A DNA stretch of 64,000 nt from Alphaproteobacteria bacterium (GTDB taxonomy: Bacteria; Pseudomonadota; Alphaproteobacteria; UBA8366; Aestuariispiraceae). Of the stretch, positions 1-64,000 are shown one piece after another. A program made the translations under genes and the position numbers. The DNA lies in the NCBI GenBank assembly GCA_033344895.1, contig JAWPMN010000001.1, positions 4,410,001-4,474,000 of the forward strand, read 5' to 3'. Under the pieces are notes generated by a model. The model searched no databases. It was not told the origin of the DNA and saw nothing but the letters and a program-made list of their open reading frames with translations. Positions within the stretch are counted from its first letter, which is position 1, and every line of letters starts with the position of its first letter.

Positions 1-108
1 CTCGGCATCGCCGACACGGTTTCCGCAGAACTGCTTCGCATTCAGGAAGCTCAGTCCAATCCAATTGCAAAGAACCAGACCCCAGACACGCAGGAGTCCG
101 GACTATGA
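1..108 (+). CDS. flgJ: Rod-binding protein, C-terminal end (FlgJ N-domain/CheL type), partial
   Basis: An open frame from the window edge encodes 35 residues beginning LGIADTVSAELLRIQEAQ and stops at 106-108. The pattern 'G-IAD-v-eLLriQe' resembles the C-terminal end of the short alphaproteobacterial rod-binding proteins (FlgJ N-terminal domain, also called CheL). These help assemble the flagellar rod in the periplasm. The stop overlaps the next ATG (ATGA at 105-108), so the flgN-like gene is translationally coupled to it. Gene order rod protein, FlgN, FlgK fits the family. Only the tail is visible, so the identification rests on this short motif and on context. Confidence 0.6.
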   Translation, partial: LGIADTVSAELLRIQEAQSNPIAKNQTPDTQESGL

Positions 109-533
109 ACGCCACCATCCGAGCCCATAACCTGATCGATCTGATGCAGGATCTCGTCGCGGTCCTGCAGCGCGAAAACGAGATGCTGGAGCGTCCCCGC
201 TCGTCCGATCTCACGCCGGTGGTCGAGGAGAAGCAGGCCCTGTTCAAACTGTACGAGGACCAGATCGCGGCAATTGCGAAGGAGCCGGATTTCGCTGCCT
301 CCCTGCCCGACGACCTGAACGACCGGCTGAAGGAACTGGCCTATGCCTTCGACGATGCGATGAAGGTCAACCGGCGCAAGCTGGAAATCCTCACGAAGTC
401 GAGCCAGCACATCGTCAACCGCATCATCGAAGCGGCGAAAAGCGCCGCCGGACAGGTTCCACGCTACGGACGCGAAGGCACAGTCACCGAAAGCCGCGCT
501 GCAGCGCCTGTCGCCATGAATCAGGAAATCTGA
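105..533 (+). CDS. flgN: FlgN-like flagellar export chaperone
   Basis: A 142-residue, mostly helical protein with heptad-like spacing and no membrane segment. FlgN-family proteins are cytoplasmic export chaperones that bind the C-termini of the hook-filament junction proteins FlgK and FlgL. The size, the helical N-terminal part (HNLIDLMQDLVAVLQRENEM), the basic central stretch VNRRKLEILTKSS and the disordered tail fit FlgN. The sequence alone is weakly conserved in this family, so the position directly before flgK is the main support. The start overlaps the previous stop by four bases. Confidence 0.72.
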   Translation: MNATIRAHNLIDLMQDLVAVLQRENEMLERPRSSDLTPVVEEKQALFKLYEDQIAAIAKEPDFAASLPDDLNDRLKELAYAFDDAMKVNRRKLEILTKSSQHIVNRIIEAAKSAAGQVPRYGREGTVTESRAAAPVAMNQEI

Positions 534-617
534 ACCGAAGGAAGCCTGGGGTGCGGCGACGCCGCAGAAGCGAAACGCGCCGCGATCACCCCCCGATAGT
601 CAGGAAAGGCAAAGCCG

Positions 618-2651
618 ATGTCCCTGTTCTCCGCCCTCAGCGTTGCCGTCACCTCGGTCAACACGCTGAACGCCGCGACCCGCGTGGTTTCGGATAACGT
701 CGCCAACGCAACAAATCCGAACTACAACCGCCGCATCAGCCAGTATGCCAACCTGCAGTTCGGCGGTGTTCAACTCGCCGATATTGAGCGCGCGGCCAAT
801 TCCGGCTTGCTGCGCGACCTGTATCAGCAGATTTCCACGGCGTCTGGCGATGGGATCCGGGACAAGCTGTATCAACAGTTGGAACAACTCGTCGGGACGA
901 TCAACGGACAGACCCCGCTGGTAGATGAGTTCGAATCCCTGCGCACCGCCTTCAAGGCGCTCGAGGCCTCTCCGGAGAGCGACGCTGCACAGAATGACGT
1001 GCTGATCGCCGCGGACGGAATCGTGTCCGAGATCGAACGGCTGTCGAACGGCATCGATTTGATCGAGGATCAGATCCTAAACGACATTGAAGAGGTGGTC
1101 ACGACCCTCAATGAATCGCTTCAGGAAGTGGACCGGCTGAACGCCCAGATCGTCATTGCGCGCGCCTCCGGACGCCCGACATCGAACCTGGAGAACCTGC
1201 GCGACGAACAGGCGGCCGAAGTCGCCAAGATTGCGCAGATCCGTACCTTCGAACGCACAGACGGCACCTTGTCGATCTATACGACCTCCGGGATTGCGCT
1301 GGTCGATTCCGAACCCGAAACCTTCAGCTGGAACACCGCAACCCGGGTCCTGACGTCGAGCGGCTCGTCTTCGACGAACCTCGTTACCAGCGGACAATTG
1401 CCGGATGGTCAGCTTGGGTCGCTGTTGAACTTCATCCGAACGGATTCCGCGGCGATCACCAGTTCCAACCTCGGCACGGGCTCACTCGAGAAATTCCGCA
1501 ACCAGTTGGATGAACTCGCATTTTCCCTTGCGGACGATTCCACCGCCCGGACTTCCGGCACCACCTTCGTCCGCGGCAATGCCGACCTGACGACCAGCGG
1601 CATCGTCTCGGCGGGACAGACACTGACCTTCACCGTCGGCGCGGTGAACCAGGGCACGGTGACGATCAACGCCGGCGACAGCATCGACGATGTTCTCACC
1701 GCCATCAATGCGATCAACCAGGTCCGTGCCCGTGTCGACGGTCACGGCAACCTGCAAATCCTGAGCGACGGCGGACAGTTCACCATCGGCGGCACGGCGG
1801 CCGCCGGATTCGGCCTGTCCACCAGTCAGGTTTCCGCCGACAGCGAAGTTCCCCTCGCCTACGCCTACAAGATGGAACACGCAGCCGGCACGGTACCACT
1901 GACCACCGGCACGACGCTGAGTTCGATCAACGGTGTTAATGTCGGCGACCAGATCACCTTCAACAACGCATCGCTGGGCGGCGCGGTCACCTACACGATC
2001 GGTGCCGGTGATACCGTTCAGACGCTCCTCGACACGATCAATGCTCAGGACGGCATGTATGCCCGTCTCGGTGCCGGCAACGTGCTCGAAATCACCAGCG
2101 ACGACGGATCGCTGGCCATTAACGAGGCCGGTGTCGGCACGGCGCTGACGGGGCTGGGCTTCACGGTCAACGGCACCAATGTCAGCATCCTGGGCACCGC
2201 CACCTCCGCCCAAAGCAACAACTTCTTCGTCGCTGAATCCGGCACGACACCGCTGGACATCAGCCGAACCAATTTCGGCCTGGCCACCGCGCTGAGCAAT
2301 CGGTCCCTGGCGGTCAAGACGGGCAACCGGACCGAAGTCGTGCAGTCCCTGAACGCCGGCGCGCGCGCCATGTCGGGTTCCGGCATCTCGACCTCGACCC
2401 GGGACTATACCGGTCTCAGCAACGCCGTGACGACCGGACTGACCCAGTTGGGCAACCGTGCAACGCGTCAGTCTGAGGAAAGTTTCGCCCTTCGCAGCAG
2501 CCTTGAGCAGTCCCTGCGCGACGAGGTCGGCGTGGACATCGACGAGGAAATGGCCAATCTTGCCGTTCTGCAGAACGCCTATGCCGCAACGGCACGGGTG
2601 ATCGACACGATCAACCAGATGTTCCAGGCGCTGGAACTGGCCGGCCGGTAA
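618..2651 (+). CDS. flgK: Flagellar hook-associated protein 1, FlgK
   Basis: A 677-residue HAP1 that forms the first junction ring between hook and filament. The N-terminus carries the rod/hook-family signature (SDNVANATNPNYNRR, residues 25-39). The C-terminus (about 640-677, NLAVLQNAYAATARVIDTIN) is the amphipathic helix typical of axial proteins exported by the type III apparatus. The middle (about 300-550) is Thr/Ser/Gly-rich and has repeated beta-type segments (TFTVGAVNQGTVTINAGDSI and TYTIGAGDTV), the surface-exposed variable domain. It follows the flgN-like gene after 84 bp. No FlgL follows here; a FlgL-like gene lies at 20612. Confidence 0.95.
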   Translation: MSLFSALSVAVTSVNTLNAATRVVSDNVANATNPNYNRRISQYANLQFGGVQLADIERAANSGLLRDLYQQISTASGDGIRDKLYQQLEQLVGTINGQTPLVDEFESLRTAFKALEASPESDAAQNDVLIAADGIVSEIERLSNGIDLIEDQILNDIEEVVTTLNESLQEVDRLNAQIVIARASGRPTSNLENLRDEQAAEVAKIAQIRTFERTDGTLSIYTTSGIALVDSEPETFSWNTATRVLTSSGSSSTNLVTSGQLPDGQLGSLLNFIRTDSAAITSSNLGTGSLEKFRNQLDELAFSLADDSTARTSGTTFVRGNADLTTSGIVSAGQTLTFTVGAVNQGTVTINAGDSIDDVLTAINAINQVRARVDGHGNLQILSDGGQFTIGGTAAAGFGLSTSQVSADSEVPLAYAYKMEHAAGTVPLTTGTTLSSINGVNVGDQITFNNASLGGAVTYTIGAGDTVQTLLDTINAQDGMYARLGAGNVLEITSDDGSLAINEAGVGTALTGLGFTVNGTNVSILGTATSAQSNNFFVAESGTTPLDISRTNFGLATALSNRSLAVKTGNRTEVVQSLNAGARAMSGSGISTSTRDYTGLSNAVTTGLTQLGNRATRQSEESFALRSSLEQSLRDEVGVDIDEEMANLAVLQNAYAATARVIDTINQMFQALELAGR

Positions 2652-2677
2652 GCACCAGCCGATAAGGGATCTGAGCG

Positions 2678-3691
2678 ATGCGCGACTCCGCCCCGCCTCT
2701 CAAGGTCGGCGTGATCGGCCTTGGGGTCGGCGAACGTCATATCGTGGGATACAACGCGATCCCCGGGGTCGAAGTCACCGCCTGTTGCGACATCGATCCG
2801 GATAAACTGCGCGCTGTGGCCGACCGGCAGGATGTCCCAGGACGTCACGCCGATTACCACGCCATCGTCGAGGATCCGGATATCGACGCCGTGTCGATCT
2901 GTTCCTATGACGATGCCCATGTCGAACAGGCCGTCGCGGCGTTCCAGGCAGGCAAGCATGTCTTCTGCGAGAAGCCCGTCGCGCTGAACCGTAAAGGTCT
3001 GGAACGGGTGATCCGGGCCTGGGACAACAGTGGAAAGCGCCTGTCGTCGAACCTCATATTGCGGCAGAGCCCGCGGTTCATTGCCGTTCGCGACATGGTC
3101 CGGCGCGGTGACTTCGGCGACCTGCATTACATGGAGGGGGACTACATCCACCAGATCCTGTGGAAGATCACCGAAGGCTGGCGCGGCAAGATGGATTTCT
3201 ACTGCGTCACCTATGGCGGCGGTATCCATCTGATCGATCTGATGCGCTGGATCGCCGGCGAGGAAGTGGTCGAAGTGACGGCCATGGCAGCGAAAAAGCT
3301 GACCCGAGGCTCAGCATTCCCGTACCCTGACACGATGACGACCCTGATGCGGTTCGAAAGCGACCTGCTGGCCAAGTCTACGACAAGCTTCGGGCCTCAG
3401 CGCCGGCAGATTCATGCGTTGAACGTCTACGGCACGGCATTGAGTTTCGAGAATGCGAACGGCCCGGCGCGGCTGTATCGGGGCGACCGGCCCGAAGATG
3501 AGGAGACATTCGATGTCCCCTACCCGGCGATCGAGAAGGGCGACCTGCTGCCCGATTTCATAGCCGCCATCCGCGAGGATCGAGAGCCGATCGTCGCCGC
3601 AAAAGATGTCTTTCAGGTCATGAATATCTGCATCAGTGCCTGGGAAAGCGCCGAGACGAAGCGGGCGACACCGGTTCCCACCGTCGTGTGA
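2678..3691 (+). CDS. Gfo/Idh/MocA family NAD(P)-dependent oxidoreductase
   Basis: A 337-residue soluble protein with an N-terminal Rossmann fold (VGVIGLGVGERH, residues about 10-21) and the family's catalytic-lysine motif HVFCEKPVALN near residue 100. The C-terminal half carries GGGIHLIDLMRW, the usual metal-free substrate-domain helix. The family oxidises or reduces sugars, inositols and nucleotide sugars. It starts 26 bp after flgK on the same strand and precedes a flagellin-glycosylation island. A role in modifying a sugar precursor is therefore plausible but inferred; the substrate cannot be read from sequence. Confidence 0.88.
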   Translation: MRDSAPPLKVGVIGLGVGERHIVGYNAIPGVEVTACCDIDPDKLRAVADRQDVPGRHADYHAIVEDPDIDAVSICSYDDAHVEQAVAAFQAGKHVFCEKPVALNRKGLERVIRAWDNSGKRLSSNLILRQSPRFIAVRDMVRRGDFGDLHYMEGDYIHQILWKITEGWRGKMDFYCVTYGGGIHLIDLMRWIAGEEVVEVTAMAAKKLTRGSAFPYPDTMTTLMRFESDLLAKSTTSFGPQRRQIHALNVYGTALSFENANGPARLYRGDRPEDEETFDVPYPAIEKGDLLPDFIAAIREDREPIVAAKDVFQVMNICISAWESAETKRATPVPTVV

Positions 3692-3818
3692 CCTGACGGG
3701 GTCGGCCGCCACCCAAACAATAATCTGCCGAACTTCCCGGCCATTCTACAATTTTCAGGTGGTAGAAGCCTTCCCGGCTACGGGGTACCCTTTACCGAAT
3801 GGGAAGGAGAAGGCGCTC

Positions 3819-4319
3819 ATGACCGATCTGGACGATCTGTCGCCTTTCTCGGTAGAGGAAGTCGGTGACGACAATCTGCAGGCGCTCTACACATTCTGGG
3901 AGAGCCTGCGCGGAGACCGGGACGCCCCGATGAAGGGGGATCTCGATCCGCTGGCAATTCCGCGGTCCCTTCTACCCCAGATCGCTCTGTTTGACATTGA
4001 ATGGGATCCCGACAGAGTGAAATTGCGCCTGGTCGGGACGCAGATAACGACGTGGTTTGGAAAGGATTGCACCGGTCTCTATCTGGACGATCCGGCCTAC
4101 TATCCCATCGGGCAGCAACAGTTACCCTATTTTCTCCAGGTCGCCAGAACCCTGCGGCCGCATTATCTGACAGCCTATGCACCCGACAACGAGCAGAAGT
4201 ATCGGAACTTTGCGCGGTTATTGATGCCGCTGCAGGGCGACAGCGGGCGGTCGGAAACGCTGCTCGCCGGCTATGCGATGCTGCCTTTCGACGCAAACCG
4301 GTTCGTGATGCAGGACTGA
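3819..4319 (+). CDS. PAS_5-like (DUF1488/PAS-type) small cytosolic protein
   Basis: A 166-residue protein. The chosen ATG is preceded by GGAAGGAGAAGG; an upstream in-frame extension to 3636 overlaps the oxidoreductase gene and is unlikely. The pattern (LYTFWESLRGDRDAPMKGD, then RSLLPQIALFDIEWDPDRVKLRLVGTQI, then the C-terminal LLMPLQGDSG and LLAGYAMLPF) matches the single-domain PAS_5 proteins common in alphaproteobacteria. Their ligand and partners are generally unknown. There is no attached kinase, cyclase or DNA-binding domain, so it may be a stand-alone sensor or adaptor. The family name is from memory; PAS_5 is the part I trust. Confidence 0.7.
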   Translation: MTDLDDLSPFSVEEVGDDNLQALYTFWESLRGDRDAPMKGDLDPLAIPRSLLPQIALFDIEWDPDRVKLRLVGTQITTWFGKDCTGLYLDDPAYYPIGQQQLPYFLQVARTLRPHYLTAYAPDNEQKYRNFARLLMPLQGDSGRSETLLAGYAMLPFDANRFVMQD

Positions 4320-4343
4320 CAAGGACGGCCGCCCGCCAATCCG

Positions 4344-5573
4344 CTAAGCAGACCAGAATTCCTTCGACACGGCCTCCAGCATCGCATCGACCCGGTGTCC
4401 CCAGGTGTGGTTCTGCTGATAATGGGCGACGGCGCGTGCGCGCATCGCGTCCAGTTCCTCATCCGGCCGGTCCAGTAGGGCGTCCACCGCCCCCATGACC
4501 TGGGAAACATCATAGGGCAGGAAGGACACGCCCAGCCCCTCCTCCATTTCCCGGCGCAGAAATCTGGTCGGCTCCGCCAGAATGAAAGCGCCACGGCTCA
4601 AACCATAGAAGACACGTTCATGCGCGCCGTTCCGGAAGCTGGGACTGATGTTCAGCACGATCTTGCTGCGCATCATCAAATCGACGACATCCCTGAACGG
4701 CAGGATATCGTTGACCGCGACATCGTCAGAGACCGACAGCGTCTCGCCTTCCTCCTGATTGCCGTAGAAGGCAACCTTTCGCCCATTGAGGGCGTGCAGG
4801 ATGGCCCTGCGGCGATGGGCGATCAGGTGGGTTTCCAGATGGCATACGGCTGCGGCAACGAAATCGGCATCGGCCGTGACACCGGCATCCGCGAATTCCG
4901 ACCGCAGGATCCGCCAGAGGGACTCGTCTCCGCTGACCGAGCGGTCGAAGGCACGCTGATACGCCGTCCGCAACAGGGGGTCCGTTCCGGCTGACGCGTT
5001 CAGCCAGTCTTCGGTGCTGAGGGCACTGGAAATATTGCCGACCAGCAGCACATCGATGTCCCGCTCTGCCGTGGACGGCAATTCCGGCAGCGCATCCGGG
5101 CCGCCATGCGGAAACGGAATGACGCCACGCCCCGGAAATCTGAACTCATCCCAGATTTCCAGGAAGTCCAGATCCACAACCCCGGCCAACCCGATATCCG
5201 GAAAGGCCTTCAGCAGGTCGAGCTTGCGCACCGGATTGTCGGTAATGAAAGAGAACCGCGGCAGGTTCCAGACATCATACAATGACCGCCCGTCGGTGCG
5301 GTAATTGTGCTCGCTGTTCTCGTCGATCACGAGGCGGCGCCCGTCATGTTTGGAGATCTGTGCGAACTGACGTTTGAAAAGCTCGAAATTCGGAAAGTTG
5401 CTGTGGAGGTGATCCGTCACCACCATGTGACGCCGCTGCAATGCATATCCGATATCGGTCAGCATCACCTCCAGCGACGCGTAGGGCGTGAAGCTTTTTA
5501 CGATGAAACATCGGGGGGGCGCTTGCATGTCGACTCGTTCTTGCAGGTTGGGCGTCCGGCCAATGTAGCGCAA
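4344..5573 (-). CDS. Glycosyltransferase, GT-B fold (Glyco_trans_1_2-like C-terminus)
   Basis: About 409 residues. The C-terminal third contains SKIVLNISPSFRNGAHERVF followed by a segment on 'GLSRGAFILAEPT', the donor-binding pattern of the Glyco_trans_1_2 (CgeB-like) group. The N-terminal half has no signal peptide. It is the outermost gene of the glycan island and is divergent from the aminotransferase gene. The start is uncertain: TTG at 5573 or ATG at 5528, neither with a strong ribosome site. The reading frame stays open and protein-like upstream to about 5720 without an ATG, GTG or TTG. Confidence 0.75.
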   Translation of the reverse strand: MRYIGRTPNLQERVDMQAPPRCFIVKSFTPYASLEVMLTDIGYALQRRHMVVTDHLHSNFPNFELFKRQFAQISKHDGRRLVIDENSEHNYRTDGRSLYDVWNLPRFSFITDNPVRKLDLLKAFPDIGLAGVVDLDFLEIWDEFRFPGRGVIPFPHGGPDALPELPSTAERDIDVLLVGNISSALSTEDWLNASAGTDPLLRTAYQRAFDRSVSGDESLWRILRSEFADAGVTADADFVAAAVCHLETHLIAHRRRAILHALNGRKVAFYGNQEEGETLSVSDDVAVNDILPFRDVVDLMMRSKIVLNISPSFRNGAHERVFYGLSRGAFILAEPTRFLRREMEEGLGVSFLPYDVSQVMGAVDALLDRPDEELDAMRARAVAHYQQNHTWGHRVDAMLEAVSKEFWSA

Positions 5574-5738
5574 TTCGTCCGTCTGAAAACCGAAGCGACG
5601 GCGAAACCGCCGTTCTTGTTCCAGCCATTTACCGCGGGCGGGAATGGTGCGATTCTTGCTATCCAGTTGAACGGAGAACAGCCCACCGGACCCGGATGGT
5701 CCCGCAGCATTGCGCGCTGAGGAGGCGCCTGCCCTTTC

Positions 5739-6896
5739 ATGTCAGACACACCCTCCCCCATTCCCTTTGGCAAACCGCAATTGGACGACGCCGCCTTCGA
5801 AGCGGTTCGCGCCATTCTGGACAGCGGGATGCTGGTTCATGGCACGGTTACCCCAGCCTTCGAGGAGGCCTTCGCGGCCCGTATCGGGGCGAAGGAGGCC
5901 GTCGCGGTGTCCAGTTGCACCGCCGGTCTGCACCTCACTCTCTTCGTCAAGGGGATCGGCCCCGGTGACCGCGTTGCCGTTCCGGCGATGACCCATGTCG
6001 CCACGGCCCATTCCGTCGAACTGGTCGGCGCGGAACCCGTCTTCATCGACGTCGATCCGGAAACCGGCAACATGGACCCGTCCGCGCTGGAGGCCGTCGA
6101 CGGTCCCCTGGCGGCGATCATGCCCGTCCATTATTTGGGCCTGCCCTGCGACATGGACAGGATACGCGCGGTGGCCGACGCGAAGGGGGCCTTCATTCTG
6201 GAAGACTGCGCCCTGGCCGTCGACGCGACCTGGGACGGTCGAAAGGCCGGGACATTGGGATTAGCCGGCAGCTTTTCCTTCTATCCGGTCAAGCACATGA
6301 CCTCCATCGAGGGCGGCATGGTCACCACCAATGACAGCGATCTGGCGACACAGCTCCGCAAGCGACGCGCCTTCGGGTACAATCGCGCGCTGGGCGAGCG
6401 CACCCGGCCCGGCATATACGACGTCGATGCACTGGGCCTGAACTACCGGATGAGTGAGGTCGAGGCGGCCGTCGGGCTGACGCAGGTCGACCGGATGGAT
6501 GCCTTCCAGGACGCGCGCAGCGCCAATGATGCGGCGCTGCGGGCAATCCTGATGCAAATCGACGGTCTGACGATTTTCCCGGACCGGCACGGCCCAGCCG
6601 TATCGTCCCATTATTGCCTGAATGCCGTGCTGCCCCGTGACGGGTCGGTCTCTCGCGATGCGGTGGTCGACGGGCTCAACGCACGCGGAATCGGATCTTC
6701 CGTGCACTATCCGGGTCCCGTTCCGCTGTTTACCTATTATTCAGAGAAATACGGCTATAAGACCGGTGACTTCCCGGTGGCCGAATGGCTGGCGGCGCAG
6801 ACGATATCCCTGCCCGTCGGGCCGCATCTCGGTCCGGGCGATGCCGAAAAACTAGGCAACGCCTTTCGGGAAGCGTATATGGATGGTTCCAAGTGA
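5739..6896 (+). CDS. DegT/DnrJ/EryC1/StrS sugar aminotransferase
   Basis: A 385-residue PLP enzyme that installs an amino group on a nucleotide-linked keto-sugar. The PLP-binding lysine is K185 in SFSFYPVKHMTSIEGG, and residues 57-62 (VSSCTA) bind the cofactor phosphate. It has a good ribosome site (GAGGAGGC) and starts an apparent three-gene plus-strand operon with the epimerase and cytidylyltransferase. Its nearest functional parallels would be the LegC, PseC or SpsC aminotransferases of nonulosonic-acid pathways. The exact sugar is inferred only from context. Confidence 0.9.
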   Translation: MSDTPSPIPFGKPQLDDAAFEAVRAILDSGMLVHGTVTPAFEEAFAARIGAKEAVAVSSCTAGLHLTLFVKGIGPGDRVAVPAMTHVATAHSVELVGAEPVFIDVDPETGNMDPSALEAVDGPLAAIMPVHYLGLPCDMDRIRAVADAKGAFILEDCALAVDATWDGRKAGTLGLAGSFSFYPVKHMTSIEGGMVTTNDSDLATQLRKRRAFGYNRALGERTRPGIYDVDALGLNYRMSEVEAAVGLTQVDRMDAFQDARSANDAALRAILMQIDGLTIFPDRHGPAVSSHYCLNAVLPRDGSVSRDAVVDGLNARGIGSSVHYPGPVPLFTYYSEKYGYKTGDFPVAEWLAAQTISLPVGPHLGPGDAEKLGNAFREAYMDGSK

Positions 6897-6966
6897 CCGA
6901 AAGACAGAATGTCGTACGGTCCTGCGGACCCAGGAAGTTGCGGCAAAACCAGAAGGAGGCCCCGCG

Positions 6967-8046
6967 ATGAGTCACATCCCTTTTGAAAGTCTGTCCGGAC
7001 ATCTGTCCGACCAGCGCATCCTGCTGGTCGGGGGCGCCGGTTTTATCGGCCATAACCTCGCACTCGATCTCGCCAAGCTGGGCGCGACTGTCGGCATCTG
7101 CGACAATCTGATGGTCAACAGCCTGATCGAGAACTGCTACGAGCCGGGCCGCGCCCAGGTTCAGCGCACGGCCTATCAGAATTTCCTGTTGGACCGTTTC
7201 CTCCTGCTGCGGCAGCACGGCGTCGAGCTGATGAACAGCGACGCGCGGCTGCTCGCCGATCTGGGTCGGGTCTTCGAGAAGTTCCAGCCAACCAAGGTCG
7301 TCCACATGGCGGCAATTGCCAGTGCCGTCGATGCCAAGGCCGAACCCGGCCTGTGTTTCGATCTGCAGCTGATCACCCTGCGCAACGTGCTGGAACTGGC
7401 ACGACCGAAGGCGAAGGAAATCAACCAGGTCATGTTCATGTCCTCGTCGACCGTCTACGGCGATTTCGAGGGCGACAGCGTGGATGAAACGACCTTCCCG
7501 CGCCCGGAAGGAATCTATGCCAATGCCAAGTTCATGGGCGAACGCCTGGTCCGGACCTATCGTACGCAATACGGCCTGGGCACGACCGTCATCCGTCCAT
7601 CCGCCCTGTATGGCGAACGCTGCATTTCCCGCCGGGTCAGCCAGGTCTTCATCGAGAATGCCCTGACGGGCAAGCCGCTGCTGCTGGAAGGTGGCGGCGA
7701 CGGCAAGCTGGATTTCACCTATATCAAGGATCTGACCCAGGGCATGGTTCGGGCGCTCGCCCTGCACAAGGGTCATGATGACAGTTCGACTTTCAATCTC
7801 ACCTTCGGCAACGCGCGAACCATCGCCGACCTGGCGGCTGTCGTGAAATCGGTCGTGCCGGAAGCCATTCTGGAGGAGCGGCCGCGCGCGAAGGACAAGC
7901 CCATCCGCGGTACCCTGTCGATCGAACGCGCCCGCGAGAAGCTGGGCTTCGAGCCGGAATGGACGCTGGAAAGCGGCTTCAAACAGTACTGCGAATGGTA
8001 TGCGGACCAATGGCGTCGCGCCCAGCAGCAAACGGAAGCAAACTGA
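6967..8046 (+). CDS. NAD-dependent nucleotide-sugar epimerase/dehydratase (extended SDR)
   Basis: 359 residues from the ATG at 6967, which follows GAAGGAGGC; a longer frame upstream overlaps the aminotransferase and lacks such a site. The nucleotide-binding motif is GGAGFIG (22-28). The catalytic set is SSSTVYGD (159-166) with Tyr184 and Lys188 (YANAK). These define an extended short-chain dehydrogenase acting on a sugar nucleotide, either as a 4-epimerase or as a 4,6-dehydratase. The PseB-type TMxxxK motif is absent. It lies between the sugar aminotransferase and the CMP-transferase, so it probably acts in the same precursor pathway. Confidence 0.9.
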   Translation: MSHIPFESLSGHLSDQRILLVGGAGFIGHNLALDLAKLGATVGICDNLMVNSLIENCYEPGRAQVQRTAYQNFLLDRFLLLRQHGVELMNSDARLLADLGRVFEKFQPTKVVHMAAIASAVDAKAEPGLCFDLQLITLRNVLELARPKAKEINQVMFMSSSTVYGDFEGDSVDETTFPRPEGIYANAKFMGERLVRTYRTQYGLGTTVIRPSALYGERCISRRVSQVFIENALTGKPLLLEGGGDGKLDFTYIKDLTQGMVRALALHKGHDDSSTFNLTFGNARTIADLAAVVKSVVPEAILEERPRAKDKPIRGTLSIERAREKLGFEPEWTLESGFKQYCEWYADQWRRAQQQTEAN

Positions 8047-8047
8047 C

Positions 8048-8749
8048 ATGACCGCCACCGCTCGCGGACCGGCGGCCATGTTGCTGCTGGCCCGGCTCGA
8101 CTCCCGGCGCCTGCCGGGCAAGGGCCTGATGGATCTGGGTGGCCGCCCTGTACTGGGGCGGGCAATTGATCGCCTGCGCCGCTGCGGCCATGTCAGCGAC
8201 ATGATCCTGGCGACAACGGACCGGCCGGTTGACGACCCGCTGGAAGATTTTGCGCGTGCCGAAGGGATCGGATGTTATCGCGGCGATGCCCTGGATGTCG
8301 CGAAACGCTGCCGCGACGCGTGCGATGAAAACGGGCTCGACTGGTTTCTGCGGATCTGCGGCGACAGCCCGTTCGCCGACCCGGCGGTCGTGGACCGGGT
8401 CGCCGCGGCCTATCTGGACGCGGATGTGGATATCGCGACCAATGTCTTTCCGCGATCCTTTCCGATCGGCGCCAGTGCGGAGGCGGTGTCCAAGACGGCG
8501 ATCCAGCGCATTCTGGATGCCACGGACGATCTTGCCTATCGCGAACATGTCACCCTGTATGCGTACGAACATACGGACGCGTTCCGCATCACCAGCGTGC
8601 TGCCCGACGATCCGGGCTACGAAAAGCTGTCGATCGCGGTCGATACAGAGGAAGATCTGAAACGCGCGCGGAAGCTGATCGCCAATCTTCGCGATCCGAT
8701 CACCGCCAGTCTGGACGAAATTCTGGCCGGGCTGCCCGCAATCGCCTAA
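8048..8749 (+). CDS. SpsF/NeuA-like cytidylyltransferase
   Basis: A 233-residue member of the acylneuraminate cytidylyltransferase superfamily. The N-terminal segment ARLDSRRLPGKGLMDLGGRP holds the nucleotide-binding loop, and RICGDSPFADP (about 112-122) the metal-binding Asp. The family activates nonulosonic or related acids as CMP-sugars. The size and loop are closest to Bacillus SpsF. The ATG at 8048 lies one base after the epimerase stop, so the two are co-translated. The 3' end overlaps the convergent GNAT gene by four bases. Confidence 0.85.
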   Translation: MTATARGPAAMLLLARLDSRRLPGKGLMDLGGRPVLGRAIDRLRRCGHVSDMILATTDRPVDDPLEDFARAEGIGCYRGDALDVAKRCRDACDENGLDWFLRICGDSPFADPAVVDRVAAAYLDADVDIATNVFPRSFPIGASAEAVSKTAIQRILDATDDLAYREHVTLYAYEHTDAFRITSVLPDDPGYEKLSIAVDTEEDLKRARKLIANLRDPITASLDEILAGLPAIA

Positions 8750-9444
8750 TCGGGCGGTGTCCAGTGCCAGGTGACGGCCCTGGACATCTCTTCAAACCCC
8801 ATCGACCGATAAAGGCGCAGGGAAGCGGTGTTCGCCGCCTGAGTACCGACACGGATTGTCCGATATCGGCCGGCACCGTAGGCAAGTGCCGCGTGCACGA
8901 GCAAGCGGCCCATGCCCTTTCCCTGATATTGCGGCGCGACCGCGATCAGATCGATGATCAGATCATCGTCGCGTGCCAGAAGGGCGTTGAAGCCCGACAC
9001 AGTCCCATCCTCCGCCACGGTCACCAGGGTCGCTGCGGCGCGACCTTCCAGATCGTTACGTGCCCAGACGCCCTTGAAAGCATGCGCCTTTTCATCGGGA
9101 ATCGCGGGGTCTGTATGCCAGCGGTCACTGCGGAACGCGGCACGCGCGATAGCCTCGACCGCATCGCCGTCCTGCCGCTGCCCCAATCGGCAACCGTTTG
9201 GAAGCGCCATTGTCCCGACCGGCAACGTCGCCACAAGCGTCACAAGGGTTTCGACCGCCCGAAATCCGGCGCCTGCAAGGGGCTGTTCCGAACCGCCTTC
9301 CCCGCGATGGAAGATGAGGCCGACCCCGTCCGCCCTTGCCGCGACCACGGCGTCAGCCGCCTGCCGCGGGTCCTCCAGATACCAGACGGGGCGCCCCAGC
9401 ATCTCGCTGTCAAAGGGGCGCAGGCTGCAGCCTTCGGGTATCAC
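8746..9444 (-). CDS. GNAT-family N-acetyltransferase
   Basis: About 232 residues from a GTG at 9444 whose GTGA overlaps the stop of the upstream methyltransferase; GGAG lies about 11 bases upstream. The acetyl-CoA site is LIAVAPQYQGKGMGRLLVHA, followed by the canonical TASLRLYRSMGFEE helix near the C-terminus. The N-terminal third is less conserved. Within the island it is a candidate for acetylating an amino-sugar, analogous to LegH, PseH or SpsD, but the acceptor is unknown. It is the last gene of the long minus-strand operon. Confidence 0.8.
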   Translation of the reverse strand: MIPEGCSLRPFDSEMLGRPVWYLEDPRQAADAVVAARADGVGLIFHRGEGGSEQPLAGAGFRAVETLVTLVATLPVGTMALPNGCRLGQRQDGDAVEAIARAAFRSDRWHTDPAIPDEKAHAFKGVWARNDLEGRAAATLVTVAEDGTVSGFNALLARDDDLIIDLIAVAPQYQGKGMGRLLVHAALAYGAGRYRTIRVGTQAANTASLRLYRSMGFEEMSRAVTWHWTPPD

Positions 9445-10277
9445 GCCCCTGTCTCCGCGGTCAGGAACCCGCGCAATGTGTACTTTCCGCTGGGCTCGAC
9501 CAATCGTTCGACACGCTCTAGCCGGAATCCGGCCCGGCGCGCCAAGAGGGCATAGGATACTGCTGAAAACGCGCAATAGTGCTCGATGAAGAACTCTTCG
9601 CGGTCCGGGCCTTCCGCCGCAAGAGCGGCCTCGCCGTCCGGCAGTTCCACATAGACCGCGCCCCCCGGTGCCAGCACGGACTTCGTACGGGCCAGCATCG
9701 CAACCGGGTCCGGGACATGTTCCAGAACCTTGTTGAAGGTCACCAGATCGAAATGGCGATCCAGACTGTCCGTCATGAAATCGGCGACCAGCCCCTCCAC
9801 GCCCGCCTTCTCCTCCGCATGCCTGGCGGAGCGCGGGTCCGGATCAAGGGCGGTAGCCCGCCAACCTGTGGCACGCATGGCCGCGGGAAAGACGGCAAGC
9901 CCCGATCCAACATCCAGCAAGGTTGCGCCGGAATCATGGCCAAGAGCGCGCCAGCCGGCGTTGACATAGGCGACACGCCCCCGGTTGTCGGAAGCGCCTT
10001 CCGGGAGTGACATGATCTTGTCGAAGACCCTGGCCATCCGACCGCCGCCGTAGGTCCTGTCCCAGTAATCGCCGCCATACAGCCCCCCCAGGTCCATGCC
10101 GTGACGGTTTACGACATGCCCGGTGGATGGGCTGAGATAGAGATCGCGACGATAGGGGTCGAAGCCGAAATCCGTCTCCCCCTCCGGTCTGGCGGCGTAG
10201 GACTTCACCAGGGTCCAGTCGCGGGCCCCTGTCACCGGACAATGAATGTCTGGCTCCCGCCCCGCGCCGCCGGTCAT
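9441..10277 (-). CDS. Class I SAM-dependent methyltransferase
   Basis: 278 residues from the ATG at 10277, or 279 from a GTG one codon earlier. The TGATG junction couples it to the upstream formyltransferase. SAM motif I is LLDVGSGLAVFP (about 120-131). Motifs FDLVTFNKVLEHVPDP and LAPGGAVYVELPD follow in the usual order. The N-terminus contains a conserved-looking CPVTGARDW segment seen in sugar and lipid methyltransferases. In this island it most likely O- or N-methylates the flagellin sugar or its precursor (inference). Confidence 0.85.
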   Translation of the reverse strand: MTGGAGREPDIHCPVTGARDWTLVKSYAARPEGETDFGFDPYRRDLYLSPSTGHVVNRHGMDLGGLYGGDYWDRTYGGGRMARVFDKIMSLPEGASDNRGRVAYVNAGWRALGHDSGATLLDVGSGLAVFPAAMRATGWRATALDPDPRSARHAEEKAGVEGLVADFMTDSLDRHFDLVTFNKVLEHVPDPVAMLARTKSVLAPGGAVYVELPDGEAALAAEGPDREEFFIEHYCAFSAVSYALLARRAGFRLERVERLVEPSGKYTLRGFLTAETGA

Positions 10278-11005
10278 CACAAGGTCGCTGTGTATTCGGC
10301 GAACTGTCGAACGCAGCGTTCTTTCAGAACCGCCGGCATGAATGAGTAATGGCGCCCGATATACAATTGCGGCTGGCTGATGAATTGCCCGTAGGAAGCC
10401 ATCATCTCCAGACCGCGATTGGAAATCTCGATGCAGATTTCCGTATTGGCCTTGCGCAGCTGGTACAGTTCCATGCCCCGGGTCAGGGGGATCGGCATCT
10501 TCATGACCACCCCGCCACGATCAAGCTTCGGGCTGACCTTGTGCAGGGTGGTGACAAGCCCCCGGAAATCCCGGTGATAGACGCACCATAGATGCGTATC
10601 GAGGCCACGATAGTGTTCCGGATCGGCGCCATGCAGATTGACGAAACGGTCCGGTGTCAGATCGATGATATGCTGTTCCAGCCTTCCGGTGCCAAAGACC
10701 AGATGCACGTCGCAGCCCGCATCGCGCATCGCGGCCTCCGCCTCCGGCCCGTTCAGGTCGGAAAAGGTCTGTACATCCGCGACATCGGCGAGACACTTCC
10801 CCTTGCCGCCGAACCACTGGTCCACCTCGTATGCGTCCCGCTGGTCTTCGAATGCATGCCTGGTTTCGAAGGTCGCGCTGATGCTGCGCTTCTCCTCGAA
10901 GACCCGCGTGATCGTCCATTTTTCGGCTAGGGCCTGCACAAACCGCGTGTGATGCGGGGTGTCGGTCGTCAATATCCCGACCCGCAGGCTTTTTGGCTCC
11001 ATCAT
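10277..11005 (-). CDS. Formyltransferase-fold enzyme (sugar N-formyltransferase-like)
   Basis: 242 residues. The core NLHGADPEHYRGLDTHLW, with VFGTGRLE before it and RGGVVMKMPIPL after, matches the catalytic half of the methionyl-tRNA formyltransferase superfamily (Asn-His with a downstream Asp). It lacks the C-terminal OB domain of Fmt. Stand-alone members next to nucleotide-sugar genes N-formylate amino-sugars using 10-formyl-tetrahydrofolate. The start has two adjacent ATGs (11005 and 11002). It lies in a tight minus-strand operon after the amidotransferase. A second, divergent formyltransferase-fold gene lies at 22303. Confidence 0.82.
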   Translation of the reverse strand: MMEPKSLRVGILTTDTPHHTRFVQALAEKWTITRVFEEKRSISATFETRHAFEDQRDAYEVDQWFGGKGKCLADVADVQTFSDLNGPEAEAAMRDAGCDVHLVFGTGRLEQHIIDLTPDRFVNLHGADPEHYRGLDTHLWCVYHRDFRGLVTTLHKVSPKLDRGGVVMKMPIPLTRGMELYQLRKANTEICIEISNRGLEMMASYGQFISQPQLYIGRHYSFMPAVLKERCVRQFAEYTATL

Positions 11006-11033
11006 CTCGAACTCAGACCCGTCTCCAAACGGT

Positions 11034-12152
11034 TCAATTCCAGCGCCATTCCGGAATCAGGAATCCCGGAATCCGCCACACAGTCCCGTCCCATTGCCAG
11101 ACGTCCGAATTCCGGAACCGTTCCGCCACCTCCCAGAACCAGCTTTCGGGCTGATCCTGAAACGCACAGAACGCGGCAATATCGTCTTTGGGGATCTCCA
11201 TCCCCTTGCTTGCGATTTCGGCTATCGCCTCATCCCGCGTTATCATGCCGTAACGGATCTGAACCGACAGCGTGTCGAACGCACGCGTAAAGCCGAATTT
11301 GTACCATTTCAAGAAATGATGCAATGAAATGAAATTGCAATCGATGTCAGCAAAGTCCCATGTGCCCGTTTTCAAGTCCTGTTTACCATATTCGAACCCA
11401 TGTTTCTGGGCGATATCGGTGTTTTTAAAACTATTCCATTTAAAGAAAGCCCCCAGAAAGACAGACCGGATTTCGAAATCCGGGTCCATTGGAACCCGAT
11501 AGGCCAGCAAGTTCTCCGGCGTCAGTCCTTCCCGGCCGACCCAGTGATCGGCATCCGTTGATTCAAGGCATCCATGCCGCGACAGCCAGTCGGCGTCCAG
11601 GCGGTCCGACAGGCGTTCCAATTCGCTTCCGCCATATTCGAGCTGCGGGTTTTCCCCCCATAATATCAAGGGGATGCGCAGTTGAATGCCCAGTCGGATC
11701 GGAATTGCGAACAGCGCCATATGCATCGGCAGTCCGGTCGTCCCGCGCTCCTCGTAGGCCGCCTTCATGAAGCGGCGTTCGACGTCCGGATCGATGGTGT
11801 AGTCGATGTGATCGACGGCAAGGTTCCGGATCATGGCATCGAGATTACGCTGGCCGATGGCCGTCCGTGCCGGGGTGCGCCAGGTTACGGCCAGCACACT
11901 GAGGCCGGCCTCCTTCGCCTTGATGATCTGGTACCAGCTATCCTTGCCACCGGAAACGGGCACAATGCAGTCATAGGAGGTCGACCGCTGCTTCGTTTCC
12001 GCAACAAGCTTTTCGAAAGCGGCCGCCCTGGCAGACCAGTCGATGCGCTCCTCCTTGTCGCGATGTCCGTGGCACGCCGTGCAGACACCGTTCTCGTCCA
12101 GGCGGATGCCCGGCCGTGTGTCGGGAAGGATACATTGGGTGCAATAACGCAT
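11034..12152 (-). CDS. N-acetyl sugar amidotransferase (WbpG/PseA type)
   Basis: 372 residues. Two CxxC pairs (CTQC at 4-7, CTAC at 24-27) suggest a zinc knuckle. The PP-loop VSGGKDS (66-72) marks an ATP pyrophosphatase that adenylates an amide. This layout is that of the WbpG/PseA N-acetyl sugar amidotransferases, which turn an N-acetyl group into an acetamidino group. PseA does this on Campylobacter pseudaminic acid. The neighbouring asparagine-synthetase homologue could supply or handle ammonia. I saw no HisH/HisF-like ammonia-channel genes beside it. Specificity for the sugar is inferred. Confidence 0.85.
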   Translation of the reverse strand: MRYCTQCILPDTRPGIRLDENGVCTACHGHRDKEERIDWSARAAAFEKLVAETKQRSTSYDCIVPVSGGKDSWYQIIKAKEAGLSVLAVTWRTPARTAIGQRNLDAMIRNLAVDHIDYTIDPDVERRFMKAAYEERGTTGLPMHMALFAIPIRLGIQLRIPLILWGENPQLEYGGSELERLSDRLDADWLSRHGCLESTDADHWVGREGLTPENLLAYRVPMDPDFEIRSVFLGAFFKWNSFKNTDIAQKHGFEYGKQDLKTGTWDFADIDCNFISLHHFLKWYKFGFTRAFDTLSVQIRYGMITRDEAIAEIASKGMEIPKDDIAAFCAFQDQPESWFWEVAERFRNSDVWQWDGTVWRIPGFLIPEWRWN

Positions 12153-12158
12153 GGTCGC

Positions 12159-13997
12159 CTATTCCGTCCATGCCTCGTGCCGGTCCAGGAAGATCCTGGC
12201 AGCCAGCAGCGAGAACAGGAACTTGCTGTCACTGTTTCGCTCGATCTCCGACGACAGCAGAGCGTCGAACCGGTCGCGTTTCACGATGTCGAAGAATGAA
12301 CCGTCCTGCATCAGCCGATCACGGATGGCCGGATCGGTAAAGTCGACGAAGGACGTGACCGGTGCATTGATTCCCTGCTTTCTGGGATTGTCGAGGATGA
12401 CATCGGGAACGATCCCCTTCCCTGCCTGCCGCAGAAGATATTTGGGCAGATTGTTCTGGATCAGATGCCGGCTGGGAATCCGGAACAGGGTCTCCACCAG
12501 ATCCCGGTCCAGATAGGGCGCACGATTTTCGACCGACCACCGCATCGCAGCCAGATCATCGTCATGCAGCATGACCGGCACGGTTTCCCGCACCAGTTCG
12601 TTCAGCATCCGGTTCCGCATCTGCGCCGGACAGAAGTCGATTTCCGCATGCGGTTCGTCAAACGGCTCCGTAAGGAAGCCGGCAAACCCACCCGCCCCCA
12701 GGAAGATGTGATCGCGCGCGCCCGGCCGGTCGATGAACGCCCTGGGGTCCTGCAGATGCGGATTGCGGACGAACTGGCCATAGGTCTCGCGCCAGCCCAC
12801 CACCAATTGGTCGAAGTCAGGCTCGTCCTGCATTTCGGCAAGCCAGAACAGATAATGATCGTAGTAGCCGCTGAAGACCTCGTCCGCACCGGTTCCGCCA
12901 AGGGCCAGCTTGAACCCATCTTCGTGGATCGCTTCGCTGACCAGGTAGTGCAGGTAATAGGAAATGGTCAGCGGCGGACCGTCGAAATAGCCGATCATGT
13001 CGTCCAGGCGATCCAGGAATCCTTCCCTGGGTATCCGAATCTGCCGGTTTCTGACATCGAGAGCCTTCAGCGCTTCCGCGATCATCGCCGATTCATCATA
13101 CCGCCAGTCATCCTCGATGATCGAAAAGCAGGTGATATCGGCGCCCATGCGATGATGGGCCAGCCCCGCGACGACGTTGGAATCGATACCCCCGGACAGC
13201 CGCACCGCGACCGGAACGTCCGCACGCATGGTTCGGGACACCGCCTGCTGCAGGGCATCGTTCACAGATTCCTGCGCCGCCGCGGCGTCCATCTTCTCCG
13301 GGGCATAGGCCAGTGACCAGTAGCGAACGAGGGTCGGCAGCTTTCCCGGGTCCAGCACCATTGCATGGGCGGCGGGCAGTTCCCGGATATCCCGATAGAA
13401 CGTCCGACCGTCACGGCGTAGGCCCTTGTATCCGTTCACAAGATAGCGGCGCAGCTGGTGTCGATCGATGTCCGGACGGGCCCCTGCCAGCGCGGCCAGC
13501 GTCTTGACTTCCGATGCGAACACAAATCCGTCTGCACCGCGATCCCAAAGATAGAGCGGCTTTTCCCCGAACCGGTCCCGCGCCAGGGTCACACGCCCGG
13601 TTTGCGCGTCATGAATGGCGAAAGCGAACATGCCGACGAGCCGATCAAGTGCCTCGACGCCCCAGGCCCGCCAGGCTTCGAGCAGGACCTCGGTATCACC
13701 GGTGGTGACGAACCGGTGCCCCAGCCCCTCCAGCTCCCGCCGCAATTCGAGGTAATTGTAGATTTCGCCATTGTAGATCAGGGTCAGGCCGTCCTTGCGA
13801 AACGGCTGATCCGAGCGGGCATCGAGATCGATGATCGAGAGTCGGCTGTGAAACAGTTCCAGAATCCGGCCATCGGAACGGTCAGACCAGAAATAACCCG
13901 TACCGTCCGGCCCGCGCCGCTGCATCCGGTTCAGCACGACCCGGCGCCGATCGATCGACAAGGGCGAAGCTGCCAGGCGCCCGGCAATCCCGCACAT
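12159..13997 (-). CDS. asnB: Asparagine synthetase (glutamine-hydrolysing) homologue
   Basis: 612 residues. It starts MCGIAGR, so Cys2 is the class II glutaminase nucleophile. NGEIYNYLELR and GDTEVLLEAW are standard glutaminase motifs. The synthetase half has the PP-loop RLSGGIDSNVV near residue 265 and GGTGADEVFSGY. AsnB makes asparagine or transfers glutamine ammonia to another carboxylate or amide. Such paralogues are common in polysaccharide clusters. Here it sits six bases after the sugar-acid synthase gene and directly before the amidotransferase, so an amidation role in the glycan pathway is more likely than bulk asparagine synthesis (inference). Confidence 0.88.
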   Translation of the reverse strand: MCGIAGRLAASPLSIDRRRVVLNRMQRRGPDGTGYFWSDRSDGRILELFHSRLSIIDLDARSDQPFRKDGLTLIYNGEIYNYLELRRELEGLGHRFVTTGDTEVLLEAWRAWGVEALDRLVGMFAFAIHDAQTGRVTLARDRFGEKPLYLWDRGADGFVFASEVKTLAALAGARPDIDRHQLRRYLVNGYKGLRRDGRTFYRDIRELPAAHAMVLDPGKLPTLVRYWSLAYAPEKMDAAAAQESVNDALQQAVSRTMRADVPVAVRLSGGIDSNVVAGLAHHRMGADITCFSIIEDDWRYDESAMIAEALKALDVRNRQIRIPREGFLDRLDDMIGYFDGPPLTISYYLHYLVSEAIHEDGFKLALGGTGADEVFSGYYDHYLFWLAEMQDEPDFDQLVVGWRETYGQFVRNPHLQDPRAFIDRPGARDHIFLGAGGFAGFLTEPFDEPHAEIDFCPAQMRNRMLNELVRETVPVMLHDDDLAAMRWSVENRAPYLDRDLVETLFRIPSRHLIQNNLPKYLLRQAGKGIVPDVILDNPRKQGINAPVTSFVDFTDPAIRDRLMQDGSFFDIVKRDRFDALLSSEIERNSDSKFLFSLLAARIFLDRHEAWTE

Positions 13998-14003
13998 CGC
14001 CGA

Positions 14004-15017
14004 CTACTCCTCTACGGCGTCGCGCTGCAGCACAAATCCCTGCTGAACCGGCTTCAGGAGCTTGCGCCCGACCACGGCGGAAATGCAGCGCGACGGAAAT
14101 TCGGTCGCCGGCCGGGTGAACACAAGATCGGCACGCGACAGGACGTGTCCGGCCGGCAAATCCCGGGCCACGGTCAATCCCTTGCGAATGGCAGGACCGG
14201 TTCCATCTTCGCAGGCCTGCGGGACCTTTTCACCGCTGCCGCGCGATTGAGCGATCTTGGGAAGGATGTTCACGAGATACGCGAGGTCATCCGGGTCACA
14301 GGACAATTCATGGTCCCGGAAATCCCGCCCCTGCTTCTGATCGGTGAAATGCACTTCCACCACTTTCGCACCCAGCGCGACCGCCGCAATGGGTGCCTCC
14401 GGACCGATCACATGATTGGAATATCCAACCGTGATCGGGTCCAGTTCCGCGGCGAGGGTCGGGATCGCCGTCAGATTGGCCTGGTCCAGTGGCGTGGGGT
14501 AGGCCGAAACACAATGCAGCACGGCAAGACGCTCCACCACAGCTTGGCCCATTTCCTCCCGCGCCCAAGCGACCGCACGCCGAACCTCCGCCAAATCGGC
14601 GGTGCCGGTGGACACGATGACAGGCTTCCCGGACGCACTGGCGGCCCGGATCACCGGTTCGAAATCGATATCGCCGCTGGCAATCTTGATCGCGGCACAA
14701 TGTTCGGCCAGGAAGGGAACCCAGTCCTCGCTGATCGCGGAGGAGCAAAAGGCAATGCCCTGTGCCTCCGCCTTTGCTTTCAAGGTCAGGTGCGCGGCCT
14801 CATCCAGCCCGAAACGGGCCACCCGTGCACGCCGTTCGGCGTCATTTGCTGCGATAAAGCGCTCTGGTGTGTAGCTTTGAAACTTGACCGCATCTGCCCC
14901 GGCGCGCGCAGCTAAACCGAGCAATTCCAGCGCCTTATCCAGGCTACCCTCATGGTTCACACCAACTTCGGCGATCAGCGCCGGGCGCTGCGACAGGTCG
15001 ACACCGAAAAGTTCCAT
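14004..15017 (-). CDS. NeuB/SpsE-family nonulosonic acid synthase
   Basis: 337 residues from the ATG at 15017, chosen because AGGAGAGG lies ten bases upstream; an ATG at 15038 overlaps the Maf stop. The TIM-barrel N-domain holds PALIAEVGVNHEGSLDKALE and AVKFQSYTPE. The metal- and PEP-binding region is LHCVSAYPTP and VGYSNHVIGPEAPIAA. The C-terminal 60 residues form the SAF/antifreeze-like domain. NeuB-family enzymes condense PEP with a 6-carbon amino-sugar to give sialic, legionaminic or pseudaminic acid. The exact product cannot be told. With the cytidylyltransferase it gives the CMP-sugar donor for flagellin glycosylation. Confidence 0.92.
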   Translation of the reverse strand: MELFGVDLSQRPALIAEVGVNHEGSLDKALELLGLAARAGADAVKFQSYTPERFIAANDAERRARVARFGLDEAAHLTLKAKAEAQGIAFCSSAISEDWVPFLAEHCAAIKIASGDIDFEPVIRAASASGKPVIVSTGTADLAEVRRAVAWAREEMGQAVVERLAVLHCVSAYPTPLDQANLTAIPTLAAELDPITVGYSNHVIGPEAPIAAVALGAKVVEVHFTDQKQGRDFRDHELSCDPDDLAYLVNILPKIAQSRGSGEKVPQACEDGTGPAIRKGLTVARDLPAGHVLSRADLVFTRPATEFPSRCISAVVGRKLLKPVQQGFVLQRDAVEE

Positions 15018-15034
15018 TGCCTGATGGCCTCTCC

Positions 15035-17059
15035 TCATGCGGAAAGCGACTGCTCCGCCTTGACCTGCTCTGTTTCCTCCATCAGCAAGTCAATGACGCT
15101 GAGGAGAATGGCCTCCATGTCCTTCAGGAAACATCTGAGTTCGGACAGGAACAACTGGTAGACGCGCGGCGCGTCCGTGTCCGCGACCCGTCGGTGCATC
15201 CGAAAATAGACATTGTAGAGGGTCATTACTGTGCCGAAATTGTTCTGCCATACGACGGCGTCAATTGGGTCGAACTCCGCCTCCGTTGGCGGCTGGAACA
15301 GCTTCCAGAGCCTGTCATAGGCCTTGAAGACATCCGGTGTTTCGTCCTCTGCCAGACGGTCAATCACGACATGGGCGTCCTCGTACCAGGCGATCGTCTT
15401 TTCGCGAAGTTCCCGATAACGGGCAAGGTCGATACATTCGCCCTGGGCGTAGTGCTCAACCTCCCTGAAAACGAGATCGATAGCGTTCGCCCGATCCTTG
15501 GGGCTGGCAGCCGACTTCGCCTTTGCCGGCAGTTTCGGCACGGTAAATGGAATGTCCACACCGTCCGAGCAATTGTAGACAGTATACCCGGCATAGGCCC
15601 GCGCCAGCTTCTGCATGAACAGCCGGCTCAGCAGGAACCCGTCATTGGTCATGACCGTTCCCCCGAGATTACCCTCGGTCGTGAACGGCATGATCGTGGA
15701 TTCCTTGGTGCCCTGGAACGAGAACATAAACTCCTCGTCCGTATAGTAGGCCGACGCCTTTGAATGGTGATAGTCGGGGATGCGGGTCCCGAGATCGACG
15801 CCGAACAGATAGACCTCCTTGAAAGCCATACCGAGGGCAAATCGCAGCCCCCCGTTCGAGACGGTGGGTACGGCGAGGAAAACCGGATGCCCGTCCAGCT
15901 CAAAGAAGCGGGTTGAGCAGACCGTATCGCGATGGAAGAAGATTACCCTGTCGAACACGGCCGCAGTCCGGGGATTGACCGTGGCGGCCGCAACCAGGGT
16001 GATTCCGGAAAGATCGTGCTGCGACGCCACCTTCTCCAGAATATCGGCCTGACCGAAGGTGTTTTCCACCTCGACATGAAAGTCGGGCCGAATGCCCTGC
16101 GACAGGAGTACCTTCAGCCCCGATCCGCAGGATATGATAACGGCACGATCCTTGTATTCCCGGATCGTATCGATCGCCATGTCGACGGACGGCCCCGCCG
16201 CGACCACGAAGGCGGGACAGGTCTTTTCACGGCGCGGACGGCTGCGCCAGACGGCATGTTCGCGTGCCAGGAAATTCCGGCTCGCGTTCATGATCATGAT
16301 GTTCTCGTCTTCGAAGAAGCCGCGGTTGGAACCGATATAGGAAATCTGGTCCGACAGGCCGCGATGAATCTCGCGCACCAGATGGGACCGGTAATGCGTG
16401 TAGATCAGCGTTCCATCCAGCGTCCCGCCATTGTCCGACCTGAGCGCATCCGTCAGTTCCGATGATGCCGAAGCGGGGTTGTCGTCGAAGATCATGAAAA
16501 CCCGGCCGTTGCGTTTCTCGACGATGTCGATCCACTCGTGCCAGGGGTTCAGATGCAGCGAGTGCCACATGAACTCGATGAACTGTTCAACGACGATCAG
16601 GGACTGGGCGTCGTGATCGCGCAGCAGCCGGCCGATATGGTCGCCAATCCCGACCCCGAGCGACACGGCGAACCCGGTTACCCCGCGCTGCTTCCCGCCG
16701 GGCATCCTTTCGATTCCATTCGCCTTCGCCAGTTGGGTCAGCCGGCGGATCGCAACCTTGGTCATGATCTGCGGCGGGTCGCTGTCAGGGATCGGCCAGC
16801 CGACGTCGATACGATACGGCTCCTTAAGATACCCCTCGTATTGTTCGTCCACGAACTTGCCGACGCCCTTCTCGTAGAACAGCGTGTGCCCGATATCGAG
16901 GTTCATGTCTCCGTCATCGGTCTGAACAACCTTGGAAACCGGTTCTTCCAACGCCTGTAGCCGGTCCGCAATGTCGGGCACATGGCGGCGGATCGCCTCG
17001 ATATTGCGGTTGTATAGCGCCGCCGCCTTCGGGTCGGATTTCAAATTCAGCGTAATCAT
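15035..17059 (-). CDS. Motility-associated factor (Maf) glycosyltransferase, DUF115
   Basis: A 674-residue Maf protein. The central domain has FVVAAGPSVDMAI and AVIISCGSGLKVLLSQGIRPDFHVEVENT, the DUF115/MptE-like Rossmann core. LFGVDLGTRIPDYHHSKASAYY lies about 100 residues later. Maf enzymes move CMP-activated nonulosonic acids onto Ser/Thr of flagellin in the cytoplasm. The gene sits between the NeuB homologue and the OGT-like gene, and the flagellin gene is about 2.2 kb upstream. Its ATG overlaps the previous stop by four bases, so the operon is tightly coupled. The N-terminal 200 residues are family-specific. Confidence 0.9.
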   Translation of the reverse strand: MITLNLKSDPKAAALYNRNIEAIRRHVPDIADRLQALEEPVSKVVQTDDGDMNLDIGHTLFYEKGVGKFVDEQYEGYLKEPYRIDVGWPIPDSDPPQIMTKVAIRRLTQLAKANGIERMPGGKQRGVTGFAVSLGVGIGDHIGRLLRDHDAQSLIVVEQFIEFMWHSLHLNPWHEWIDIVEKRNGRVFMIFDDNPASASSELTDALRSDNGGTLDGTLIYTHYRSHLVREIHRGLSDQISYIGSNRGFFEDENIMIMNASRNFLAREHAVWRSRPRREKTCPAFVVAAGPSVDMAIDTIREYKDRAVIISCGSGLKVLLSQGIRPDFHVEVENTFGQADILEKVASQHDLSGITLVAAATVNPRTAAVFDRVIFFHRDTVCSTRFFELDGHPVFLAVPTVSNGGLRFALGMAFKEVYLFGVDLGTRIPDYHHSKASAYYTDEEFMFSFQGTKESTIMPFTTEGNLGGTVMTNDGFLLSRLFMQKLARAYAGYTVYNCSDGVDIPFTVPKLPAKAKSAASPKDRANAIDLVFREVEHYAQGECIDLARYRELREKTIAWYEDAHVVIDRLAEDETPDVFKAYDRLWKLFQPPTEAEFDPIDAVVWQNNFGTVMTLYNVYFRMHRRVADTDAPRVYQLFLSELRCFLKDMEAILLSVIDLLMEETEQVKAEQSLSA

Positions 17060-19020
17060 GCTGCCTCCTTGGCCGCCGCGAGCAACCGGTCGAACAGAGC
17101 GGTGAAGGCGCGCCCACGGGCAATACGGGCATCCAGCGATCCCGCATCGGTCACGGCCTTTCGAACCTGCTGACGGGCGGCGCGCAATGCCGGCACATCT
17201 TGAGAAAGTTCCGCCAGGCGGTCTGCCAGCGCCGCATCATCCTTCGGCAGCCAGTCGGAAAGTCCCAGGCAGTAGAGTAGGCTCGCGACGGCGGCATTCT
17301 GTGGCCGCGCCGGCATCCGCGACAGAACCGGAATGCCGAACCGAAGCGCCGTCAGCGCGCTTTCCATCGACGGCACGGGATTCACGTCTAGGAACAGGTC
17401 GGATTCGGCCAACAGACCCTCAATCGGATGGTCTCGGGATACCCGCCTGACGGTATCAAGGCTCAGTCCCGCCTCTGTGAATCGCTTGCTGAGGATCTCC
17501 GTGGCCAAGCTGTCGCTCGGATCGTCACCGCGAATGGTCAGGGTTCCGCTCATCCCCTTGCGGACGGCCTCTGCCACGCTGTTCAGAAAACCGGAAGACA
17601 GACGTCCCGCATCCGCATCGATCAGCACACGCATGGTCGGCGGTGCGGCGGCCGCATCCGCCATTTCCTCGGGCTCGACATAGAGGGGCCATGTCGACAA
17701 CCCTTTGTCCAAAATGATGCCGCCTGCCATGTCGGGCGAAAATCCGGGTGCAAACGGGTCCCCCAGGGCAAGGACACCATGCTCCGCCCCCGGCACCGCC
17801 CCGGGCTCGCCAAACAGGCATAGAACAACCGGGGCCGGCATGCGCGCCGTCACCCCGGGACGGCCCGACCAGTCGTAGCCGTCAAGGTCCAGGAGAACCT
17901 GGATTTCATCATTCTGAATGATCGTCGCAACGGTCTCGTCATCGACACGGGAAATATCGCGCCATCGCTGGGCGCTGCGTCGCAGGCGCCTGGAGACCGC
18001 GTCCTCGATTTCGGAATTGGAGTAGTAGTGCAGATCCGCGGCGCGCCCCAGGCTCTCATCGATGGTCGACAACAGGGCAGCCCTTTCGGAACCGGACTTC
18101 AACGACCCGGAAAGAATTCCGACGCGGAAACGGGCATTCTCCGATTCACGGACATGCACTTCTACCCCGACAGGCTGCACATTCGCCAAGGCGTTCCAGG
18201 CATCGGACAACTGCCGCGACAATTCCTGGGGCGTGTTTTCATCCCAGCGCACCAGGGCCGGCAGTCCCTGTGCAATCGCACAGTCCGGTCCCGCCAGGGT
18301 CAGCGCTTCGTTGACCGTTTCCCATGCTTCCGATACCAGCCCCATTTCCAGACGACACCGCGCCAACGTCCACAGTGCCCAGGGATCGTCCGCTTTCAGA
18401 GAGGCATAGGCTTCCGCTGCACGCAGGCTGTTGCCCGGGCGGCTGCGCAGCCGATTGACGTCCACAAGCCCCTTCCAGGCTTCGACATTCGTCCTGTCGA
18501 GATCGACGGCATCTATGAAATCCTGAGCCGCCCGTTCATAGGCACCGTCCTGGATCAGGAGATATCCGTTCTCGACGATCGGGTTCTCGGTCGCGATGAC
18601 CATTGCCGCGCCGAACCCGATCAGCCAGCGTGGAACCAACCTGTATTCCGGATAGGCCGGTTTCAACGCTGTCGAAAGTTTGGCGAAATAAACACCTTCC
18701 GTTCTTTGTCCGACGAGGCTGAGTAGTGCCGCCAGAACCTCGGCATGTTCGAATGCCTGGGGCGATTCGTCATGGGCGGCCTGCAAAAGTCGTATCGCCG
18801 GAACGACACGGCCGAGCCGGCAGATGCAGAGCGCCAGGAGATGGCGGACAAGCGGCGTTTCGCCCTGCTCGTTCTTCAACCGCTCCACGGCCTCCAGGGC
18901 CTGTTCCGTGTTGTGTTCCTCAAGACACCGCAAACAGTCCACGACCGCGGGGTTTCCCCCCATCATGAACCCTGAAGGAATGTCGAAGCTAAGGTCGAAT
19001 GTACTTCCGCCGTCGGACAT
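17056..19020 (-). CDS. TPR protein with OGT/SPINDLY-like C-terminal domain (FlbA-like)
   Basis: 654 residues. The N-terminal 300 residues are degenerate tetratricopeptide repeats (for example HLLALCICRLGRVVPAIRLL and WTLARCRLEMGLVSEAWETV). The C-terminal half (FRVGILSGSLKSGSERAALL, DEIQVLLDLDGYDWSGRPGV, then ESDLFLDVNPVPSMESALTA and LRFGIPVLSRMPARPQN) follows the GT41 O-GlcNAc transferase pattern. Caulobacter FlbA is a similar TPR protein needed for flagellin modification. It heads the minus-strand glycan operon 259 bp downstream of flagellin. The canonical OGT base is not obvious, so it may be a chaperone or acceptor-binding factor. Confidence 0.72.
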   Translation of the reverse strand: MSDGGSTFDLSFDIPSGFMMGGNPAVVDCLRCLEEHNTEQALEAVERLKNEQGETPLVRHLLALCICRLGRVVPAIRLLQAAHDESPQAFEHAEVLAALLSLVGQRTEGVYFAKLSTALKPAYPEYRLVPRWLIGFGAAMVIATENPIVENGYLLIQDGAYERAAQDFIDAVDLDRTNVEAWKGLVDVNRLRSRPGNSLRAAEAYASLKADDPWALWTLARCRLEMGLVSEAWETVNEALTLAGPDCAIAQGLPALVRWDENTPQELSRQLSDAWNALANVQPVGVEVHVRESENARFRVGILSGSLKSGSERAALLSTIDESLGRAADLHYYSNSEIEDAVSRRLRRSAQRWRDISRVDDETVATIIQNDEIQVLLDLDGYDWSGRPGVTARMPAPVVLCLFGEPGAVPGAEHGVLALGDPFAPGFSPDMAGGIILDKGLSTWPLYVEPEEMADAAAAPPTMRVLIDADAGRLSSGFLNSVAEAVRKGMSGTLTIRGDDPSDSLATEILSKRFTEAGLSLDTVRRVSRDHPIEGLLAESDLFLDVNPVPSMESALTALRFGIPVLSRMPARPQNAAVASLLYCLGLSDWLPKDDAALADRLAELSQDVPALRAARQQVRKAVTDAGSLDARIARGRAFTALFDRLLAAAKEAA

Positions 19021-19216
19021 GCCGTTCTTTCGCTCCCGTGCCCGTCACTCGTACGGATTTGCTGGACGGCGACAATGCCTTGATTCGGATTGTGCCTTCG
19101 TTCTCAACGATCGGTATCGTCGATTTTTCGCCCGGTCCACGCAAGGGGGATATCGGATATGACCTGGAAGGAACCGCCCCGCCCGTCCGGTACTTACGGA
19201 TGATCAGTCAGACCGG

Positions 19217-19253
19217 AAAAACAAACCGGGGCCCGATGGTGATCGGGCCCCGG
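19217..19253 (-). terminator. Rho-independent terminator of the flagellin gene
   Basis: A perfect 12-bp inverted repeat (CCGGGGCCCGAT at 19226-19237, loop GGTG, matching arm 19242-19253) is followed on the minus strand by TTTGTTTTT. It ends 26 bp after the flagellin stop at 19280. This isolates flagellin transcription from the glycan operon beyond it. Confidence 0.92.
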
Positions 19254-19279
19254 CGTAACTCACTCTATTCCGGCCTCGA

Positions 19280-20239
19280 TTAGTTCAGGAGGGCCAGAAT
19301 TGCCTGCTGCTGCTGACCGGCGATAGACAGCGACTGGATACCCAGCTGCTGGCGGGTCTGCAGGGCAACCAGGTTGGCGCCTTCTTCGTTCAGGTCGGCC
19401 AGGGTCAGCTTGTCTGCACCGCCCTGCAGCGTGTTCACGTAGGCTTCGGTGAAGTCAACGCGGGTCTGCAGAATGGCAACGTTGGTACCCAGTTCGGCGG
19501 AGACCGAACGAACGCGACTGATCGCCAGGTCAAGGTTGGAGACGATGTCATCCACAGCGGCAAGATAGGAGTTGTTCGTACCGATCTGGTTGAAGTCGGT
19601 GAAGGACAGGGCGTCCGTGTTCGCAAGGCCCGTGGCGGTCAGAGACGACAGACCGACGAAGCTTACGTTCGCTCCGAAGGTACCGGCGGCAACCACCGTG
19701 TTGATGCCCGTGAACAGCGAGCGCGTGCCCGTGGCCGTAACCGAGGTGGCGTTCAGGTCGAAACCGTCAACCTGCAGGCGCGAGGCCGTACGGGTCGAGA
19801 ACGCGATATCCAGCTGCGAACCCGTGTTGTTCAGCAGGTTCAAGCCCTGATAGCTGGCGTCTTCGATCAGCTGCGAGATCTGGTTGCCCAGCTCTTCGAA
19901 CTGCGTGGTCGACGACGCGCGCTCCGTGGCGGTCTGGGTCTTCGCGGCTTCGGCAACACCCTTCATCTGCTTGAGCAGCGAGTCGACGCTGTCCAGCGTG
20001 TCGAGGGCGGCGGTAATGGAGGAAATGCCCTGATCGATACCGTCCTTACGGTCGGTGAAGTCAGTGGCGCGGTCGCTCAGCGATTTCGCCTGGAAGAAGG
20101 ACACCGCATTGTCGACCACCGAGTTGACCTTCTTACCGGTCGTCAGGCGGTTCTGGGTGCGGTCAGACAAATCCGCGACGTTCTGCAGGGTCAGCAGAGC
20201 GCTACGTTGGGCGGAAGTAAGGGTAATATCACCGGACAT
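19280..20239 (-). CDS. fliC: Flagellin
   Basis: A 319-residue flagellin. The conserved N-domain (SALLTLQNVADLSDRTQNRL and TGKKVNSVVDNAVSFFQAKS) and C-domain (SAELGTNVAILQTRVDFTEA through the terminal QQQQAILALLN) flank a short central region (about 150-230) with Thr/Ser residues for O-glycosylation. The ribosome site AAGGAAC precedes the ATG. It has its own promoter (20321-20349) and terminator (19217-19253). It is divergent from the FlgL-like gene. Maf and OGT-like glycosylation genes are immediately downstream. FlbT and FlaF, its usual post-transcriptional regulators in alphaproteobacteria, are nearby. Confidence 0.95.
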   Translation of the reverse strand: MSGDITLTSAQRSALLTLQNVADLSDRTQNRLTTGKKVNSVVDNAVSFFQAKSLSDRATDFTDRKDGIDQGISSITAALDTLDSVDSLLKQMKGVAEAAKTQTATERASSTTQFEELGNQISQLIEDASYQGLNLLNNTGSQLDIAFSTRTASRLQVDGFDLNATSVTATGTRSLFTGINTVVAAGTFGANVSFVGLSSLTATGLANTDALSFTDFNQIGTNNSYLAAVDDIVSNLDLAISRVRSVSAELGTNVAILQTRVDFTEAYVNTLQGGADKLTLADLNEEGANLVALQTRQQLGIQSLSIAGQQQQAILALLN

Positions 20240-20320
20240 GGCTCAGTTCCTTTCTGGATTGCCAATATGTAACGTCACGCTTCTGCGGACGGGTCGAACG
20301 ACTTCGCTCGAACATTGACG

Positions 20321-20349
20321 GATATAGAAGCTGCCGAACAGGCTGTCAA
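20321..20349 (-). promoter_or_regulatory. Sigma-70-type promoter for flagellin
   Basis: On the minus strand TTGACA (20349-20344), a 17-bp spacer and TATATC (20326-20321) give a near-consensus housekeeping promoter. Start of transcription would be near 20314, with a leader of about 75 nt. No sigma-54 or sigma-28 motif was seen on this strand in the region. The rest of the 372-bp gap 20240-20611 holds the opposed sigma-54 site and no other feature that I recognise. Confidence 0.65.
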
Positions 20350-20527
20350 CAAAAAAGCGACTCCTCGTTTCCGCCCCACCGCTTCACACCATTCCGCCCC
20401 GAAACCTGACATTGGCGCATGAACGCTTCGGCATCGTATTACACCAATTTGACCGGGCCCGCGACGAAAACCGATGGACGGCCGCCCGTCAGGCCGCATG
20501 CAGGTCCTGGCATCCCGACCACAGTCA

Positions 20528-20543
20528 TGGCACGCCTCTTGCT
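20528..20543 (+). promoter_or_regulatory. Sigma-54 promoter of the flgL-like gene
   Basis: TGGCACGCCTCTTGCT matches the -24/-12 consensus TGGCACG-N4-TTGCW at every conserved position, with the GG and GC dinucleotides 12 bp apart. Transcription would start near 20554, about 58 nt before the ATG. The FlbD homologue encoded at 34152 is the obvious activator. Confidence 0.88.
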
Positions 20544-20611
20544 TGAAAAGCTGACGTCGTTCGAACGCAGCAGAAGCAAGGCCGAGCGACAGGCAGAAGG
20601 AACATCGAGCC

Positions 20612-21649
20612 ATGGTTTCAAGAGTCAGCGTGACGGGGGTTCTTGCCCAGAACCTGTCCTTCATCACACAAAGCCGAAAGCAACTGGACCGCCTGAACTT
20701 CTCACTGGCTACCGGCCAGAATTTTCAGGAATTGAAGTTCTATGGTCAGGATGCGTCACGGATCGTCGATCTTCGCAAAGACATCGAGGCGCGGGAATCC
20801 TATCTGCGCTCCATTGAGGTGACCCAATCCACCGCCGCTTCCTATGACGCGATCCTGGAGCGGCTTGTCGAGATGACGTCGGACGCCCTTTCCGCGGCCG
20901 AGCCGCTGTCCAGTCAGGATGTGGACTTTCCTACGACAACGACCGTGCTGGCGAACAACTTCATGCTGGAGCTTGAGGCCAACCTGAACATCAAGCTGGG
21001 CGACCGCTTCATTTTCGCCGGGTCCAATTTCGGAACGGCGCCGGTCACGGATCTGCGGACATTGACGCTGTATAATACGACGGACCTGGTATCGAACGGC
21101 GCCACCGCGAACGCGATCGAGACCGCCGACACCCTGCCCCAACACACGGTAGACGCCGGCGGCGCGGCTTCGGTGGAATCCTACCTGACCGGATTTGCCG
21201 GGGCCAACACGATCGACGCGGCGGCCTATGCCCGGCTGCGAGTCACGATCACCGACAAGCAGCCGGTCAACTACAACCTTCGCGCCACAGAACCCGCCTT
21301 CCAGAATCTGGTCGAAGGCCTGCTGCGTCTGAAATCGGCGGCCCAGTCCGGTCTGACCGAAGATGAACGCGAGGAATTTCTCGGCGACGCCAGAAACGCC
21401 CTCGACACCGCACGCACGCAACTTCGCCAACTTCAGGCCAGCAACGGCACGATCCTGAACGAGCTGGAAAGAACGTCGCAGATCCATGAGGGATTCATCA
21501 CCATTTCCCAGACCGCACTGGACGATTTGACCGTGGCGGATGAAGCGGAGGTGGCGGTGCGCATATCATCCCTGCAGACGCAGTTGGAGGCCTCTTTCAC
21601 GACGATCGCGCGGCAAAGTCAGCTTACGCTGGTCAATTTCCTGCGCTGA
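20612..21649 (+). CDS. flgL: FlgL-like hook-associated protein 3 / flagellin-family protein
   Basis: 345 residues. The flagellin-type N-domain (RVSVTGVLAQNLSFITQSRK, then LDRLNFSLATGQNFQ) is shorter and more divergent than in the flagellin at 19280. The helical stretch LERLVEMTSDALSAAEP and the end IARQSQLTLVNFLR also match FlgL. FlgL forms the second junction ring between hook and filament. No other FlgL candidate follows flgK at 618, which favours this call, although a minor flagellin cannot be excluded. A perfect sigma-54 promoter lies upstream, consistent with a late flagellar gene. Confidence 0.82.
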   Translation: MVSRVSVTGVLAQNLSFITQSRKQLDRLNFSLATGQNFQELKFYGQDASRIVDLRKDIEARESYLRSIEVTQSTAASYDAILERLVEMTSDALSAAEPLSSQDVDFPTTTTVLANNFMLELEANLNIKLGDRFIFAGSNFGTAPVTDLRTLTLYNTTDLVSNGATANAIETADTLPQHTVDAGGAASVESYLTGFAGANTIDAAAYARLRVTITDKQPVNYNLRATEPAFQNLVEGLLRLKSAAQSGLTEDEREEFLGDARNALDTARTQLRQLQASNGTILNELERTSQIHEGFITISQTALDDLTVADEAEVAVRISSLQTQLEASFTTIARQSQLTLVNFLR

Positions 21650-21684
21650 ATGATTTATGTCTTGCGGGCTGGATGGAGTGAACG

Positions 21685-21699
21685 TTAACCACACCTTTA
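21685..21699 (+). promoter_or_regulatory. Candidate CtrA-binding site upstream of flaF
   Basis: TTAACCACACCTTTA matches the CtrA consensus TTAA-N7-TTAA at seven of the eight fixed bases, and its first half (TTAACCA) is close to the preferred TTAACCAT. It lies 104 bp before the flaF ATG. CtrA is encoded at 46604. Confidence 0.4.
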
Positions 21700-21802
21700 C
21701 GAAGCAATGATAGACTGACAAACTCATCGTCGCGGCTGGTCAACGCATCCAGACTGGACCAGATGATGATCGAACCGCTGAACAAAAGCTGCCCGGGGTA
21801 CC

Positions 21803-22306
21803 ATGTCGAATCCATACGCGTCCCAACAACGCGCCGCTCTGGAAAATGCACCGCCACAGGCAACAGAGGGCTATGCGCTGATCGAACTGGCAAGGCGCCT
21901 GGATGACGCAGCAAAGGTCCCCGAGAATATCGCCGCAATTCGCGATGTGGTGCGTCTGAACTGGCGGCTGTGGACGATCTTTCAGGCGGAACTCGTCGAT
22001 CCGGAATGTCAGACCCCCCGGGCAATCCGCGAAAACCTGATCAACCTGTCGAACTTCATCGACAAGCGGTCGGCAGAACTCATCGCCAACCCGGAAGCGT
22101 CGAAGTTGACGGTGCTGGTCAACATCAACCGGCAGATTGGCGCCGGCCTGCTGGGCAGTCCGTCGGATGATGTGGAAGAGGCGGAGCGGCTGCGTCGCGA
22201 GTTCGCCGAATCCAACAAGTCGTCCGAGGCGAGCGACACGGCTGCTGCCGACAACGATCAAGCCCCGCCGACACTTCAGCCGGCCGCCACCGATCACGAG
22301 GCGTGA
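21803..22306 (+). CDS. flaF: Flagellar biosynthesis regulator FlaF
   Basis: A 167-residue FlaF. The core YALIELARRLDDAAK, RLNWRLWTIFQAELV and IRENLINLSNFIDKRSAEL (about residues 25-95) is characteristic. The C-terminal 45 residues are an acidic, low-complexity tail. FlaF promotes flagellin production and, in Caulobacter, acts with or against FlbT on flagellin translation. It is preceded by a 153-bp gap with a CtrA-like site. Its stop overlaps the GTG of the next gene. Confidence 0.92.
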   Translation: MSNPYASQQRAALENAPPQATEGYALIELARRLDDAAKVPENIAAIRDVVRLNWRLWTIFQAELVDPECQTPRAIRENLINLSNFIDKRSAELIANPEASKLTVLVNINRQIGAGLLGSPSDDVEEAERLRREFAESNKSSEASDTAAADNDQAPPTLQPAATDHEA

Positions 22307-23055
22307 GCGGGACGGCACCTCACGCAGTGCCCGAGCCACCGCCAACGGCGGTGGAGCATTCCGGCCCCATAGACATTGTGCTGTTAATGAAGAAACCCGA
22401 GGCCGCTTTCTGCGAAGCGGCCTTGAAGCGGTGTGCCGGCGAGTTGAGAATTGTGCGGGCCGGCAGTGTCGACGAAATGGTTGCAGCGCGCAACAGGCTC
22501 AGCGGCAATGCCAGGCTCATCGGGTTTTCGACATCGGTCGTCGTCCCGGGCCCGGAGCTGAAATTCTACGGCGGGGGTGCCTACAACTTTCACCCCGGAC
22601 CGCCCGAATACCCCGGCAACCGACCTTCTGCCTTCGCATGCTACGATCAGTCGAAGATCTTCGGCGTCACTTTTCACCGCATGGTCGCCCGAGTCGATTC
22701 AGGGGAGATCCTGGACTGCGAACGCTTCCCGACCCATGGCTTGACCACCGCCGGTGCGTTGGCAATCCTTGCCTATCAGCGTCTTGCGCGGCTCTTCCTC
22801 AACAATGTCGTGTCCCTGGCGACACTCAATGCCGATCTGGACGGCAATGGTGAGACCTGGTCGGGCAGAAAGACGACCCTCGCCCATTTCGACGCCATGC
22901 GCCGTGTCCCCGGAGACGTCGACCCGGTCGAGCTGGACCGGCGACTGCGCGCATTCAATTGGGTTTACACGCCCCTGCCGGCGGACCATGAAGCGGCCGG
23001 GCTTGCTTCGGAACACAAATCCCTGCTCCTCAAGGCATCGCAGGGGCCGACCTGA
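22303..23055 (+). CDS. Formyltransferase-fold protein coupled to flaF
   Basis: About 250 residues from a GTG at 22303 that overlaps the flaF stop (GTGA). A later ATG at 22387 would leave 222 residues. The signature YNFHPGPPEYPGNRPSAFAC followed by FHRMVARVDSGEILDCE matches the formyltransferase active site (Asn, His and downstream Asp). It lacks the Fmt C-terminal domain. Homologues are commonly sugar-nucleotide or peptide N-formyltransferases. Its placement between flaF and flbT suggests it acts on a flagellar substrate or the flagellin sugar (inference). It is only distantly similar to the protein encoded at 10277-11005. Confidence 0.78.
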   Translation: MSGTAPHAVPEPPPTAVEHSGPIDIVLLMKKPEAAFCEAALKRCAGELRIVRAGSVDEMVAARNRLSGNARLIGFSTSVVVPGPELKFYGGGAYNFHPGPPEYPGNRPSAFACYDQSKIFGVTFHRMVARVDSGEILDCERFPTHGLTTAGALAILAYQRLARLFLNNVVSLATLNADLDGNGETWSGRKTTLAHFDAMRRVPGDVDPVELDRRLRAFNWVYTPLPADHEAAGLASEHKSLLLKASQGPT

Positions 23056-23060
23056 ACCCT

Positions 23061-23489
23061 TCAGGCGTCCTCGCCGGCGGCTTCTTCTTCCACGGGCCAA
23101 AGTCCGAGGCTCTTGAACCGCTCGGTCTCGTGTTCGATGAGCGGATGCGTCGCACGCAGTGCATTGTAAAGCGAACCGCTTTCGATCTCCGTCCGGATTT
23201 TCTTCACGTGATCCCCGGCACTCGGCGCCGCGCTCTCGTACTGTTGCAGGAACTCAAGGGCGATCTGGCGATATTTGGGCCGCTCATCCTCGAACATATA
23301 GGCGCATTGCAGCGCGTAGTAGATCCGCCGCGCCGGGCTTTGCGCATCCTCTTCGCTCATCACTTCCTTGCGTCGAAGGATGTCCGCCCGGTTATGGAGA
23401 ACGATTGTCGTCGCCTCGCCGGCATTCTCCAGAACGGCGCCATTGATGATGATCCGTTCCTTTGACGGCAGCTTGATTCGCAGCGGCAT
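23061..23489 (-). CDS. flbT: Flagellar biosynthesis repressor FlbT
   Basis: A 142-residue FlbT. The N-terminus PLRIKLPSKERIIINGAVLEN and the segment SPARRIYYALQCAYMFEDE (about 52-70) are diagnostic. FlbT binds the 5' leader of flagellin mRNA and limits its translation until the hook is complete. Its likely target here is the roughly 75-nt leader of the gene at 19280. It is transcribed convergently to flaF and the formyltransferase gene; the stops are only five bases apart. Confidence 0.95.
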   Translation of the reverse strand: MPLRIKLPSKERIIINGAVLENAGEATTIVLHNRADILRRKEVMSEEDAQSPARRIYYALQCAYMFEDERPKYRQIALEFLQQYESAAPSAGDHVKKIRTEIESGSLYNALRATHPLIEHETERFKSLGLWPVEEEAAGEDA

Positions 23490-23544
23490 AACACAATCCC
23501 TCCCGTTCTCGGACGCGATGGGCCGCGCCGGTACTGACAGTTTC

Positions 23545-23572
23545 TATATAATGGTTCGCATTTGTGGCGCAA
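23545..23572 (-). promoter_or_regulatory. Possible flbT promoter
   Basis: Minus strand TTGCGC (23572-23567), 16-bp spacer, TATATA (23550-23545), about 55 nt before the flbT ATG. The -35 box matches TTGACA at only four of six bases. The same AT-rich patch reads TATAAT on the plus strand without a good -35, so the direction is not certain. Confidence 0.35.
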
Positions 23573-23722
23573 ACCGTCCTCGCGCCGCCCCAGACTTGCA
23601 ATTTTCGAGATTTGACGTCATATTGAGTGCAGTGGACTGGTGTGTCCGTGCCAATATCCCTGAATCTTTCGGACACCCAGGGACCACACGCACGATAGCA
23701 GAAGCTGTCGAGGAGACGAGAA

Positions 23723-24148
23723 ATGGACGTCAATCTTACACCGCAAGTGCCGCTGCAGCAGAACAGCCAGTCGCAGCCGGCCCCCAACGCAACGGCACAG
23801 GCAGGCGCGACCAGCACGGTTCAAAACGTGCCGGACAACGTCGTGACGGCTGCGACCGAGAACACCGAAGCCAATGCCCGGGAGGACGACGCCCTGCGCC
23901 GTCAAGAACGCTCCCAGCGTGAGCAAGGCGTTTCGGCCCTGCAGGACCTGGAGATTGCAGGCTTGCGTACGCGCGTCGACTTCGATGTCGAGGAAGACCG
24001 GGTTTTCCTGGAAATCCTTTTGCCGCGGACGGAAGAGGTGATCCGCCGAATTCCGTCGGAAAGTCTGATCGAGTTCCTGCAGTCGCAGGTCGACCGGATT
24101 ACCGCGCGGCCCAGCGCCAGTTCGCAGGCTTTCGATCAGTCGATCTGA
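23723..24148 (+). CDS. flaG: FlaG-like flagellar protein
   Basis: 141 residues. The first 55 are Gln/Ala/Asn-rich and probably disordered. The C-terminal half (RTRVDFDVEEDRVFLEILLP then TEEVIRRIPSESLIEFLQSQ) fits the FlaG pattern, in which a beta hairpin ends in 'EVIRQIPpE'. FlaG proteins influence filament length, but their mechanism is unclear. The gene stands alone between flbT (divergent) and the fliK operon, so it is in a late-flagellar context. Confidence 0.72.
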   Translation: MDVNLTPQVPLQQNSQSQPAPNATAQAGATSTVQNVPDNVVTAATENTEANAREDDALRRQERSQREQGVSALQDLEIAGLRTRVDFDVEEDRVFLEILLPRTEEVIRRIPSESLIEFLQSQVDRITARPSASSQAFDQSI

Positions 24149-24385
24149 TCTCCCGATCAGGGTTCGCATCGGACGGTGCCGGAAATCTCCGGCGCCGTTG
24201 CAGGCGTTCATCGCACCTGTTGCGACTCCTCGTTGATGCTCCCCGGGCCCGGGCAGAAGATTCCGCCTCACTGCTGGAATCGACCCGGATGAAACTGCCG
24301 ACACAGGCAAGCCCCCTACCCGCCCGGCGCCAACCCCACAGAAAAATCCCTTATATAACAGTTCCCTAGAACGCCCTCGCCAGAT

Positions 24386-24401
24386 TGGCCCGCCGCTTGC
24401 T
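24386..24401 (+). promoter_or_regulatory. Sigma-54 promoter of the fliK-flgD-flgE operon
   Basis: TGGCCCGCCGCTTGCT differs from TGGCACG-N4-TTGCW by one base; the invariant GG and GC are present and 12 bp apart. Transcription would start near 24412, about 24 nt before the fliK ATG. Confidence 0.8.
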
Positions 24402-24435
24402 GCATCCCCGGCAGATTTGACACTGGAGATGTGCC

Positions 24436-26013
24436 ATGTCGGTGAGCAGCACGAACGAGAAGTACCAGGATCTGTTTTCCGTCACGGAAGCGACGCGGAC
24501 AAACCGCGACCGCTCGAAGGACGAGGACGGCAACAAGGCCGCCGATGGTACGGAGGCCGGTTCTCTCGAAACCCGGTTTGCGGAACTGTTGAAGGGGCGC
24601 CTGACGGCCAATATCGTCTTCACACGTCTCGACAACACATTGAACCTGCCGCAGAAAGTCGTCGCAGACCGCCAGCAGGCACCGATCGTCGACCGCCGCG
24701 AGGATACGTCCAACGACGACGGCGTTGACGATTTCGATCCGACAAACAGCCTGGATGACGATGCCGCGACGGCAGCAGCCGCCCCGGCTGTCGCCGATGT
24801 CGACCGCCCGCGCGCACAACAGGCCCAGCCCACGGATGCGGGCAAGGTTAAGGCGACGGATGGAGGCGACACCGCGGCCGCCCAGAATAACCAGGGCCGG
24901 ACCGACGGTCAGAACCAAACCAAGGCAGGCGATGGCAACACCGCTGCCCAGAACAACAGCTCCGCCGCCGCGAAGGCTGCACAGCGCACCGCCGCCGCGG
25001 AGAACGTGCCCGCAGAAGAGGTGCCCGCCGAACTGGCCGAGGCGGCGAAGAAGGCGGCGAAATCCGGCAACAACAAGATTGCCGCGACCGTAACCGATCA
25101 CTCCAAGCAGGTCTCGTCGCAGCCGCAGACGACCCTGAGTGCCCGCGCGGCCGTGGATGCCGAAGCAGCCGGCAAGAAATCCGTGGCCGCCGACATCCAG
25201 GCCCAGGCCGAGGCTGACGGCGACGCCGCCGTCGAAGCCGAAGATGGGGCCAACAACATCTTCAATCGTCTGAAAGCACAGGCTGCTGCGGGTGGCTCCG
25301 CCAATGCGCAGGCCAAGAACGCCGCGAAGTCCGGGGCGGAAGGCGCCCAGGGCAACGCCGCCGCCTCTCAGGCCCAAAACAACCCCCAGGCCAATCCGAC
25401 GGCCGCCGGATTGCCGCGCGCGGCCGCCGCAAGTGGTCAGTTCTCGGCCCTGACGGGTTCGACACAGAGCGGCACGACCGTTGACGCCGCGACCGGTGGC
25501 ACAGCGACGATGGGCCAGAACAACAGCATCCAGGGCCGCACGGCGCCCAACCCGGCGGCCAGCGCCAACCGGCCGCCGCCGGTGCCGGCCCATGTCGTGG
25601 CCGACCAGGTGGCCGTGAACATTCAGAAGGGCGTTTCCCAGGGCCAGGATCGGATCACGGTTCAGTTGCGCCCGCAGGAGCTCGGCAAGGTCGAGATCAA
25701 GATGGAAATGACCCATGACGGCAAGATGACGGCCGTTGTCTCCGCCGAGCGTCCGGAAACCCTCGACATGCTGCGCCAGGATTCGCGCAGCCTGGTCCAG
25801 GCCCTGAACGATGCCGGCATGCAGGCGGACGAGAACAGTCTCAGCTTCTCGCTTCAGGGTGAGAATGCGGGCGATGGCGACGGACAGCAGAAGACCGCGA
25901 ATGGCGGCCAGTCCGGCTCCGACCTTGCCGGGGACGACATGCTGGAGACCGGCTTCATTTTCGAAGAGACCGGCGGCTTCGACAGCGATGGCCGCCTGGA
26001 CGTGAAGATCTAG
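24436..26013 (+). CDS. fliK: Flagellar hook-length control protein FliK
   Basis: 525 residues. The first 370 are Ala/Gln/Asn/Gly-rich and low-complexity, as expected for the ruler region that measures hook length during secretion. The C-terminal Flg_hook domain (about 385-480) contains DRITVQLRPQELGKVEIKME and LRQDSRSLVQALNDAGM, the part that contacts FlhB to switch export specificity. It is the first gene of an operon with flgD and flgE, the usual hook-assembly trio. A second FliK-like protein is encoded at 40363. Confidence 0.92.
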   Translation: MSVSSTNEKYQDLFSVTEATRTNRDRSKDEDGNKAADGTEAGSLETRFAELLKGRLTANIVFTRLDNTLNLPQKVVADRQQAPIVDRREDTSNDDGVDDFDPTNSLDDDAATAAAAPAVADVDRPRAQQAQPTDAGKVKATDGGDTAAAQNNQGRTDGQNQTKAGDGNTAAQNNSSAAAKAAQRTAAAENVPAEEVPAELAEAAKKAAKSGNNKIAATVTDHSKQVSSQPQTTLSARAAVDAEAAGKKSVAADIQAQAEADGDAAVEAEDGANNIFNRLKAQAAAGGSANAQAKNAAKSGAEGAQGNAAASQAQNNPQANPTAAGLPRAAAASGQFSALTGSTQSGTTVDAATGGTATMGQNNSIQGRTAPNPAASANRPPPVPAHVVADQVAVNIQKGVSQGQDRITVQLRPQELGKVEIKMEMTHDGKMTAVVSAERPETLDMLRQDSRSLVQALNDAGMQADENSLSFSLQGENAGDGDGQQKTANGGQSGSDLAGDDMLETGFIFEETGGFDSDGRLDVKI

Positions 26014-26069
26014 GAGAGAGGCGCAATCCGTCCGCCGGCTATGCCCGGGCGATGCGAGGAGAGTGACCC

Positions 26070-26765
26070 ATGGCGAACGACATCAATTCGCTGCTTCAGA
26101 ACGGTTCGGTCAACACCCCGAACCAGACCGTGGAACAACTGCAGTCTCTGAACAGTCTTGCGTCGAACTTCGACAACTTCCTGACCATTCTGACGACGCA
26201 GTTGCAGAACCAGGACCCGCTGTCGCCGCTCGATACCCATGAATTCACCAATCAGCTGGTCATGTTCGCCGATGTCGAACAGTCGGTGCGCCAGAGCGGC
26301 CAGTTGGAGGACCTGATCGCGTTGACGCGCCTGAACGAGGCCAGCACCGCGGTCGGCTTCATGGGCAAGAACATCCAGGCGGACTACAACGAAGTCAATT
26401 TCCAGGGCGAGCAGGTCACCCTGTCCTATACCCTGCCGCAAGAGGCGGACGCCGCGACGATGGAAATCTACGATAGCGCAGGAGATCTGGTGCGCGTCAT
26501 CACCGGCATTTCGCGGGAAATCGGCCAGCATAAAGTCGCCTGGGACGGCAAGGATCAGCAGGGAAACACCCTGCCGAACGGATCCTACAGCTTTCAGGTT
26601 GGCGCGCTGACCGAGGACGATCAGCCGATCGAGAAAATTACCTACAGAACAGAGGGAACGGTGACCGGTATCGAATTCGACAGCGGCGCGACGACCCTGT
26701 TGATGGGCAATGTCAGAATCCCGCTGTCGCGGGTCACACGGGTGGACGACCCGGCAGGCGCCTGA
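26070..26765 (+). CDS. flgD: Hook-capping scaffold protein FlgD
   Basis: 231 residues. The N-terminal signature is NFDNFLTILTTQLQNQDPLS with LDTHEFTNQLVMFADVEQ. The C-terminal part has the FlgD Ig-like/tudor pattern (TMEIYDSAGDLVRVI, then VAWDGKDQQGNTLPNGSYSF). FlgD caps the growing hook and guides polymerisation of FlgE, encoded next. It follows fliK by 56 bp in the same operon. Confidence 0.95.
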   Translation: MANDINSLLQNGSVNTPNQTVEQLQSLNSLASNFDNFLTILTTQLQNQDPLSPLDTHEFTNQLVMFADVEQSVRQSGQLEDLIALTRLNEASTAVGFMGKNIQADYNEVNFQGEQVTLSYTLPQEADAATMEIYDSAGDLVRVITGISREIGQHKVAWDGKDQQGNTLPNGSYSFQVGALTEDDQPIEKITYRTEGTVTGIEFDSGATTLLMGNVRIPLSRVTRVDDPAGA

Positions 26766-26830
26766 TCATCGGCAACGCTGGTCCATACTTCGTCCCCAGG
26801 GACGCCTTTCGAGGAGCGGAGGATTAGAAA

Positions 26831-28315
26831 ATGAGTATCTTCGGTGGTTTGCGGTCCGGCGTGTCCGGCCTCTTCGTGCAGAGCCAGTCAATGGCCATGA
26901 TTTCGGACAACATCGCGAACGTGAACACGGTCGGTTACAAGGTGAACCGCCCGCGCTTCTCGACCCTGGTTACGACCCAGGCGTCGGAAACCCTCTTCGC
27001 TTCCGGTGGTGTGCAGTCCAAGGTGGGCCGTGAGATCGACGCTCAGGGCCTGCTGGCCGCTTCGACGGCATCGACCGACCTCGCGATCTCCGGCAAGGGG
27101 TTCTTCGCGGTCACCGACCAGGTGACGCTGAACTCGAACACCAACCGTTATGAGCCGACGGGGGAAATCTTCTACACCCGCGCCGGCGAATTCCGCGCGG
27201 ACAAGGATGGGAACCTCGTCAATTCCGGCGGGTTCTTCCTGATGGGCTTCGGCCGGAACTCGACCGATACCGGGTTTGACGTCACGAACGTTCTGACCGC
27301 CATGAACGGGGTGAACGTAGCAAGCCAGTCCGCCTCCCCCGTTGCATCATCCGAAGTAACGCTGGCCGCGAACCTGCAGGCCTCCACGGCGACCGCGGGC
27401 ACGTTCGATACCTCCATTCAGATCTTCGACCGTCAGGGGGCCCAGCGTACCCTGACGCTGACCTTCACGAAGTCGGGCGCGTCGGCGAACACCTGGAACG
27501 TAACGGGGACGCTGTCTGCGGGGAACTTCGTCGATCTTGATACCAACAATGACGGGACGGCAGCCGATGTCGATACCGGTGCCGGCTCCGACACCGCGGG
27601 CGATGACCAGTTGGGAACGGCTGAAACCAACGCATTCGTCAACGGCGGCGACTATTCGGGGAACGCCGACACCGCCATCGGCGGCACCAGTGTGAACTTC
27701 GGCAGTGTCCAGTTCAATCCGAACGGAACGCTTGCCGCCGTTTTCAACGGCCCCAACGGCGCCAATGACAACACCGGCTTCGCGCTGACCGGCGGCAACA
27801 CGATGCAGGTCATGGTCGACTACGACGGCGATGCCACGACATCGGGCGATGCCGTTGCAATCGATATCAACCTCGGATCGATCAACGGCTCAGACGGGGT
27901 CAGCCAGTTCGAGGGTACCAGCGTCATCAACGACATTCAGCAGAACGGCAAGCAGTTCGGCTCCCTGTCCTCCGTCTCGGTGGATGAGAACGGTGTCGTG
28001 ACTGCCCTGTTCGACAACGGTGAGCAGCGTCAGCTGTTCCAGGTGCCGCTGGTCACGTTCAACAACCCGAACGGCCTGGATCCGCGCACCGGGAACGTCT
28101 TCGCCCAGACCGACAAGTCAGGTCAGGCGGTTGTGAAGGTGGCGAATACCGGTGGGGCGGGCCAGATTGCCTCCTCCTCACTGGAACAATCCACGGTCGA
28201 TCTGGCGGACGAGTTCACGAAACTGATCGTCACGCAGCGCGCCTTTGCGGCGAATACGAGGATCATCACAACGGCGGACGAGATGCTCGACGAGTTGATC
28301 CGAGCGAAACGTTAA
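26831..28315 (+). CDS. flgE: Flagellar hook protein FlgE
   Basis: 494 residues. The N-terminus (SIFGGLRSGVSGLFVQSQSM and SDNIANVNTVGYKVNRPRFS) is the rod/hook axial signature. STDLAISGKGFFAVTD (about residue 80) is the FlgE/F/G motif. The C-terminus LADEFTKLIVTQRAFAANTR and beyond completes the coiled core. The middle is Asp/Gly/Asn/Thr-rich with possible calcium-type turns (DTNNDGTAADVDTGAGSD). It is the last gene of the operon and is followed by a strong terminator. Confidence 0.95.
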   Translation: MSIFGGLRSGVSGLFVQSQSMAMISDNIANVNTVGYKVNRPRFSTLVTTQASETLFASGGVQSKVGREIDAQGLLAASTASTDLAISGKGFFAVTDQVTLNSNTNRYEPTGEIFYTRAGEFRADKDGNLVNSGGFFLMGFGRNSTDTGFDVTNVLTAMNGVNVASQSASPVASSEVTLAANLQASTATAGTFDTSIQIFDRQGAQRTLTLTFTKSGASANTWNVTGTLSAGNFVDLDTNNDGTAADVDTGAGSDTAGDDQLGTAETNAFVNGGDYSGNADTAIGGTSVNFGSVQFNPNGTLAAVFNGPNGANDNTGFALTGGNTMQVMVDYDGDATTSGDAVAIDINLGSINGSDGVSQFEGTSVINDIQQNGKQFGSLSSVSVDENGVVTALFDNGEQRQLFQVPLVTFNNPNGLDPRTGNVFAQTDKSGQAVVKVANTGGAGQIASSSLEQSTVDLADEFTKLIVTQRAFAANTRIITTADEMLDELIRAKR

Positions 28316-28346
28316 CCTTCTTACCCCTACCAAATCTGCCTCACTT

Positions 28347-28380
28347 CAGGGCGCTTCCACCGGAAGCGCCCTGTTTCTTT
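28347..28380 (+). terminator. Rho-independent terminator after flgE
   Basis: CAGGGCGCTTCC (28347-28358), loop ACC, GGAAGCGCCCTG (28362-28373), then TTTCTTT. A perfect 12-bp stem with a T-rich tail, 32 bp after the flgE stop. Confidence 0.93.
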
Positions 28381-28421
28381 GGGATATGCGATCATGCGCA
28401 TTCAATAAAATTTTAGACATA

Positions 28422-28444
28422 TTTATCCTTTATTAATATTTTAA
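28422..28444 (+). promoter_or_regulatory. AT-rich sciP upstream element with CtrA-like spacing
   Basis: A sharply AT-rich patch (about 28400-28445) in otherwise GC-rich DNA. It contains TTTA-N7-TTTA (28429-28443), six of eight bases of the CtrA consensus, and a TTAA-N4-TTAA palindrome-like core. In Caulobacter sciP is activated by CtrA, so the site is suggestive only. Confidence 0.28.
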
Positions 28445-28501
28445 GCTCATTCTTCCCTGCAGAGGGAGTTCGAGAGAAGTGAGAACGCGGAGGGCAAAAC
28501 G

Positions 28502-28771
28502 ATGGCCGAACACGGCAAGGCAGGTAGAACAGCGGAGAAAACGGAGATCGCACTTCCACCGGCAGATACACGCCGATGGGTGATTTCACGAAAGGCACAG
28601 GTGGTACGCGCGGTCGAGACCGGGATCCTAACGGAGCGGGAGGCCTGCCAGCGATACGATCTGACGCCGGAAGAATTGTCCGGGTGGCGCCAGATGGTGG
28701 AACGGCATGGTGTGCGGGGGCTGAGGGTGACACGCCTCCATCACTATCGCGAGGGGCAGGACTCACGCTAA
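28502..28771 (+). CDS. sciP: SciP-like CtrA inhibitor (DUF1153)
   Basis: 89 residues. LPPADTRRWVISRKAQVVRA, then ILTEREACQRYDLTPEELSG and RHGVRGLRVTRLHHYRE follow Caulobacter SciP almost motif by motif. SciP is a helix-turn-helix protein that binds CtrA and blocks it from recruiting RNA polymerase in swarmer cells; it also represses flagellar and ctrA promoters. The gene stands alone between flgE (with its terminator) and the fliF operon. This is a position from which cell-cycle timing can be imposed on flagellar genes. Confidence 0.9.
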   Translation: MAEHGKAGRTAEKTEIALPPADTRRWVISRKAQVVRAVETGILTEREACQRYDLTPEELSGWRQMVERHGVRGLRVTRLHHYREGQDSR

Positions 28772-28870
28772 CGGTCTGAAAAGACTCAAGTCCTGATTCC
28801 AAGAAGTCGAATCACAGGTTTTGTGTGTCATACTTGTTATTGGAGATTCCCCTGGGGTTTAGTCTATATC

Positions 28871-28892
28871 TGGTGCATTTCTCCTTGCACCA
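28871..28892. repeat. Short inverted repeat in the sciP-fliF gap
   Basis: TGGTGCA (28871-28877) and TGCACCA (28886-28892) form a 7-bp perfect inverted repeat with an 8-nt loop. It has no T tail on the plus strand and is followed by AAAA, so it is not a convincing terminator. It may be an operator. The remainder of the 385-bp gap (28772-29156) holds the sigma-54-like site at 28965 and no gene that I can support. Confidence 0.35.
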
Positions 28893-28964
28893 AAACGAAT
28901 ATGGGTTATTTTCGCAAGGAGATAGGCAATTTCTGCCGACCTGATTTCTTCTGGTTACTTCGGC

Positions 28965-28980
28965 TGGCATGCTGGCTGCA
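28965..28980 (+). promoter_or_regulatory. Sigma-54-like promoter upstream of fliF
   Basis: TGGCATGCTGGCTGCA keeps the essential GG and GC 12 bp apart but departs from TGGCACG-N4-TTGCW at two positions. It lies 177 bp before the fliF GTG, rather far, so a closer promoter may also exist. Confidence 0.45.
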
Positions 28981-29156
28981 AGGAACGAATCGGACCGGCA
29001 GAAAACGCGAATCGCCCTGGCAATCGATTCGACGCTAGAGCATAGGGAGACGCCGGTAGACCAGGATTTCGGTCTCCGGCCTTGGGGATTCCGGCAGGAG
29101 GGACGTCATGGCGGACGGACCTTTTCCTGGCGGCCGGAAGACAGAGGAGCGGAACT

Positions 29157-30806
29157 GTGGGCGGACTGCTGGATACCATTCGCAATATCGGCATGCCACG
29201 GCTGACGGCGATCGTTGCCGGGACCGCAACCATGCTGGGTCTGTTGCTATTCCTGGTCATCAACGGCGCCAAGCCGGAAATGGCCCTGCTCTACAGCGAC
29301 CTGGACCCCCAATCGACAAACCAGATCGCCGATCAACTGGCCAGCCGCGGCGTTGAATACAGCATGTCCAACGACCAGTCGCGGATTTCCGTGCCGCGCG
29401 ATCAGGTCTCGCAACTCCGTCTGGAATTCGCCGAACAGGGTCTCAGCGGTGGGGTCGTCGGCTACGACATCTTCGACCGAGACGAAAGCCTGGGACAGTC
29501 CAGTTTCGAGCAGGAAATCAACCGGCTGCGGGCGCTGGAAGGCGAGTTGTCGCGGACCATCGCATCGATCGACAATGTGCGCGGCGCCCGTGTCCACATC
29601 GTGATGCCGCGCCGGGAGGTCTTCACCCGTACGCCGCAGCAGGCAACCGCATCCATCATCATCAAGATGCGCGGCGCCTACCGTCTGGACCGCACGCAGA
29701 CGGCCGCAATCCAGCAACTGGTCGCGACCGCGGTTCCGCAGCTTAGCCCGCAGAAGATCACCATCATCGACGATCGAGGCACCCTGCTCCATGGCGGCGG
29801 CGACACCGACGATGGTGGCCTGGGCGCGGACAGTATTGCCGACATGCGCACCGGCTTCGAAAGCCGTCTTTCGGGCAAGGTCACCGAAATGCTGGAACGC
29901 GTCGTCGGCGTCGGCAAGGCGCGGGTCGAAATCAGCGCGGAGATGGATTTCTCCCAGGAAGTTCAGAACATTCAGTCCTATGACCCGGAACAACAGGTCC
30001 TGGTCTCCTCCCGCGAGACGGAAAACACGTCGCAGTCTTCCGAAGCAGCCCAGGACAATGTGACTGTCGGAAACAACCTCCCGGACGCCGGCGGGCTGGG
30101 CGGGGGCGCGTCAGGCGATACCGAAACCTCGACCAGCACGGAATCGATCCAGAATTTCCAGACCGGCAACACCCGCACGGAACGTATTGTGCCGCCAGGC
30201 CGGGTGGAACGCCTGTCGGTTGCCGTCGTCGTCGACGGCATCCGCCAGCCTGACGGCACCTATGAAAGCCGCTCTGACGAGGAGATGGAAGTTCTGCGGG
30301 AACTGGTGGAATCCGCCGTCGGGGTCGATCGCGGCCGCGGCGATCAGGTGACCATCCACAATCTGCGCTTCGAGGACGTGCCGGTCTACGAGCCGCTGGA
30401 CGAGCAGGAGGTGCTGGGCATCCCGATCCCGGTGTCCGATCTGCGCGCAATCGGTCAGACGTCGATCATCGCCCTGCTGGTGCTGCTGATCGCCTTCGTG
30501 ATCGTCCGCCCGCTGGTAACCCGGCTGCTGGACATGCAGCAACAGGCCGCCGCCGCGCGTGCTGCCGCGGATCAGCCGACCATGATCACCGATCAGTCCG
30601 GCGGCGCCGTCGCCGCGGCAGGCGGCATGGAAGGCGCGATGGTGCCGCACGAGGGTGGCGAAGAGTTCGAATCCATGATCGACATCGCCCATATCGAAGG
30701 CCGGGTGAAGGCGTCGTCCCTGAAGAAGATCGGCGAGATCGTCGATAAGCATCCGGAAGAGGCCGTTTCGATCCTGCGGAATTGGATGTATCAGGAATCG
30801 AACTAA
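29157..30806 (+). CDS. fliF: Flagellar MS-ring protein FliF
   Basis: 549 residues from a GTG at 29157 with AGGAG about ten bases upstream; upstream in-frame codons do not look like FliF. One membrane segment (about 15-36, LTAIVAGTATMLGLLLFLVI) and another near 431-450 (SIIALLVLLIAFVIVRPLV) bracket the large periplasmic ring-building domain (for example RLRALEGELSRTIASIDNVR). The cytoplasmic C-terminus ends in EGRVKASSLKKIGEIVDKHP, the FliG-binding helix. FliF forms the MS-ring base of the motor and export gate. It heads the fliF-to-flhA operon. Confidence 0.95.
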   Translation: MGGLLDTIRNIGMPRLTAIVAGTATMLGLLLFLVINGAKPEMALLYSDLDPQSTNQIADQLASRGVEYSMSNDQSRISVPRDQVSQLRLEFAEQGLSGGVVGYDIFDRDESLGQSSFEQEINRLRALEGELSRTIASIDNVRGARVHIVMPRREVFTRTPQQATASIIIKMRGAYRLDRTQTAAIQQLVATAVPQLSPQKITIIDDRGTLLHGGGDTDDGGLGADSIADMRTGFESRLSGKVTEMLERVVGVGKARVEISAEMDFSQEVQNIQSYDPEQQVLVSSRETENTSQSSEAAQDNVTVGNNLPDAGGLGGGASGDTETSTSTESIQNFQTGNTRTERIVPPGRVERLSVAVVVDGIRQPDGTYESRSDEEMEVLRELVESAVGVDRGRGDQVTIHNLRFEDVPVYEPLDEQEVLGIPIPVSDLRAIGQTSIIALLVLLIAFVIVRPLVTRLLDMQQQAAAARAAADQPTMITDQSGGAVAAAGGMEGAMVPHEGGEEFESMIDIAHIEGRVKASSLKKIGEIVDKHPEEAVSILRNWMYQESN

Positions 30807-30960
30807 ATTTAGTGAAACGCGTCGGGTTCCAGCGGTTTACCATGTTGGAACCGCCGGACTCGCCGTATAAGGATGGATTGGATGCCCGACCCGGGCGGCC
30901 GGGGGCGACCGGTCCCGCGTCCGGGCGGATGCGAGTAGAGAAATTGGCGACACCGGAACG

Positions 30961-31977
30961 ATGCGCGTACGCGACGACTACAGAAGTCTGAACGGCCCAG
31001 AGAAAGCCGCCATGATGATCCTGGCCATCGGCGAGGACAACGCGGTCAAGCTGTTCACGCATATGGACGACGAGGAAATCCGCGAGATTTCCCAGACCAT
31101 GGCCAATCTGGGCACGGTCAGTTCCAATCTGGTCGAGCGCCTTTTCGTGGAGTTCGCGGAGCAGATTTCCTCCACCGGATCGCTGGTCGGTTCCTACGAG
31201 TCCACCGAACGGTTGCTGGCCAAGGCCCTGGACCCGGACAAGGTCGCGCAGATCATGGAGGAAATCCGTGGTCCCGCCGGCCGGACAATGTGGGACAAGC
31301 TGGCGAATGTGAACGAAGTCGTCCTCGCCAACTATCTGAAGAACGAATACCCGCAGACCGTCGCCGTCGTCCTGTCGAAGATCAAGTCGGACCATGCCAG
31401 CCGGGTGCTGGCCGCCCTGCCCGAGAGCTTCGCGATGGAGGTCATCATGCGCATGTTGCGCATGGAGGCCGTGCAGAAGGAGGTCCTGGACGATGTCGAA
31501 CGCACCCTGCGCAACGAGTTCATGACCAACCTGGCCCGCACGGCGCGACGCGACAGCCACGAGATGATGGCGGAAATCTTCAACGCGCTGGACCGGAACA
31601 CCGAGAACCGGTTCATGACGCTTCTGGAAGAGCGGAACCGCGACAGCGCGGAACGCATCAAGGCGCTGATGTTCACCTTCGAGGATCTGCAGAAACTGGA
31701 TCCAAGCGGAATCCAGACGCTGTTGCGGAATGTCGACAAGGACAAGCTGGGCACGGCCCTGAAGGGCTCGTCCGAGCAGATCAAGGAAATGTTCTTCTCC
31801 AACATGTCCGAACGCGCCGCCAAGATTCTGCGCGAGGACATGAATGCCATGGGTCCGGTCCGTCTGCGCGACGTCGACGAGGCCCAGATGGAGATGGTCA
31901 ATCTGGCCAAGGACCTGGCCGCCAAGGGCGAGATCGTGATCTCCGAAGGCGGCGCCGACGACGAGTTGATCTATTGA
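30961..31977 (+). CDS. fliG: Flagellar motor switch protein FliG
   Basis: 338 residues, normal for the family. [20 protein letters not shown] and [20 protein letters not shown] form the FliF-binding N-domain. [20 protein letters not shown] is in the middle domain. The C-terminal domain carries the charged torque helix ([20 protein letters not shown] onward). FliG couples the stator to rotation. It follows fliF after a 154-bp gap and precedes fliH by 28 bp. Confidence 0.95.
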
Positions 31978-32005
31978 GCGCGGAACGCAACGGAGCCGCC
32001 CTGTA

Positions 32006-32869
32006 ATGGCGAAATCGGCCCGGAAGGTAAACATGAAGCCGTTCCTGTTCGAGCGCACGTTCGACGAGCGCGGCAACGACCTGACTGCCCTGAAGAAGGC
32101 GGCCGAGGAGAAGGCTGCGGCGGAATCGGAGGCGGCCGAACCCGCGGAACCCGAAGTTCCGGTCATCTATACCGAGGACGACCTCGCCGCGGCCAAGCAG
32201 GACTCCTACATGGAGGGGCATGCCGACGGATTCCGCGAAGGCCATGCCGAGGCGATGGACTCGCTGGAACAGCAGTTAAACGACCTGCTGGAGCGCCTGG
32301 CGCCGCTGGTGTCCGAGCTGGGTGAGGCACAGCGCAACGCGAATGAGCGTGCGCAGGCCAACATGGCGCGGATCGTGCAGGAACTGATGACGAAGATCAT
32401 GCCGGTCTATATCCGCAAGCATGGCTGCGACGAGGCCCTGGCCGTCGTGTCAGAATGCCTGGCTGAATTGCAAGATCCAGGGCGCCTGACGATCCATTTG
32501 TCGGAGGAAACGGCGGACTTGCTGGGGGATCGGCTGAACAAGGCGGCACAGCGCGCCGGGTTCGAAGGTCAGATCCGTCTTCTGACGGATGAGGAACTGG
32601 GTCCGTCCGACGTTCGTGTAGATTGGGGAGCCGGCGGCGCGGAACGGCAATACGAGACGATCAAATCCGCCATCGATGAAGCCATCGACCGTGCCGTGGC
32701 CCGGATCGAGGCGGAACTGAACGAGGACGAGGCGGCGGAACCCAGCCGCGAGGCCGTGATGTCACAGCCCGCGGAGGCGCCGCAGCCCGATGCCGCTCTG
32801 GACGCGGCTGACGAAACGCCGGACGATACCGGGATGGATCCCGGTCCGGACCCGGCGGAGGAGCGATAG
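32006..32869 (+). CDS. fliH: Flagellar assembly protein FliH
   Basis: 287 residues. It starts with KPFLFERTFD. A charged coiled region contains the glycine-repeat-like EGHADGFREGHAEAMDSLEQ (about 72-91). The C-terminal domain resembles the FliH/YscL stator arm. FliH binds the FliI ATPase and targets it to the export gate. The last 50 residues are Pro/Asp/Glu-rich and probably unstructured. It lies between fliG and fliN, a common order. FliI and FliJ, its partners, are encoded at 44647-46427 on the other strand. Confidence 0.82.
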   Translation: MAKSARKVNMKPFLFERTFDERGNDLTALKKAAEEKAAAESEAAEPAEPEVPVIYTEDDLAAAKQDSYMEGHADGFREGHAEAMDSLEQQLNDLLERLAPLVSELGEAQRNANERAQANMARIVQELMTKIMPVYIRKHGCDEALAVVSECLAELQDPGRLTIHLSEETADLLGDRLNKAAQRAGFEGQIRLLTDEELGPSDVRVDWGAGGAERQYETIKSAIDEAIDRAVARIEAELNEDEAAEPSREAVMSQPAEAPQPDAALDAADETPDDTGMDPGPDPAEER

Positions 32870-32872
32870 GAT

Positions 32873-33292
32873 ATGGCAGACGAAAACGATCCCCAGGACG
32901 AAAACGGTCAACCGCCGGAAGCGGTGGCGGCCGAAGGCGGTGCCACGCCGAACGACTTCGATCTGCAGGAGCTCGGAGACGGCACCAGTACGGACGACTA
33001 CCTCGACCCGCGTGCCGCCGAATTGATGGCGCCGACGGGTGCCCGCGATCTGGAGGCCGTCTACGAGATCCCGGTGCAGGTTGCCGCGGTTTTGGGCAAG
33101 GCGTCGATGCAGGTCAGTCAGCTGCTGAAACTGGGCCGCGGCGCGGTGGTGGAACTGGACCGCAAGGTCGGTGAAGCGATCGACATCTACGTCAACAACC
33201 GGCTTGTCGCGCGTGGCGAGGTGGTTCTGGTCGATGACAAGTTGGGCGTGACCATGACGGAAATCATCAAATCCGATAAGTCGCAGACCTGA
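32873..33292 (+). CDS. fliN: Flagellar motor switch protein FliN
   Basis: 139 residues. The first 60 are acidic and variable. The C-terminal SpoA/surface-presentation domain (EIPVQVAAVLGKASMQVSQL, then GRGAVVELDRKVGEAIDIYV and NNRLVARGEVVLVDDKLGV) is complete. FliN forms the C-ring with FliM and FliG. FliM is not encoded in this window. The ATG lies three bases after the fliH stop. Confidence 0.94.
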   Translation: MADENDPQDENGQPPEAVAAEGGATPNDFDLQELGDGTSTDDYLDPRAAELMAPTGARDLEAVYEIPVQVAAVLGKASMQVSQLLKLGRGAVVELDRKVGEAIDIYVNNRLVARGEVVLVDDKLGVTMTEIIKSDKSQT

Positions 33293-33309
33293 TCGGACAG
33301 AGGGCGTCG

Positions 33310-34146
33310 ATGGCAACCGATACGCAGCCGGGACAAGGCGGTCAGCGCCCCCTCACCCAACCCGCAACCCGCGGGTCGGTGGATATCGCCACGATTTTCG
33401 GCATTCTCGGCGCTGCCATTCTGATCGGAACGGCCATCGTTCTGGGCGGCAGCCCGAGTTCCTTCATTGATTATCCTTCGGTTCTAATCGTCATCGGCGG
33501 CACCTTTGGCGTCGTTACGGCCTGTTTCTCGCTTCGTGACATGGCGGGGGCCTTTCGCACCGTCGGGCGAACCTTCTTCCGTAGCAACCTGGACGCCGGC
33601 GAGGCCGCGACGCAGCTCCTGCAATTGGCGCAGATCGCCCGCTATCGCGGTGTCTTGGCCATTCAGAGCTACATGCCCGCCGTCGAAGACCGCGAAATGC
33701 TGCGGGCCGGCCTGTCCATGGTCGTCGACGGCACGCCGGGGGAGGATGTCGAACGCATCATGCGGCGCGAAGTACAGGCCATCGCCCAGCGTCAGAGCCG
33801 ATCGGTCTCGATCCTGAAGAAGGCAGCGGAAATTTCCCCGGCCATGGGCTTGATCGGTACCCTGGTCGGGCTGATCCAGATGCTGGCAAATCTCGACGAC
33901 CCCAATACGATCGGACCGTCCATGGCGGTCGCGCTGCTGACCACCTTCTACGGCGCCCTGCTGTCCAACGTCGTGTTCACGCCCCTGGCCTCCAAGATGG
34001 AGCGTAATGCGACCGAGGAAATGCTGCTGAACCAGCTTTACGTCATGGCGGCGTCCTCAATCGGGCGTCAGGAAAACCCTCGCCGCCTCGAGATGTTGTT
34101 CAATACCGTTCTGCCCCCGTCTCAGCGGGTGGACTATTTCGGATAG
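33310..34146 (+). CDS. MotA/PomA-family stator protein
   Basis: 278 residues with four predicted membrane segments (about 26-47, 53-73, 175-197, 205-228). The segment AAEISPAMGLIGTLVGLIQML and the following FYGALLSNVVFTPLASKMER are the MotA/TolQ/ExbB proton-channel signature. The cytoplasmic loop carries the basic residues near EDVERIMRREVQAIAQ. The form resembles PomA or LafT more than E. coli MotA. No MotB partner is encoded beside it. It is embedded in the fliF-flhA operon just before flbD. Confidence 0.9.
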   Translation: MATDTQPGQGGQRPLTQPATRGSVDIATIFGILGAAILIGTAIVLGGSPSSFIDYPSVLIVIGGTFGVVTACFSLRDMAGAFRTVGRTFFRSNLDAGEAATQLLQLAQIARYRGVLAIQSYMPAVEDREMLRAGLSMVVDGTPGEDVERIMRREVQAIAQRQSRSVSILKKAAEISPAMGLIGTLVGLIQMLANLDDPNTIGPSMAVALLTTFYGALLSNVVFTPLASKMERNATEEMLLNQLYVMAASSIGRQENPRRLEMLFNTVLPPSQRVDYFG

Positions 34147-34151
34147 GTCCC

Positions 34152-35546
34152 ATGAAGCTTTTGATTATCGGCACACTGGAAGGACATATGACCGGCGCCA
34201 GCCAGATCGCGATCAAGCGCGGCGCCAAGGTCGCTGCGGTGGATTCCATCGATCAGGGGCTGGAGCATCTCCGGTCAGGCAAGGGTGCGGACCTAGTTCT
34301 GATCGACGTCCGGCTGAATGTCGAACGCCTGTGCAAGGGGCTGGAGGCGGAGCATATCAACACGCCGGTCGTCGCCTGCGGTATCGAAGGAACCGAAGCG
34401 TCCGCCGCCGCAGGTGCCATCCGGGCCGGCGCGAAGGAATATCTGCCGCTGCCGCCGGATCCGGACCTGATCGCCGCCGTGCTGGAAGCCGTCGCCGAAG
34501 AAAGCAGCAGCATCATCCATCGCGATCCGGCGACCCAGCGCGTCATCAAATTGGCCGATCAGATCGCGCCGTCCGACGCATCGGTCCTGATCACCGGGCA
34601 GTCCGGTACAGGCAAGGAAGTGATGGCGCGCTACATCCATGCCAAGTCGCGGCGTGCGACCGGAAACTTCGTCGCCGTCAACTGCGCGGCAATCCCGGAG
34701 AACCTTCTGGAAAGCGAGCTTTTCGGACATGAGAAGGGCGCCTTCTCCGGCGCCATCGCACGCCGTGTCGGCAAGTTCGAGGAGGCGGATGGCGGCACCC
34801 TGCTGCTGGACGAGGTCAGCGAGATGGATCCGCGCCTTCAGGCCAAGCTGCTGCGCGCCATTCAGGAACGCGAGATCGACCGGGTCGGCGGCAGCAAGCC
34901 GGTCAAGGTGGATGTCCGCATCCTGGCGACCTCAAACCGCAATCTTCAGGAATCCGTGAAGGCGGGCGATTTCCGCGAAGATCTCTACTATCGCCTGAAC
35001 GTGGTCAATCTGAGCCTGCCCGCCCTGGCGGAGCGGCCGATGGATGTTCCGCTGCTGGCCGACTATTTCATCAAGAAGTATACCGAGGCCAACGGCATGC
35101 CGGTCCGCGCCCTGTCCAGGGATGCCGCCGCGATGCTGCAGGCCTATCATTGGCCGGGCAACGTCCGGGAGTTGGAGAACACGATGCATCGTGCTGTTCT
35201 GCTGGCCTCCGGTGATGAGATCGGCACGGATGCCATCCTGCTGACCGAAGCAGCTGCCGCTGCGTCGTCTCCTGCCGTGCCGAACGAAGCCCCCGCCGTC
35301 TCGCCGCCGCCGGAAGCCGCTGTTCCGGGATCGGTCGCCGGCAATGCCGGGGGCGATACGCAATCCATGGTCGGACGCACGGTGGCCGATGTCGAACGCG
35401 ATCTGATCATCGGCACATTGGGACATTGCCTGGGCAACCGAACCCACGCGGCCAACATCCTGGGAATCTCGATCCGCACGCTGCGGAACAAGCTGAAACA
35501 GTATTCGGAAGAAGGTCACGCCGTCCCGGCGCCGGGCGAATCGTGA
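34152..35546 (+). CDS. flbD: FlbD, sigma-54-dependent flagellar transcription activator
   Basis: 464 residues. The N-terminal 115 residues are a receiver-like domain with a single Asp (D52) but no acidic N-terminal pair and no conserved Lys (GAKEYLPLPPD), as in Caulobacter FlbD. The AAA+ domain has Walker A GQSGTGKE (149-156), GAFSGA (196-201) and Walker B GGTLLLDE (214-221). The sigma-54 loop is GAFSGA rather than GAFTGA. The C-terminal helix-turn-helix is NRTHAANILGISIRTLRNKL. It should drive the sigma-54 promoters at 20528 and 24386. It sits in the operon that it may itself activate. Confidence 0.92.
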   Translation: MKLLIIGTLEGHMTGASQIAIKRGAKVAAVDSIDQGLEHLRSGKGADLVLIDVRLNVERLCKGLEAEHINTPVVACGIEGTEASAAAGAIRAGAKEYLPLPPDPDLIAAVLEAVAEESSSIIHRDPATQRVIKLADQIAPSDASVLITGQSGTGKEVMARYIHAKSRRATGNFVAVNCAAIPENLLESELFGHEKGAFSGAIARRVGKFEEADGGTLLLDEVSEMDPRLQAKLLRAIQEREIDRVGGSKPVKVDVRILATSNRNLQESVKAGDFREDLYYRLNVVNLSLPALAERPMDVPLLADYFIKKYTEANGMPVRALSRDAAAMLQAYHWPGNVRELENTMHRAVLLASGDEIGTDAILLTEAAAAASSPAVPNEAPAVSPPPEAAVPGSVAGNAGGDTQSMVGRTVADVERDLIIGTLGHCLGNRTHAANILGISIRTLRNKLKQYSEEGHAVPAPGES

Positions 35547-35599
35547 CAGGTAGGCTGACGGGTTGCAGCGGCAATGACGCTGAAGGATAGACGAAACGA

Positions 35600-37726
35600 A
35601 TGGCGCAGACGGATGGCTCCGGCAATCGGGTAACGCGTGGCCCCGGCGGTGAAACCGGGCAACGGCTGCGTGCGGCCTTTACCAGCACGGAACTGTTCCT
35701 GCCGGTCGGCATCGTCGCCATTCTGGTCCTGCTGCTGATCCCCCTGCCCACCTGGCTTCTGGACCTTTCCCTGACGATCTCGATCACCCTGTCGGTCATC
35801 ATCCTGATGACGGTGGTGTTCATCGTCACCCCCCTGGAACTGACCAGTTTTCCGACAATCCTGCTGATCGCGACCATGCTCAGGCTGGGGCTCAACGTCG
35901 CCTCGACCCGTTTGATCCTGTCGGAAGGGCATACCGGTACCGATGCAGCGGGCCAGGTTATCGAGGCCTTCGGCGGCTTCGTCGCGGGCGGCAACTATGT
36001 CATCGGGGTGATCGTCTTCTCGATCCTTGTGCTGATCAATTTCATCGTCATCACGAAAGGTGCGGGTCGTATCGCCGAAGTCGCCGCACGTTTCACCCTG
36101 GACGCCATGCCGGGCAAGCAGATGGCAATCGACGCCGACCTGTCATCCGGCCTGATCAACGAGGACCAGGCGCGCAAGCGGCGTAAGGATCTGGAAAGCG
36201 AAAGCTCCTTCTTCGGGGCCATGGATGGTGCGTCGAAGTTTGTCCGCGGTGATGCGATCGCCGGGATCCTGATCACCTTCATCAACATCGTCGGCGGCAT
36301 CATCATCGGTGTCGTCCAGCGCGACATGTCTATGGCCGATGCGGCGGAGAACTACACGCTGCTGACCATCGGCGACGGGCTTGTCAGCCAGATTCCGGCG
36401 CTGATCGTATCCGTCGCCGCCGGTATGCTGGTCACCAAGGCCGGTGTCACGGGCGCAACGGACAAGGCCCTTTTCGGACAATTGTCCGGTTATCCCAGTG
36501 CCCTGGGGATTGCATCCGGACTTCTGCTGCTGATGGCGCTGATCCCGGACCTGCCGGCCTGGCCGTTTCTGATCATGGCGACCCTGGCCGGTGTCGCGGC
36601 CTTCATGGTGTCGCAAACCAATGCACGCAGGAAGGTCGAGGAGGAAACTCGGGCCCTAGAAGAAGAGGCCGTCGCCGAGGCCGCACCGAAAGAGGAACCG
36701 ATCTCCGCCGCGCTACAGATCGATCTGATCCGACTGGAGCTCGGCTATGGGCTGCTGCCGCTGATCAACGCATCGCAGGAACACAAGCTCACGGACCAGA
36801 TCAAGGCGCTGCGGCGGCAACTGGCCGGCGACATGGGCTTTGTGATGCCGGCCGTGCGCATTCAGGACAACCTGCAGCTTCCCGGGAACACCTACATCAT
36901 TCGCGTCAAGGAGATCGAGGCCGGGCGCGGCGACCTGCGGCCGAACATGCAGCTGTGCATGGACCCGCGCGGCGACAAGATCTCTTTGCCGGGCGAAGCG
37001 ACGGTCGAGCCTACCTTCGGCCTGCCGGCCGTGTGGATCCAGGAGAACCAGCGCGAGGAGGCCATGTTCCGCGGCTATACGGTGGTCGACAGTGCCACCG
37101 TCATCACCACGCATCTGACCGAGATCATCAAGGACAACATGTCCGAACTTCTGTCCTATGCGGAGACGCAGAAGCTGCTGGATGAACTGCCGCAGGGACA
37201 GCAGAAGCTGGTGTCCGACCTGATCCCGAACCAGATCGCCCTCGGTGCCGTTCAGCGAGTCCTGCAGAACCTGCTGAACGAACGCGTCTCTATCCGGGAT
37301 CTGCCGACAATTCTGGAGGGGATCTCGGAAGCCGTGGGCTATACGCGAAACCTGACCCAGATCACGGAGCACGTCCGTTCGCGACTGGCACGTCAGCTGT
37401 CCGATGCCTACACCAACGACGCCGGTTTCGTTGCGCTGGTCACGCTAAGCCCGGCCTGGGAACAGGCCTTCATCGAAAGCATCGTCGGACAGGGCGAGGA
37501 GAAACAGCTCGCCATGGCGCCATCGAAGCTGCAGGAGTTCATCAACCAGGTCCGCACTGTCTTCGAAAGACAGGCCATGCAGGGTGAGACCCCTGCCCTG
37601 CTGGTTGGTCCGGCGATCCGCCCCTATGTGCGATCCGTCATCGAACGCTTCCGCCCGGTCACGGTGGTGATGAGCCAGAACGAAATTCATCCCAAGGCCA
37701 AGATCAAGACCGTCGATCAGATCTGA
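35600..37726 (+). CDS. flhA: Flagellar export gate protein FlhA
   Basis: 708 residues. Eight hydrophobic segments fill the N-terminal half (about 30-350). LNVASTRLILSEGH and AGRIAEVAARFTLDAMPGKQ belong to the conserved FHIPEP region. The cytoplasmic C-terminal domain (about 370-708) binds chaperone-substrate complexes and ends with MSQNEIHPKAKIKTVDQI. FlhA is the largest part of the export gate and responds to the proton gradient. It is the last gene of the fliF operon. The next gene is on the opposite strand, 26 bp beyond its stop. Confidence 0.97.
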   Translation: MAQTDGSGNRVTRGPGGETGQRLRAAFTSTELFLPVGIVAILVLLLIPLPTWLLDLSLTISITLSVIILMTVVFIVTPLELTSFPTILLIATMLRLGLNVASTRLILSEGHTGTDAAGQVIEAFGGFVAGGNYVIGVIVFSILVLINFIVITKGAGRIAEVAARFTLDAMPGKQMAIDADLSSGLINEDQARKRRKDLESESSFFGAMDGASKFVRGDAIAGILITFINIVGGIIIGVVQRDMSMADAAENYTLLTIGDGLVSQIPALIVSVAAGMLVTKAGVTGATDKALFGQLSGYPSALGIASGLLLLMALIPDLPAWPFLIMATLAGVAAFMVSQTNARRKVEEETRALEEEAVAEAAPKEEPISAALQIDLIRLELGYGLLPLINASQEHKLTDQIKALRRQLAGDMGFVMPAVRIQDNLQLPGNTYIIRVKEIEAGRGDLRPNMQLCMDPRGDKISLPGEATVEPTFGLPAVWIQENQREEAMFRGYTVVDSATVITTHLTEIIKDNMSELLSYAETQKLLDELPQGQQKLVSDLIPNQIALGAVQRVLQNLLNERVSIRDLPTILEGISEAVGYTRNLTQITEHVRSRLARQLSDAYTNDAGFVALVTLSPAWEQAFIESIVGQGEEKQLAMAPSKLQEFINQVRTVFERQAMQGETPALLVGPAIRPYVRSVIERFRPVTVVMSQNEIHPKAKIKTVDQI

Positions 37727-37752
37727 CATTCAGGCTGCGAAGTCGGTCCGTG

Positions 37753-38400
37753 TCAGGCCAGGATGCTCAGAATGCTGGTGGACGGTGCCGGCGGCGGGGC
37801 CTGCCCCAGCATCGCTGCCACGGATTGAAGCGCGTGCTGCGCCCGACGGATGTTGCGCCGCGCGGTCAGGTCGTTTCTGGCCCCGGACTGCGCCACATCG
37901 ACCAGTCCGGCGATACTCGACCGCAGCGCCAGAACGTCGACGACGAACGCCTTGTCCAGCGGCTCGTCCTCGACCGCCTTCTTGAGGACATCCAACTGGG
38001 CGCGCAATTTTTCCCGAATGGCGGCCCCATCGTCTTCGGCGCCGATTTCAAGCGAGGTGTGACCGTTCTTCATACCGGGCATGCCGAGGCCCGCACCAGG
38101 GTCCGCATAGTCGCGCACCGCGGCTTTCAGATCCTGCCCCAGCCGCGCTGCCTGTTGTGCCGCTGTTTTCGGACTGGCAATGGCGAACCACCGCATGATT
38201 TGCATCTGTTCGCGCAGTTGCTTGACGCGCTGGGCGGCAAACGCCTTGCGGGTCTCCTTCGCCTTCTCAACCGCGGCTTCCATGCTCTGGACAGCCTGCG
38301 GCTTCTCGGAAAGACGCGATTCCGTTACAGATTTTCGGTGTTTGGTCGGGCCGCTGGCGGCTGTTGGCAGACCGGCCTGTGACGATCCTTGCACGATCAT
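37753..38400 (-). CDS. Unknown alanine-rich helical protein between flhA and flhF
   Basis: A 215-residue frame from the ATG at 38400 with AGG upstream. A longer in-frame reading to 38520 overlaps flhF and is unlikely. The protein has a Ser/Thr-rich start, a helical middle (ETRKAFAAQRVKQLREQMQI and SPKTAAQQAARLGQDLKAAV) and another helical block ending in SILSILA. There is no signal peptide, membrane segment or motif that I recognise. I believe I have seen similar proteins beside flhF in related alphaproteobacteria, but this is from memory. It could be a flagellar accessory factor. Confidence 0.6.
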   Translation of the reverse strand: MIVQGSSQAGLPTAASGPTKHRKSVTESRLSEKPQAVQSMEAAVEKAKETRKAFAAQRVKQLREQMQIMRWFAIASPKTAAQQAARLGQDLKAAVRDYADPGAGLGMPGMKNGHTSLEIGAEDDGAAIREKLRAQLDVLKKAVEDEPLDKAFVVDVLALRSSIAGLVDVAQSGARNDLTARRNIRRAQHALQSVAAMLGQAPPPAPSTSILSILA

Positions 38401-38518
38401 GGTTTCTGACCTTTGGCATCCGTGCCTTCTGCACGTGGCGCCATTATAGCATGTTTTGGCCGATGCATATCGGATTTCATACTTTCCAGCCGCGAGGACT
38501 TCCTCTAGTCCTTTCAAC

Positions 38519-39511
38519 ATGCGTCTTAAGACTTTTCATGCAGATACACTGGCATCGGCAATGGAACTGGTGCGCCAGACACTTGGCCCCAATGCCATTA
38601 TCGTTGCCACGCATGAAGACGATGCCAATCGTGGCGCACGGGTAACCGCCGCCATCGATCCCGACGACCAGGATTTCGACTTCTTCAGCGAAGGCGCCTC
38701 CGAGGAGACTCTGGAACTGTTGACGGAGGTTCTGGAACGCCACCATGTCCCGAACGGGATCATCGACCGCATCATTGATGCGGCGACCGACGGTACGGAC
38801 ACGACGCCGGTTTCCGTCCTGACGGCCGCCCTGTCGAAAGTGTTCAAGTTCAAGAACCTTCCCCATGCGCCCGGCGGCCCGCCCATCATGTTGATCGGGC
38901 CACCCGGGGTCGGCAAGACCGTGTCCTGCGCAAAGCTTGCGGCACGGATCGCGTTGTCGCACGACAAGGATGGCGCCCCGCCGGTGAACCTGATCGCGGC
39001 CGATCCGGTGCGTGTGGGAGCGGTCGACCAGTTGCGAATTTACGCCGAGAAGCTCGGGGCAGCCCTGTACGAGGCGGCAAACGGCGACGCCCTTGCCAAT
39101 GTCCTTACCAAACTCAGACGCAGCGAGATGGTGATAATCGATACACCAGGCAGCAATCCCTACGAGATGGCGGATATCGCCCACCTCGTCGAGATGGCCG
39201 AGGCCGGCAAGGTCGAGACCGTTCTGGTCCTGGCGGCCGGCCGGGATGCCGAGGAGGCCGCGGAATTGGCGGAGGCATTCCGCCCGGTAGGCGCGACGCG
39301 CCTTCTTATGACCGGACTGGACATGGCCAAGCGCTACGGGGCGCTGCTGTCGGCGGCAGATGCCGGCGGGCTGCATCTGTCGGAAGTGTCGCTGGCTCCT
39401 GAAATCGGCAAGGGCCTGCAGGCACTCGATGCGGCCGGTCTGGCCCGGCTGTTGCTTCCCGAGGATCTGGCGGCGCAGGATAGCCGCGGTGAAGGAGTAG
39501 GCGCGTCATGA
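38519..39511 (+). CDS. flhF: SRP-type GTPase FlhF
   Basis: 330 residues from the ATG at 38519; the start MRLKTFHADTLASAMELVRQ is the typical FlhF N-terminus. The upstream ribosome site is weak. The B domain is variable and short. The GTPase domain has G1 GPPGVGKT (127-134), then NLIAADPVRVGAVDQLRIYA and IDTPGSNPY. FlhF places the flagellum at the pole and recruits FliF. Its 3' end overlaps flhG by four bases, so the pair is co-translated. Confidence 0.93.
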   Translation: MRLKTFHADTLASAMELVRQTLGPNAIIVATHEDDANRGARVTAAIDPDDQDFDFFSEGASEETLELLTEVLERHHVPNGIIDRIIDAATDGTDTTPVSVLTAALSKVFKFKNLPHAPGGPPIMLIGPPGVGKTVSCAKLAARIALSHDKDGAPPVNLIAADPVRVGAVDQLRIYAEKLGAALYEAANGDALANVLTKLRRSEMVIIDTPGSNPYEMADIAHLVEMAEAGKVETVLVLAAGRDAEEAAELAEAFRPVGATRLLMTGLDMAKRYGALLSAADAGGLHLSEVSLAPEIGKGLQALDAAGLARLLLPEDLAAQDSRGEGVGAS

Positions 39512-40260
39512 ACGCGGAAATACCGACCAACAATCTGATCGCGGTCGCCTCCGGCAAAGGCGGGGTCGGCAAGACATGGTTTGCCATCACCTTGGCTCAC
39601 GCGATGGCGCGGGCCGGGCGCAAGGTCCTGTTGTTCGATGGCGATCTCGGCCTCGCCAATATCGACATTCAGCTGGGCCTGATGCCGAAGCACGACGTGG
39701 GTCAGGCTATTGCGGGCAAGTCCCGCCTGAGCCAGTGCATCGAACGCTTTCCGGAGGGCAATTTCGACGTTCTGGCCGGCCGGTCCGGCAGCGGCTCCTT
39801 GGCCACGCTTCCGCCGCCGCGGATCGAGCGGATCGGACGAGAACTGATCGCACTGGCCGGCGGGTACAATCATGTGCTGATCGATCTCGGCGCCGGGGTC
39901 GACAAGACCGTGCAGATGCTCGCCGCAAAGGCCGCCCGGACGCTTCTGATCGTCAATGACGAGCCGACCTCACTGACCGACGGCTATGCCTTCATCAAGC
40001 TGGGCTGGGCCAGCCATCCGGAAATGGACATTCAGGTCGTCGTGAATGCGGCGGAGAGCGCCAACCGCGGTCGCAGGACGTATGATACCCTGGCGAAGTC
40101 CTGTGAAGGCTTCCTGAGACGCAAACCGGGCCTGGCCGGGATCGTACGACGCGACAATCGCGTGCGGGAGGCCATTCGCGCGCAGCAGCCGCTGATTACT
40201 CGGTCCCCGACCTCGGAAGCCGCATCGGATGTCGAAGCCATCGCCCGGTCGCTGATCTGA
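39508..40260 (+). CDS. flhG: MinD/ParA-type ATPase FlhG (FleN/YlxH)
   Basis: 250 residues. Deviant Walker A SGKGGVGKT (15-23), then LLFDGDLGLANIDIQLGL and IDLGAGVD (Walker B region), are the FlhG/MinD hallmarks. FlhG controls flagellar number by antagonising FlhF. The C-terminal amphipathic helix is SEAASDVEAIARSLI. The ATG overlaps the flhF stop. Confidence 0.93.
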   Translation: MNAEIPTNNLIAVASGKGGVGKTWFAITLAHAMARAGRKVLLFDGDLGLANIDIQLGLMPKHDVGQAIAGKSRLSQCIERFPEGNFDVLAGRSGSGSLATLPPPRIERIGRELIALAGGYNHVLIDLGAGVDKTVQMLAAKAARTLLIVNDEPTSLTDGYAFIKLGWASHPEMDIQVVVNAAESANRGRRTYDTLAKSCEGFLRRKPGLAGIVRRDNRVREAIRAQQPLITRSPTSEAASDVEAIARSLI

Positions 40261-40362
40261 CCTCTTGGCGCGAATTCTGCATAGGCCTGAATGCGGCGCC
40301 CAGAACGGACGGCCGCGCCGGGATATGGTATAGAGGCGGTCGGAGAACCGACCGGAGGACCG

Positions 40363-41871
40363 ATGCAGACACCCATCGTCCCGACGACGGGACCCACGAC
40401 AGGCGGCGGCACGACGACATTGCCGTCCGGGACCGCTACACTGCCCAGCTTGCCACCTAGCCTGGCAACGGCTCTGAAGAATGGCGGCAGCATTACCGCC
40501 CAGGTCACGGGCAAGCCGGCAGCGGGGCAACTGACCCTGTCCGTTCCCGGCGGACAATCCGTGACCGTACAGACCCCCTTGCCTCTGCCCGTGGGGACGA
40601 CGCTGGCCGTGGCCCTACAGGCAACCGGCTCCCCCACGACATTGTTCCTGCAGCCGCAGTCGACGGGCCAGGCCGCGACGCAGACCGCCGTGCCGCAGGG
40701 CGCAGGTACATCCCAGGGCGCAGCCACATCCCCGCAACCGGCCGTCGTCACGACCCTGACGCAAGGGTCCGTCTTCTCCGCGACCGTGACCGGGGCACCA
40801 ACGAATGGAGCGGCGGGGCAGGCTGCCGCAAGCGGCGGTTCCGCCCCGTCAGCGTCAGCGCCGCAGCAAGCGGGACCGACCACCACCCAACCGGCGAGCA
40901 ATCCGGCGAATGCCCCGCAAGCAACCGCCCGCACGCCCGCCGCGCTGCCGCCCGGCAGTGCGGTACAGCTGCGCCTGCTTGGCTTCGCACCGCAGGGGCA
41001 GCCGCTGTCTGCCAGCGGTGCGCAGGGCGCCTTCACGGCGACAGTCACAGGCCAGACCGCCGGTGGCACGGTCGCCGCCCAATCACAGATCGGCAGCCTT
41101 TCGATCCAGCTTCCCTCCACACCGCCAGCTGGAACGCAACTTCTCCTCAGTACTGTCGGCGCCCCCCGGCTTCCGGCAGCGGGAAGCGGATCGGCGGACA
41201 TGGGTACGGCGCGTTTCCAGGCCCTGCAGGACGCGGTAAACCTTCTGCGCAGCGGCGACCCGGCAGCCGCCCAACGCCTGACACAGTCGCTGATTCCGCA
41301 GCCCAACGCCCAGCTCGGCCTCGCGGCGGCCTTCCTGATCGGCGCCATGCGTCAGGGCGGGCTGGACAAATGGCTCGGCGGCGACAATATCCGGGCGCTT
41401 TCGGAGTCCGGGGCGAAGAAGTCCGGGCTTCTGTCGCGTCTGGAGGGTGATTTGAGCCAGACCGGACAAGCCCGGGATTCCGCCGGTCAGGACTGGCGGG
41501 TGACGACACTGCCCCTCCTGAACGATAGCCAATTGGAGCAGATTCGGTTGTACACGCGCCCCAGGCGGGACAACGATGAGGACGGAGAAAACGGCGGCTC
41601 TCGGCCCGAATCCAAACGCTTCGTCGTAGAAGCCGATTTCAGCCGACTTGGCCCGATCCAGTTCGACGGACTGGCAAAGGAAAGACAGATCGATCTGGTC
41701 GTTCGCACCAAGAAGCCCTTCGACGCCGCCGAGCGGGATGAGATCCGAGGCTTGTTCGCCGATACGGTGTCGGCCCTGGGACTGGGCGGTCGGATCGACT
41801 TTTCGGTTGTTCCCGCCTTCGACCTGTTTCCCGAAATCGACGAGCCAAAGCCGGGAGGGTTCACCGTATGA
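40363..41871 (+). CDS. FliK-like protein with low-complexity Thr/Gln/Ala/Pro N-terminus
   Basis: 502 residues from the ATG at 40363 with CGGAGGAC just before; an upstream in-frame start at 40291 has no such site. The first 300 residues are Thr/Ala/Gln/Gly/Pro-rich. The C-terminal 150 residues include WRVTTLPLLNDSQLEQIRLY, SRLGPIQFDGLAKERQIDLV and FADTVSALGLGGRIDFSVVP. This order (a strand-rich block, then 'LG-iq-dg', then a helix) resembles the FliK C-terminal switch domain. A second hook-length factor or a different secretion substrate is possible. It sits between flhG and the QueF-like gene with no obvious terminator. Confidence 0.6.
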   Translation: MQTPIVPTTGPTTGGGTTTLPSGTATLPSLPPSLATALKNGGSITAQVTGKPAAGQLTLSVPGGQSVTVQTPLPLPVGTTLAVALQATGSPTTLFLQPQSTGQAATQTAVPQGAGTSQGAATSPQPAVVTTLTQGSVFSATVTGAPTNGAAGQAAASGGSAPSASAPQQAGPTTTQPASNPANAPQATARTPAALPPGSAVQLRLLGFAPQGQPLSASGAQGAFTATVTGQTAGGTVAAQSQIGSLSIQLPSTPPAGTQLLLSTVGAPRLPAAGSGSADMGTARFQALQDAVNLLRSGDPAAAQRLTQSLIPQPNAQLGLAAAFLIGAMRQGGLDKWLGGDNIRALSESGAKKSGLLSRLEGDLSQTGQARDSAGQDWRVTTLPLLNDSQLEQIRLYTRPRRDNDEDGENGGSRPESKRFVVEADFSRLGPIQFDGLAKERQIDLVVRTKKPFDAAERDEIRGLFADTVSALGLGGRIDFSVVPAFDLFPEIDEPKPGGFTV

Positions 41872-42305
41872 GCAACACGTCCGAAAACAGCGCTGCGGCG
41901 GAAGCCCTGGCTCAGGATGCCGAAATCGTCCGCGCACGCCTGGAGCGCCAGTCCAATGTGGAAACGGTGCGAAACCCACTGCCGCGTGTCGACTATCTGT
42001 GCAAGGTCATCGGCATGACGGTCGATGGCGGCGCATCGCTGCAACTGCGCTACGTGCCGGACAAACTGCTGCTGCAGGAGGATGCCTTCGGGGTCTATCT
42101 GGCCGCCCTGCCGGACGCGGAGAGCCTTGAATCCCTGGCGGCGATGGTACTCGACGACCTGAACAACGAACTGGTGCCCCGTTTCCTTCAGATTCGCGTT
42201 GCCGCCTCTGAAGACGGTCTGGATTCGGGGCATGCCGTACTTATGGAAGACCGGCGGCCGCGTTGGGACAATCCAGCCCTGCTGTCTCGATTGCCGTCGT
42301 TCTGA
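41868..42305 (+). CDS. QueF-like T-fold protein
   Basis: 145 residues; the ATG overlaps the previous stop by four bases. From memory of QueF (7-cyano-7-deazaguanine reductase), the segment C45-KVIG with D53 and RYVPDKLLLQEDAFGVYLAA (61-80) aligns with QueF's catalytic CPxTGQPDF and YIPDxxxxESKSLKLYL. MVLDDLNNELVPRFLQIRV aligns with its IMNDLxxxxDPRYIEV. The FHE motif that follows in QueF is missing. It is therefore either a catalytically altered relative or a structural T-fold protein. Its place inside the flhF-flhG-FliK-like operon suggests a flagellar role. A call of hypothetical protein is the safe alternative. Confidence 0.5.
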   Translation: MSNTSENSAAAEALAQDAEIVRARLERQSNVETVRNPLPRVDYLCKVIGMTVDGGASLQLRYVPDKLLLQEDAFGVYLAALPDAESLESLAAMVLDDLNNELVPRFLQIRVAASEDGLDSGHAVLMEDRRPRWDNPALLSRLPSF

Positions 42306-43961
42306 CTACTTTCGGCGCATCGCCAGTTCGGCGCGGCAATAGCCGGTCGACTTCAGAGTTTCGTCGAAACCGTCGCCTTCAATCGTGAAGTTGTTCGCGA
42401 TGGTGCCGACGCTCCAGCCCGGGACACGGGCGTGGAAACGCACCCCGCCCCCTTCATCGATCTTGATCTTCACATAGGCCGTTCCTGAGAAATTGGACCG
42501 CAAGGTACCGTCGAACTCACCGTTCCTGATTTCGACCTCCGTCGTCCCTTTCTCGCCGGCGGCACACCAGCGCACGGCGTTGTAATAGCCCCCCACGACC
42601 TTCCAGGTGACCATCCAACGGCCATCGTAGGGATGTGCGGCTGTGGCGGCATTTCCCAGGGCTGCGGTCTGGGGCTGATACCCGTTCTCCGCCCGATTAC
42701 GGGCAATGGCGGCAAAGGTCCCGTCCGGGAAGCGATCGAGATAGGCGCGGTAATCCGACCGCTCGGTGCTGTTCTGGATGGATTGCCAAAACAGTCGCTC
42801 CCGCTCTCCGTCGTCGACGGATGGCGTCACGGCGGCGACCTGGGAACGGCTCTGAATCGATTGCAGTTTCACCTGCGCCAACTGAGCATAAACCGTGTCC
42901 GGATACTGATCGATCACGGAACGTACCAGCGCGGGATCCTCGCTATCCTTGACCGCCTGCCAGGCCTGGGATGCCATGGCCTGGCGCTGCTGTGCGGCCT
43001 GCTGCTGCGCCGCCGCTTCGCGTTGTGCGGTCAGGCTGTCGACACGCTGCCTGGCGATATCGACGAAAAGACCATCGGGATAGACGGACAGATAACTCTC
43101 AAAAAGCGTCGGATCGGTCGCATTCGCGATCGACTTCCAATACTCCACCTCCGCATCGCGACTGTTACTTTCCGGCACGGGTGCCGGCGCAGGTGCCGCT
43201 GCCACCGGCGCTTCGGGCAGGAAGTAGAAGTCCCCGGTCAGGGAAGAGCTTTCCCAAGGGATCTGGCGGTTGCCGGTTTTTTCCAGAACTTCGATGCGAA
43301 CACGCTTGAACACCTGCTCCACCGGGAGACCGGGCGTTCGCATGGCACGCGCCAGCGCCGCCGTATACGGACTGTTTCGGCCCGTGCCATCGGTCGCGAT
43401 CTCCCCTGGCGATGTCGAATAGGCCAGAAGCGTCCCAAAAGGCGCATCGACCTTTGCCAGCCCGCGGCTTGCGGATCGGGAAATACTTTTGAACGGATTG
43501 TTGCGGCAGGCGTCCAGAACCACGAGGTTGAGCCTGTTGCCGGCAGCCTCAAGGCTCTTCATCAAGGTTGCAACGCGCAGCGTCTGAATTTCAAGGTCCA
43601 GGGTATCGGCGATATCGGCGTCGACCGGAACGAGGTAATTCTCGCCGTTGGTCTGAACCGCGTGCCCGGCATAATAAACCATGCCGACCGTGTCCTCTCC
43701 CGCTGCCTGAAGATCGCGGCCGAACTGAACGACAGCACGCTGAAACTGTCGATAGGTCAGATCCGTATGATGCGTGACTTCAAACCCGGTCGCGCGCAGG
43801 ACATCGGCCATCAGTTGCGCATCATTGCGCGGATTGTCCAGAGGACCAATGGAATAGGAACTGTTGCCGATCACCAATGCGTGCCGGTCTTCGGCGTTCG
43901 CGGTGTGAGACACGAATGCCAGAAGGAGGCCCGCCAGGAGCACCTGAGTAATCTTGGCCAT
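42306..43961 (-). CDS. Secreted caspase-like (metacaspase/orthocaspase) protein
   Basis: 551 residues with a signal peptide (about 1-23, ending TANA before EDRHALVIG). The peptidase C14 domain has the catalytic dyad His100 (YYAGHAVQ) and Cys152 (LDACRNNPF), plus the caspase start ALVIGNSSYSIGPLDNPRND. After about residue 265 come two repeat-like blocks, each with WKSI or WQSI (WKSIANATDPTLFESYLSVY and WQSIQNSTERSDYRAYLDRF). The last 90 residues form a beta-rich end domain. Metacaspases cleave after basic residues. The substrate is unknown. It is convergent with the QueF-like gene, with adjoining stops. Confidence 0.88.
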   Translation of the reverse strand: MAKITQVLLAGLLLAFVSHTANAEDRHALVIGNSSYSIGPLDNPRNDAQLMADVLRATGFEVTHHTDLTYRQFQRAVVQFGRDLQAAGEDTVGMVYYAGHAVQTNGENYLVPVDADIADTLDLEIQTLRVATLMKSLEAAGNRLNLVVLDACRNNPFKSISRSASRGLAKVDAPFGTLLAYSTSPGEIATDGTGRNSPYTAALARAMRTPGLPVEQVFKRVRIEVLEKTGNRQIPWESSSLTGDFYFLPEAPVAAAPAPAPVPESNSRDAEVEYWKSIANATDPTLFESYLSVYPDGLFVDIARQRVDSLTAQREAAAQQQAAQQRQAMASQAWQAVKDSEDPALVRSVIDQYPDTVYAQLAQVKLQSIQSRSQVAAVTPSVDDGERERLFWQSIQNSTERSDYRAYLDRFPDGTFAAIARNRAENGYQPQTAALGNAATAAHPYDGRWMVTWKVVGGYYNAVRWCAAGEKGTTEVEIRNGEFDGTLRSNFSGTAYVKIKIDEGGGVRFHARVPGWSVGTIANNFTIEGDGFDETLKSTGYCRAELAMRRK

Positions 43962-44072
43962 CTTGATCCCCGCCGCTTTTGTCCGCTACTCACGGATCAT
44001 TCGCCGCCCGACGCATCCACTAGCATACTATCGAAGCATCGGAGATCAAAATTGTGAGGAATTGCGCGGCTC

Positions 44073-44465
44073 TCAGCACCAATCGGGCGGGGCCGAACGC
44101 AGCGCCGTGTAGGTCAGCAGTTGGTCCGGATCGGTGAAGGTCGCGATATCCACCCCCTTGCCGCGCGCCACCATGACCGACAGATCGAAATGCTTCAGGA
44201 CCTGCTCGTCGTGCGGCAGATACATTGCGACCGACAGATTGGGATGCTCCCCCAGGACAGTTGCCAGTTCCTTGCCGAACTCGTGCGCCTCTTCCAGGCT
44301 GCACGTCATGTTGCTGGAGCTGCAATCGACCAAAATCGTCTGACGGGGATTCACCTGAAGGGAGGCCGCAAGGTCCTTCAGCATCGCAAGGCGTTCCGTC
44401 TGGGTAACGCTCCCGGATGCGCTGACTGTCGTCACCCGGTCCGATTCAAAAATCCGATACGCCAT
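44073..44465 (-). CDS. STAS/SpoIIAA-like domain protein
   Basis: 130 residues, no signal peptide or membrane segment. The alternating strand-helix pattern (VTTVSASGSVTQTERLAMLK, then TILVDCSSSNMTCSLEEAHE and LSVAMYLPHDEQVLKHFDLS) suggests a SpoIIAA/STAS-like fold, as in cytosolic anti-sigma-antagonist relatives. The usual phosphorylated Ser/Thr motif is not clear. It stands alone between the caspase-like gene and fliJ, with 111 bp and 181 bp gaps on either side. Function unknown. Confidence 0.55.
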   Translation of the reverse strand: MAYRIFESDRVTTVSASGSVTQTERLAMLKDLAASLQVNPRQTILVDCSSSNMTCSLEEAHEFGKELATVLGEHPNLSVAMYLPHDEQVLKHFDLSVMVARGKGVDIATFTDPDQLLTYTALRSAPPDWC

Positions 44466-44646
44466 TCCGAGTATTTCCCGCTTGGCCGTGTCATGAGGAG
44501 CGGGAAATAAGGGGCCGGAAACAGGTTTGTCCAGAGGCCGGGGCGCGCAGTTTACATATTCGCAAAATTGCGTTCAAAAGACGGATCGGGCGGCACAATC
44601 TGACAATCGGAAGCAATCAGATCGAAACATAATTATACCGCAGAAA

Positions 44647-45069
44647 TCACTCGTTCCGGCGACGGTGCGCATTCAAGCCGATCTCGTCCAGCGCGATTCC
44701 TTCCCGGCGTCTCGCCTCCTCAGAGGCGGCAGACTCTCTGTTTTCCTTGGCGATTTCGTACTTCTTCTGATTTGCGAACGCTTCGGCCAGAACGTCCCTG
44801 GCCGCTTCGACCCGTGGCAGTACATCGTCCAGCATGGTGTCGAGTTCTCCGCGTCGCACCTTTGCGCGCGCCAGGAACAAGCCGAAACTGCCGGAAAGCT
44901 CCGGCTGGCGGCGGATCAGGTCGCTTTCCGCTTCGATGGATGCTTCAAGCGCCGCGATATCCGCCCGTATCCTATCCTCTTCGGCCAGAACCTTCTGCAA
45001 TCCGCGACGTGCCTCATCGACCTCGCTTCCGGCCAGGCGGATCAATGTCTCGAGCGTATCCTTCGCCAT
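44647..45069 (-). CDS. fliJ: Flagellar FliJ-like export protein
   Basis: 140 residues, almost entirely helical coiled coil (LETLIRLAGSEVDEARRGLQ, then KVRRGELDTMLDDVLPRVEA and AEAFANQKKYEIAKENRESA). FliJ forms the stalk inside the FliI hexamer and recycles export chaperones. Its ATG overlaps the fliI stop (TGATG at 45071-45067), so the two are translated together. The family diverges strongly, so context carries much of the call. Confidence 0.82.
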   Translation of the reverse strand: MAKDTLETLIRLAGSEVDEARRGLQKVLAEEDRIRADIAALEASIEAESDLIRRQPELSGSFGLFLARAKVRRGELDTMLDDVLPRVEAARDVLAEAFANQKKYEIAKENRESAASEEARRREGIALDEIGLNAHRRRNE

Positions 45070-46427
45070 CAGTCATCAGCCGCAGCGGAGCCGGCCTCGC
45101 CGTAGGTTTCCCCCAGAACCTCCGCAAGTTCCTGATACCCCTGTTCAAGGTTACTACGTTCGTGCTTGGCCTGCCCGATAAAGGCCTCCAACGGACCGTT
45201 ATAGGAAATCGCCTCATCCACCAGCGGATCCGATCCCTTCCGATAGGCGCCGAGACGGATCAGTTCCGCCATGTCGTCATAGGCCGCGAGCAGGCGACGC
45301 GCCCGGTTCACCAGCGCCGTCTGCTCCTCTGTGTTGCAATCCGGCATGGTTCGGGAGACGGACCGAAGAATGTTCACGGCCGGAAACCGATTGCGATGCG
45401 CAATTGTCCGGTCGAGGACGATATGCCCGTCCAGAATCCCCCGCACCGCATCGGAAATCGGCTCGTTATGGTCATCCCCCTCGACCAGCACGGTAAAGAG
45501 TCCGGTAATCGTCCCCTCGCCGGCGCCCGGCCCCGCCCGCTCCAGCAGGCGCGGCAACTCGGCAAAGACCGTCGGCGTATAGCCTTTCGTCGCCGGCGGT
45601 TCCCCGGCCGACAGTCCGATCTCGCGCTGGGCCATTGCGAAACGGGTGACACTGTCCATCAGGCACAGGACGTCCTTTCCCTGGTCCCGGAAATATTCCG
45701 CCACGGACAGGGTCACATGGGCGGCCTCTCGCCGCATCAGCGCTGATTCGTCCGACGTGGCGACGACGACCACACTTCGGGCCAACCCTTCCGGGCCGAG
45801 TTCGTCCTGGATGAACTCCTGAACTTCGCGACCGCGCTCTCCGATCAGACCGATGACGATCACTTCGGCTTCCGAGAAGCGGGCCATCATCGCCATCAGC
45901 ACGGACTTGCCGACACCGGAACCGGCAAATATGCCCATGCGCTGACCGCGGCAACAGGTCGTGAATGTGTTGAGGCAGCGCACGCCGAGGTCAATCTTCG
46001 CGCCGGTACGCCGACGGCGATGCGCCGGAACCGGTTCCGCGCGCACAGCATAGGGCTTCTCTCCCATGGTCAGCGGTCCCTGGCCGTCGACCGGTTCGGC
46101 AAAGGCATTGATGACCCGGCCGAGCCAGGCGTCTGTCGGCCGAATGGCCGGTTCGCTGTTCAGGATGACAGCCCGCGTTCCAAGCGCGACGCCCTCCAGC
46201 GCGCCGTAAGGCATGGCCAGCGCGCGCTTATCGCGAAAGCCGATGACCTCGCAGGGGATCTTTTTCCCACGCCGGGCATGCAGGGTGCACCGGTCGCCGA
46301 TCGACAGATGTCCATCGACGCCCTCAATCTCGACCAGCATGCCCTGAACCGCGGCGACACGGCCGTGGATGCTGCGTGTCGGAATGCGGCTGAAATCCGC
46401 AATGAGGTGGTCCAGTACCGTCGTCAT
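45069..46427 (-). CDS. fliI: Flagellum-specific ATPase FliI
   Basis: 452 residues. Walker A GSGVGKS is at 169-175, and [20 protein letters not shown] (191-210) is the F1-beta-like motif that follows it. [20 protein letters not shown] carries Walker B. FliI forms a hexamer beneath the export gate and uses ATP to unfold or deliver substrates. It is divergent from ctrA, with 176 bp between the starts. Its partner FliH is encoded at 32006. Confidence 0.96.
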
Positions 46428-46603
46428 TTTTCATCCAGTTTCGAGTCCCGAACCCCCGCAATTTATCGGATTCCGGAAACATTTCGATGCTTTTCAGCAT
46501 CTTGCCGCGACGCAACCATTTGGCATCGGTGCCGGTATCATGGTATCCCTATAATCAAATTCGGTTAACGCATTCGCGGCGTCGCGAACACAGGAGCGTG
46601 CTG
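46428..46603. promoter_or_regulatory. ctrA/fliI divergent control region
   Basis: Holds two GANTC (CcrM-type) sites, GAGTC at 46443-46447 and GATTC at 46469-46473. It also has TATAAT at 46550-46555 without a clear -35, and TTAACG at 46565-46570, the minus strand of which reads TTAACCGAATTT, a CtrA-type half site. The layout recalls the Caulobacter ctrA promoter, where a methylation site and CtrA sites time expression. No perfect TTAA-N7-TTAA box is present. Confidence 0.45.
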
Positions 46604-47308
46604 ATGCGCATCTTACTGGTAGAGGACGACCGCCTCACGGCACAAAGCATCGAACTGATGCTCTCGTCGGAGGGCTATGTCGTCGACCACTCGGAATTCG
46701 GCGAGGACGGGTTGGAAATCGGCAAATTGTACGATTACGACCTGATCATTCTGGATCTCATGCTTCCGGATATCGACGGATATGAAGTCCTTCGCCGCTT
46801 GCGCGATGCCCGAATTGAAACCCCTGTCCTGATCCTATCCGGACTGGCCGAGATGGATAACAAGATCAAGGGCCTGGGCTACGGCGCCGACGATTACCTG
46901 ACCAAACCGTTCGACAAGCGCGAGTTGATGGCACGGATTCAGGCGATCGTGCGACGCGCGCGCGGCCATTCCCAATCCACCATCAATGTCGGCGCCTTGA
47001 GTGTGAACCTTGATTCCCGAACGGTGGAAATCGAAGGGCGACCGGTCCATCTGACCGGCAAGGAATTCGGCATCATGGAACTTCTGGCCCTGCGCAAGGG
47101 CTCGACACTGACCAAGGAGATGTTCCCGAACCATCTCTACGGCGGTATGGACGAACCGGAAGCCAAGATCATCGATGTCTTCGTCTGCAAACTGCGCAAG
47201 AAACTGGCGACGGCGGCGGACGGCGACAACTACATCGAAACCGTCTGGGGCCGGGGCTATGTGCTGCGGGATCCGAATGAGGGCGGTGAACGAAAAAAGG
47301 CCGGCTGA
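46604..47308 (+). CDS. ctrA: Cell-cycle response regulator CtrA
   Basis: 234 residues; CAGGAGCG precedes the ATG at 46604. The receiver domain starts [20 protein letters not shown] with the phospho-acceptor Asp51 ([15 protein letters not shown]) and the partner Lys in [14 protein letters not shown]. The OmpR-type winged helix has [20 protein letters not shown] and [20 protein letters not shown]. The sequence is close to Caulobacter CtrA. It controls division, DNA replication and flagellar genes. The fliI/fliJ genes are divergent from it. The tail ends in KKAG rather than the Ala-Ala of Caulobacter, which matters for ClpXP recognition. Confidence 0.97.
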
Positions 47309-47320
47309 CGCCGACCTTTT
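47293..47320 (+). terminator. Terminator overlapping the ctrA stop codon
   Basis: AAAAAAGGCCGGC (47293-47305), loop around TGA, then GCCGACCTTTTCC (47309-47321). The stem has one C-A mismatch and carries A and T tracts on its arms. The ctrA stop (47306-47308) lies in the loop. It may act in both directions against the convergent gene at 47342. Confidence 0.55.
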
Positions 47321-47341
47321 CCCCATGTTTTCGCCGCGCGC

Positions 47342-48484
47342 CTAATCTTCGAGCAGCGCGCCCTGTTGGCGGCTGGCCAGCGGTTTGCGTCCGGCGACCT
47401 TGCCAATGCGCTCTCCCGCCTCGACCAGTCGCAAATCAACCCGGGCGAAGAAGATTCCGTCGGTCTCCGAGCGCAAGACCGTCCGCCCCTTGGTGGGATC
47501 CGCGGCGGAAATGTCGATCAATTCCGCCAGAACCTGCCCTTCCCGCACCATCTCGCCGACGTCGGCCTTGTAGGCCAGTAGACCACTTTCCAGTGCGGTT
47601 ACCGTGTCGACCTCCTCCAGGCGATAGGGTTCCGGCGCATCGGGCATTTCCGGCGCATCTCCGGAAATCGCGCCCTGTGCAATGAGGAAATTATAGAGGC
47701 CCGTTGCATCGCTGTGGCCCAGTTCGTCGCTGATGTCGTCTTTCCCGCGCAGTTCCAGGGTGCACCCGAAACATGCCATCGGCAAACTATTGCCGTTCTC
47801 AACCAGATCCCCCATGCGACGCCATACGCCGGCGTTGCAATCGTCGAAAGAGAATCCGCCGGCTTCCTCTTCCAGAAGGACGATCGGAATGTCGGAATAG
47901 GCCGCCAGGGCAACCCCTTGATCCGCGTGACGGCGGTGGCAATAGAGATGCGCCAGGCTTTCATTGTCGCAGTGAATGTCGATGACATGATCGGCATCGA
48001 TGCTCAGCGACAGTAGCTGGGCACGCCAGTGTGCAGTGTCCGTGCGCGTCGACAGATCGCCGACAGCCTTCAGCAACGCCGCGCGCATGGCCGGAACGTC
48101 CCGCTCCGCGTCACCGCTCAACGCGCCGTTCAGATAGGACGCCGCACCGGCCGACAGGTCCGGCCAGTTGCGATTGAAGTTGCCGGACCCGTCCTGGGCA
48201 TAGCGCCCTGCCGCAGCACCACCGATGCGCTGCGACAGGCCTATCGGATTGGCATAGGGCAACACCACGATCTCCCCGGTGATCCGGCCCGCGGCATCCG
48301 CCTCGGCCAGCATCGGGATAAGGTGGTTCAACGCCATCAGCCCCGGCCATTCATCGGCATGCAGCGCCGCCTGCAGATAGGTCTTGGGCCGCGCGTCGCG
48401 TTCACCAAAACGATGAACCGTCAGAAAGCGTTCCGTACCCGGAGACGGCGATTTAAGGGGGATGCGTTCCACGCTATGGGTCAT
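47342..48484 (-). CDS. AstE/aspartoacylase-family zinc deacylase with C-terminal beta-barrel domain
   Basis: 380 residues from the ATG at 48484 with a GAAGAG site; a longer frame to 48709 overlaps the next gene. ALHADEWPG supplies the first His and Glu of the M14 zinc site, and VIDIHCDNE the second His. VVLPYANPIGLSQR is also typical of the succinylglutamate desuccinylase/aspartoacylase family. The C-terminal 80 residues (ALESGLLAYKADVGEMVREG) resemble a lipoyl-type barrel found in some members. The substrate is unknown. It is divergent from the gamma-glutamyltransferase gene. Confidence 0.85.
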   Translation of the reverse strand: MTHSVERIPLKSPSPGTERFLTVHRFGERDARPKTYLQAALHADEWPGLMALNHLIPMLAEADAAGRITGEIVVLPYANPIGLSQRIGGAAAGRYAQDGSGNFNRNWPDLSAGAASYLNGALSGDAERDVPAMRAALLKAVGDLSTRTDTAHWRAQLLSLSIDADHVIDIHCDNESLAHLYCHRRHADQGVALAAYSDIPIVLLEEEAGGFSFDDCNAGVWRRMGDLVENGNSLPMACFGCTLELRGKDDISDELGHSDATGLYNFLIAQGAISGDAPEMPDAPEPYRLEEVDTVTALESGLLAYKADVGEMVREGQVLAELIDISAADPTKGRTVLRSETDGIFFARVDLRLVEAGERIGKVAGRKPLASRQQGALLED

Positions 48485-48608
48485 GATGCTACTCTTCAGA
48501 GTGAGGGATGCCGGACCGTACGGCGCCCCCCCCGACCCGACAAGCCCGACTTTCTGATTTGCCCGAAAATCCCTAGAATGACCGGATGGACGGTGTTCGG
48601 GGGATGTA

Positions 48609-50129
48609 ATGGCGGCGGCGGTAGCGGCTGGGAACAGTGAGACGGCGCGTGTCGCCGCGGACGTCCTGCGCATGGGCGGCAACGCCTTCGATGCCGCCAT
48701 CGCCGGCATGACGGCGGCCTGTGTTACGGAGCCCGTTCTGTGTTCCTATGGCGGCGGCGGCTTTCTTATGGCCGCGCCGAGCGATCAGCCGGTTCACATC
48801 GTCGACTTCTTCACCCAGACCCCCGGGCGGGCGGTGACGGACGGACTGGATTTTGCCGAAATCCATGCCGATTTCGGGACGACCACCCAGGCCTTCCATA
48901 TCGGGCGGGCCGCTGCGGCGGTGCCGGGCATGGTCGCCGGATTGTTCCACATCCATCGAACCCTGGGGCGAATGCCGCTGAAGGAGGCCCTGGCCCCGGC
49001 AATCGACCTGGCGCGGGAGGGCGCGCCCCTCGATCCGCTTCAGGCGATCGTGCTTGAGGTGGTGACCCCGATTGCGATGTCCACCGAGGGATCCCGTGCC
49101 CTATACTGCAACACCGACGGTAGCCTGAAACGCACCGGCGATCGCTTTCGTCCCGACGGGTTCGCAGATTTTCTGGATGCGCTCGTCACGGAAGGCGCGG
49201 ACCTGTTCTACCGGGGCGACGTGGCCAGAGCGATCTGTCGCGATTGCGCAGATGGCGGGCTGCTGACGGCGGAGGATCTGGCCGGATACCGGGTTGCGAC
49301 CCGACCGCCCCGGCGCCTCGACTACCGCGGCGCGTGCATCTCACTCAACGATCTGCCGTCCTCCGGTGGACCGCTGATCGATTTTGCCCTGACCCTGATG
49401 GACCGCATGAAGGACCCATCGGCAACGGATTCGGGACAGCGCGCCGCGATCCTCGCCGAGGTCATGGCCCGAACCGGCGACGCGCGCCGTCGCAGCGGGT
49501 TCGCCGACGACCCCGGCCCGGACAGCCTGCTGCGCCTGTTTGACGAGGAACTCCCGACGTCGAACACCATCGCGCTGAAGACCGGCGGCACCACGCATCT
49601 GTCGATTGTCGACGCAGACGGTGCGCTCGCCGCCCTGTCCCTGTCGAACGGGGAAGGGAATGGACGCGTCATTCCGGGCACCGGTATCGCCATGAACAAC
49701 ATGCTGGGAGAAGAGGACCTGAATCCCGGCGGGTTCTTCACCTGGCGGCCGAACAGCCGTGTCTCCTCGATGATGTCACCCTGCATTGCGTCCCTGCCGG
49801 ATGGGCGGCGAGTGGCGTTGGGCAGCGGCGGGTCGAACCGGATACGCAGCGCCATCCTGCAGGTCCTGCTGAACCTGATCGACGGCGATCTGACGCCTGA
49901 AGCCGCCATTGCCGCCCCCCGACTGCATGTCGAGAAAGGACATCTGAGCGTTGAGGGCGGCCATCCGCCAGCGGTCGTCGCACGGCTGGTTCAGGACTTT
50001 CCCGACAGTCAGGTCTGGGAGGATCAAAGCTTTTTCTTCGGCGGTGTGCACCTGGCGGGAACCGGCCCGGACGGTGTATTTGCCGCGGGCGATCCGCGCC
50101 GCGGTGGCGCCGCCGTTCTGGTCGCCTGA
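48609..50129 (+). CDS. Gamma-glutamyltransferase-family Ntn hydrolase
   Basis: 506 residues. The autocleavage and catalytic Thr is T328 in GGTTHLSIVDADG. VLRMGGNAFDAAIAG (about 19-33) and LCSYGGGGFLMAA (44-55) are standard, and GSGGSNRIRSAILQV lies in the small subunit. There is no signal peptide, so it is probably cytoplasmic, unlike E. coli Ggt. Together with the divergent deacylase it may degrade an N-acyl or gamma-glutamyl compound, but this is inference. Confidence 0.9.
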   Translation: MAAAVAAGNSETARVAADVLRMGGNAFDAAIAGMTAACVTEPVLCSYGGGGFLMAAPSDQPVHIVDFFTQTPGRAVTDGLDFAEIHADFGTTTQAFHIGRAAAAVPGMVAGLFHIHRTLGRMPLKEALAPAIDLAREGAPLDPLQAIVLEVVTPIAMSTEGSRALYCNTDGSLKRTGDRFRPDGFADFLDALVTEGADLFYRGDVARAICRDCADGGLLTAEDLAGYRVATRPPRRLDYRGACISLNDLPSSGGPLIDFALTLMDRMKDPSATDSGQRAAILAEVMARTGDARRRSGFADDPGPDSLLRLFDEELPTSNTIALKTGGTTHLSIVDADGALAALSLSNGEGNGRVIPGTGIAMNNMLGEEDLNPGGFFTWRPNSRVSSMMSPCIASLPDGRRVALGSGGSNRIRSAILQVLLNLIDGDLTPEAAIAAPRLHVEKGHLSVEGGHPPAVVARLVQDFPDSQVWEDQSFFFGGVHLAGTGPDGVFAAGDPRRGGAAVLVA

Positions 50130-50135
50130 CCTGAT

Positions 50136-50753
50136 CTATCCCCGGAACGCCGGGAAGTCCTGGTACCAGTTCTCGTGCCTGCCGCCATGATTGGCCATGC
50201 CGGGTTTGGTCAGACAGCCGCGCGGCCGGATATAGCTGTCGATGCGGCCTTCCGGCTGTTCACGCCATTGCAGGTTCAGGGCGGCCAGTTTCGGGAAGAA
50301 CCACTGACTGTGATAGGGCAGATGGTCGTGGATGTACCAGGCCAGTCCGCGCCAGTCGGCCCCCTTGTCATAGCGATCGGCAAACCACGGGATGACGATG
50401 CAGGCAGTGGCCCCCAGTCGTCCCGCCCTGTCGCGACGATCCCAGATGTGATGGGCCCGGTTCGCCTCATTGCGCGCGCAGTTCATGCCATTCTCGTTCC
50501 CGAACCGATTCACCTGAGGCGAGCGATAACTCGACCTTACGGCAATCCTGCCGAAGGTTTCCTGCAAGGGTTCCAGCAAAGTCTCGCACAACCCTTTTCC
50601 CGCCTCGATAGCGGTGTCCGGATCTTCCGGAACATTGCTCATTCCATGCATGGCTGCGACTTCGCTGAACAGAAAATCGCGCATGAAGAAACTCTCGCTG
50701 AGCCGCACCCGACCCAGTGTTTCCAAGGATCTCCAGGTCATTGGTCTGCGCAT
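50136..50753 (-). CDS. Peptidase M15-like protein
   Basis: 205 residues from the ATG at 50753 with AGGACA upstream; an extension to 50822 is possible but poorly supported. VRSSYRSPQVNRFGNENG and then the His-containing HHIWDRRDRAGRLGATACIV recall the zinc fold of the M15 / D,D-carboxypeptidase superfamily. The latter part (HDHLPYHSQWFFPKLAALNL) has no clear second metal motif, so activity is uncertain. It has no signal peptide. It ends seven bases after the convergent Ggt gene. Confidence 0.65.
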   Translation of the reverse strand: MRRPMTWRSLETLGRVRLSESFFMRDFLFSEVAAMHGMSNVPEDPDTAIEAGKGLCETLLEPLQETFGRIAVRSSYRSPQVNRFGNENGMNCARNEANRAHHIWDRRDRAGRLGATACIVIPWFADRYDKGADWRGLAWYIHDHLPYHSQWFFPKLAALNLQWREQPEGRIDSYIRPRGCLTKPGMANHGGRHENWYQDFPAFRG

Positions 50754-51014
50754 GACTGTCCTGCCTGTTTCGGTTCGTTCATCCCTGACCGGAACTCCTA
50801 ACGTCTCTGCATGGAACGGCACACCCGATTTCCGGCATTGGACACTTCAACTTTCAATACACGAGATACGGGCAGTAGCATCCTGCACCGCGTACTGCGC
50901 GACAGTTTGAGCCACGCGATTGAATTCGAACAATAGAATGTTTGCATTTCTCGTTAAACGTGTTCACCATTTCTGAGAACTCGGTTTCGTAAACAGACAG
51001 GGTGACAATCTGCG

Positions 51015-52484
51015 ATGATCCACGATCCGAAAACTCTCCGGTCCATGGTTGAGAACATGCCGATCAACGTCATGACCTGCGACCTGAAATCCTTCAAGAT
51101 CGACTTTCTGAACGCGGCTGCAAGGAAGACCCTGAAGTCGATCGAACATGCCCTCCCCTGCCCCGCCGACCGAATGCTGGGAACTTCGATCGACGTGTTT
51201 CACAAGAACCCCGCGCACCAGCGGAAGATGCTGGCCGACGTCAAGAACTTGCCGCATCGTGCGGTCATATCGATCGGCGGCGAAAAGCTGGACCTGCACA
51301 TAACGCCGATCCTTGATCGTCGCGGCAAGTATATCGCCCCCATGGTGACATGGTCTGTCATCACGGAGAAGGCCAGGCAGGAGGAAAGCGTGCTGGTCCA
51401 GCAACAGATGCTGGACCAGATTCCGGTAAACGCGATGATGTGCGAACTGGAAAACTTCACCATTACCTACGCCAACGATGCAACGGTCCGCACCTTGTCC
51501 GGCCTGGAACACCTGCTGCCGATCAAGGCAAAGGATCTGGTCGGAACAAGCATTGACGTGTTCCACAAGGCGCCGGAACACCAGCGCAGGCTGCTGCGGG
51601 ACGAAAGCAACCTGCCGTACAACACCAAGATCCGGTTGGGCCCGGAGACGCTGGACCTTCGGGTTTCCGCCATTCACGGAAATGACGGTCGATACATCGC
51701 GGCATTGCTGACCTGGTCGGTCGTGACGCGTCAGGTCAAAGTGGCGGACGATTTTGAATCCAATGTGAAATCCATCGTCGACGGCGTCTCGTCCGCGGCG
51801 ACCGAGCTACAGGCGACATCCGAAACGATGGCCACAGGAGCCGAAGAAGCGAATGTTCAGGCCAATACGGTTGCCGCCGCCTCCGAAGAACTCGCGAAAT
51901 CCATTGAGGAAATCAGCAGCCAGGTCGCCAAGGCGTCCGACATTTCCCGCAGCGGCGTGGAGCGGGCGCGCAATTCCAACCAGCAGGTCCAGGGCCTGGC
52001 CGAGGCTGCGTCGAAGATTGGCGACGTCGTGGAACTGATCAACGACATTGCCAGCCAGACGAACCTTCTGGCGCTAAACGCGACAATCGAGGCGGCGCGC
52101 GCCGGTGAAGCCGGCAAGGGGTTCGCTGTCGTCGCGAATGAAGTCAAGTCGCTGGCCAACCAGACCGCAAGAGCCACGGACGAAATCGGTAGCCAGATCC
52201 GCAGCATCCAGACCGCAACGACCGGCGCGGTCGACGCGATCGGTGCCATTACGGAAATCATCTCCCAGATCAGCGAAATTTCCGGAACGATCTCTGCCGC
52301 CGTGGAGGAACAAGGGACGGCCACGAAGGAAGTCACCGCCAACATTGCCGGTGTCAGCCAGGCCTCCAGCGAAACCGGATCCGCCGCCGGTGAGACGTTG
52401 CGGGCTGCCTCCGAGCTAAGCCGTCAGGCCGAATCCCTCTCCTCCTCCGTCGACGACTTCCTCCGCGAGGTCCGCGCCCTGTAA
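51015..52484 (+). CDS. Soluble methyl-accepting chemotaxis protein with two PAS-like repeats
   Basis: 489 residues, no transmembrane segment. Residues 1-240 hold two related PAS-like modules; [15 protein letters not shown] (56-70) and [15 protein letters not shown] (177-191) are almost identical 121 residues apart. The C-terminal signalling domain carries the highly conserved hairpin tip [20 protein letters not shown], and methylation-type helices [20 protein letters not shown]. It should signal to CheA in the cytoplasm. No che genes are near. The 192-bp upstream gap is AT-rich but shows no clear promoter. Confidence 0.93.
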
Positions 52485-52621
52485 GTTTGCCAGGCACTTC
52501 CTCCGGTTCCGCCCTGAATGTCGCGTTCCGGCTCTTCGGTGACGATACCGCGATTGACGCGCCGCCGGGCCGGTGCGAAGAGCGTCGGACGGTCTGCAAT
52601 GCGAACGGCGGAGGGAAGCGG

Positions 52622-54610
52622 ATGGCATTGTTGTTGGGCATCGATACGGGGGGCACCTACACCGACGCCGTTCTGTTCGACGACGAAAGCCGCACCGTGT
52701 TGGCGTCGGCCAAGGCGCTGACCTCCAAGCATGATCTTTCCATATGTGTTCGCGAAGCGACAACCGCCGCGCTGCAGTCCGCGCCGGACCTGAATCCAAC
52801 CCAAATTCGCCTCGTTTCGCTTTCCACGACGCTGGCAACCAATGCCCTGGTTGAGCAGCATGGATTCCCGGTCGGCCTGATCCTGATCGGGCAGGACGAG
52901 AAAGCCCTGGACCGGGCCGGTCTGCGCGCTGCGATGGGGTCCGACCCCGTGCTGTTTCTGGAAGGCGGGCATGGACCGGACGGCCATGAACGGATGCCGC
53001 TGAACCTGAAGGAGGCCTTGCCGAAGATCGACGCCCTGGCGGAAAAGGTCTCTGCCGTCGCGATCTGCGGCTATTTCGGTGTCCGCAATCCCAGCCATGA
53101 AGTTGCCGTCCGGGATGCCGTGCGATCGCGCATCGACCTGCCCGTCACCTGTGCCCATGAAATGGCCAGCGCGCTCGACGCCCCGCGCCGCGCGCTGACG
53201 GCATTGTTGAACGCACGCCTCGTGCCGCTGATTCAGCAACTGATCCGGGCGGTCGAGGGCATGCTGTCCGAAAATGGCATCGAGGCCCCCCTGATGGTTG
53301 TCAAAGGGGACGGTTCGCTGATTTCGGCGGAAACCGCCCTGACACGCCCGGTCGAAACAATCCTCAGCGGCCCGGCGGCCAGTGTCGTCGGTGCCCAGTT
53401 CCTCAGCGGTCGCGAGGACTGCGTCATCTCTGACATCGGCGGCACCACGACCGACATCGCGGTCCTGCGGAATGCCCGACCGGTCCTGGCGCCGGACGGT
53501 GCGATTGTCGGCGGGTACCGAACGATGGTGGAAGCCATTGCGGTTCACACGATCGGCCTGGGCGGCGACAGCGAGATCGGGCTGGATGACGAGAAGCGCC
53601 TGCGGGTCGGACCGCGCCGCATGGTGCCGATCAGCTTGCTGGCCCGCGACCACGATACCGTTCTGCCGATCCTGGAAGCGCAATTGGCGCGGCCATGGCC
53701 GAAGCCGCATGACGGCCGGTTCGCAATCAAACTGCGCGAACGCCGCGGCGGGGCCCTCAGCCGCGGGGAACAGCGCGTCTGGGATGCCTTGCAGGACGGG
53801 CCGAAATCCCTTGAACAATTGCTGGCTGCCCGGGCACCGGAACAACCGCTGTTGCGCCTTGTGGATCGGGGGCTGGTGATCCTGTGCGGCTTCACCCCCT
53901 CGGACGCGGCCCATGTGCTGGGACTGCACGCGGATTGGAATGTCGACGCGGCGCGCCTTGCATCCGAACTGAGCGCCCGCACGGAGCGCCGCCCGGGAAT
54001 CCCGCTGGCGGATTCCGGCGAGGAACTGGCCCGTCAGGTCATCGACCGGCTGACGATACAATCCTGCATGGCCGTGGTGGAGACGGTGTTGCCCGACGCG
54101 CCCGGGCGCAGCGGCCGACGCTTCATGGAGGCGGCCTTTACGGCCCATGACGCGTCCGAAGACCTGATCGATTTCGAAGTCCGGCTGCGCCGGCCGCTGA
54201 TCGGCATCGGCGCCCCCGCCCGCACCTATTATCCGGAAATCGCAAAACGCCTGAACACGGAATTCGACGTGCCCCGTTTCGCGGAGGTCTGCAATGCCGT
54301 CGGTGCCGTCGCGGGCGGCGTCAGTCAGCGTGTGCAGATCCTGATCACCTCCCCCGCGGAGGGCCTGTTCCGGGTGCATGGTCTGGATGGTGTCACGGAC
54401 TTCCGGGACCTGGAAGAAGCTGCCGCAAGCGCGATCGGCCTCGCGGAATCTGAGGCCAGAGCCAGGGCGGTCGATGCCGGCGCCACCGAGATCCGGGTCG
54501 AATCCAGCCGTGACGACCGGGTCGCGACCGTCGCCGGTTCATTCCAGGTCTTCATCGAAAGCCGGATCGGCGCCACCGCCTACGGCCGCCCGAAACTGGC
54601 CGGCGCGTGA
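52622..54610 (+). CDS. Hydantoinase/oxoprolinase family protein (HyuA-like)
   Basis: 662 residues from the ATG at 52622 with GGAGGGAAG upstream; an open extension to 52487 lacks such a site. LGIDTGGTYTDAVLFD is the ATPase-type N-terminal motif, and SDIGGTTTDIAVLRNARPVL lies near residue 280. EAIAVHTIGLGGDSEIGLDD follows. The family hydrolyses cyclic amides such as 5-oxoproline or hydantoins with ATP. No HyuB partner is encoded beside it, so the substrate is open. A long antisense frame is a shadow. Confidence 0.88.
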   Translation: MALLLGIDTGGTYTDAVLFDDESRTVLASAKALTSKHDLSICVREATTAALQSAPDLNPTQIRLVSLSTTLATNALVEQHGFPVGLILIGQDEKALDRAGLRAAMGSDPVLFLEGGHGPDGHERMPLNLKEALPKIDALAEKVSAVAICGYFGVRNPSHEVAVRDAVRSRIDLPVTCAHEMASALDAPRRALTALLNARLVPLIQQLIRAVEGMLSENGIEAPLMVVKGDGSLISAETALTRPVETILSGPAASVVGAQFLSGREDCVISDIGGTTTDIAVLRNARPVLAPDGAIVGGYRTMVEAIAVHTIGLGGDSEIGLDDEKRLRVGPRRMVPISLLARDHDTVLPILEAQLARPWPKPHDGRFAIKLRERRGGALSRGEQRVWDALQDGPKSLEQLLAARAPEQPLLRLVDRGLVILCGFTPSDAAHVLGLHADWNVDAARLASELSARTERRPGIPLADSGEELARQVIDRLTIQSCMAVVETVLPDAPGRSGRRFMEAAFTAHDASEDLIDFEVRLRRPLIGIGAPARTYYPEIAKRLNTEFDVPRFAEVCNAVGAVAGGVSQRVQILITSPAEGLFRVHGLDGVTDFRDLEEAAASAIGLAESEARARAVDAGATEIRVESSRDDRVATVAGSFQVFIESRIGATAYGRPKLAGA

Positions 54611-54611
54611 G

Positions 54612-55223
54612 CTACCCACCCTTCTTCTGATAGAGCGGCACGGAAGCTCCCGCGTCGAGCCTCGGTCGGTCGGGTTCCTCCTCCGACAGCGGCTCGCATT
54701 CTTCCAGACTGGCGTGGCAGCGTTCGCTGAGCCGCTGGTAGTCGCGTGTGCCCTCTTCCTTCCAGGCGATTTCCGCATCGCTCAATTCGCGCAGGATCTT
54801 CGCCGGTGTGCCGGCCGCCAGCATGCGCGGCGGCACCTCGAACCCCGCTTTCACGAAGGCCATTGCCGCGACCATCGCGCTGTCGCCGATCACGGCACCG
54901 TCCATCACGACCGAATTCATGCCGACCAGTGCGTTCCGCCCGACGCGGCAGCCGTGCAGGATCGCGCCATGGCCGATATGACCGTCAACCTCGATCACGC
55001 AATCCATGCCGGGAAAGGCGTGCATGATGCAATTGTCCTGCAGGTTTGAGCCTTCCTCCAGCATCACCCTGCCGAAATCGCCGCGCATCGCCGCGCCCGG
55101 TCCGACATAGCAACGCGGGCCGACGATGGCATCGCCGATCAGTACCGCAGTCGGATGCACGAAGGCAGTCGGATGGATAACGGGGCGCACCCCTTCCAAC
55201 GCATAGGTTTTCGGTTTCAGCAT
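54612..55223 (-). CDS. paaY: PaaY/CaiE-like hexapeptide-repeat protein (gamma-carbonic-anhydrase fold)
   Basis: 203 residues from the ATG at 55223 with GGAGGCC upstream. The left-handed beta-helix starts at VIHPTAFVHPTAVLIGDAIV. QDNCIMHAFPGMDCV and GHIGHGAILHGCRVGRNALV supply the three metal-binding His. The end LSDAEIAWKEEGTRDYQRLS matches E. coli PaaY. PaaY is a thioesterase that clears CoA dead-ends of phenylacetate degradation; CaiE is the carnitine-operon relative. No paa genes are nearby, so the substrate is uncertain. Confidence 0.82.
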   Translation of the reverse strand: MLKPKTYALEGVRPVIHPTAFVHPTAVLIGDAIVGPRCYVGPGAAMRGDFGRVMLEEGSNLQDNCIMHAFPGMDCVIEVDGHIGHGAILHGCRVGRNALVGMNSVVMDGAVIGDSAMVAAMAFVKAGFEVPPRMLAAGTPAKILRELSDAEIAWKEEGTRDYQRLSERCHASLEECEPLSEEEPDRPRLDAGASVPLYQKKGG

Positions 55224-55347
55224 TGCGGCGGCCTCCAGAGTCTGTTCTTGCCTGGAAGCCAAGCCGATCCGGCTATGCCTGACAAGCCGATAGCACGGTT
55301 CTGGTGGAAAACCCTGTGGAAAGCCTGTTAGGAAGCTGGGGAAAACC

Positions 55348-55392
55348 CACAAGATATAGAAATCAGGCTTGCACGAAACACCATATCTATTA
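55348..55392 (+). promoter_or_regulatory. Tandem NrdR-like boxes upstream of nrdB
   Basis: Box 1, CACAAGATATAGAA (55348-55361), and box 2, CACCATATCTATTA (55379-55392), are exactly 31 bp apart, the three-turn spacing known for NrdR pairs. Each matches the palindromic consensus CACwAyATaTwGTG at about 11 of 14 positions. Box 2 overlaps a possible -10 (TATTCT, 55391-55396). NrdR represses ribonucleotide reductase genes when dATP is high. Confidence 0.75.
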
Positions 55393-55430
55393 TTCTCCCA
55401 GACTGATCCACGCAACGCTGTTCTAAAGGG

Positions 55431-55438
55431 TTAACCAT
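55431..55438 (+). promoter_or_regulatory. TTAACCAT half-site overlapping the nrdB start
   Basis: TTAACCAT matches the CtrA half-site and runs into the ATG at 55437. No second TTAA lies at the right distance. The overlap with the start codon limits its meaning; it could block translation or initiation only if occupied. Confidence 0.2.
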
Positions 55439-56396
55439 GTCGCTGCTTGATGCCAGCCCGGTCTATAAACCATTCAATTATCCATGGGCTTATGAGGCCT
55501 GGCTGACCCAGCAACGCATCCACTGGCTGCCCGAGGAAGTGCCGCTGGCCGACGACGTCAAGGACTGGCACAAGACGCTTACCAAGGCCGAGCGCAATCT
55601 TCTGACCCAGATTTTTCGCTTCTTCACCCAGGCGGATGTTGAGGTCAACAACTGCTACATGAAGCATTATTCCCAGGTCTTCCAGCCGACCGAAGTCCAG
55701 ATGATGCTGGCCGCCTTCTCCAATATGGAGACGGTCCATGTCGCAGCCTACAGCCACCTGCTGGACACGATCGGCATGCCCGAGGTCGAGTACACCGCCT
55801 TCATGAAATACAAGGAGATGAAGGACAAATACGACTACATGCAGGGTTGGGGCACCAGCACGAAAGAGGACATTGCCAAGACGCTGGCCGTCTTCGGCGG
55901 TTTCACCGAGGGTCTGCAGCTTTTCGCCAGCTTTGCCATGCTGATGAACTTCCCGCGCCACAACAAGATGAAAGGCATGGGGCAGATCGTCAGTTGGTCG
56001 GTGCGCGACGAGTCGCTGCACACCGCCTCGATCATCCGGCTGTTCAAGACCTTCATTTCCGAGAATCCCGAGATCTGGACCGAAGCGTTCCAGCGCGACC
56101 TCTACAAGGCCTGCGATACCATCGTCAGCCACGAGGATGCCTTCATCGACCTCGCATTCGAGCTTGGCGCCGTGGAGGGCCTGACGGCGGAGGATGTGAA
56201 GCGTTACATCCGTTACATCGCGGATCGCCGCCTGACCCAACTGGGTCTGCAGCCGATGTATCACACGGACAAGAACCCGCTGCGTTGGATGGACGAGATG
56301 CTGAACGGCGTCGAACATACCAACTTCTTCGAGAACCGCGCGACGGAGTATTCCAAGGCGTCGACCCAGGGTTCCTGGGAGGAAGCGTTCGAATAG
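55437..56396 (+). CDS. nrdB: Ribonucleotide reductase class I small subunit NrdB
   Basis: 319 residues. The di-iron ligands are Asp67 (TQADVEV), Glu98 and His101 (METVH), Glu158 (FTEGLQL), Glu192 and His195 (RDESLH). The radical Tyr105 (HVAAYSH) is present, so it is a tyrosyl-radical type and not the Phe-containing Chlamydia type. There is no N-terminal ATP-cone. NrdB makes the radical that NrdA uses to reduce ribonucleotides. The large-subunit gene is not adjacent: it begins 5.9 kb downstream at 62255. A hairpin terminator follows. Confidence 0.96.
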   Translation: MSLLDASPVYKPFNYPWAYEAWLTQQRIHWLPEEVPLADDVKDWHKTLTKAERNLLTQIFRFFTQADVEVNNCYMKHYSQVFQPTEVQMMLAAFSNMETVHVAAYSHLLDTIGMPEVEYTAFMKYKEMKDKYDYMQGWGTSTKEDIAKTLAVFGGFTEGLQLFASFAMLMNFPRHNKMKGMGQIVSWSVRDESLHTASIIRLFKTFISENPEIWTEAFQRDLYKACDTIVSHEDAFIDLAFELGAVEGLTAEDVKRYIRYIADRRLTQLGLQPMYHTDKNPLRWMDEMLNGVEHTNFFENRATEYSKASTQGSWEEAFE

Positions 56397-56555
56397 TAGG
56401 GTCCCCGCGACGGCGCGCGGCAGCCCGGATCGGGCCCGCTGCGCCTCTGGTGGCCGGCCGCAGGGACCGGAGCCGGGCCTGGATCGACAGGATCCGGGTC
56501 CTGAAGTTTCCGATACCCCTGTGCCTCAGCGGCCACGTACCGGGCCGCAACCTGA

Positions 56556-56592
56556 ACCCACACTGGAAAATCTTTCCTTTGTGGGTTTTTTC
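56556..56592 (+). terminator. Rho-independent terminator after nrdB
   Basis: ACCCACA (56556-56562) pairs with TGTGGGT (56580-56586). Inside it GGAAA (56565-56569) pairs with TTTCC (56573-56577), separated by a 2-nt internal loop. A TTTTTTCTT tail follows. The 250-bp gap also holds the TTAACCAT at 56593. Confidence 0.88.
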
Positions 56593-56600
56593 TTAACCAT
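56593..56600 (+). promoter_or_regulatory. TTAACCAT half-site before the PilZ gene
   Basis: TTAACCAT, the preferred CtrA half-site, lies 47 bp before the PilZ ATG and just past the nrdB terminator. A second TTAA at N7 is lacking, so only half-site occupancy could be expected. Confidence 0.25.
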
Positions 56601-56646
56601 AGGGTAGTAGACTTCGTCTCATCCTGGCTGGTTTTGGAGGGGAATC

Positions 56647-56982
56647 ATGTTCCGGATGGGTGGCATTCTATCCAAGAAATCGTCAGAAAACCGTCGATTT
56701 CCAAGGTTCTCGTCGAACAAGATTCGCTTCGAGATGGACGGTCGCGAGCTGGACATCGTCGACATTTCCGCGACCGGCATTCAGGTTCGTGGGGCGCCGG
56801 CATGGATCGCTACCGGCCAGGCGCTGATCTTCAATCTCCTGGTTCCCGTTCGCGGTCAGATCCTGCCGGTCGCCGCGTCCGGCCGCGTCATCCGGAGACT
56901 GGGGGACGGCCTTGCGATCCACTACCAAAGCCCTCATCCTAACTGGAAGCGTCTCCTGACGGATTATCTCGCCCGCAAGTAA
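56647..56982 (+). CDS. PilZ-domain protein (probable c-di-GMP receptor)
   Basis: 111 residues. ENRRFPRFSSNKIRF supplies the RxxxR half of the c-di-GMP motif, and DIVDISATGIQVRG the D/NxSxxG half. The rest is the expected beta barrel. PilZ proteins bind c-di-GMP and change motility, exopolysaccharide or transcription. There is no linked effector domain, so it acts through a partner. The gene is 12 bp from the next one, with which it may be co-transcribed. Confidence 0.88.
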   Translation: MFRMGGILSKKSSENRRFPRFSSNKIRFEMDGRELDIVDISATGIQVRGAPAWIATGQALIFNLLVPVRGQILPVAASGRVIRRLGDGLAIHYQSPHPNWKRLLTDYLARK

Positions 56983-56993
56983 CTGGTACCCGC

Positions 56994-57899
56994 ATGACCT
57001 CACCGCCACCAACCGACGGTATCGCCTGGATGGGCGGTGCGTACATGCCGCTCGCGGACGCCAGGATCGGCGTCACCGATTGGGGACTCGTGCGGTCCGA
57101 CGCCACCTATGACGTGGTCTCGGTATGGGATGGCGCCTTCTTTCGGCTGGAAGACCATCTCGACCGGTTCGAGGCCTCGATGGCAAAGCTGCGCCTGTCG
57201 ATTCCCCAGGGCCGAGACGAGATTCGGGACATTCTGATCCAATGCGTGCGCCGTTCCGGCCTGCGCCGATCCTATGTCGCCATGGTCTGTCTGCGCGGCG
57301 TGCCGGTCCGGGCCAGCCGCATGCCCGGAGCGTGCGCCAACTATCTGGTCGCCTATGCCCGACCGTGGGTCTGGGTCTTTCCGGAGGATGTCGTGGCGCG
57401 CGGAGCCCATCTGATCGTCCCGGACTCGATCCGCATCCCGCCCGAATCCGTCGACCCCCGGGTTAAGAACTACCATTGGGGTGACATGACCTACGGCCTG
57501 TTCGAGGCTGAGGATGCAGGCGCCGACAGCGCGTTGCTGGCCGATGCATCGGGGTTCGTCTGTGAAGGCCCGGGGTTCAATGTCTTTGCGATAAAGAACG
57601 GAACCGTGATTACGCCCAATCGCGGCGTTCTGGAGGGCATAACCCGGCGAACGGCGATCGAGGTTTGCGAGGAACTGGGCATGCCGGTGGAAACAAGACC
57701 GGTCACCGTCGACGAATTCAAGGAGGCCGACGAAGCCTTCGCCACAACGACCGGCGGCGGCATCATGCCGATCCGCCGATTGGACGACCGGATCTTCAGC
57801 AACGACGCCCCCGGCCCGGCCACACTTCGCATCAAGCAGACCTATTGGGACTGGCATGACCGTCCCCAGCACCGTTTGGACGTATCCTATGACACTTGA
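56994..57899 (+). CDS. Class IV PLP aminotransferase (BCAT/D-amino-acid aminotransferase family)
   Basis: 301 residues. The PLP lysine is in DPRVKNYHWGDMTYGLFEAE (about residue 160), and SGFVCEGPGFNVFAIKNG and GVLEGITRRTAIEVCEELGM are the class IV signature. The family makes branched-chain or D-amino acids, or acts as aminodeoxychorismate lyase. The neighbouring GNAT gene overlaps by 11 bp, so both may act on the same compound. Substrate unknown. Confidence 0.9.
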   Translation: MTSPPPTDGIAWMGGAYMPLADARIGVTDWGLVRSDATYDVVSVWDGAFFRLEDHLDRFEASMAKLRLSIPQGRDEIRDILIQCVRRSGLRRSYVAMVCLRGVPVRASRMPGACANYLVAYARPWVWVFPEDVVARGAHLIVPDSIRIPPESVDPRVKNYHWGDMTYGLFEAEDAGADSALLADASGFVCEGPGFNVFAIKNGTVITPNRGVLEGITRRTAIEVCEELGMPVETRPVTVDEFKEADEAFATTTGGGIMPIRRLDDRIFSNDAPGPATLRIKQTYWDWHDRPQHRLDVSYDT

Positions 57900-58344
57900 A
57901 ATCCGCCCGGTGCACGCCGCCGACTTCGAAGACTGGAGGGAGTTGTGGCAGGCATATCTGACATTCTACCGAACGACCCTTCCGGAGGGGCGCACCGAGA
58001 AGACCTGGTCGCGCATGCTCGACGACGATCTTCCGGTCCATTGTCTGATCGCCCGGGACGACGGCGTTGCGGTCGGCTTCGCCGCCTATCTGACCCATTT
58101 CAGCACCTGGCTGGACGGGAAGGATTGCTATCTGGAGGACCTCTATGTGGCCGCCGACATACGCGGTAGCGGGGTCGGACGGAAGCTGATCGAGTCGGTT
58201 GGCGACGCCGCCCGAGACCTGGGATGCGATCGTCTCTACTGGACAACGGAGATCAACAACTACCGGGCCCGCGGTCTGTACGACAAGGTCGCAGGGCCGT
58301 CCGACTCCGTTCGCTACCGGATGTCCCTCACTCAGCCGGCGTGA
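57889..58344 (+). CDS. GNAT-family N-acetyltransferase
   Basis: 151 residues from an ATG at 57889 overlapping the aminotransferase end by 11 bases. The coenzyme A site is LEDLYVAADIRGSGVGRKLI, and the alpha4 helix TTEINNYRARGLYDKV follows. Tight coupling to the aminotransferase suggests a shared amino substrate. Its stop overlaps the convergent secreted-protein gene by 17 bp. Confidence 0.87.
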   Translation: MTLEIRPVHAADFEDWRELWQAYLTFYRTTLPEGRTEKTWSRMLDDDLPVHCLIARDDGVAVGFAAYLTHFSTWLDGKDCYLEDLYVAADIRGSGVGRKLIESVGDAARDLGCDRLYWTTEINNYRARGLYDKVAGPSDSVRYRMSLTQPA

Positions 58345-59173
58345 TCCTCAACCCGACCTCTCTCGGCTCGATCCGGGCATCTACGCCCAGTTCTTCAAAC
58401 AGTTCCATAAGCCGGTCCGCAACCCACCAGCTCGGCGCCCGGGTCTCGTAGGACAGTACCAGCCGGTCCGGCTCGACATGTCGTACCGTGCTCCCCAGAA
58501 AATAGGGCAGTTCGACCGTCAGGAAGTCGACACTCTCCTGCCGGATATCGGCCGGCAAATCGCGAAAGTCGATTCGATAGGAGATCGGGACGATGAGCCA
58601 TGCCGGAGGAACCTCGCCATATCCACGCGGCGGTGCCGGGCCCAATTGATCAATGATCGCATCCGCGCTGTCCCGGAAGAATGCCGTCAGCCGGTCCGCA
58701 ACTTCGCCCGGCGTCGTCCCGGTGACGGGCTCCGAGGCATAGCGTGCCAGGATCTCGCCACGCACCACGTCGACCCAATCCATGCGGGCCGACAGCCCCT
58801 CACCCCGCCGATTCAGCCTGAGGAACAGCACCGATGCCGGCTGAATGCGCGAGACATCCCGATCCCGGGAACGATTGTATAGGGCAAGATGGTCCTGCCG
58901 CGTCATGCCGTTTATCAACCGTTCCCCGACATTCCAGGCGAGCGTTCGGCCATACTCGACCGGAACTCTGTAGACGTCGCTCTCCAGCACTTCGGCCAGT
59001 CGGTCCATCGCCGCCACAGCCACAGGGTCGTCCTGTGGAACAGCCCGGCGGGAGGCATCGTCGATGGCGACGATGAACCCTTCCTGGGTCGGATACCGAT
59101 AGGGAATATCTTCGGCCAGCGCTGCCTCAAAAGGCAGTGCGGCAAATACGATAGCGATCATGAAACGCAACAT
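58328..59173 (-). CDS. Secreted protein of unknown function
   Basis: 281 residues. The start MLRFMIAIVFAALPFEAALA is a signal peptide cut before EDIPYRYPTQ. The rest shows no catalytic motif; YGRTLAWNVGERLINGMT and DWVDVVRGEILARYASEP are notable helical segments. The C-terminal part is charged. It begins 34 bp from the SDR stop and is probably co-transcribed with it on the minus strand. I do not recognise it; likely periplasmic. Confidence 0.7.
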   Translation of the reverse strand: MLRFMIAIVFAALPFEAALAEDIPYRYPTQEGFIVAIDDASRRAVPQDDPVAVAAMDRLAEVLESDVYRVPVEYGRTLAWNVGERLINGMTRQDHLALYNRSRDRDVSRIQPASVLFLRLNRRGEGLSARMDWVDVVRGEILARYASEPVTGTTPGEVADRLTAFFRDSADAIIDQLGPAPPRGYGEVPPAWLIVPISYRIDFRDLPADIRQESVDFLTVELPYFLGSTVRHVEPDRLVLSYETRAPSWWVADRLMELFEELGVDARIEPREVGLRITPAE

Positions 59174-59207
59174 GGAACATCCGCTCCCGGCCGGTGGACA
59201 GGATCTT

Positions 59208-60014
59208 TCAGCTATACTTAAGCGTGATCCCGCCGTCGACCAGCAGTTCCAGACCGGTGACGTATTTGGATTCGTCCGATGCGAGGAAAAGCGCGGCATA
59301 GGCGACATCCCAGGCATCCCCCATATGTCCCATCGGGCATTGCGAATCCCGCACCTTCCACATCGCCTCGACATCGCCATCGGCATAGGTGCCGGCCAGG
59401 CCCGCCGATTTTTCCACCATCGGGGTCTTCATCAGACCCGGCAACACCGCATTGACCCGAATCCCCTTCGGCGCATACTCGGCCGCCACGGTCTTGGTCA
59501 GGTGGTTCATTGCCGCCTTGGTGGCGTAGTAGGTGGCATAGGGCACGCCGGTATAGCGGATAGACGCGATGGACGAGATGTTCACGATCGACCCGCCGCC
59601 CTGCTTCTCCATCACCGGCAGGACGTGCTTCATGGTCAGGTAGCACCCCTTCAAATTGACGTCGAAAATCCGGTCCCAGTCCTCTTCGGGCAGGTCGACC
59701 ACGCTGCCGACATGCGCAAGACCGACATTGTAGTCCACGATGTCGATGCGCCCGAAGGCGTCCAAGCAGGCGTTGACCATGCCCTTGATCTCGTCCTGAC
59801 GGACGACATCGACCTGGACGGCCGTTGCCCGACCGCCCTCATCACGGATGATCTGCGCCGTTTCCTCCGCCGCGGCCAGATTGACGTCCGCACAAAGCAC
59901 TGCAGCCCCTTCCCGGGCAAACAGGACAGCGGCGGCCTTTCCGTTTCCCCATCCGGGCCCGACAGACCCTGCGCCGACCACCAGGGCCACCTTGTCCTTC
60001 AACCGATCGGCCAT
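59208..60014 (-). CDS. Short-chain dehydrogenase/reductase
   Basis: 268 residues. The cofactor loop VVGAGSVGPGWGNGKAAAVL has more glycines than the usual TGxxxGIG. Ser in IVNISSIASI and the catalytic Tyr-x3-Lys (TYYATKAAM, about 156-160) are present. The end FLASDESKYVTGLELLVDGG is typical of classical SDRs. Many such proteins are called 3-oxoacyl reductase or glucose dehydrogenase, and the substrate is not readable. It is divergent from gcrA across a 462-bp gap. Confidence 0.88.
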   Translation of the reverse strand: MADRLKDKVALVVGAGSVGPGWGNGKAAAVLFAREGAAVLCADVNLAAAEETAQIIRDEGGRATAVQVDVVRQDEIKGMVNACLDAFGRIDIVDYNVGLAHVGSVVDLPEEDWDRIFDVNLKGCYLTMKHVLPVMEKQGGGSIVNISSIASIRYTGVPYATYYATKAAMNHLTKTVAAEYAPKGIRVNAVLPGLMKTPMVEKSAGLAGTYADGDVEAMWKVRDSQCPMGHMGDAWDVAYAALFLASDESKYVTGLELLVDGGITLKYS

Positions 60015-60127
60015 CTTGATTTCTCTCCCCGTTTATCGTTGCCGGGCATTATCGGAACGCACCGTCCCGATGACAATGGACCGGCTATCCGAAGACCTGT
60101 TCCGCCTGGACAGATTACCATCCGACG

Positions 60128-60141
60128 CACAAGATATTGTG
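60128..60141 (+). promoter_or_regulatory. Near-perfect palindromic NrdR-like box
   Basis: CACAAGATATTGTG matches the NrdR consensus CACwAyATaTwGTG at 13 of 14 positions and is nearly palindromic. It lies 114 bp upstream of the SDR start and 336 bp before gcrA. No partner box lies 31 bp away. It shares CACAAGATAT with the boxes at 55348, 60338 and (reverse strand) 62034. Confidence 0.55.
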
Positions 60142-60157
60142 GTTGGAAACGCGACCC

Positions 60158-60374
60158 GATTCGCGGCTGATTTCCGGTGAAAATGGCTGATTCAGTCCGA
60201 ATCCTTGTTGGGAAACGATCGATTCCGCTCTTGACCCCGGATTGGAATCGCGGCGCGCCGGAGAGAATCTCGCCCGAATCGATTTTTCGCTTGAGACTCC
60301 GAAATACGCCGTATATTGTGCCCGCACACACCGACGGCACAAGATATATTGGAATTCCGCGTGGAGTCTGACTC
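60158..60374. promoter_or_regulatory. Cluster of ten GANTC sites upstream of gcrA
   Basis: GANTC occurs at 60158, 60189, 60199, 60221, 60245, 60265, 60276, 60295, 60364 and 60370 within 217 bp; chance alone gives about one in that length. CcrM methylates GANTC in alphaproteobacteria, and GcrA binds methylated sites in promoters with RNA polymerase. The rest of the 462-bp gap 60015-60476 has the NrdR-like boxes and no gene that I can support. Confidence 0.8.
60307..60351 (+). promoter_or_regulatory. NrdR-like box pair with possible gcrA promoter
   Basis: CGCCGTATATTGTG (60307-60320) and CACAAGATATATTG (60338-60351) lie 31 bp apart. TTGAGA (60291-60296), 17 bp, TATTGT (60314-60319) is a possible promoter, with GACTC at 60295 touching its -35. 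The first box covers that -10, as in the nrdA promoter. Confidence 0.5.
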
Positions 60375-60476
60375 CGTGTGACCGATGGATCTACGCCCAA
60401 CGGTGTCGCTTCGAAGAATGGCGCGGCACGGCAAGGCCAGACGCCGGCCCGCCCCAAGAGCAGGAGACGGTCTATC

Positions 60477-60809
60477 ATGGAATGGACGGACGAGCGGGTC
60501 ACCCTCCTCAAGGGAATGTGGACCAACGGCTATACGGCCCGACAGATCGCCGAGAAACTTGGCGGTGTCACGCGGAACGCGGTGATCGGCAAGGCGCACC
60601 GCCTCGGCCTTTCCTCCCGTCCGACGCAGGTCAAGCGGCACACGCCGCTGCCCATCCCGAATGTGGTGGAGCGTCACTGCCAGTGGCCGATTGGCCATCC
60701 GGGCACCGACGAGTTCCATTTCTGTGGCAAGAACGCCGTTCCGGGCAAACCCTATTGCGAGAAGCATTGCTCGGTCGCGTATCGGCGCAAGGACGACAAC
60801 GCCGCCTAA
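60477..60809 (+). CDS. gcrA: Cell-cycle regulator GcrA
   Basis: 110 residues from the ATG at 60477. EWTDERVTLLKGMWTNGYTA with RQIAEKLGGVTRNAVIGKAH (2-41) is the diagnostic GcrA DNA-binding region. The short end has FCGKNAVPGKPYCEKHC, a Cys/His-rich block often present at the GcrA C-terminus. GcrA works with RNA polymerase at CcrM-methylated GANTC promoters, controlling division and DNA replication genes. Its own upstream region is full of GANTC sites. An upstream in-frame extension lacks homology. The AI-2E transporter gene follows by 53 bp. Confidence 0.93.
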   Translation: MEWTDERVTLLKGMWTNGYTARQIAEKLGGVTRNAVIGKAHRLGLSSRPTQVKRHTPLPIPNVVERHCQWPIGHPGTDEFHFCGKNAVPGKPYCEKHCSVAYRRKDDNAA

Positions 60810-60862
60810 TTCAGGCCGGGCCGAGGTGACCGGCCCCGCCCGACCCCGGAAGGTCTATTCCG

Positions 60863-61954
60863 ATGACGGACGAGACGGACTCCGCGCCACGAAATCTGGC
60901 GAACATCCGGGTTCTGAGCGTCTTCTCCGCCTTCGCGCTGGTCGCGCTTCTGGTCTATCTGATGGTGATCGCGGAGGCCATTCTCCTGCCCTTCGTGATC
61001 GCCGTCTTTATTGTCATCCTGCTGGATTCCCTTGCCGTTCGGATCAATCGGATCACGATCGCCGGGCGATCGCTGCCGGCCTGGGCCGGAATGACCCTGT
61101 CGATCCTGATCTTCATCCTGGCCTTCGTTGCGTTGGCCAATCTGATCCGCAGCAACATCGCGGCGGTCAGCGCCGCCGTTCCCGAGTATGAAGAGAACAT
61201 TCGCGGCATGGTCGACCGGTGGCTGGCGCTTGCCGGTGCAAAGGAACTCCCCAGCATCCGCGATCTGATCGACCAGATCGATGTCGGCAAGACCCTGGGC
61301 AGTGCCGTGTCCGCCCTTGCCTCCGTCACCGGGAACGCTTTGACCGTTCTTTTTTATGTCGTCTTCATCCTGCTGGAGCAGGTCACGTTCGGTCGCAAGG
61401 TGGAGGCACTGTTCACGAAGACCGACGACCGCAAGCGGGCGCGCGAAATGATCGGCCGCATTACCAAGGATATTCAGACCTATATCGGTCTGAAGACCTT
61501 CGTCAGCGCGATTACCGGGATTCTGAGCTATATCGTCATGGCCCTGGTCGGGGTCGATTTCGCGGGCTTCTGGGCCGTCCTGATCTTTATCCTGAACTAC
61601 ATTCCCTATGTCGGATCGCTGGCCGGAGTCGCCTTCCCCGCCGTTCTGACACTGGTGCAGTTCAGTTCGCCGATTCCCTTCGTCATCACGACGGTGGTCC
61701 TGGCCAGCGTGCAACTGACCGTCGGCAATGTCATCGAGCCCCGGATGATGGGACGGTCGCTGAATCTCAGTCCGCTTGTCATCCTGCTTTCGCTGGCCGT
61801 GTTCGGCCAGATCTGGGGCATCGTCGGAATGGTTCTATCCATGCCCTTCATGGTCATTGCCATGATTGTCTGCGCCGGGTTCGAGGCGACACGACCGATC
61901 GCGATCGTGCTCTCGGCGACCGGCAATGTGGACCGAAAAGACACGGCCGCCTGA
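60863..61954 (+). CDS. AI-2E family transporter (UPF0118)
   Basis: 363 residues with about eight membrane segments (for example LVALLVYLMVIAEAILLPFV and LIFILAFVALANLIRS). GTLSIEP-type motifs are not visible, but the family pattern FWAVLIFILNYIPYVGSLAG and the end region LNLSPLVILLSLAVFGQIWG are clear. The family includes exporters of autoinducer-2 and ion/organic-acid transporters, so the substrate is uncertain. GGAAGG precedes the ATG. It is placed between gcrA and nrdA. Confidence 0.92.
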   Translation: MTDETDSAPRNLANIRVLSVFSAFALVALLVYLMVIAEAILLPFVIAVFIVILLDSLAVRINRITIAGRSLPAWAGMTLSILIFILAFVALANLIRSNIAAVSAAVPEYEENIRGMVDRWLALAGAKELPSIRDLIDQIDVGKTLGSAVSALASVTGNALTVLFYVVFILLEQVTFGRKVEALFTKTDDRKRAREMIGRITKDIQTYIGLKTFVSAITGILSYIVMALVGVDFAGFWAVLIFILNYIPYVGSLAGVAFPAVLTLVQFSSPIPFVITTVVLASVQLTVGNVIEPRMMGRSLNLSPLVILLSLAVFGQIWGIVGMVLSMPFMVIAMIVCAGFEATRPIAIVLSATGNVDRKDTAA

Positions 61955-62012
61955 CCCCGTCCGGACGCCGGAATCGTTCCGCTTTCGAGTCTTTATTTGG
62001 TCACTTTTGCCT

Positions 62013-62040
62013 TTGACACGGACTCTCACTTCGCTATATC
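62013..62040 (+). promoter_or_regulatory. Probable nrdA promoter with a GANTC site in the spacer
   Basis: TTGACA (62013-62018), 16-bp spacer, TATATC (62035-62040). GACTC (62021-62025) lies in the spacer, as in GcrA-activated promoters. Two more GANTC sites precede it (61971, 61987). The -10 overlaps the first NrdR-like box. Confidence 0.7.
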
Positions 62041-62075
62041 TTGTGCCCCGCAGTCGAGATGGCCGCTATATTGTG
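62032..62075 (+). promoter_or_regulatory. Tandem NrdR-like boxes upstream of nrdA
   Basis: Box 1 (62034-62045) reads CTATATCTTGTG, the exact reverse complement of the CACAAGATATAG in the nrdB box. Box 2 CGCTATATTGTG (62064-62075) lies 30 bp on and matches at about 10 of 12 positions. The 300-bp gap 61955-62254 holds these boxes, the promoter and the DnaA box, but no gene. Confidence 0.75.
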
Positions 62076-62088
62076 GGTGAATATAAAG

Positions 62089-62097
62089 TTATCCACA
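62089..62097 (+). promoter_or_regulatory. DnaA box in the nrdA leader
   Basis: TTATCCACA is a perfect consensus DnaA box, about 55 bp downstream of the -10. DnaA control of nrdA is known in E. coli. It could link dNTP supply to replication initiation here. Confidence 0.6.
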
Positions 62098-62254
62098 GGC
62101 AATTCAGTCCACAGGCTGTGAATATCGGGGCAGAGCATCCCGAACAGACGCCGCAAAACCGGGGCTTCCCGATCAGAGGGAATGCGGTTTCGGTTTGGGG
62201 ATAAAAGACAGAACCGAAGCGGGCCATAGGCCAGAGCAGTTGGGGGTAAGACAC

Positions 62255-64000
62255 GTGCCGGACGGATCCATCAAGTCTTCGAACCAGGACGACATCCTGC
62301 GAGACCTCGATCGCACCCTGGACAAGGCCAAAAAGGGCACCCGCCCGGCGCGACAGCAGGAAGAAGCCGACCTCGACCGGAAACTTCGCGACATCAAGCA
62401 GAACGAGCGCGGCATCAAGGTCACCGTCGATCGCAGCCGCGACGGTCTGCTGACCGAGTTCGGCAAGGCGACGCTCAGCGATCGTTACCTGATGCCCGGC
62501 GAAAGTTTCCAGGACATGTTCGCCCGCGTTGCAATGCATTTTGCCGATGACTCAGCCCATGCGCAGCGGCTCTATGATTATATTTCGAAGCTCTGGTTCA
62601 TGCCGGCCACGCCGGTCCTGTCCAATGGCGGCACCAAGCGCGGCCTTCCGATCAGCTGCTTCCTGAATGAAAGCACCGACAGCCTGGAAGGCATTGTCGG
62701 CCTGTGGAACGAGAATGTCTGGCTCGCGGCCCGTGGCGGCGGAATCGGCAGCTACTGGGGCAATCTGCGCTCCATTGGCGAGACCGTCGGCGGCAACGGC
62801 AAGACGTCGGGCGTGGTTCCCTTCATCCGGGTCATGGATTCCCTGACGCTGGCGATCAGCCAGGGGTCGCTGCGCCGCGGTTCGGCTGCGGTCTACCTGC
62901 CGATCTGGCACCCGGAGATTGAGGAATTCATCGAAATCCGACGCCCGACCGGCGGCGATCCGAACCGGAAGGCACTGAACCTGCACCACGGGATCGTCAT
63001 TACCGACGACTTCATGCGCGCGGTCGAGAATGACGAGGAATGGAAGCTGGTATCGCCGAAAGACAAGGCGATGATCCGCAAGGTCCGGGCCCGCGATCTC
63101 TGGATTCGCATCCTGACCGCCCGGATTGAAACGGGCGAGCCCTACATTCTCTACGGCGACCATGTGAACCGGAACATTCCGGAGCACCAGAAACTGGCCG
63201 GGCTTACGGTCAAGACGTCCAACCTCTGCTCCGAAATCACGCTGCCGACCGGTGTCGACCACCATGGTGAACAGCGCACCGCGGTCTGCTGCCTGTCTTC
63301 CCTGAACCTCGAGAAATACCTCGAATGGGAGCAGGAAGACGATTTCGTGCCGGATGTGATGCGCTTCCTGGACAATGTGCTTCAGGATTTCATCGACAAT
63401 GCGCCGGACGACTTCTCACGCGCCAAATATGCGGCCATGCGGGAACGCTCGGTCGGTCTAGGCACGATGGGGTATCATTCCTTCCTGCAGGCGATGATGA
63501 TTCCGATGGAAGGTGTCATGGCAAAGGTCTGGAACACCCGGATGTTCAAGCATATCCGCGCTCAGGCCGACAAAGCCTCACGCGATCTGGCGGCGGAGCG
63601 CGGCGCCTGCCCGGATGCCGCGGAGTTCGGCATTCAGGAGCGTTTCTCCAACAAGCTCGCGATCGCACCGACCGCATCCATCTCTATCATCTGCGGCGGC
63701 ACTTCACCGGGTATCGAACCGATCGCGGCGAACAGCTACACCCACAAGACGCTAAGCGGCTCTTTCACTGTCCGGAACCGGCATCTGAAGGCGCTGCTGG
63801 CGGAAAAGGGTAAGGACGACGACGACACCTGGTCGTCGATCTCGGTCAATGAAGGTTCGGTCCAGCATCTCGACTTCCTGTCGGATGAGGAGAAGGACGT
63901 CTTCAAGACGGCCTTCGAAATCGATCAGCGCTGGCTGATCGACCATGCCGGCGACCGGGCACCGTTCATCTGTCAGGCGCAGTCGCTGAACGTTTTCCTA
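62255..64000 (+). CDS. nrdA: Ribonucleotide reductase class I large subunit NrdA (partial at window end)
   Basis: 582 codons without a stop before the window ends. The GTG at 62255 is preceded by GGGGGTAAG; a TTG at 62240 is an alternative. The radical-site Cys is in SNLCSEITLPTG. The redox pair is in LPISCFLNES and AVCCLSSLNLEKY. PTASISIICGGTSPGIEP is the phosphate-binding loop. The first 60 residues are charged and helix-like and do not match an ATP-cone, so overall activity regulation by ATP/dATP may be missing or located elsewhere. NrdA reduces ribonucleotides using the radical made by NrdB (55437). Its promoter carries NrdR, GANTC and DnaA sites. Confidence 0.94.
   Translation, partial: MPDGSIKSSNQDDILRDLDRTLDKAKKGTRPARQQEEADLDRKLRDIKQNERGIKVTVDRSRDGLLTEFGKATLSDRYLMPGESFQDMFARVAMHFADDSAHAQRLYDYISKLWFMPATPVLSNGGTKRGLPISCFLNESTDSLEGIVGLWNENVWLAARGGGIGSYWGNLRSIGETVGGNGKTSGVVPFIRVMDSLTLAISQGSLRRGSAAVYLPIWHPEIEEFIEIRRPTGGDPNRKALNLHHGIVITDDFMRAVENDEEWKLVSPKDKAMIRKVRARDLWIRILTARIETGEPYILYGDHVNRNIPEHQKLAGLTVKTSNLCSEITLPTGVDHHGEQRTAVCCLSSLNLEKYLEWEQEDDFVPDVMRFLDNVLQDFIDNAPDDFSRAKYAAMRERSVGLGTMGYHSFLQAMMIPMEGVMAKVWNTRMFKHIRAQADKASRDLAAERGACPDAAEFGIQERFSNKLAIAPTASISIICGGTSPGIEPIAANSYTHKTLSGSFTVRNRHLKALLAEKGKDDDDTWSSISVNEGSVQHLDFLSDEEKDVFKTAFEIDQRWLIDHAGDRAPFICQAQSLNVFL

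Follow-up and report, generated by a model that had tools for sequence, protein, structure and literature searches.

Putative NrdR operator in front of the cell-cycle gene gcrA in Aestuariispiraceae and other Alphaproteobacteria

Genes of the gcrA locus and regulators encoded in the genome

The window analysed in this study is a 64,000-nucleotide stretch of contig JAWPMN010000001.1 from an alphaproteobacterium of the Aestuariispiraceae. It carries a gcrA gene of 110 codons (60477..60809, plus strand), recognized by Pfam PF07750 with 131.5 bits against a cut-off of 26.9. gcrA is a bacterial cell-cycle master gene and its product is a cofactor of sigma-70. Against the NCBIfam equivalog model NF050816 (173 aa) the predicted protein reached 115.7 bits, below the cut-off of 280; the missed cut-off and the short length point to a short GcrA-family protein, and equivalence to Caulobacter GcrA is not implied. 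Downstream on the same strand are located an AI-2E family transporter gene (60863..61954; PF01594, 154.5 bits) and nrdA, encoding the large subunit of class I ribonucleotide reductase (62255..64000, running beyond the window end; PF02867 and PF00317), with a presumed GTG start at 62255. The small subunit gene nrdB is found at 55437..56396 (plus strand; PF00268), and an SDR-family gene (59208..60014, minus strand; PF13561) is the divergent neighbour of gcrA.

NrdR is the ATP/dATP-sensing repressor of ribonucleotide reductase. Its gene is present in the genome as a single PF22811 match at 3799146, scoring 185.3 bits with TIGR00244 (cut-off 124.65). The genome also encodes a CcrM-like methyltransferase (PF01555, 244 bits), for which the best NCBIfam model is CcrM NF050803 with 630 bits against a cut-off of 830. 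A second GcrA-like gene was found at 749435-749857, within an open frame of 370 aa, and no good NrdR pair was detected in the locus extracted around it (L003).

NrdR-like boxes and promoter architecture

The preliminary description reported four copies of a 10-mer, CACAAGATAT, in front of nrdB, gcrA and nrdA, and all four could be confirmed: on the plus strand at 55348, 60128 and 60338, and on the reverse strand at 62036-62045. Shuffled versions of the window contained on average 0.01 copies, and none of 100 shuffles contained at least four. In the whole 4.64-Mb genome the 10-mer occurs six times. The fifth copy precedes nrdJ (class II reductase, locus L005), identified from its translation and from reductase matches at the same place, and the sixth precedes a SPOR-domain gene (locus L006). 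Five of the six genomic copies, those at nrdB, gcrA, nrdA and nrdJ, are thus found at the promoter of gcrA or of a reductase gene.

For scoring, a 16-bp matrix was built whose training set consisted of 24 nrdA promoters, all from genera other than that of the window, with training sites chosen by the NrdR consensus of the literature. Training on nrdB was dropped, as only 7 of 29 upstream regions from the order passed the training consensus cut; since most of the order thus has no pair before nrdB, the nrdA promoters were used instead. The best pairs in the window at spacings of 30-32 bp were those of nrdB (29.4 bits), gcrA (23.9) and nrdA (20.7), while the next, unrelated pair reached 15.5 bits, which places the gcrA pair second, between nrdB and nrdA. 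It consists of box 1 (ACGCCGTATATTGTGC, 60306..60321, 12.3 bits) and box 2 (GCACAAGATATATTGG, 60337..60352, 11.6 bits), 31 bp apart. The nrdB boxes at 55347..55362 (15.3 bits) and 55378..55393 (14.1 bits) have the same 31-bp spacing, as had been described before. For nrdA, a spacing of 30 or 32 bp fits better than 31: box 1 (62031..62046) scores 14.8 bits and the weak box 2 (62063..62078) 5.9 bits at a spacing of 32, or 3.7 at 30. The gcrA boxes are unexceptional when taken singly, several unrelated single sites in the window scoring higher, and the exceptional feature at gcrA is the pair. C4 and G13 are both present in gcrA box 1; box 2 keeps C4 and has T instead of the conserved G at position 13, which counts against it, although nrdB box 2 carries the same T.

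The other places in the genome with the 10-mer differ in layout. In front of nrdJ (L005:1410-1515) three strong boxes are spaced by 42 and 48 bp, not 31. The SPOR-domain gene is preceded by an NrdR-like pair of 24.7 bits (L006:1469-1515, about 3381730-3381776 of the genome studied here), and a pair of 19.1 to 29.7 bits was present in all seven upstream regions tested in relatives, these being the 7 of 12 listed matches that extend to the N-terminal part of the protein. Its product is possibly a septal protein under NrdR control. A DnaA-box-like site, TTATCCACA, was also noted at 62089-62097, downstream of the NrdR boxes and ahead of the nrdA start.

A sigma-70 promoter is predicted for gcrA at 60291..60319 on the plus strand (TTGAGA, 17 bp, TATTGT; 9 of 12 consensus positions), and its -10 element falls inside NrdR-like box 1. 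The predicted nrdA promoter (TTGACA/TATCTT, 62013-62042) likewise has its -10 element inside box 1. The block CTTGAGA(C/G)TC, which overlaps the -35 element of gcrA and includes a GANTC site, has been retained in 10 of the 14 family genomes compared. Ten GANTC (CcrM) sites are crowded into the 217 bp between 60158 and 60374, starting at 60158, 60189, 60199, 60221, 60245, 60265, 60276, 60295, 60364 and 60370. The maximum elsewhere is five per 217 bp (segments starting below 60000), and the Poisson probability of at least ten sites is 6e-10 per 217 bp. Across the order, gcrA upstream regions hold on average 5.3 GANTC sites per 400 bp, compared with 2.0 for nrdA, 1.4 for whole loci and 0.8 for dnaA. 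The promoter of gcrA in A. tumefaciens is similarly rich, with 6 GANTC sites in 250 bp, and methylation lowers its activity (PMC11514494), so the cluster found here is of a known kind.

It is unlikely that the pairs are genuine sites read by another factor with a similar AT-rich palindrome. The assignment to NrdR is derived from sequence, and the matrix is weak at positions 5, 7, 10 and 12, which would leave room for such a factor. Against it stand the motif and spacing shared with nrdA and nrdB, and the 10-mer before nrdJ in the same genome. Motif and spacing also correspond to what is described for NrdR, which binds as a tetramer to a pair of boxes separated by about three helical turns and requires dATP plus ATP or ADP; its boxes are situated upstream of the start site and overlap it (PMC9110341).

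Conservation of the boxes and controls

The preliminary description had proposed a comparison of gcrA upstream regions in related species, and in this comparison the pair was found to be kept. Within the order, all 30 upstream regions (30 loci from 38 matching genomes, 43 searched) carry a gcrA pair of at least 12 bits at 30-32 bp, compared with 0.28 in shuffles, and the spacers between the boxes have diverged between genera. The 12-bit cut was set after the scores of the named loci were known.

Within the genus, gcrA, the transporter gene and nrdA are adjacent and co-directed, and the boxes might be thought to serve nrdA through a common transcript with gcrA as a mere passenger. This is very improbable, because nrdA owns a promoter and a pair, and because outside the genus the gcrA pair is kept even where nrdA is distant or on another contig. 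gcrA adjoins nrdA in this genus only; in other members of the order the two genes are 34 to 391 kb apart on the same contig (G007, G002 and G001) or on different contigs. The boxes are kept, for example, at about 310 kb (G002) and 391 kb (G001), which indicates that the pair belongs to gcrA.

For the class, 241 genomes were searched and 156 matched; of these, 80 with a match starting at residue 1-3 were taken in listing order. A pair of at least 12 bits was found in 46 of the 80 gcrA upstream regions, compared with 0.68 in shuffles; the remaining 34 were below the cut. At 18 bits or more, a spacing of 31 bp was seen in 29 and of 32 bp in 13 of the 80, with 0 to 6 at other spacings. At 12 bits the peak stood at 34 (31 bp) and 18 (32 bp), with side values of up to 15 (29 bp). 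For the named loci (78 of 80, two being too short), 45 were positive at 12 bits, and the gcrA pair outscored every other pair of its locus in 49, compared with 2.3 expected. In three further named loci, of the Pacificispira group, it was outscored by a single position, at nrdA.

Named loci with the pair belonged to the Rhodospirillaceae (10 of 11), Azospirillaceae (14 of 21), other Rhodospirillales (7 of 7), Minwuiales (1 of 1) and unplaced genomes (13 of 25). At the 12-bit cut no pair was found in those of Kordiimonadales (0 of 6), Sphingomonadales (0 of 3), Hyphomicrobiales (0 of 3) and one Micavibrio metagenome-assembled genome (0 of 1). The absence from the first three groups, together with the 34 of 80 below the cut, shows that a link between NrdR and gcrA would not be universal. 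Of the seven Azospirillaceae that miss the cut, six still have the gcrA pair as the best of their locus. A GcrA protein tree (n=158) gave 22 trait changes for 91 positives; it had no shuffled control and was not counted as evidence.

Further upstream of gcrA a single NrdR-like box, GCACAAGATATTGTGG (60127..60142), represents a putative third operator. With 18.3 bits it is the top single site in the window, and it has no partner at 31 bp. This box is kept in all six members of the genus, at -348 to -374 of gcrA and with 18 to 22 bits. Its distances to box 1 are 178, 179, 190, 200, 201 and 201 bp, corresponding to 16.95 to 19.14 turns of 10.5 bp; the near-whole-turn fit of the three distance classes has a chance of about 2%, so looping is only hinted at.

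The box at 60127 lies in the gap shared with the divergent SDR gene, 113 bp from its start, and could suggest that the boxes, or at least this one, serve that gene. This is highly improbable, given that the SDR gene was found by tblastn in the 1.5 kb upstream of gcrA in two of the six genus members and not in the other four, while the third box occurs in all six and thus goes with gcrA. Moreover, a rough call of open reading frames in the 45 positive named loci gave 25 upstream neighbours on the strand of gcrA and 20 divergent ones.

As controls, none of 29 dnaA upstream regions (29 of 30 loci, one being too short) carried a pair, and among upstream regions of other open reading frames in the named loci 5 of 448 did, two of them belonging to nrdA. 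Equally good pairs elsewhere, which would have weakened the initial proposal, proved rare: 12 of 2462 background windows drawn from the gathered loci reached 12 bits, and the top three were at nrdA. The strongest background match outside nrdA was a 24.4-bit pair in locus L056, about 2 kb upstream of gcrA and before an open reading frame on the opposite strand. Chance similarity in AT-rich promoters, to which the AT-rich box cores and the low rate of off-spacing pairs could point, is scarcely credible in view of the shuffles, the spacing peak and the dnaA and other-ORF controls; it is statistically refuted for the whole set, while pairs in single genomes may still be due to chance.

For ccrM, 18 of 40 upstream regions from the class had an NrdR-like pair, five of them at 18 bits or more, compared with 0.12 in shuffles; the 40 genomes are a hand-picked, non-random selection from 82 matching ones, in listing order. 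The spacing counts were 9 at 31 bp and 10 at 32 bp, and 0 to 5 elsewhere. Within the order (29 of 30 loci, one being too short), 10 of 29 regions reached at least 12 bits, compared with 0.14 in shuffles; the spacing was not specific, with 11 at 33 bp, 7 at 32, 7 at 60 and 2 at 31. The pair before ccrM in the genome studied here (G000:C1:285723-286802) scored 10.2 bits. Across 21 genomes, pairs were present at both gcrA and ccrM in 10, at neither in 6 and at one only in 5 (Fisher P 0.03). These patterns are suggestive of NrdR pairs before ccrM in part of the class and are less secure than those at gcrA. As some ccrM pairs overlap GANTC sites, methylation could touch NrdR binding there.

Possible NrdR control of gcrA and its meaning for the cell cycle

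The initial reading of the boxes as a sign that NrdR controls gcrA is supported by their conservation, by the rare background and by the presence of nrdR in the genome. The pair at 60306/60337 is very probably an NrdR operator for gcrA, designed as at nrdA and nrdB, through which gcrA would be repressed together with the reductases. The support is at the level of sequence and comprises the boxes, their spacing, the overlap with the predicted promoter, the conservation, and the fact that the genome encodes both NrdR and CcrM. NrdR occupancy, repression and dATP dependence at gcrA we infer by analogy, while looping, a methylation input and an effect on S-phase timing are speculative.

At high dATP an NrdR tetramer would sit on the pair and mask the predicted -10 element and the transcript start, and gcrA would then be switched off together with the reductase genes. 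Once replication drains dATP, repression would be lifted from gcrA and the reductases at the same time. About 17 to 19 turns upstream, the box at 60127 could cooperate with the pair as a third operator via looping, and the crowd of GANTC sites could add a second, methylation-dependent input at gcrA.

The NrdR operators of the reductase genes (nrdA, nrdB and nrdJ) resemble the candidate operator of gcrA in the 16-bp palindrome, the two copies about three turns apart and the overlap with the predicted promoter. They differ in that gcrA is not a reductase gene and, in this genus, has a distant third box and a GANTC cluster. A target outside the reductases is also provided by P. aeruginosa topA, which differs in having a single NrdR box and in being activated by NrdR (PMC4409342); the sign of the NrdR effect at gcrA could therefore differ from repression. 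The A. tumefaciens gcrA promoter is GANTC-rich like the one described here (6 in 250 bp versus 10 in 217 bp), and the term NrdR does not occur in the main text of that paper (PMC11514494). Caulobacter gcrA is likewise tied to the replication cycle, under the control of DnaA, plus CtrA in Caulobacter-like species, and the available text does not name NrdR as a factor (PMC2877005).

In the open-access literature, a scope that leaves RegPrecise and the 2005 regulon tables outside, a link between NrdR and gcrA or CcrM is not stated, and papers naming both NrdR and gcrA treat them separately in the text available. The main text of a study on NrdR regulons in Proteobacteria mentions neither gcrA nor ccrM (PMC5343134).

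In Caulobacter, raised dNTPs delay S-phase entry by a mechanism described by the authors as "undefined" and assigned to a step after CtrA and DnaA (PMC12186491). According to the same source, deletion of nrdR gives 10% more spreading in soft agar, as seen likewise in a strain with raised dNTPs, from which a longer swarmer phase was concluded by the authors, and this effect adds to that of raised dNTPs. The phenotype is the opposite of what would be expected if high dNTPs simply delayed S phase through repression of gcrA by NrdR. It speaks against the simplest form of NrdR control in Caulobacter, provided that gcrA has the boxes there.

As a broader proposal, put forward tentatively and at slightly less than even odds, NrdR could be an old dNTP input to the whole epigenetic cell-cycle module of GcrA and CcrM, acting on both genes across much of the Alphaproteobacteria, so that CcrM, its reader GcrA and the reductases would follow dATP status in concert. 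In the genus studied here the third operator, in phase with the pair, would make gcrA a looped promoter. The NrdR pair is a candidate for gcrA control where the DnaA-GcrA-CtrA loop of Caulobacter is not conserved (PMC2877005). That NrdR has an operator at gcrA, and perhaps another at ccrM, is a concrete and testable hypothesis, for example in an Azospirillum carrying the pair. If true, a well understood nucleotide sensor would be joined to a central cell-cycle circuit.
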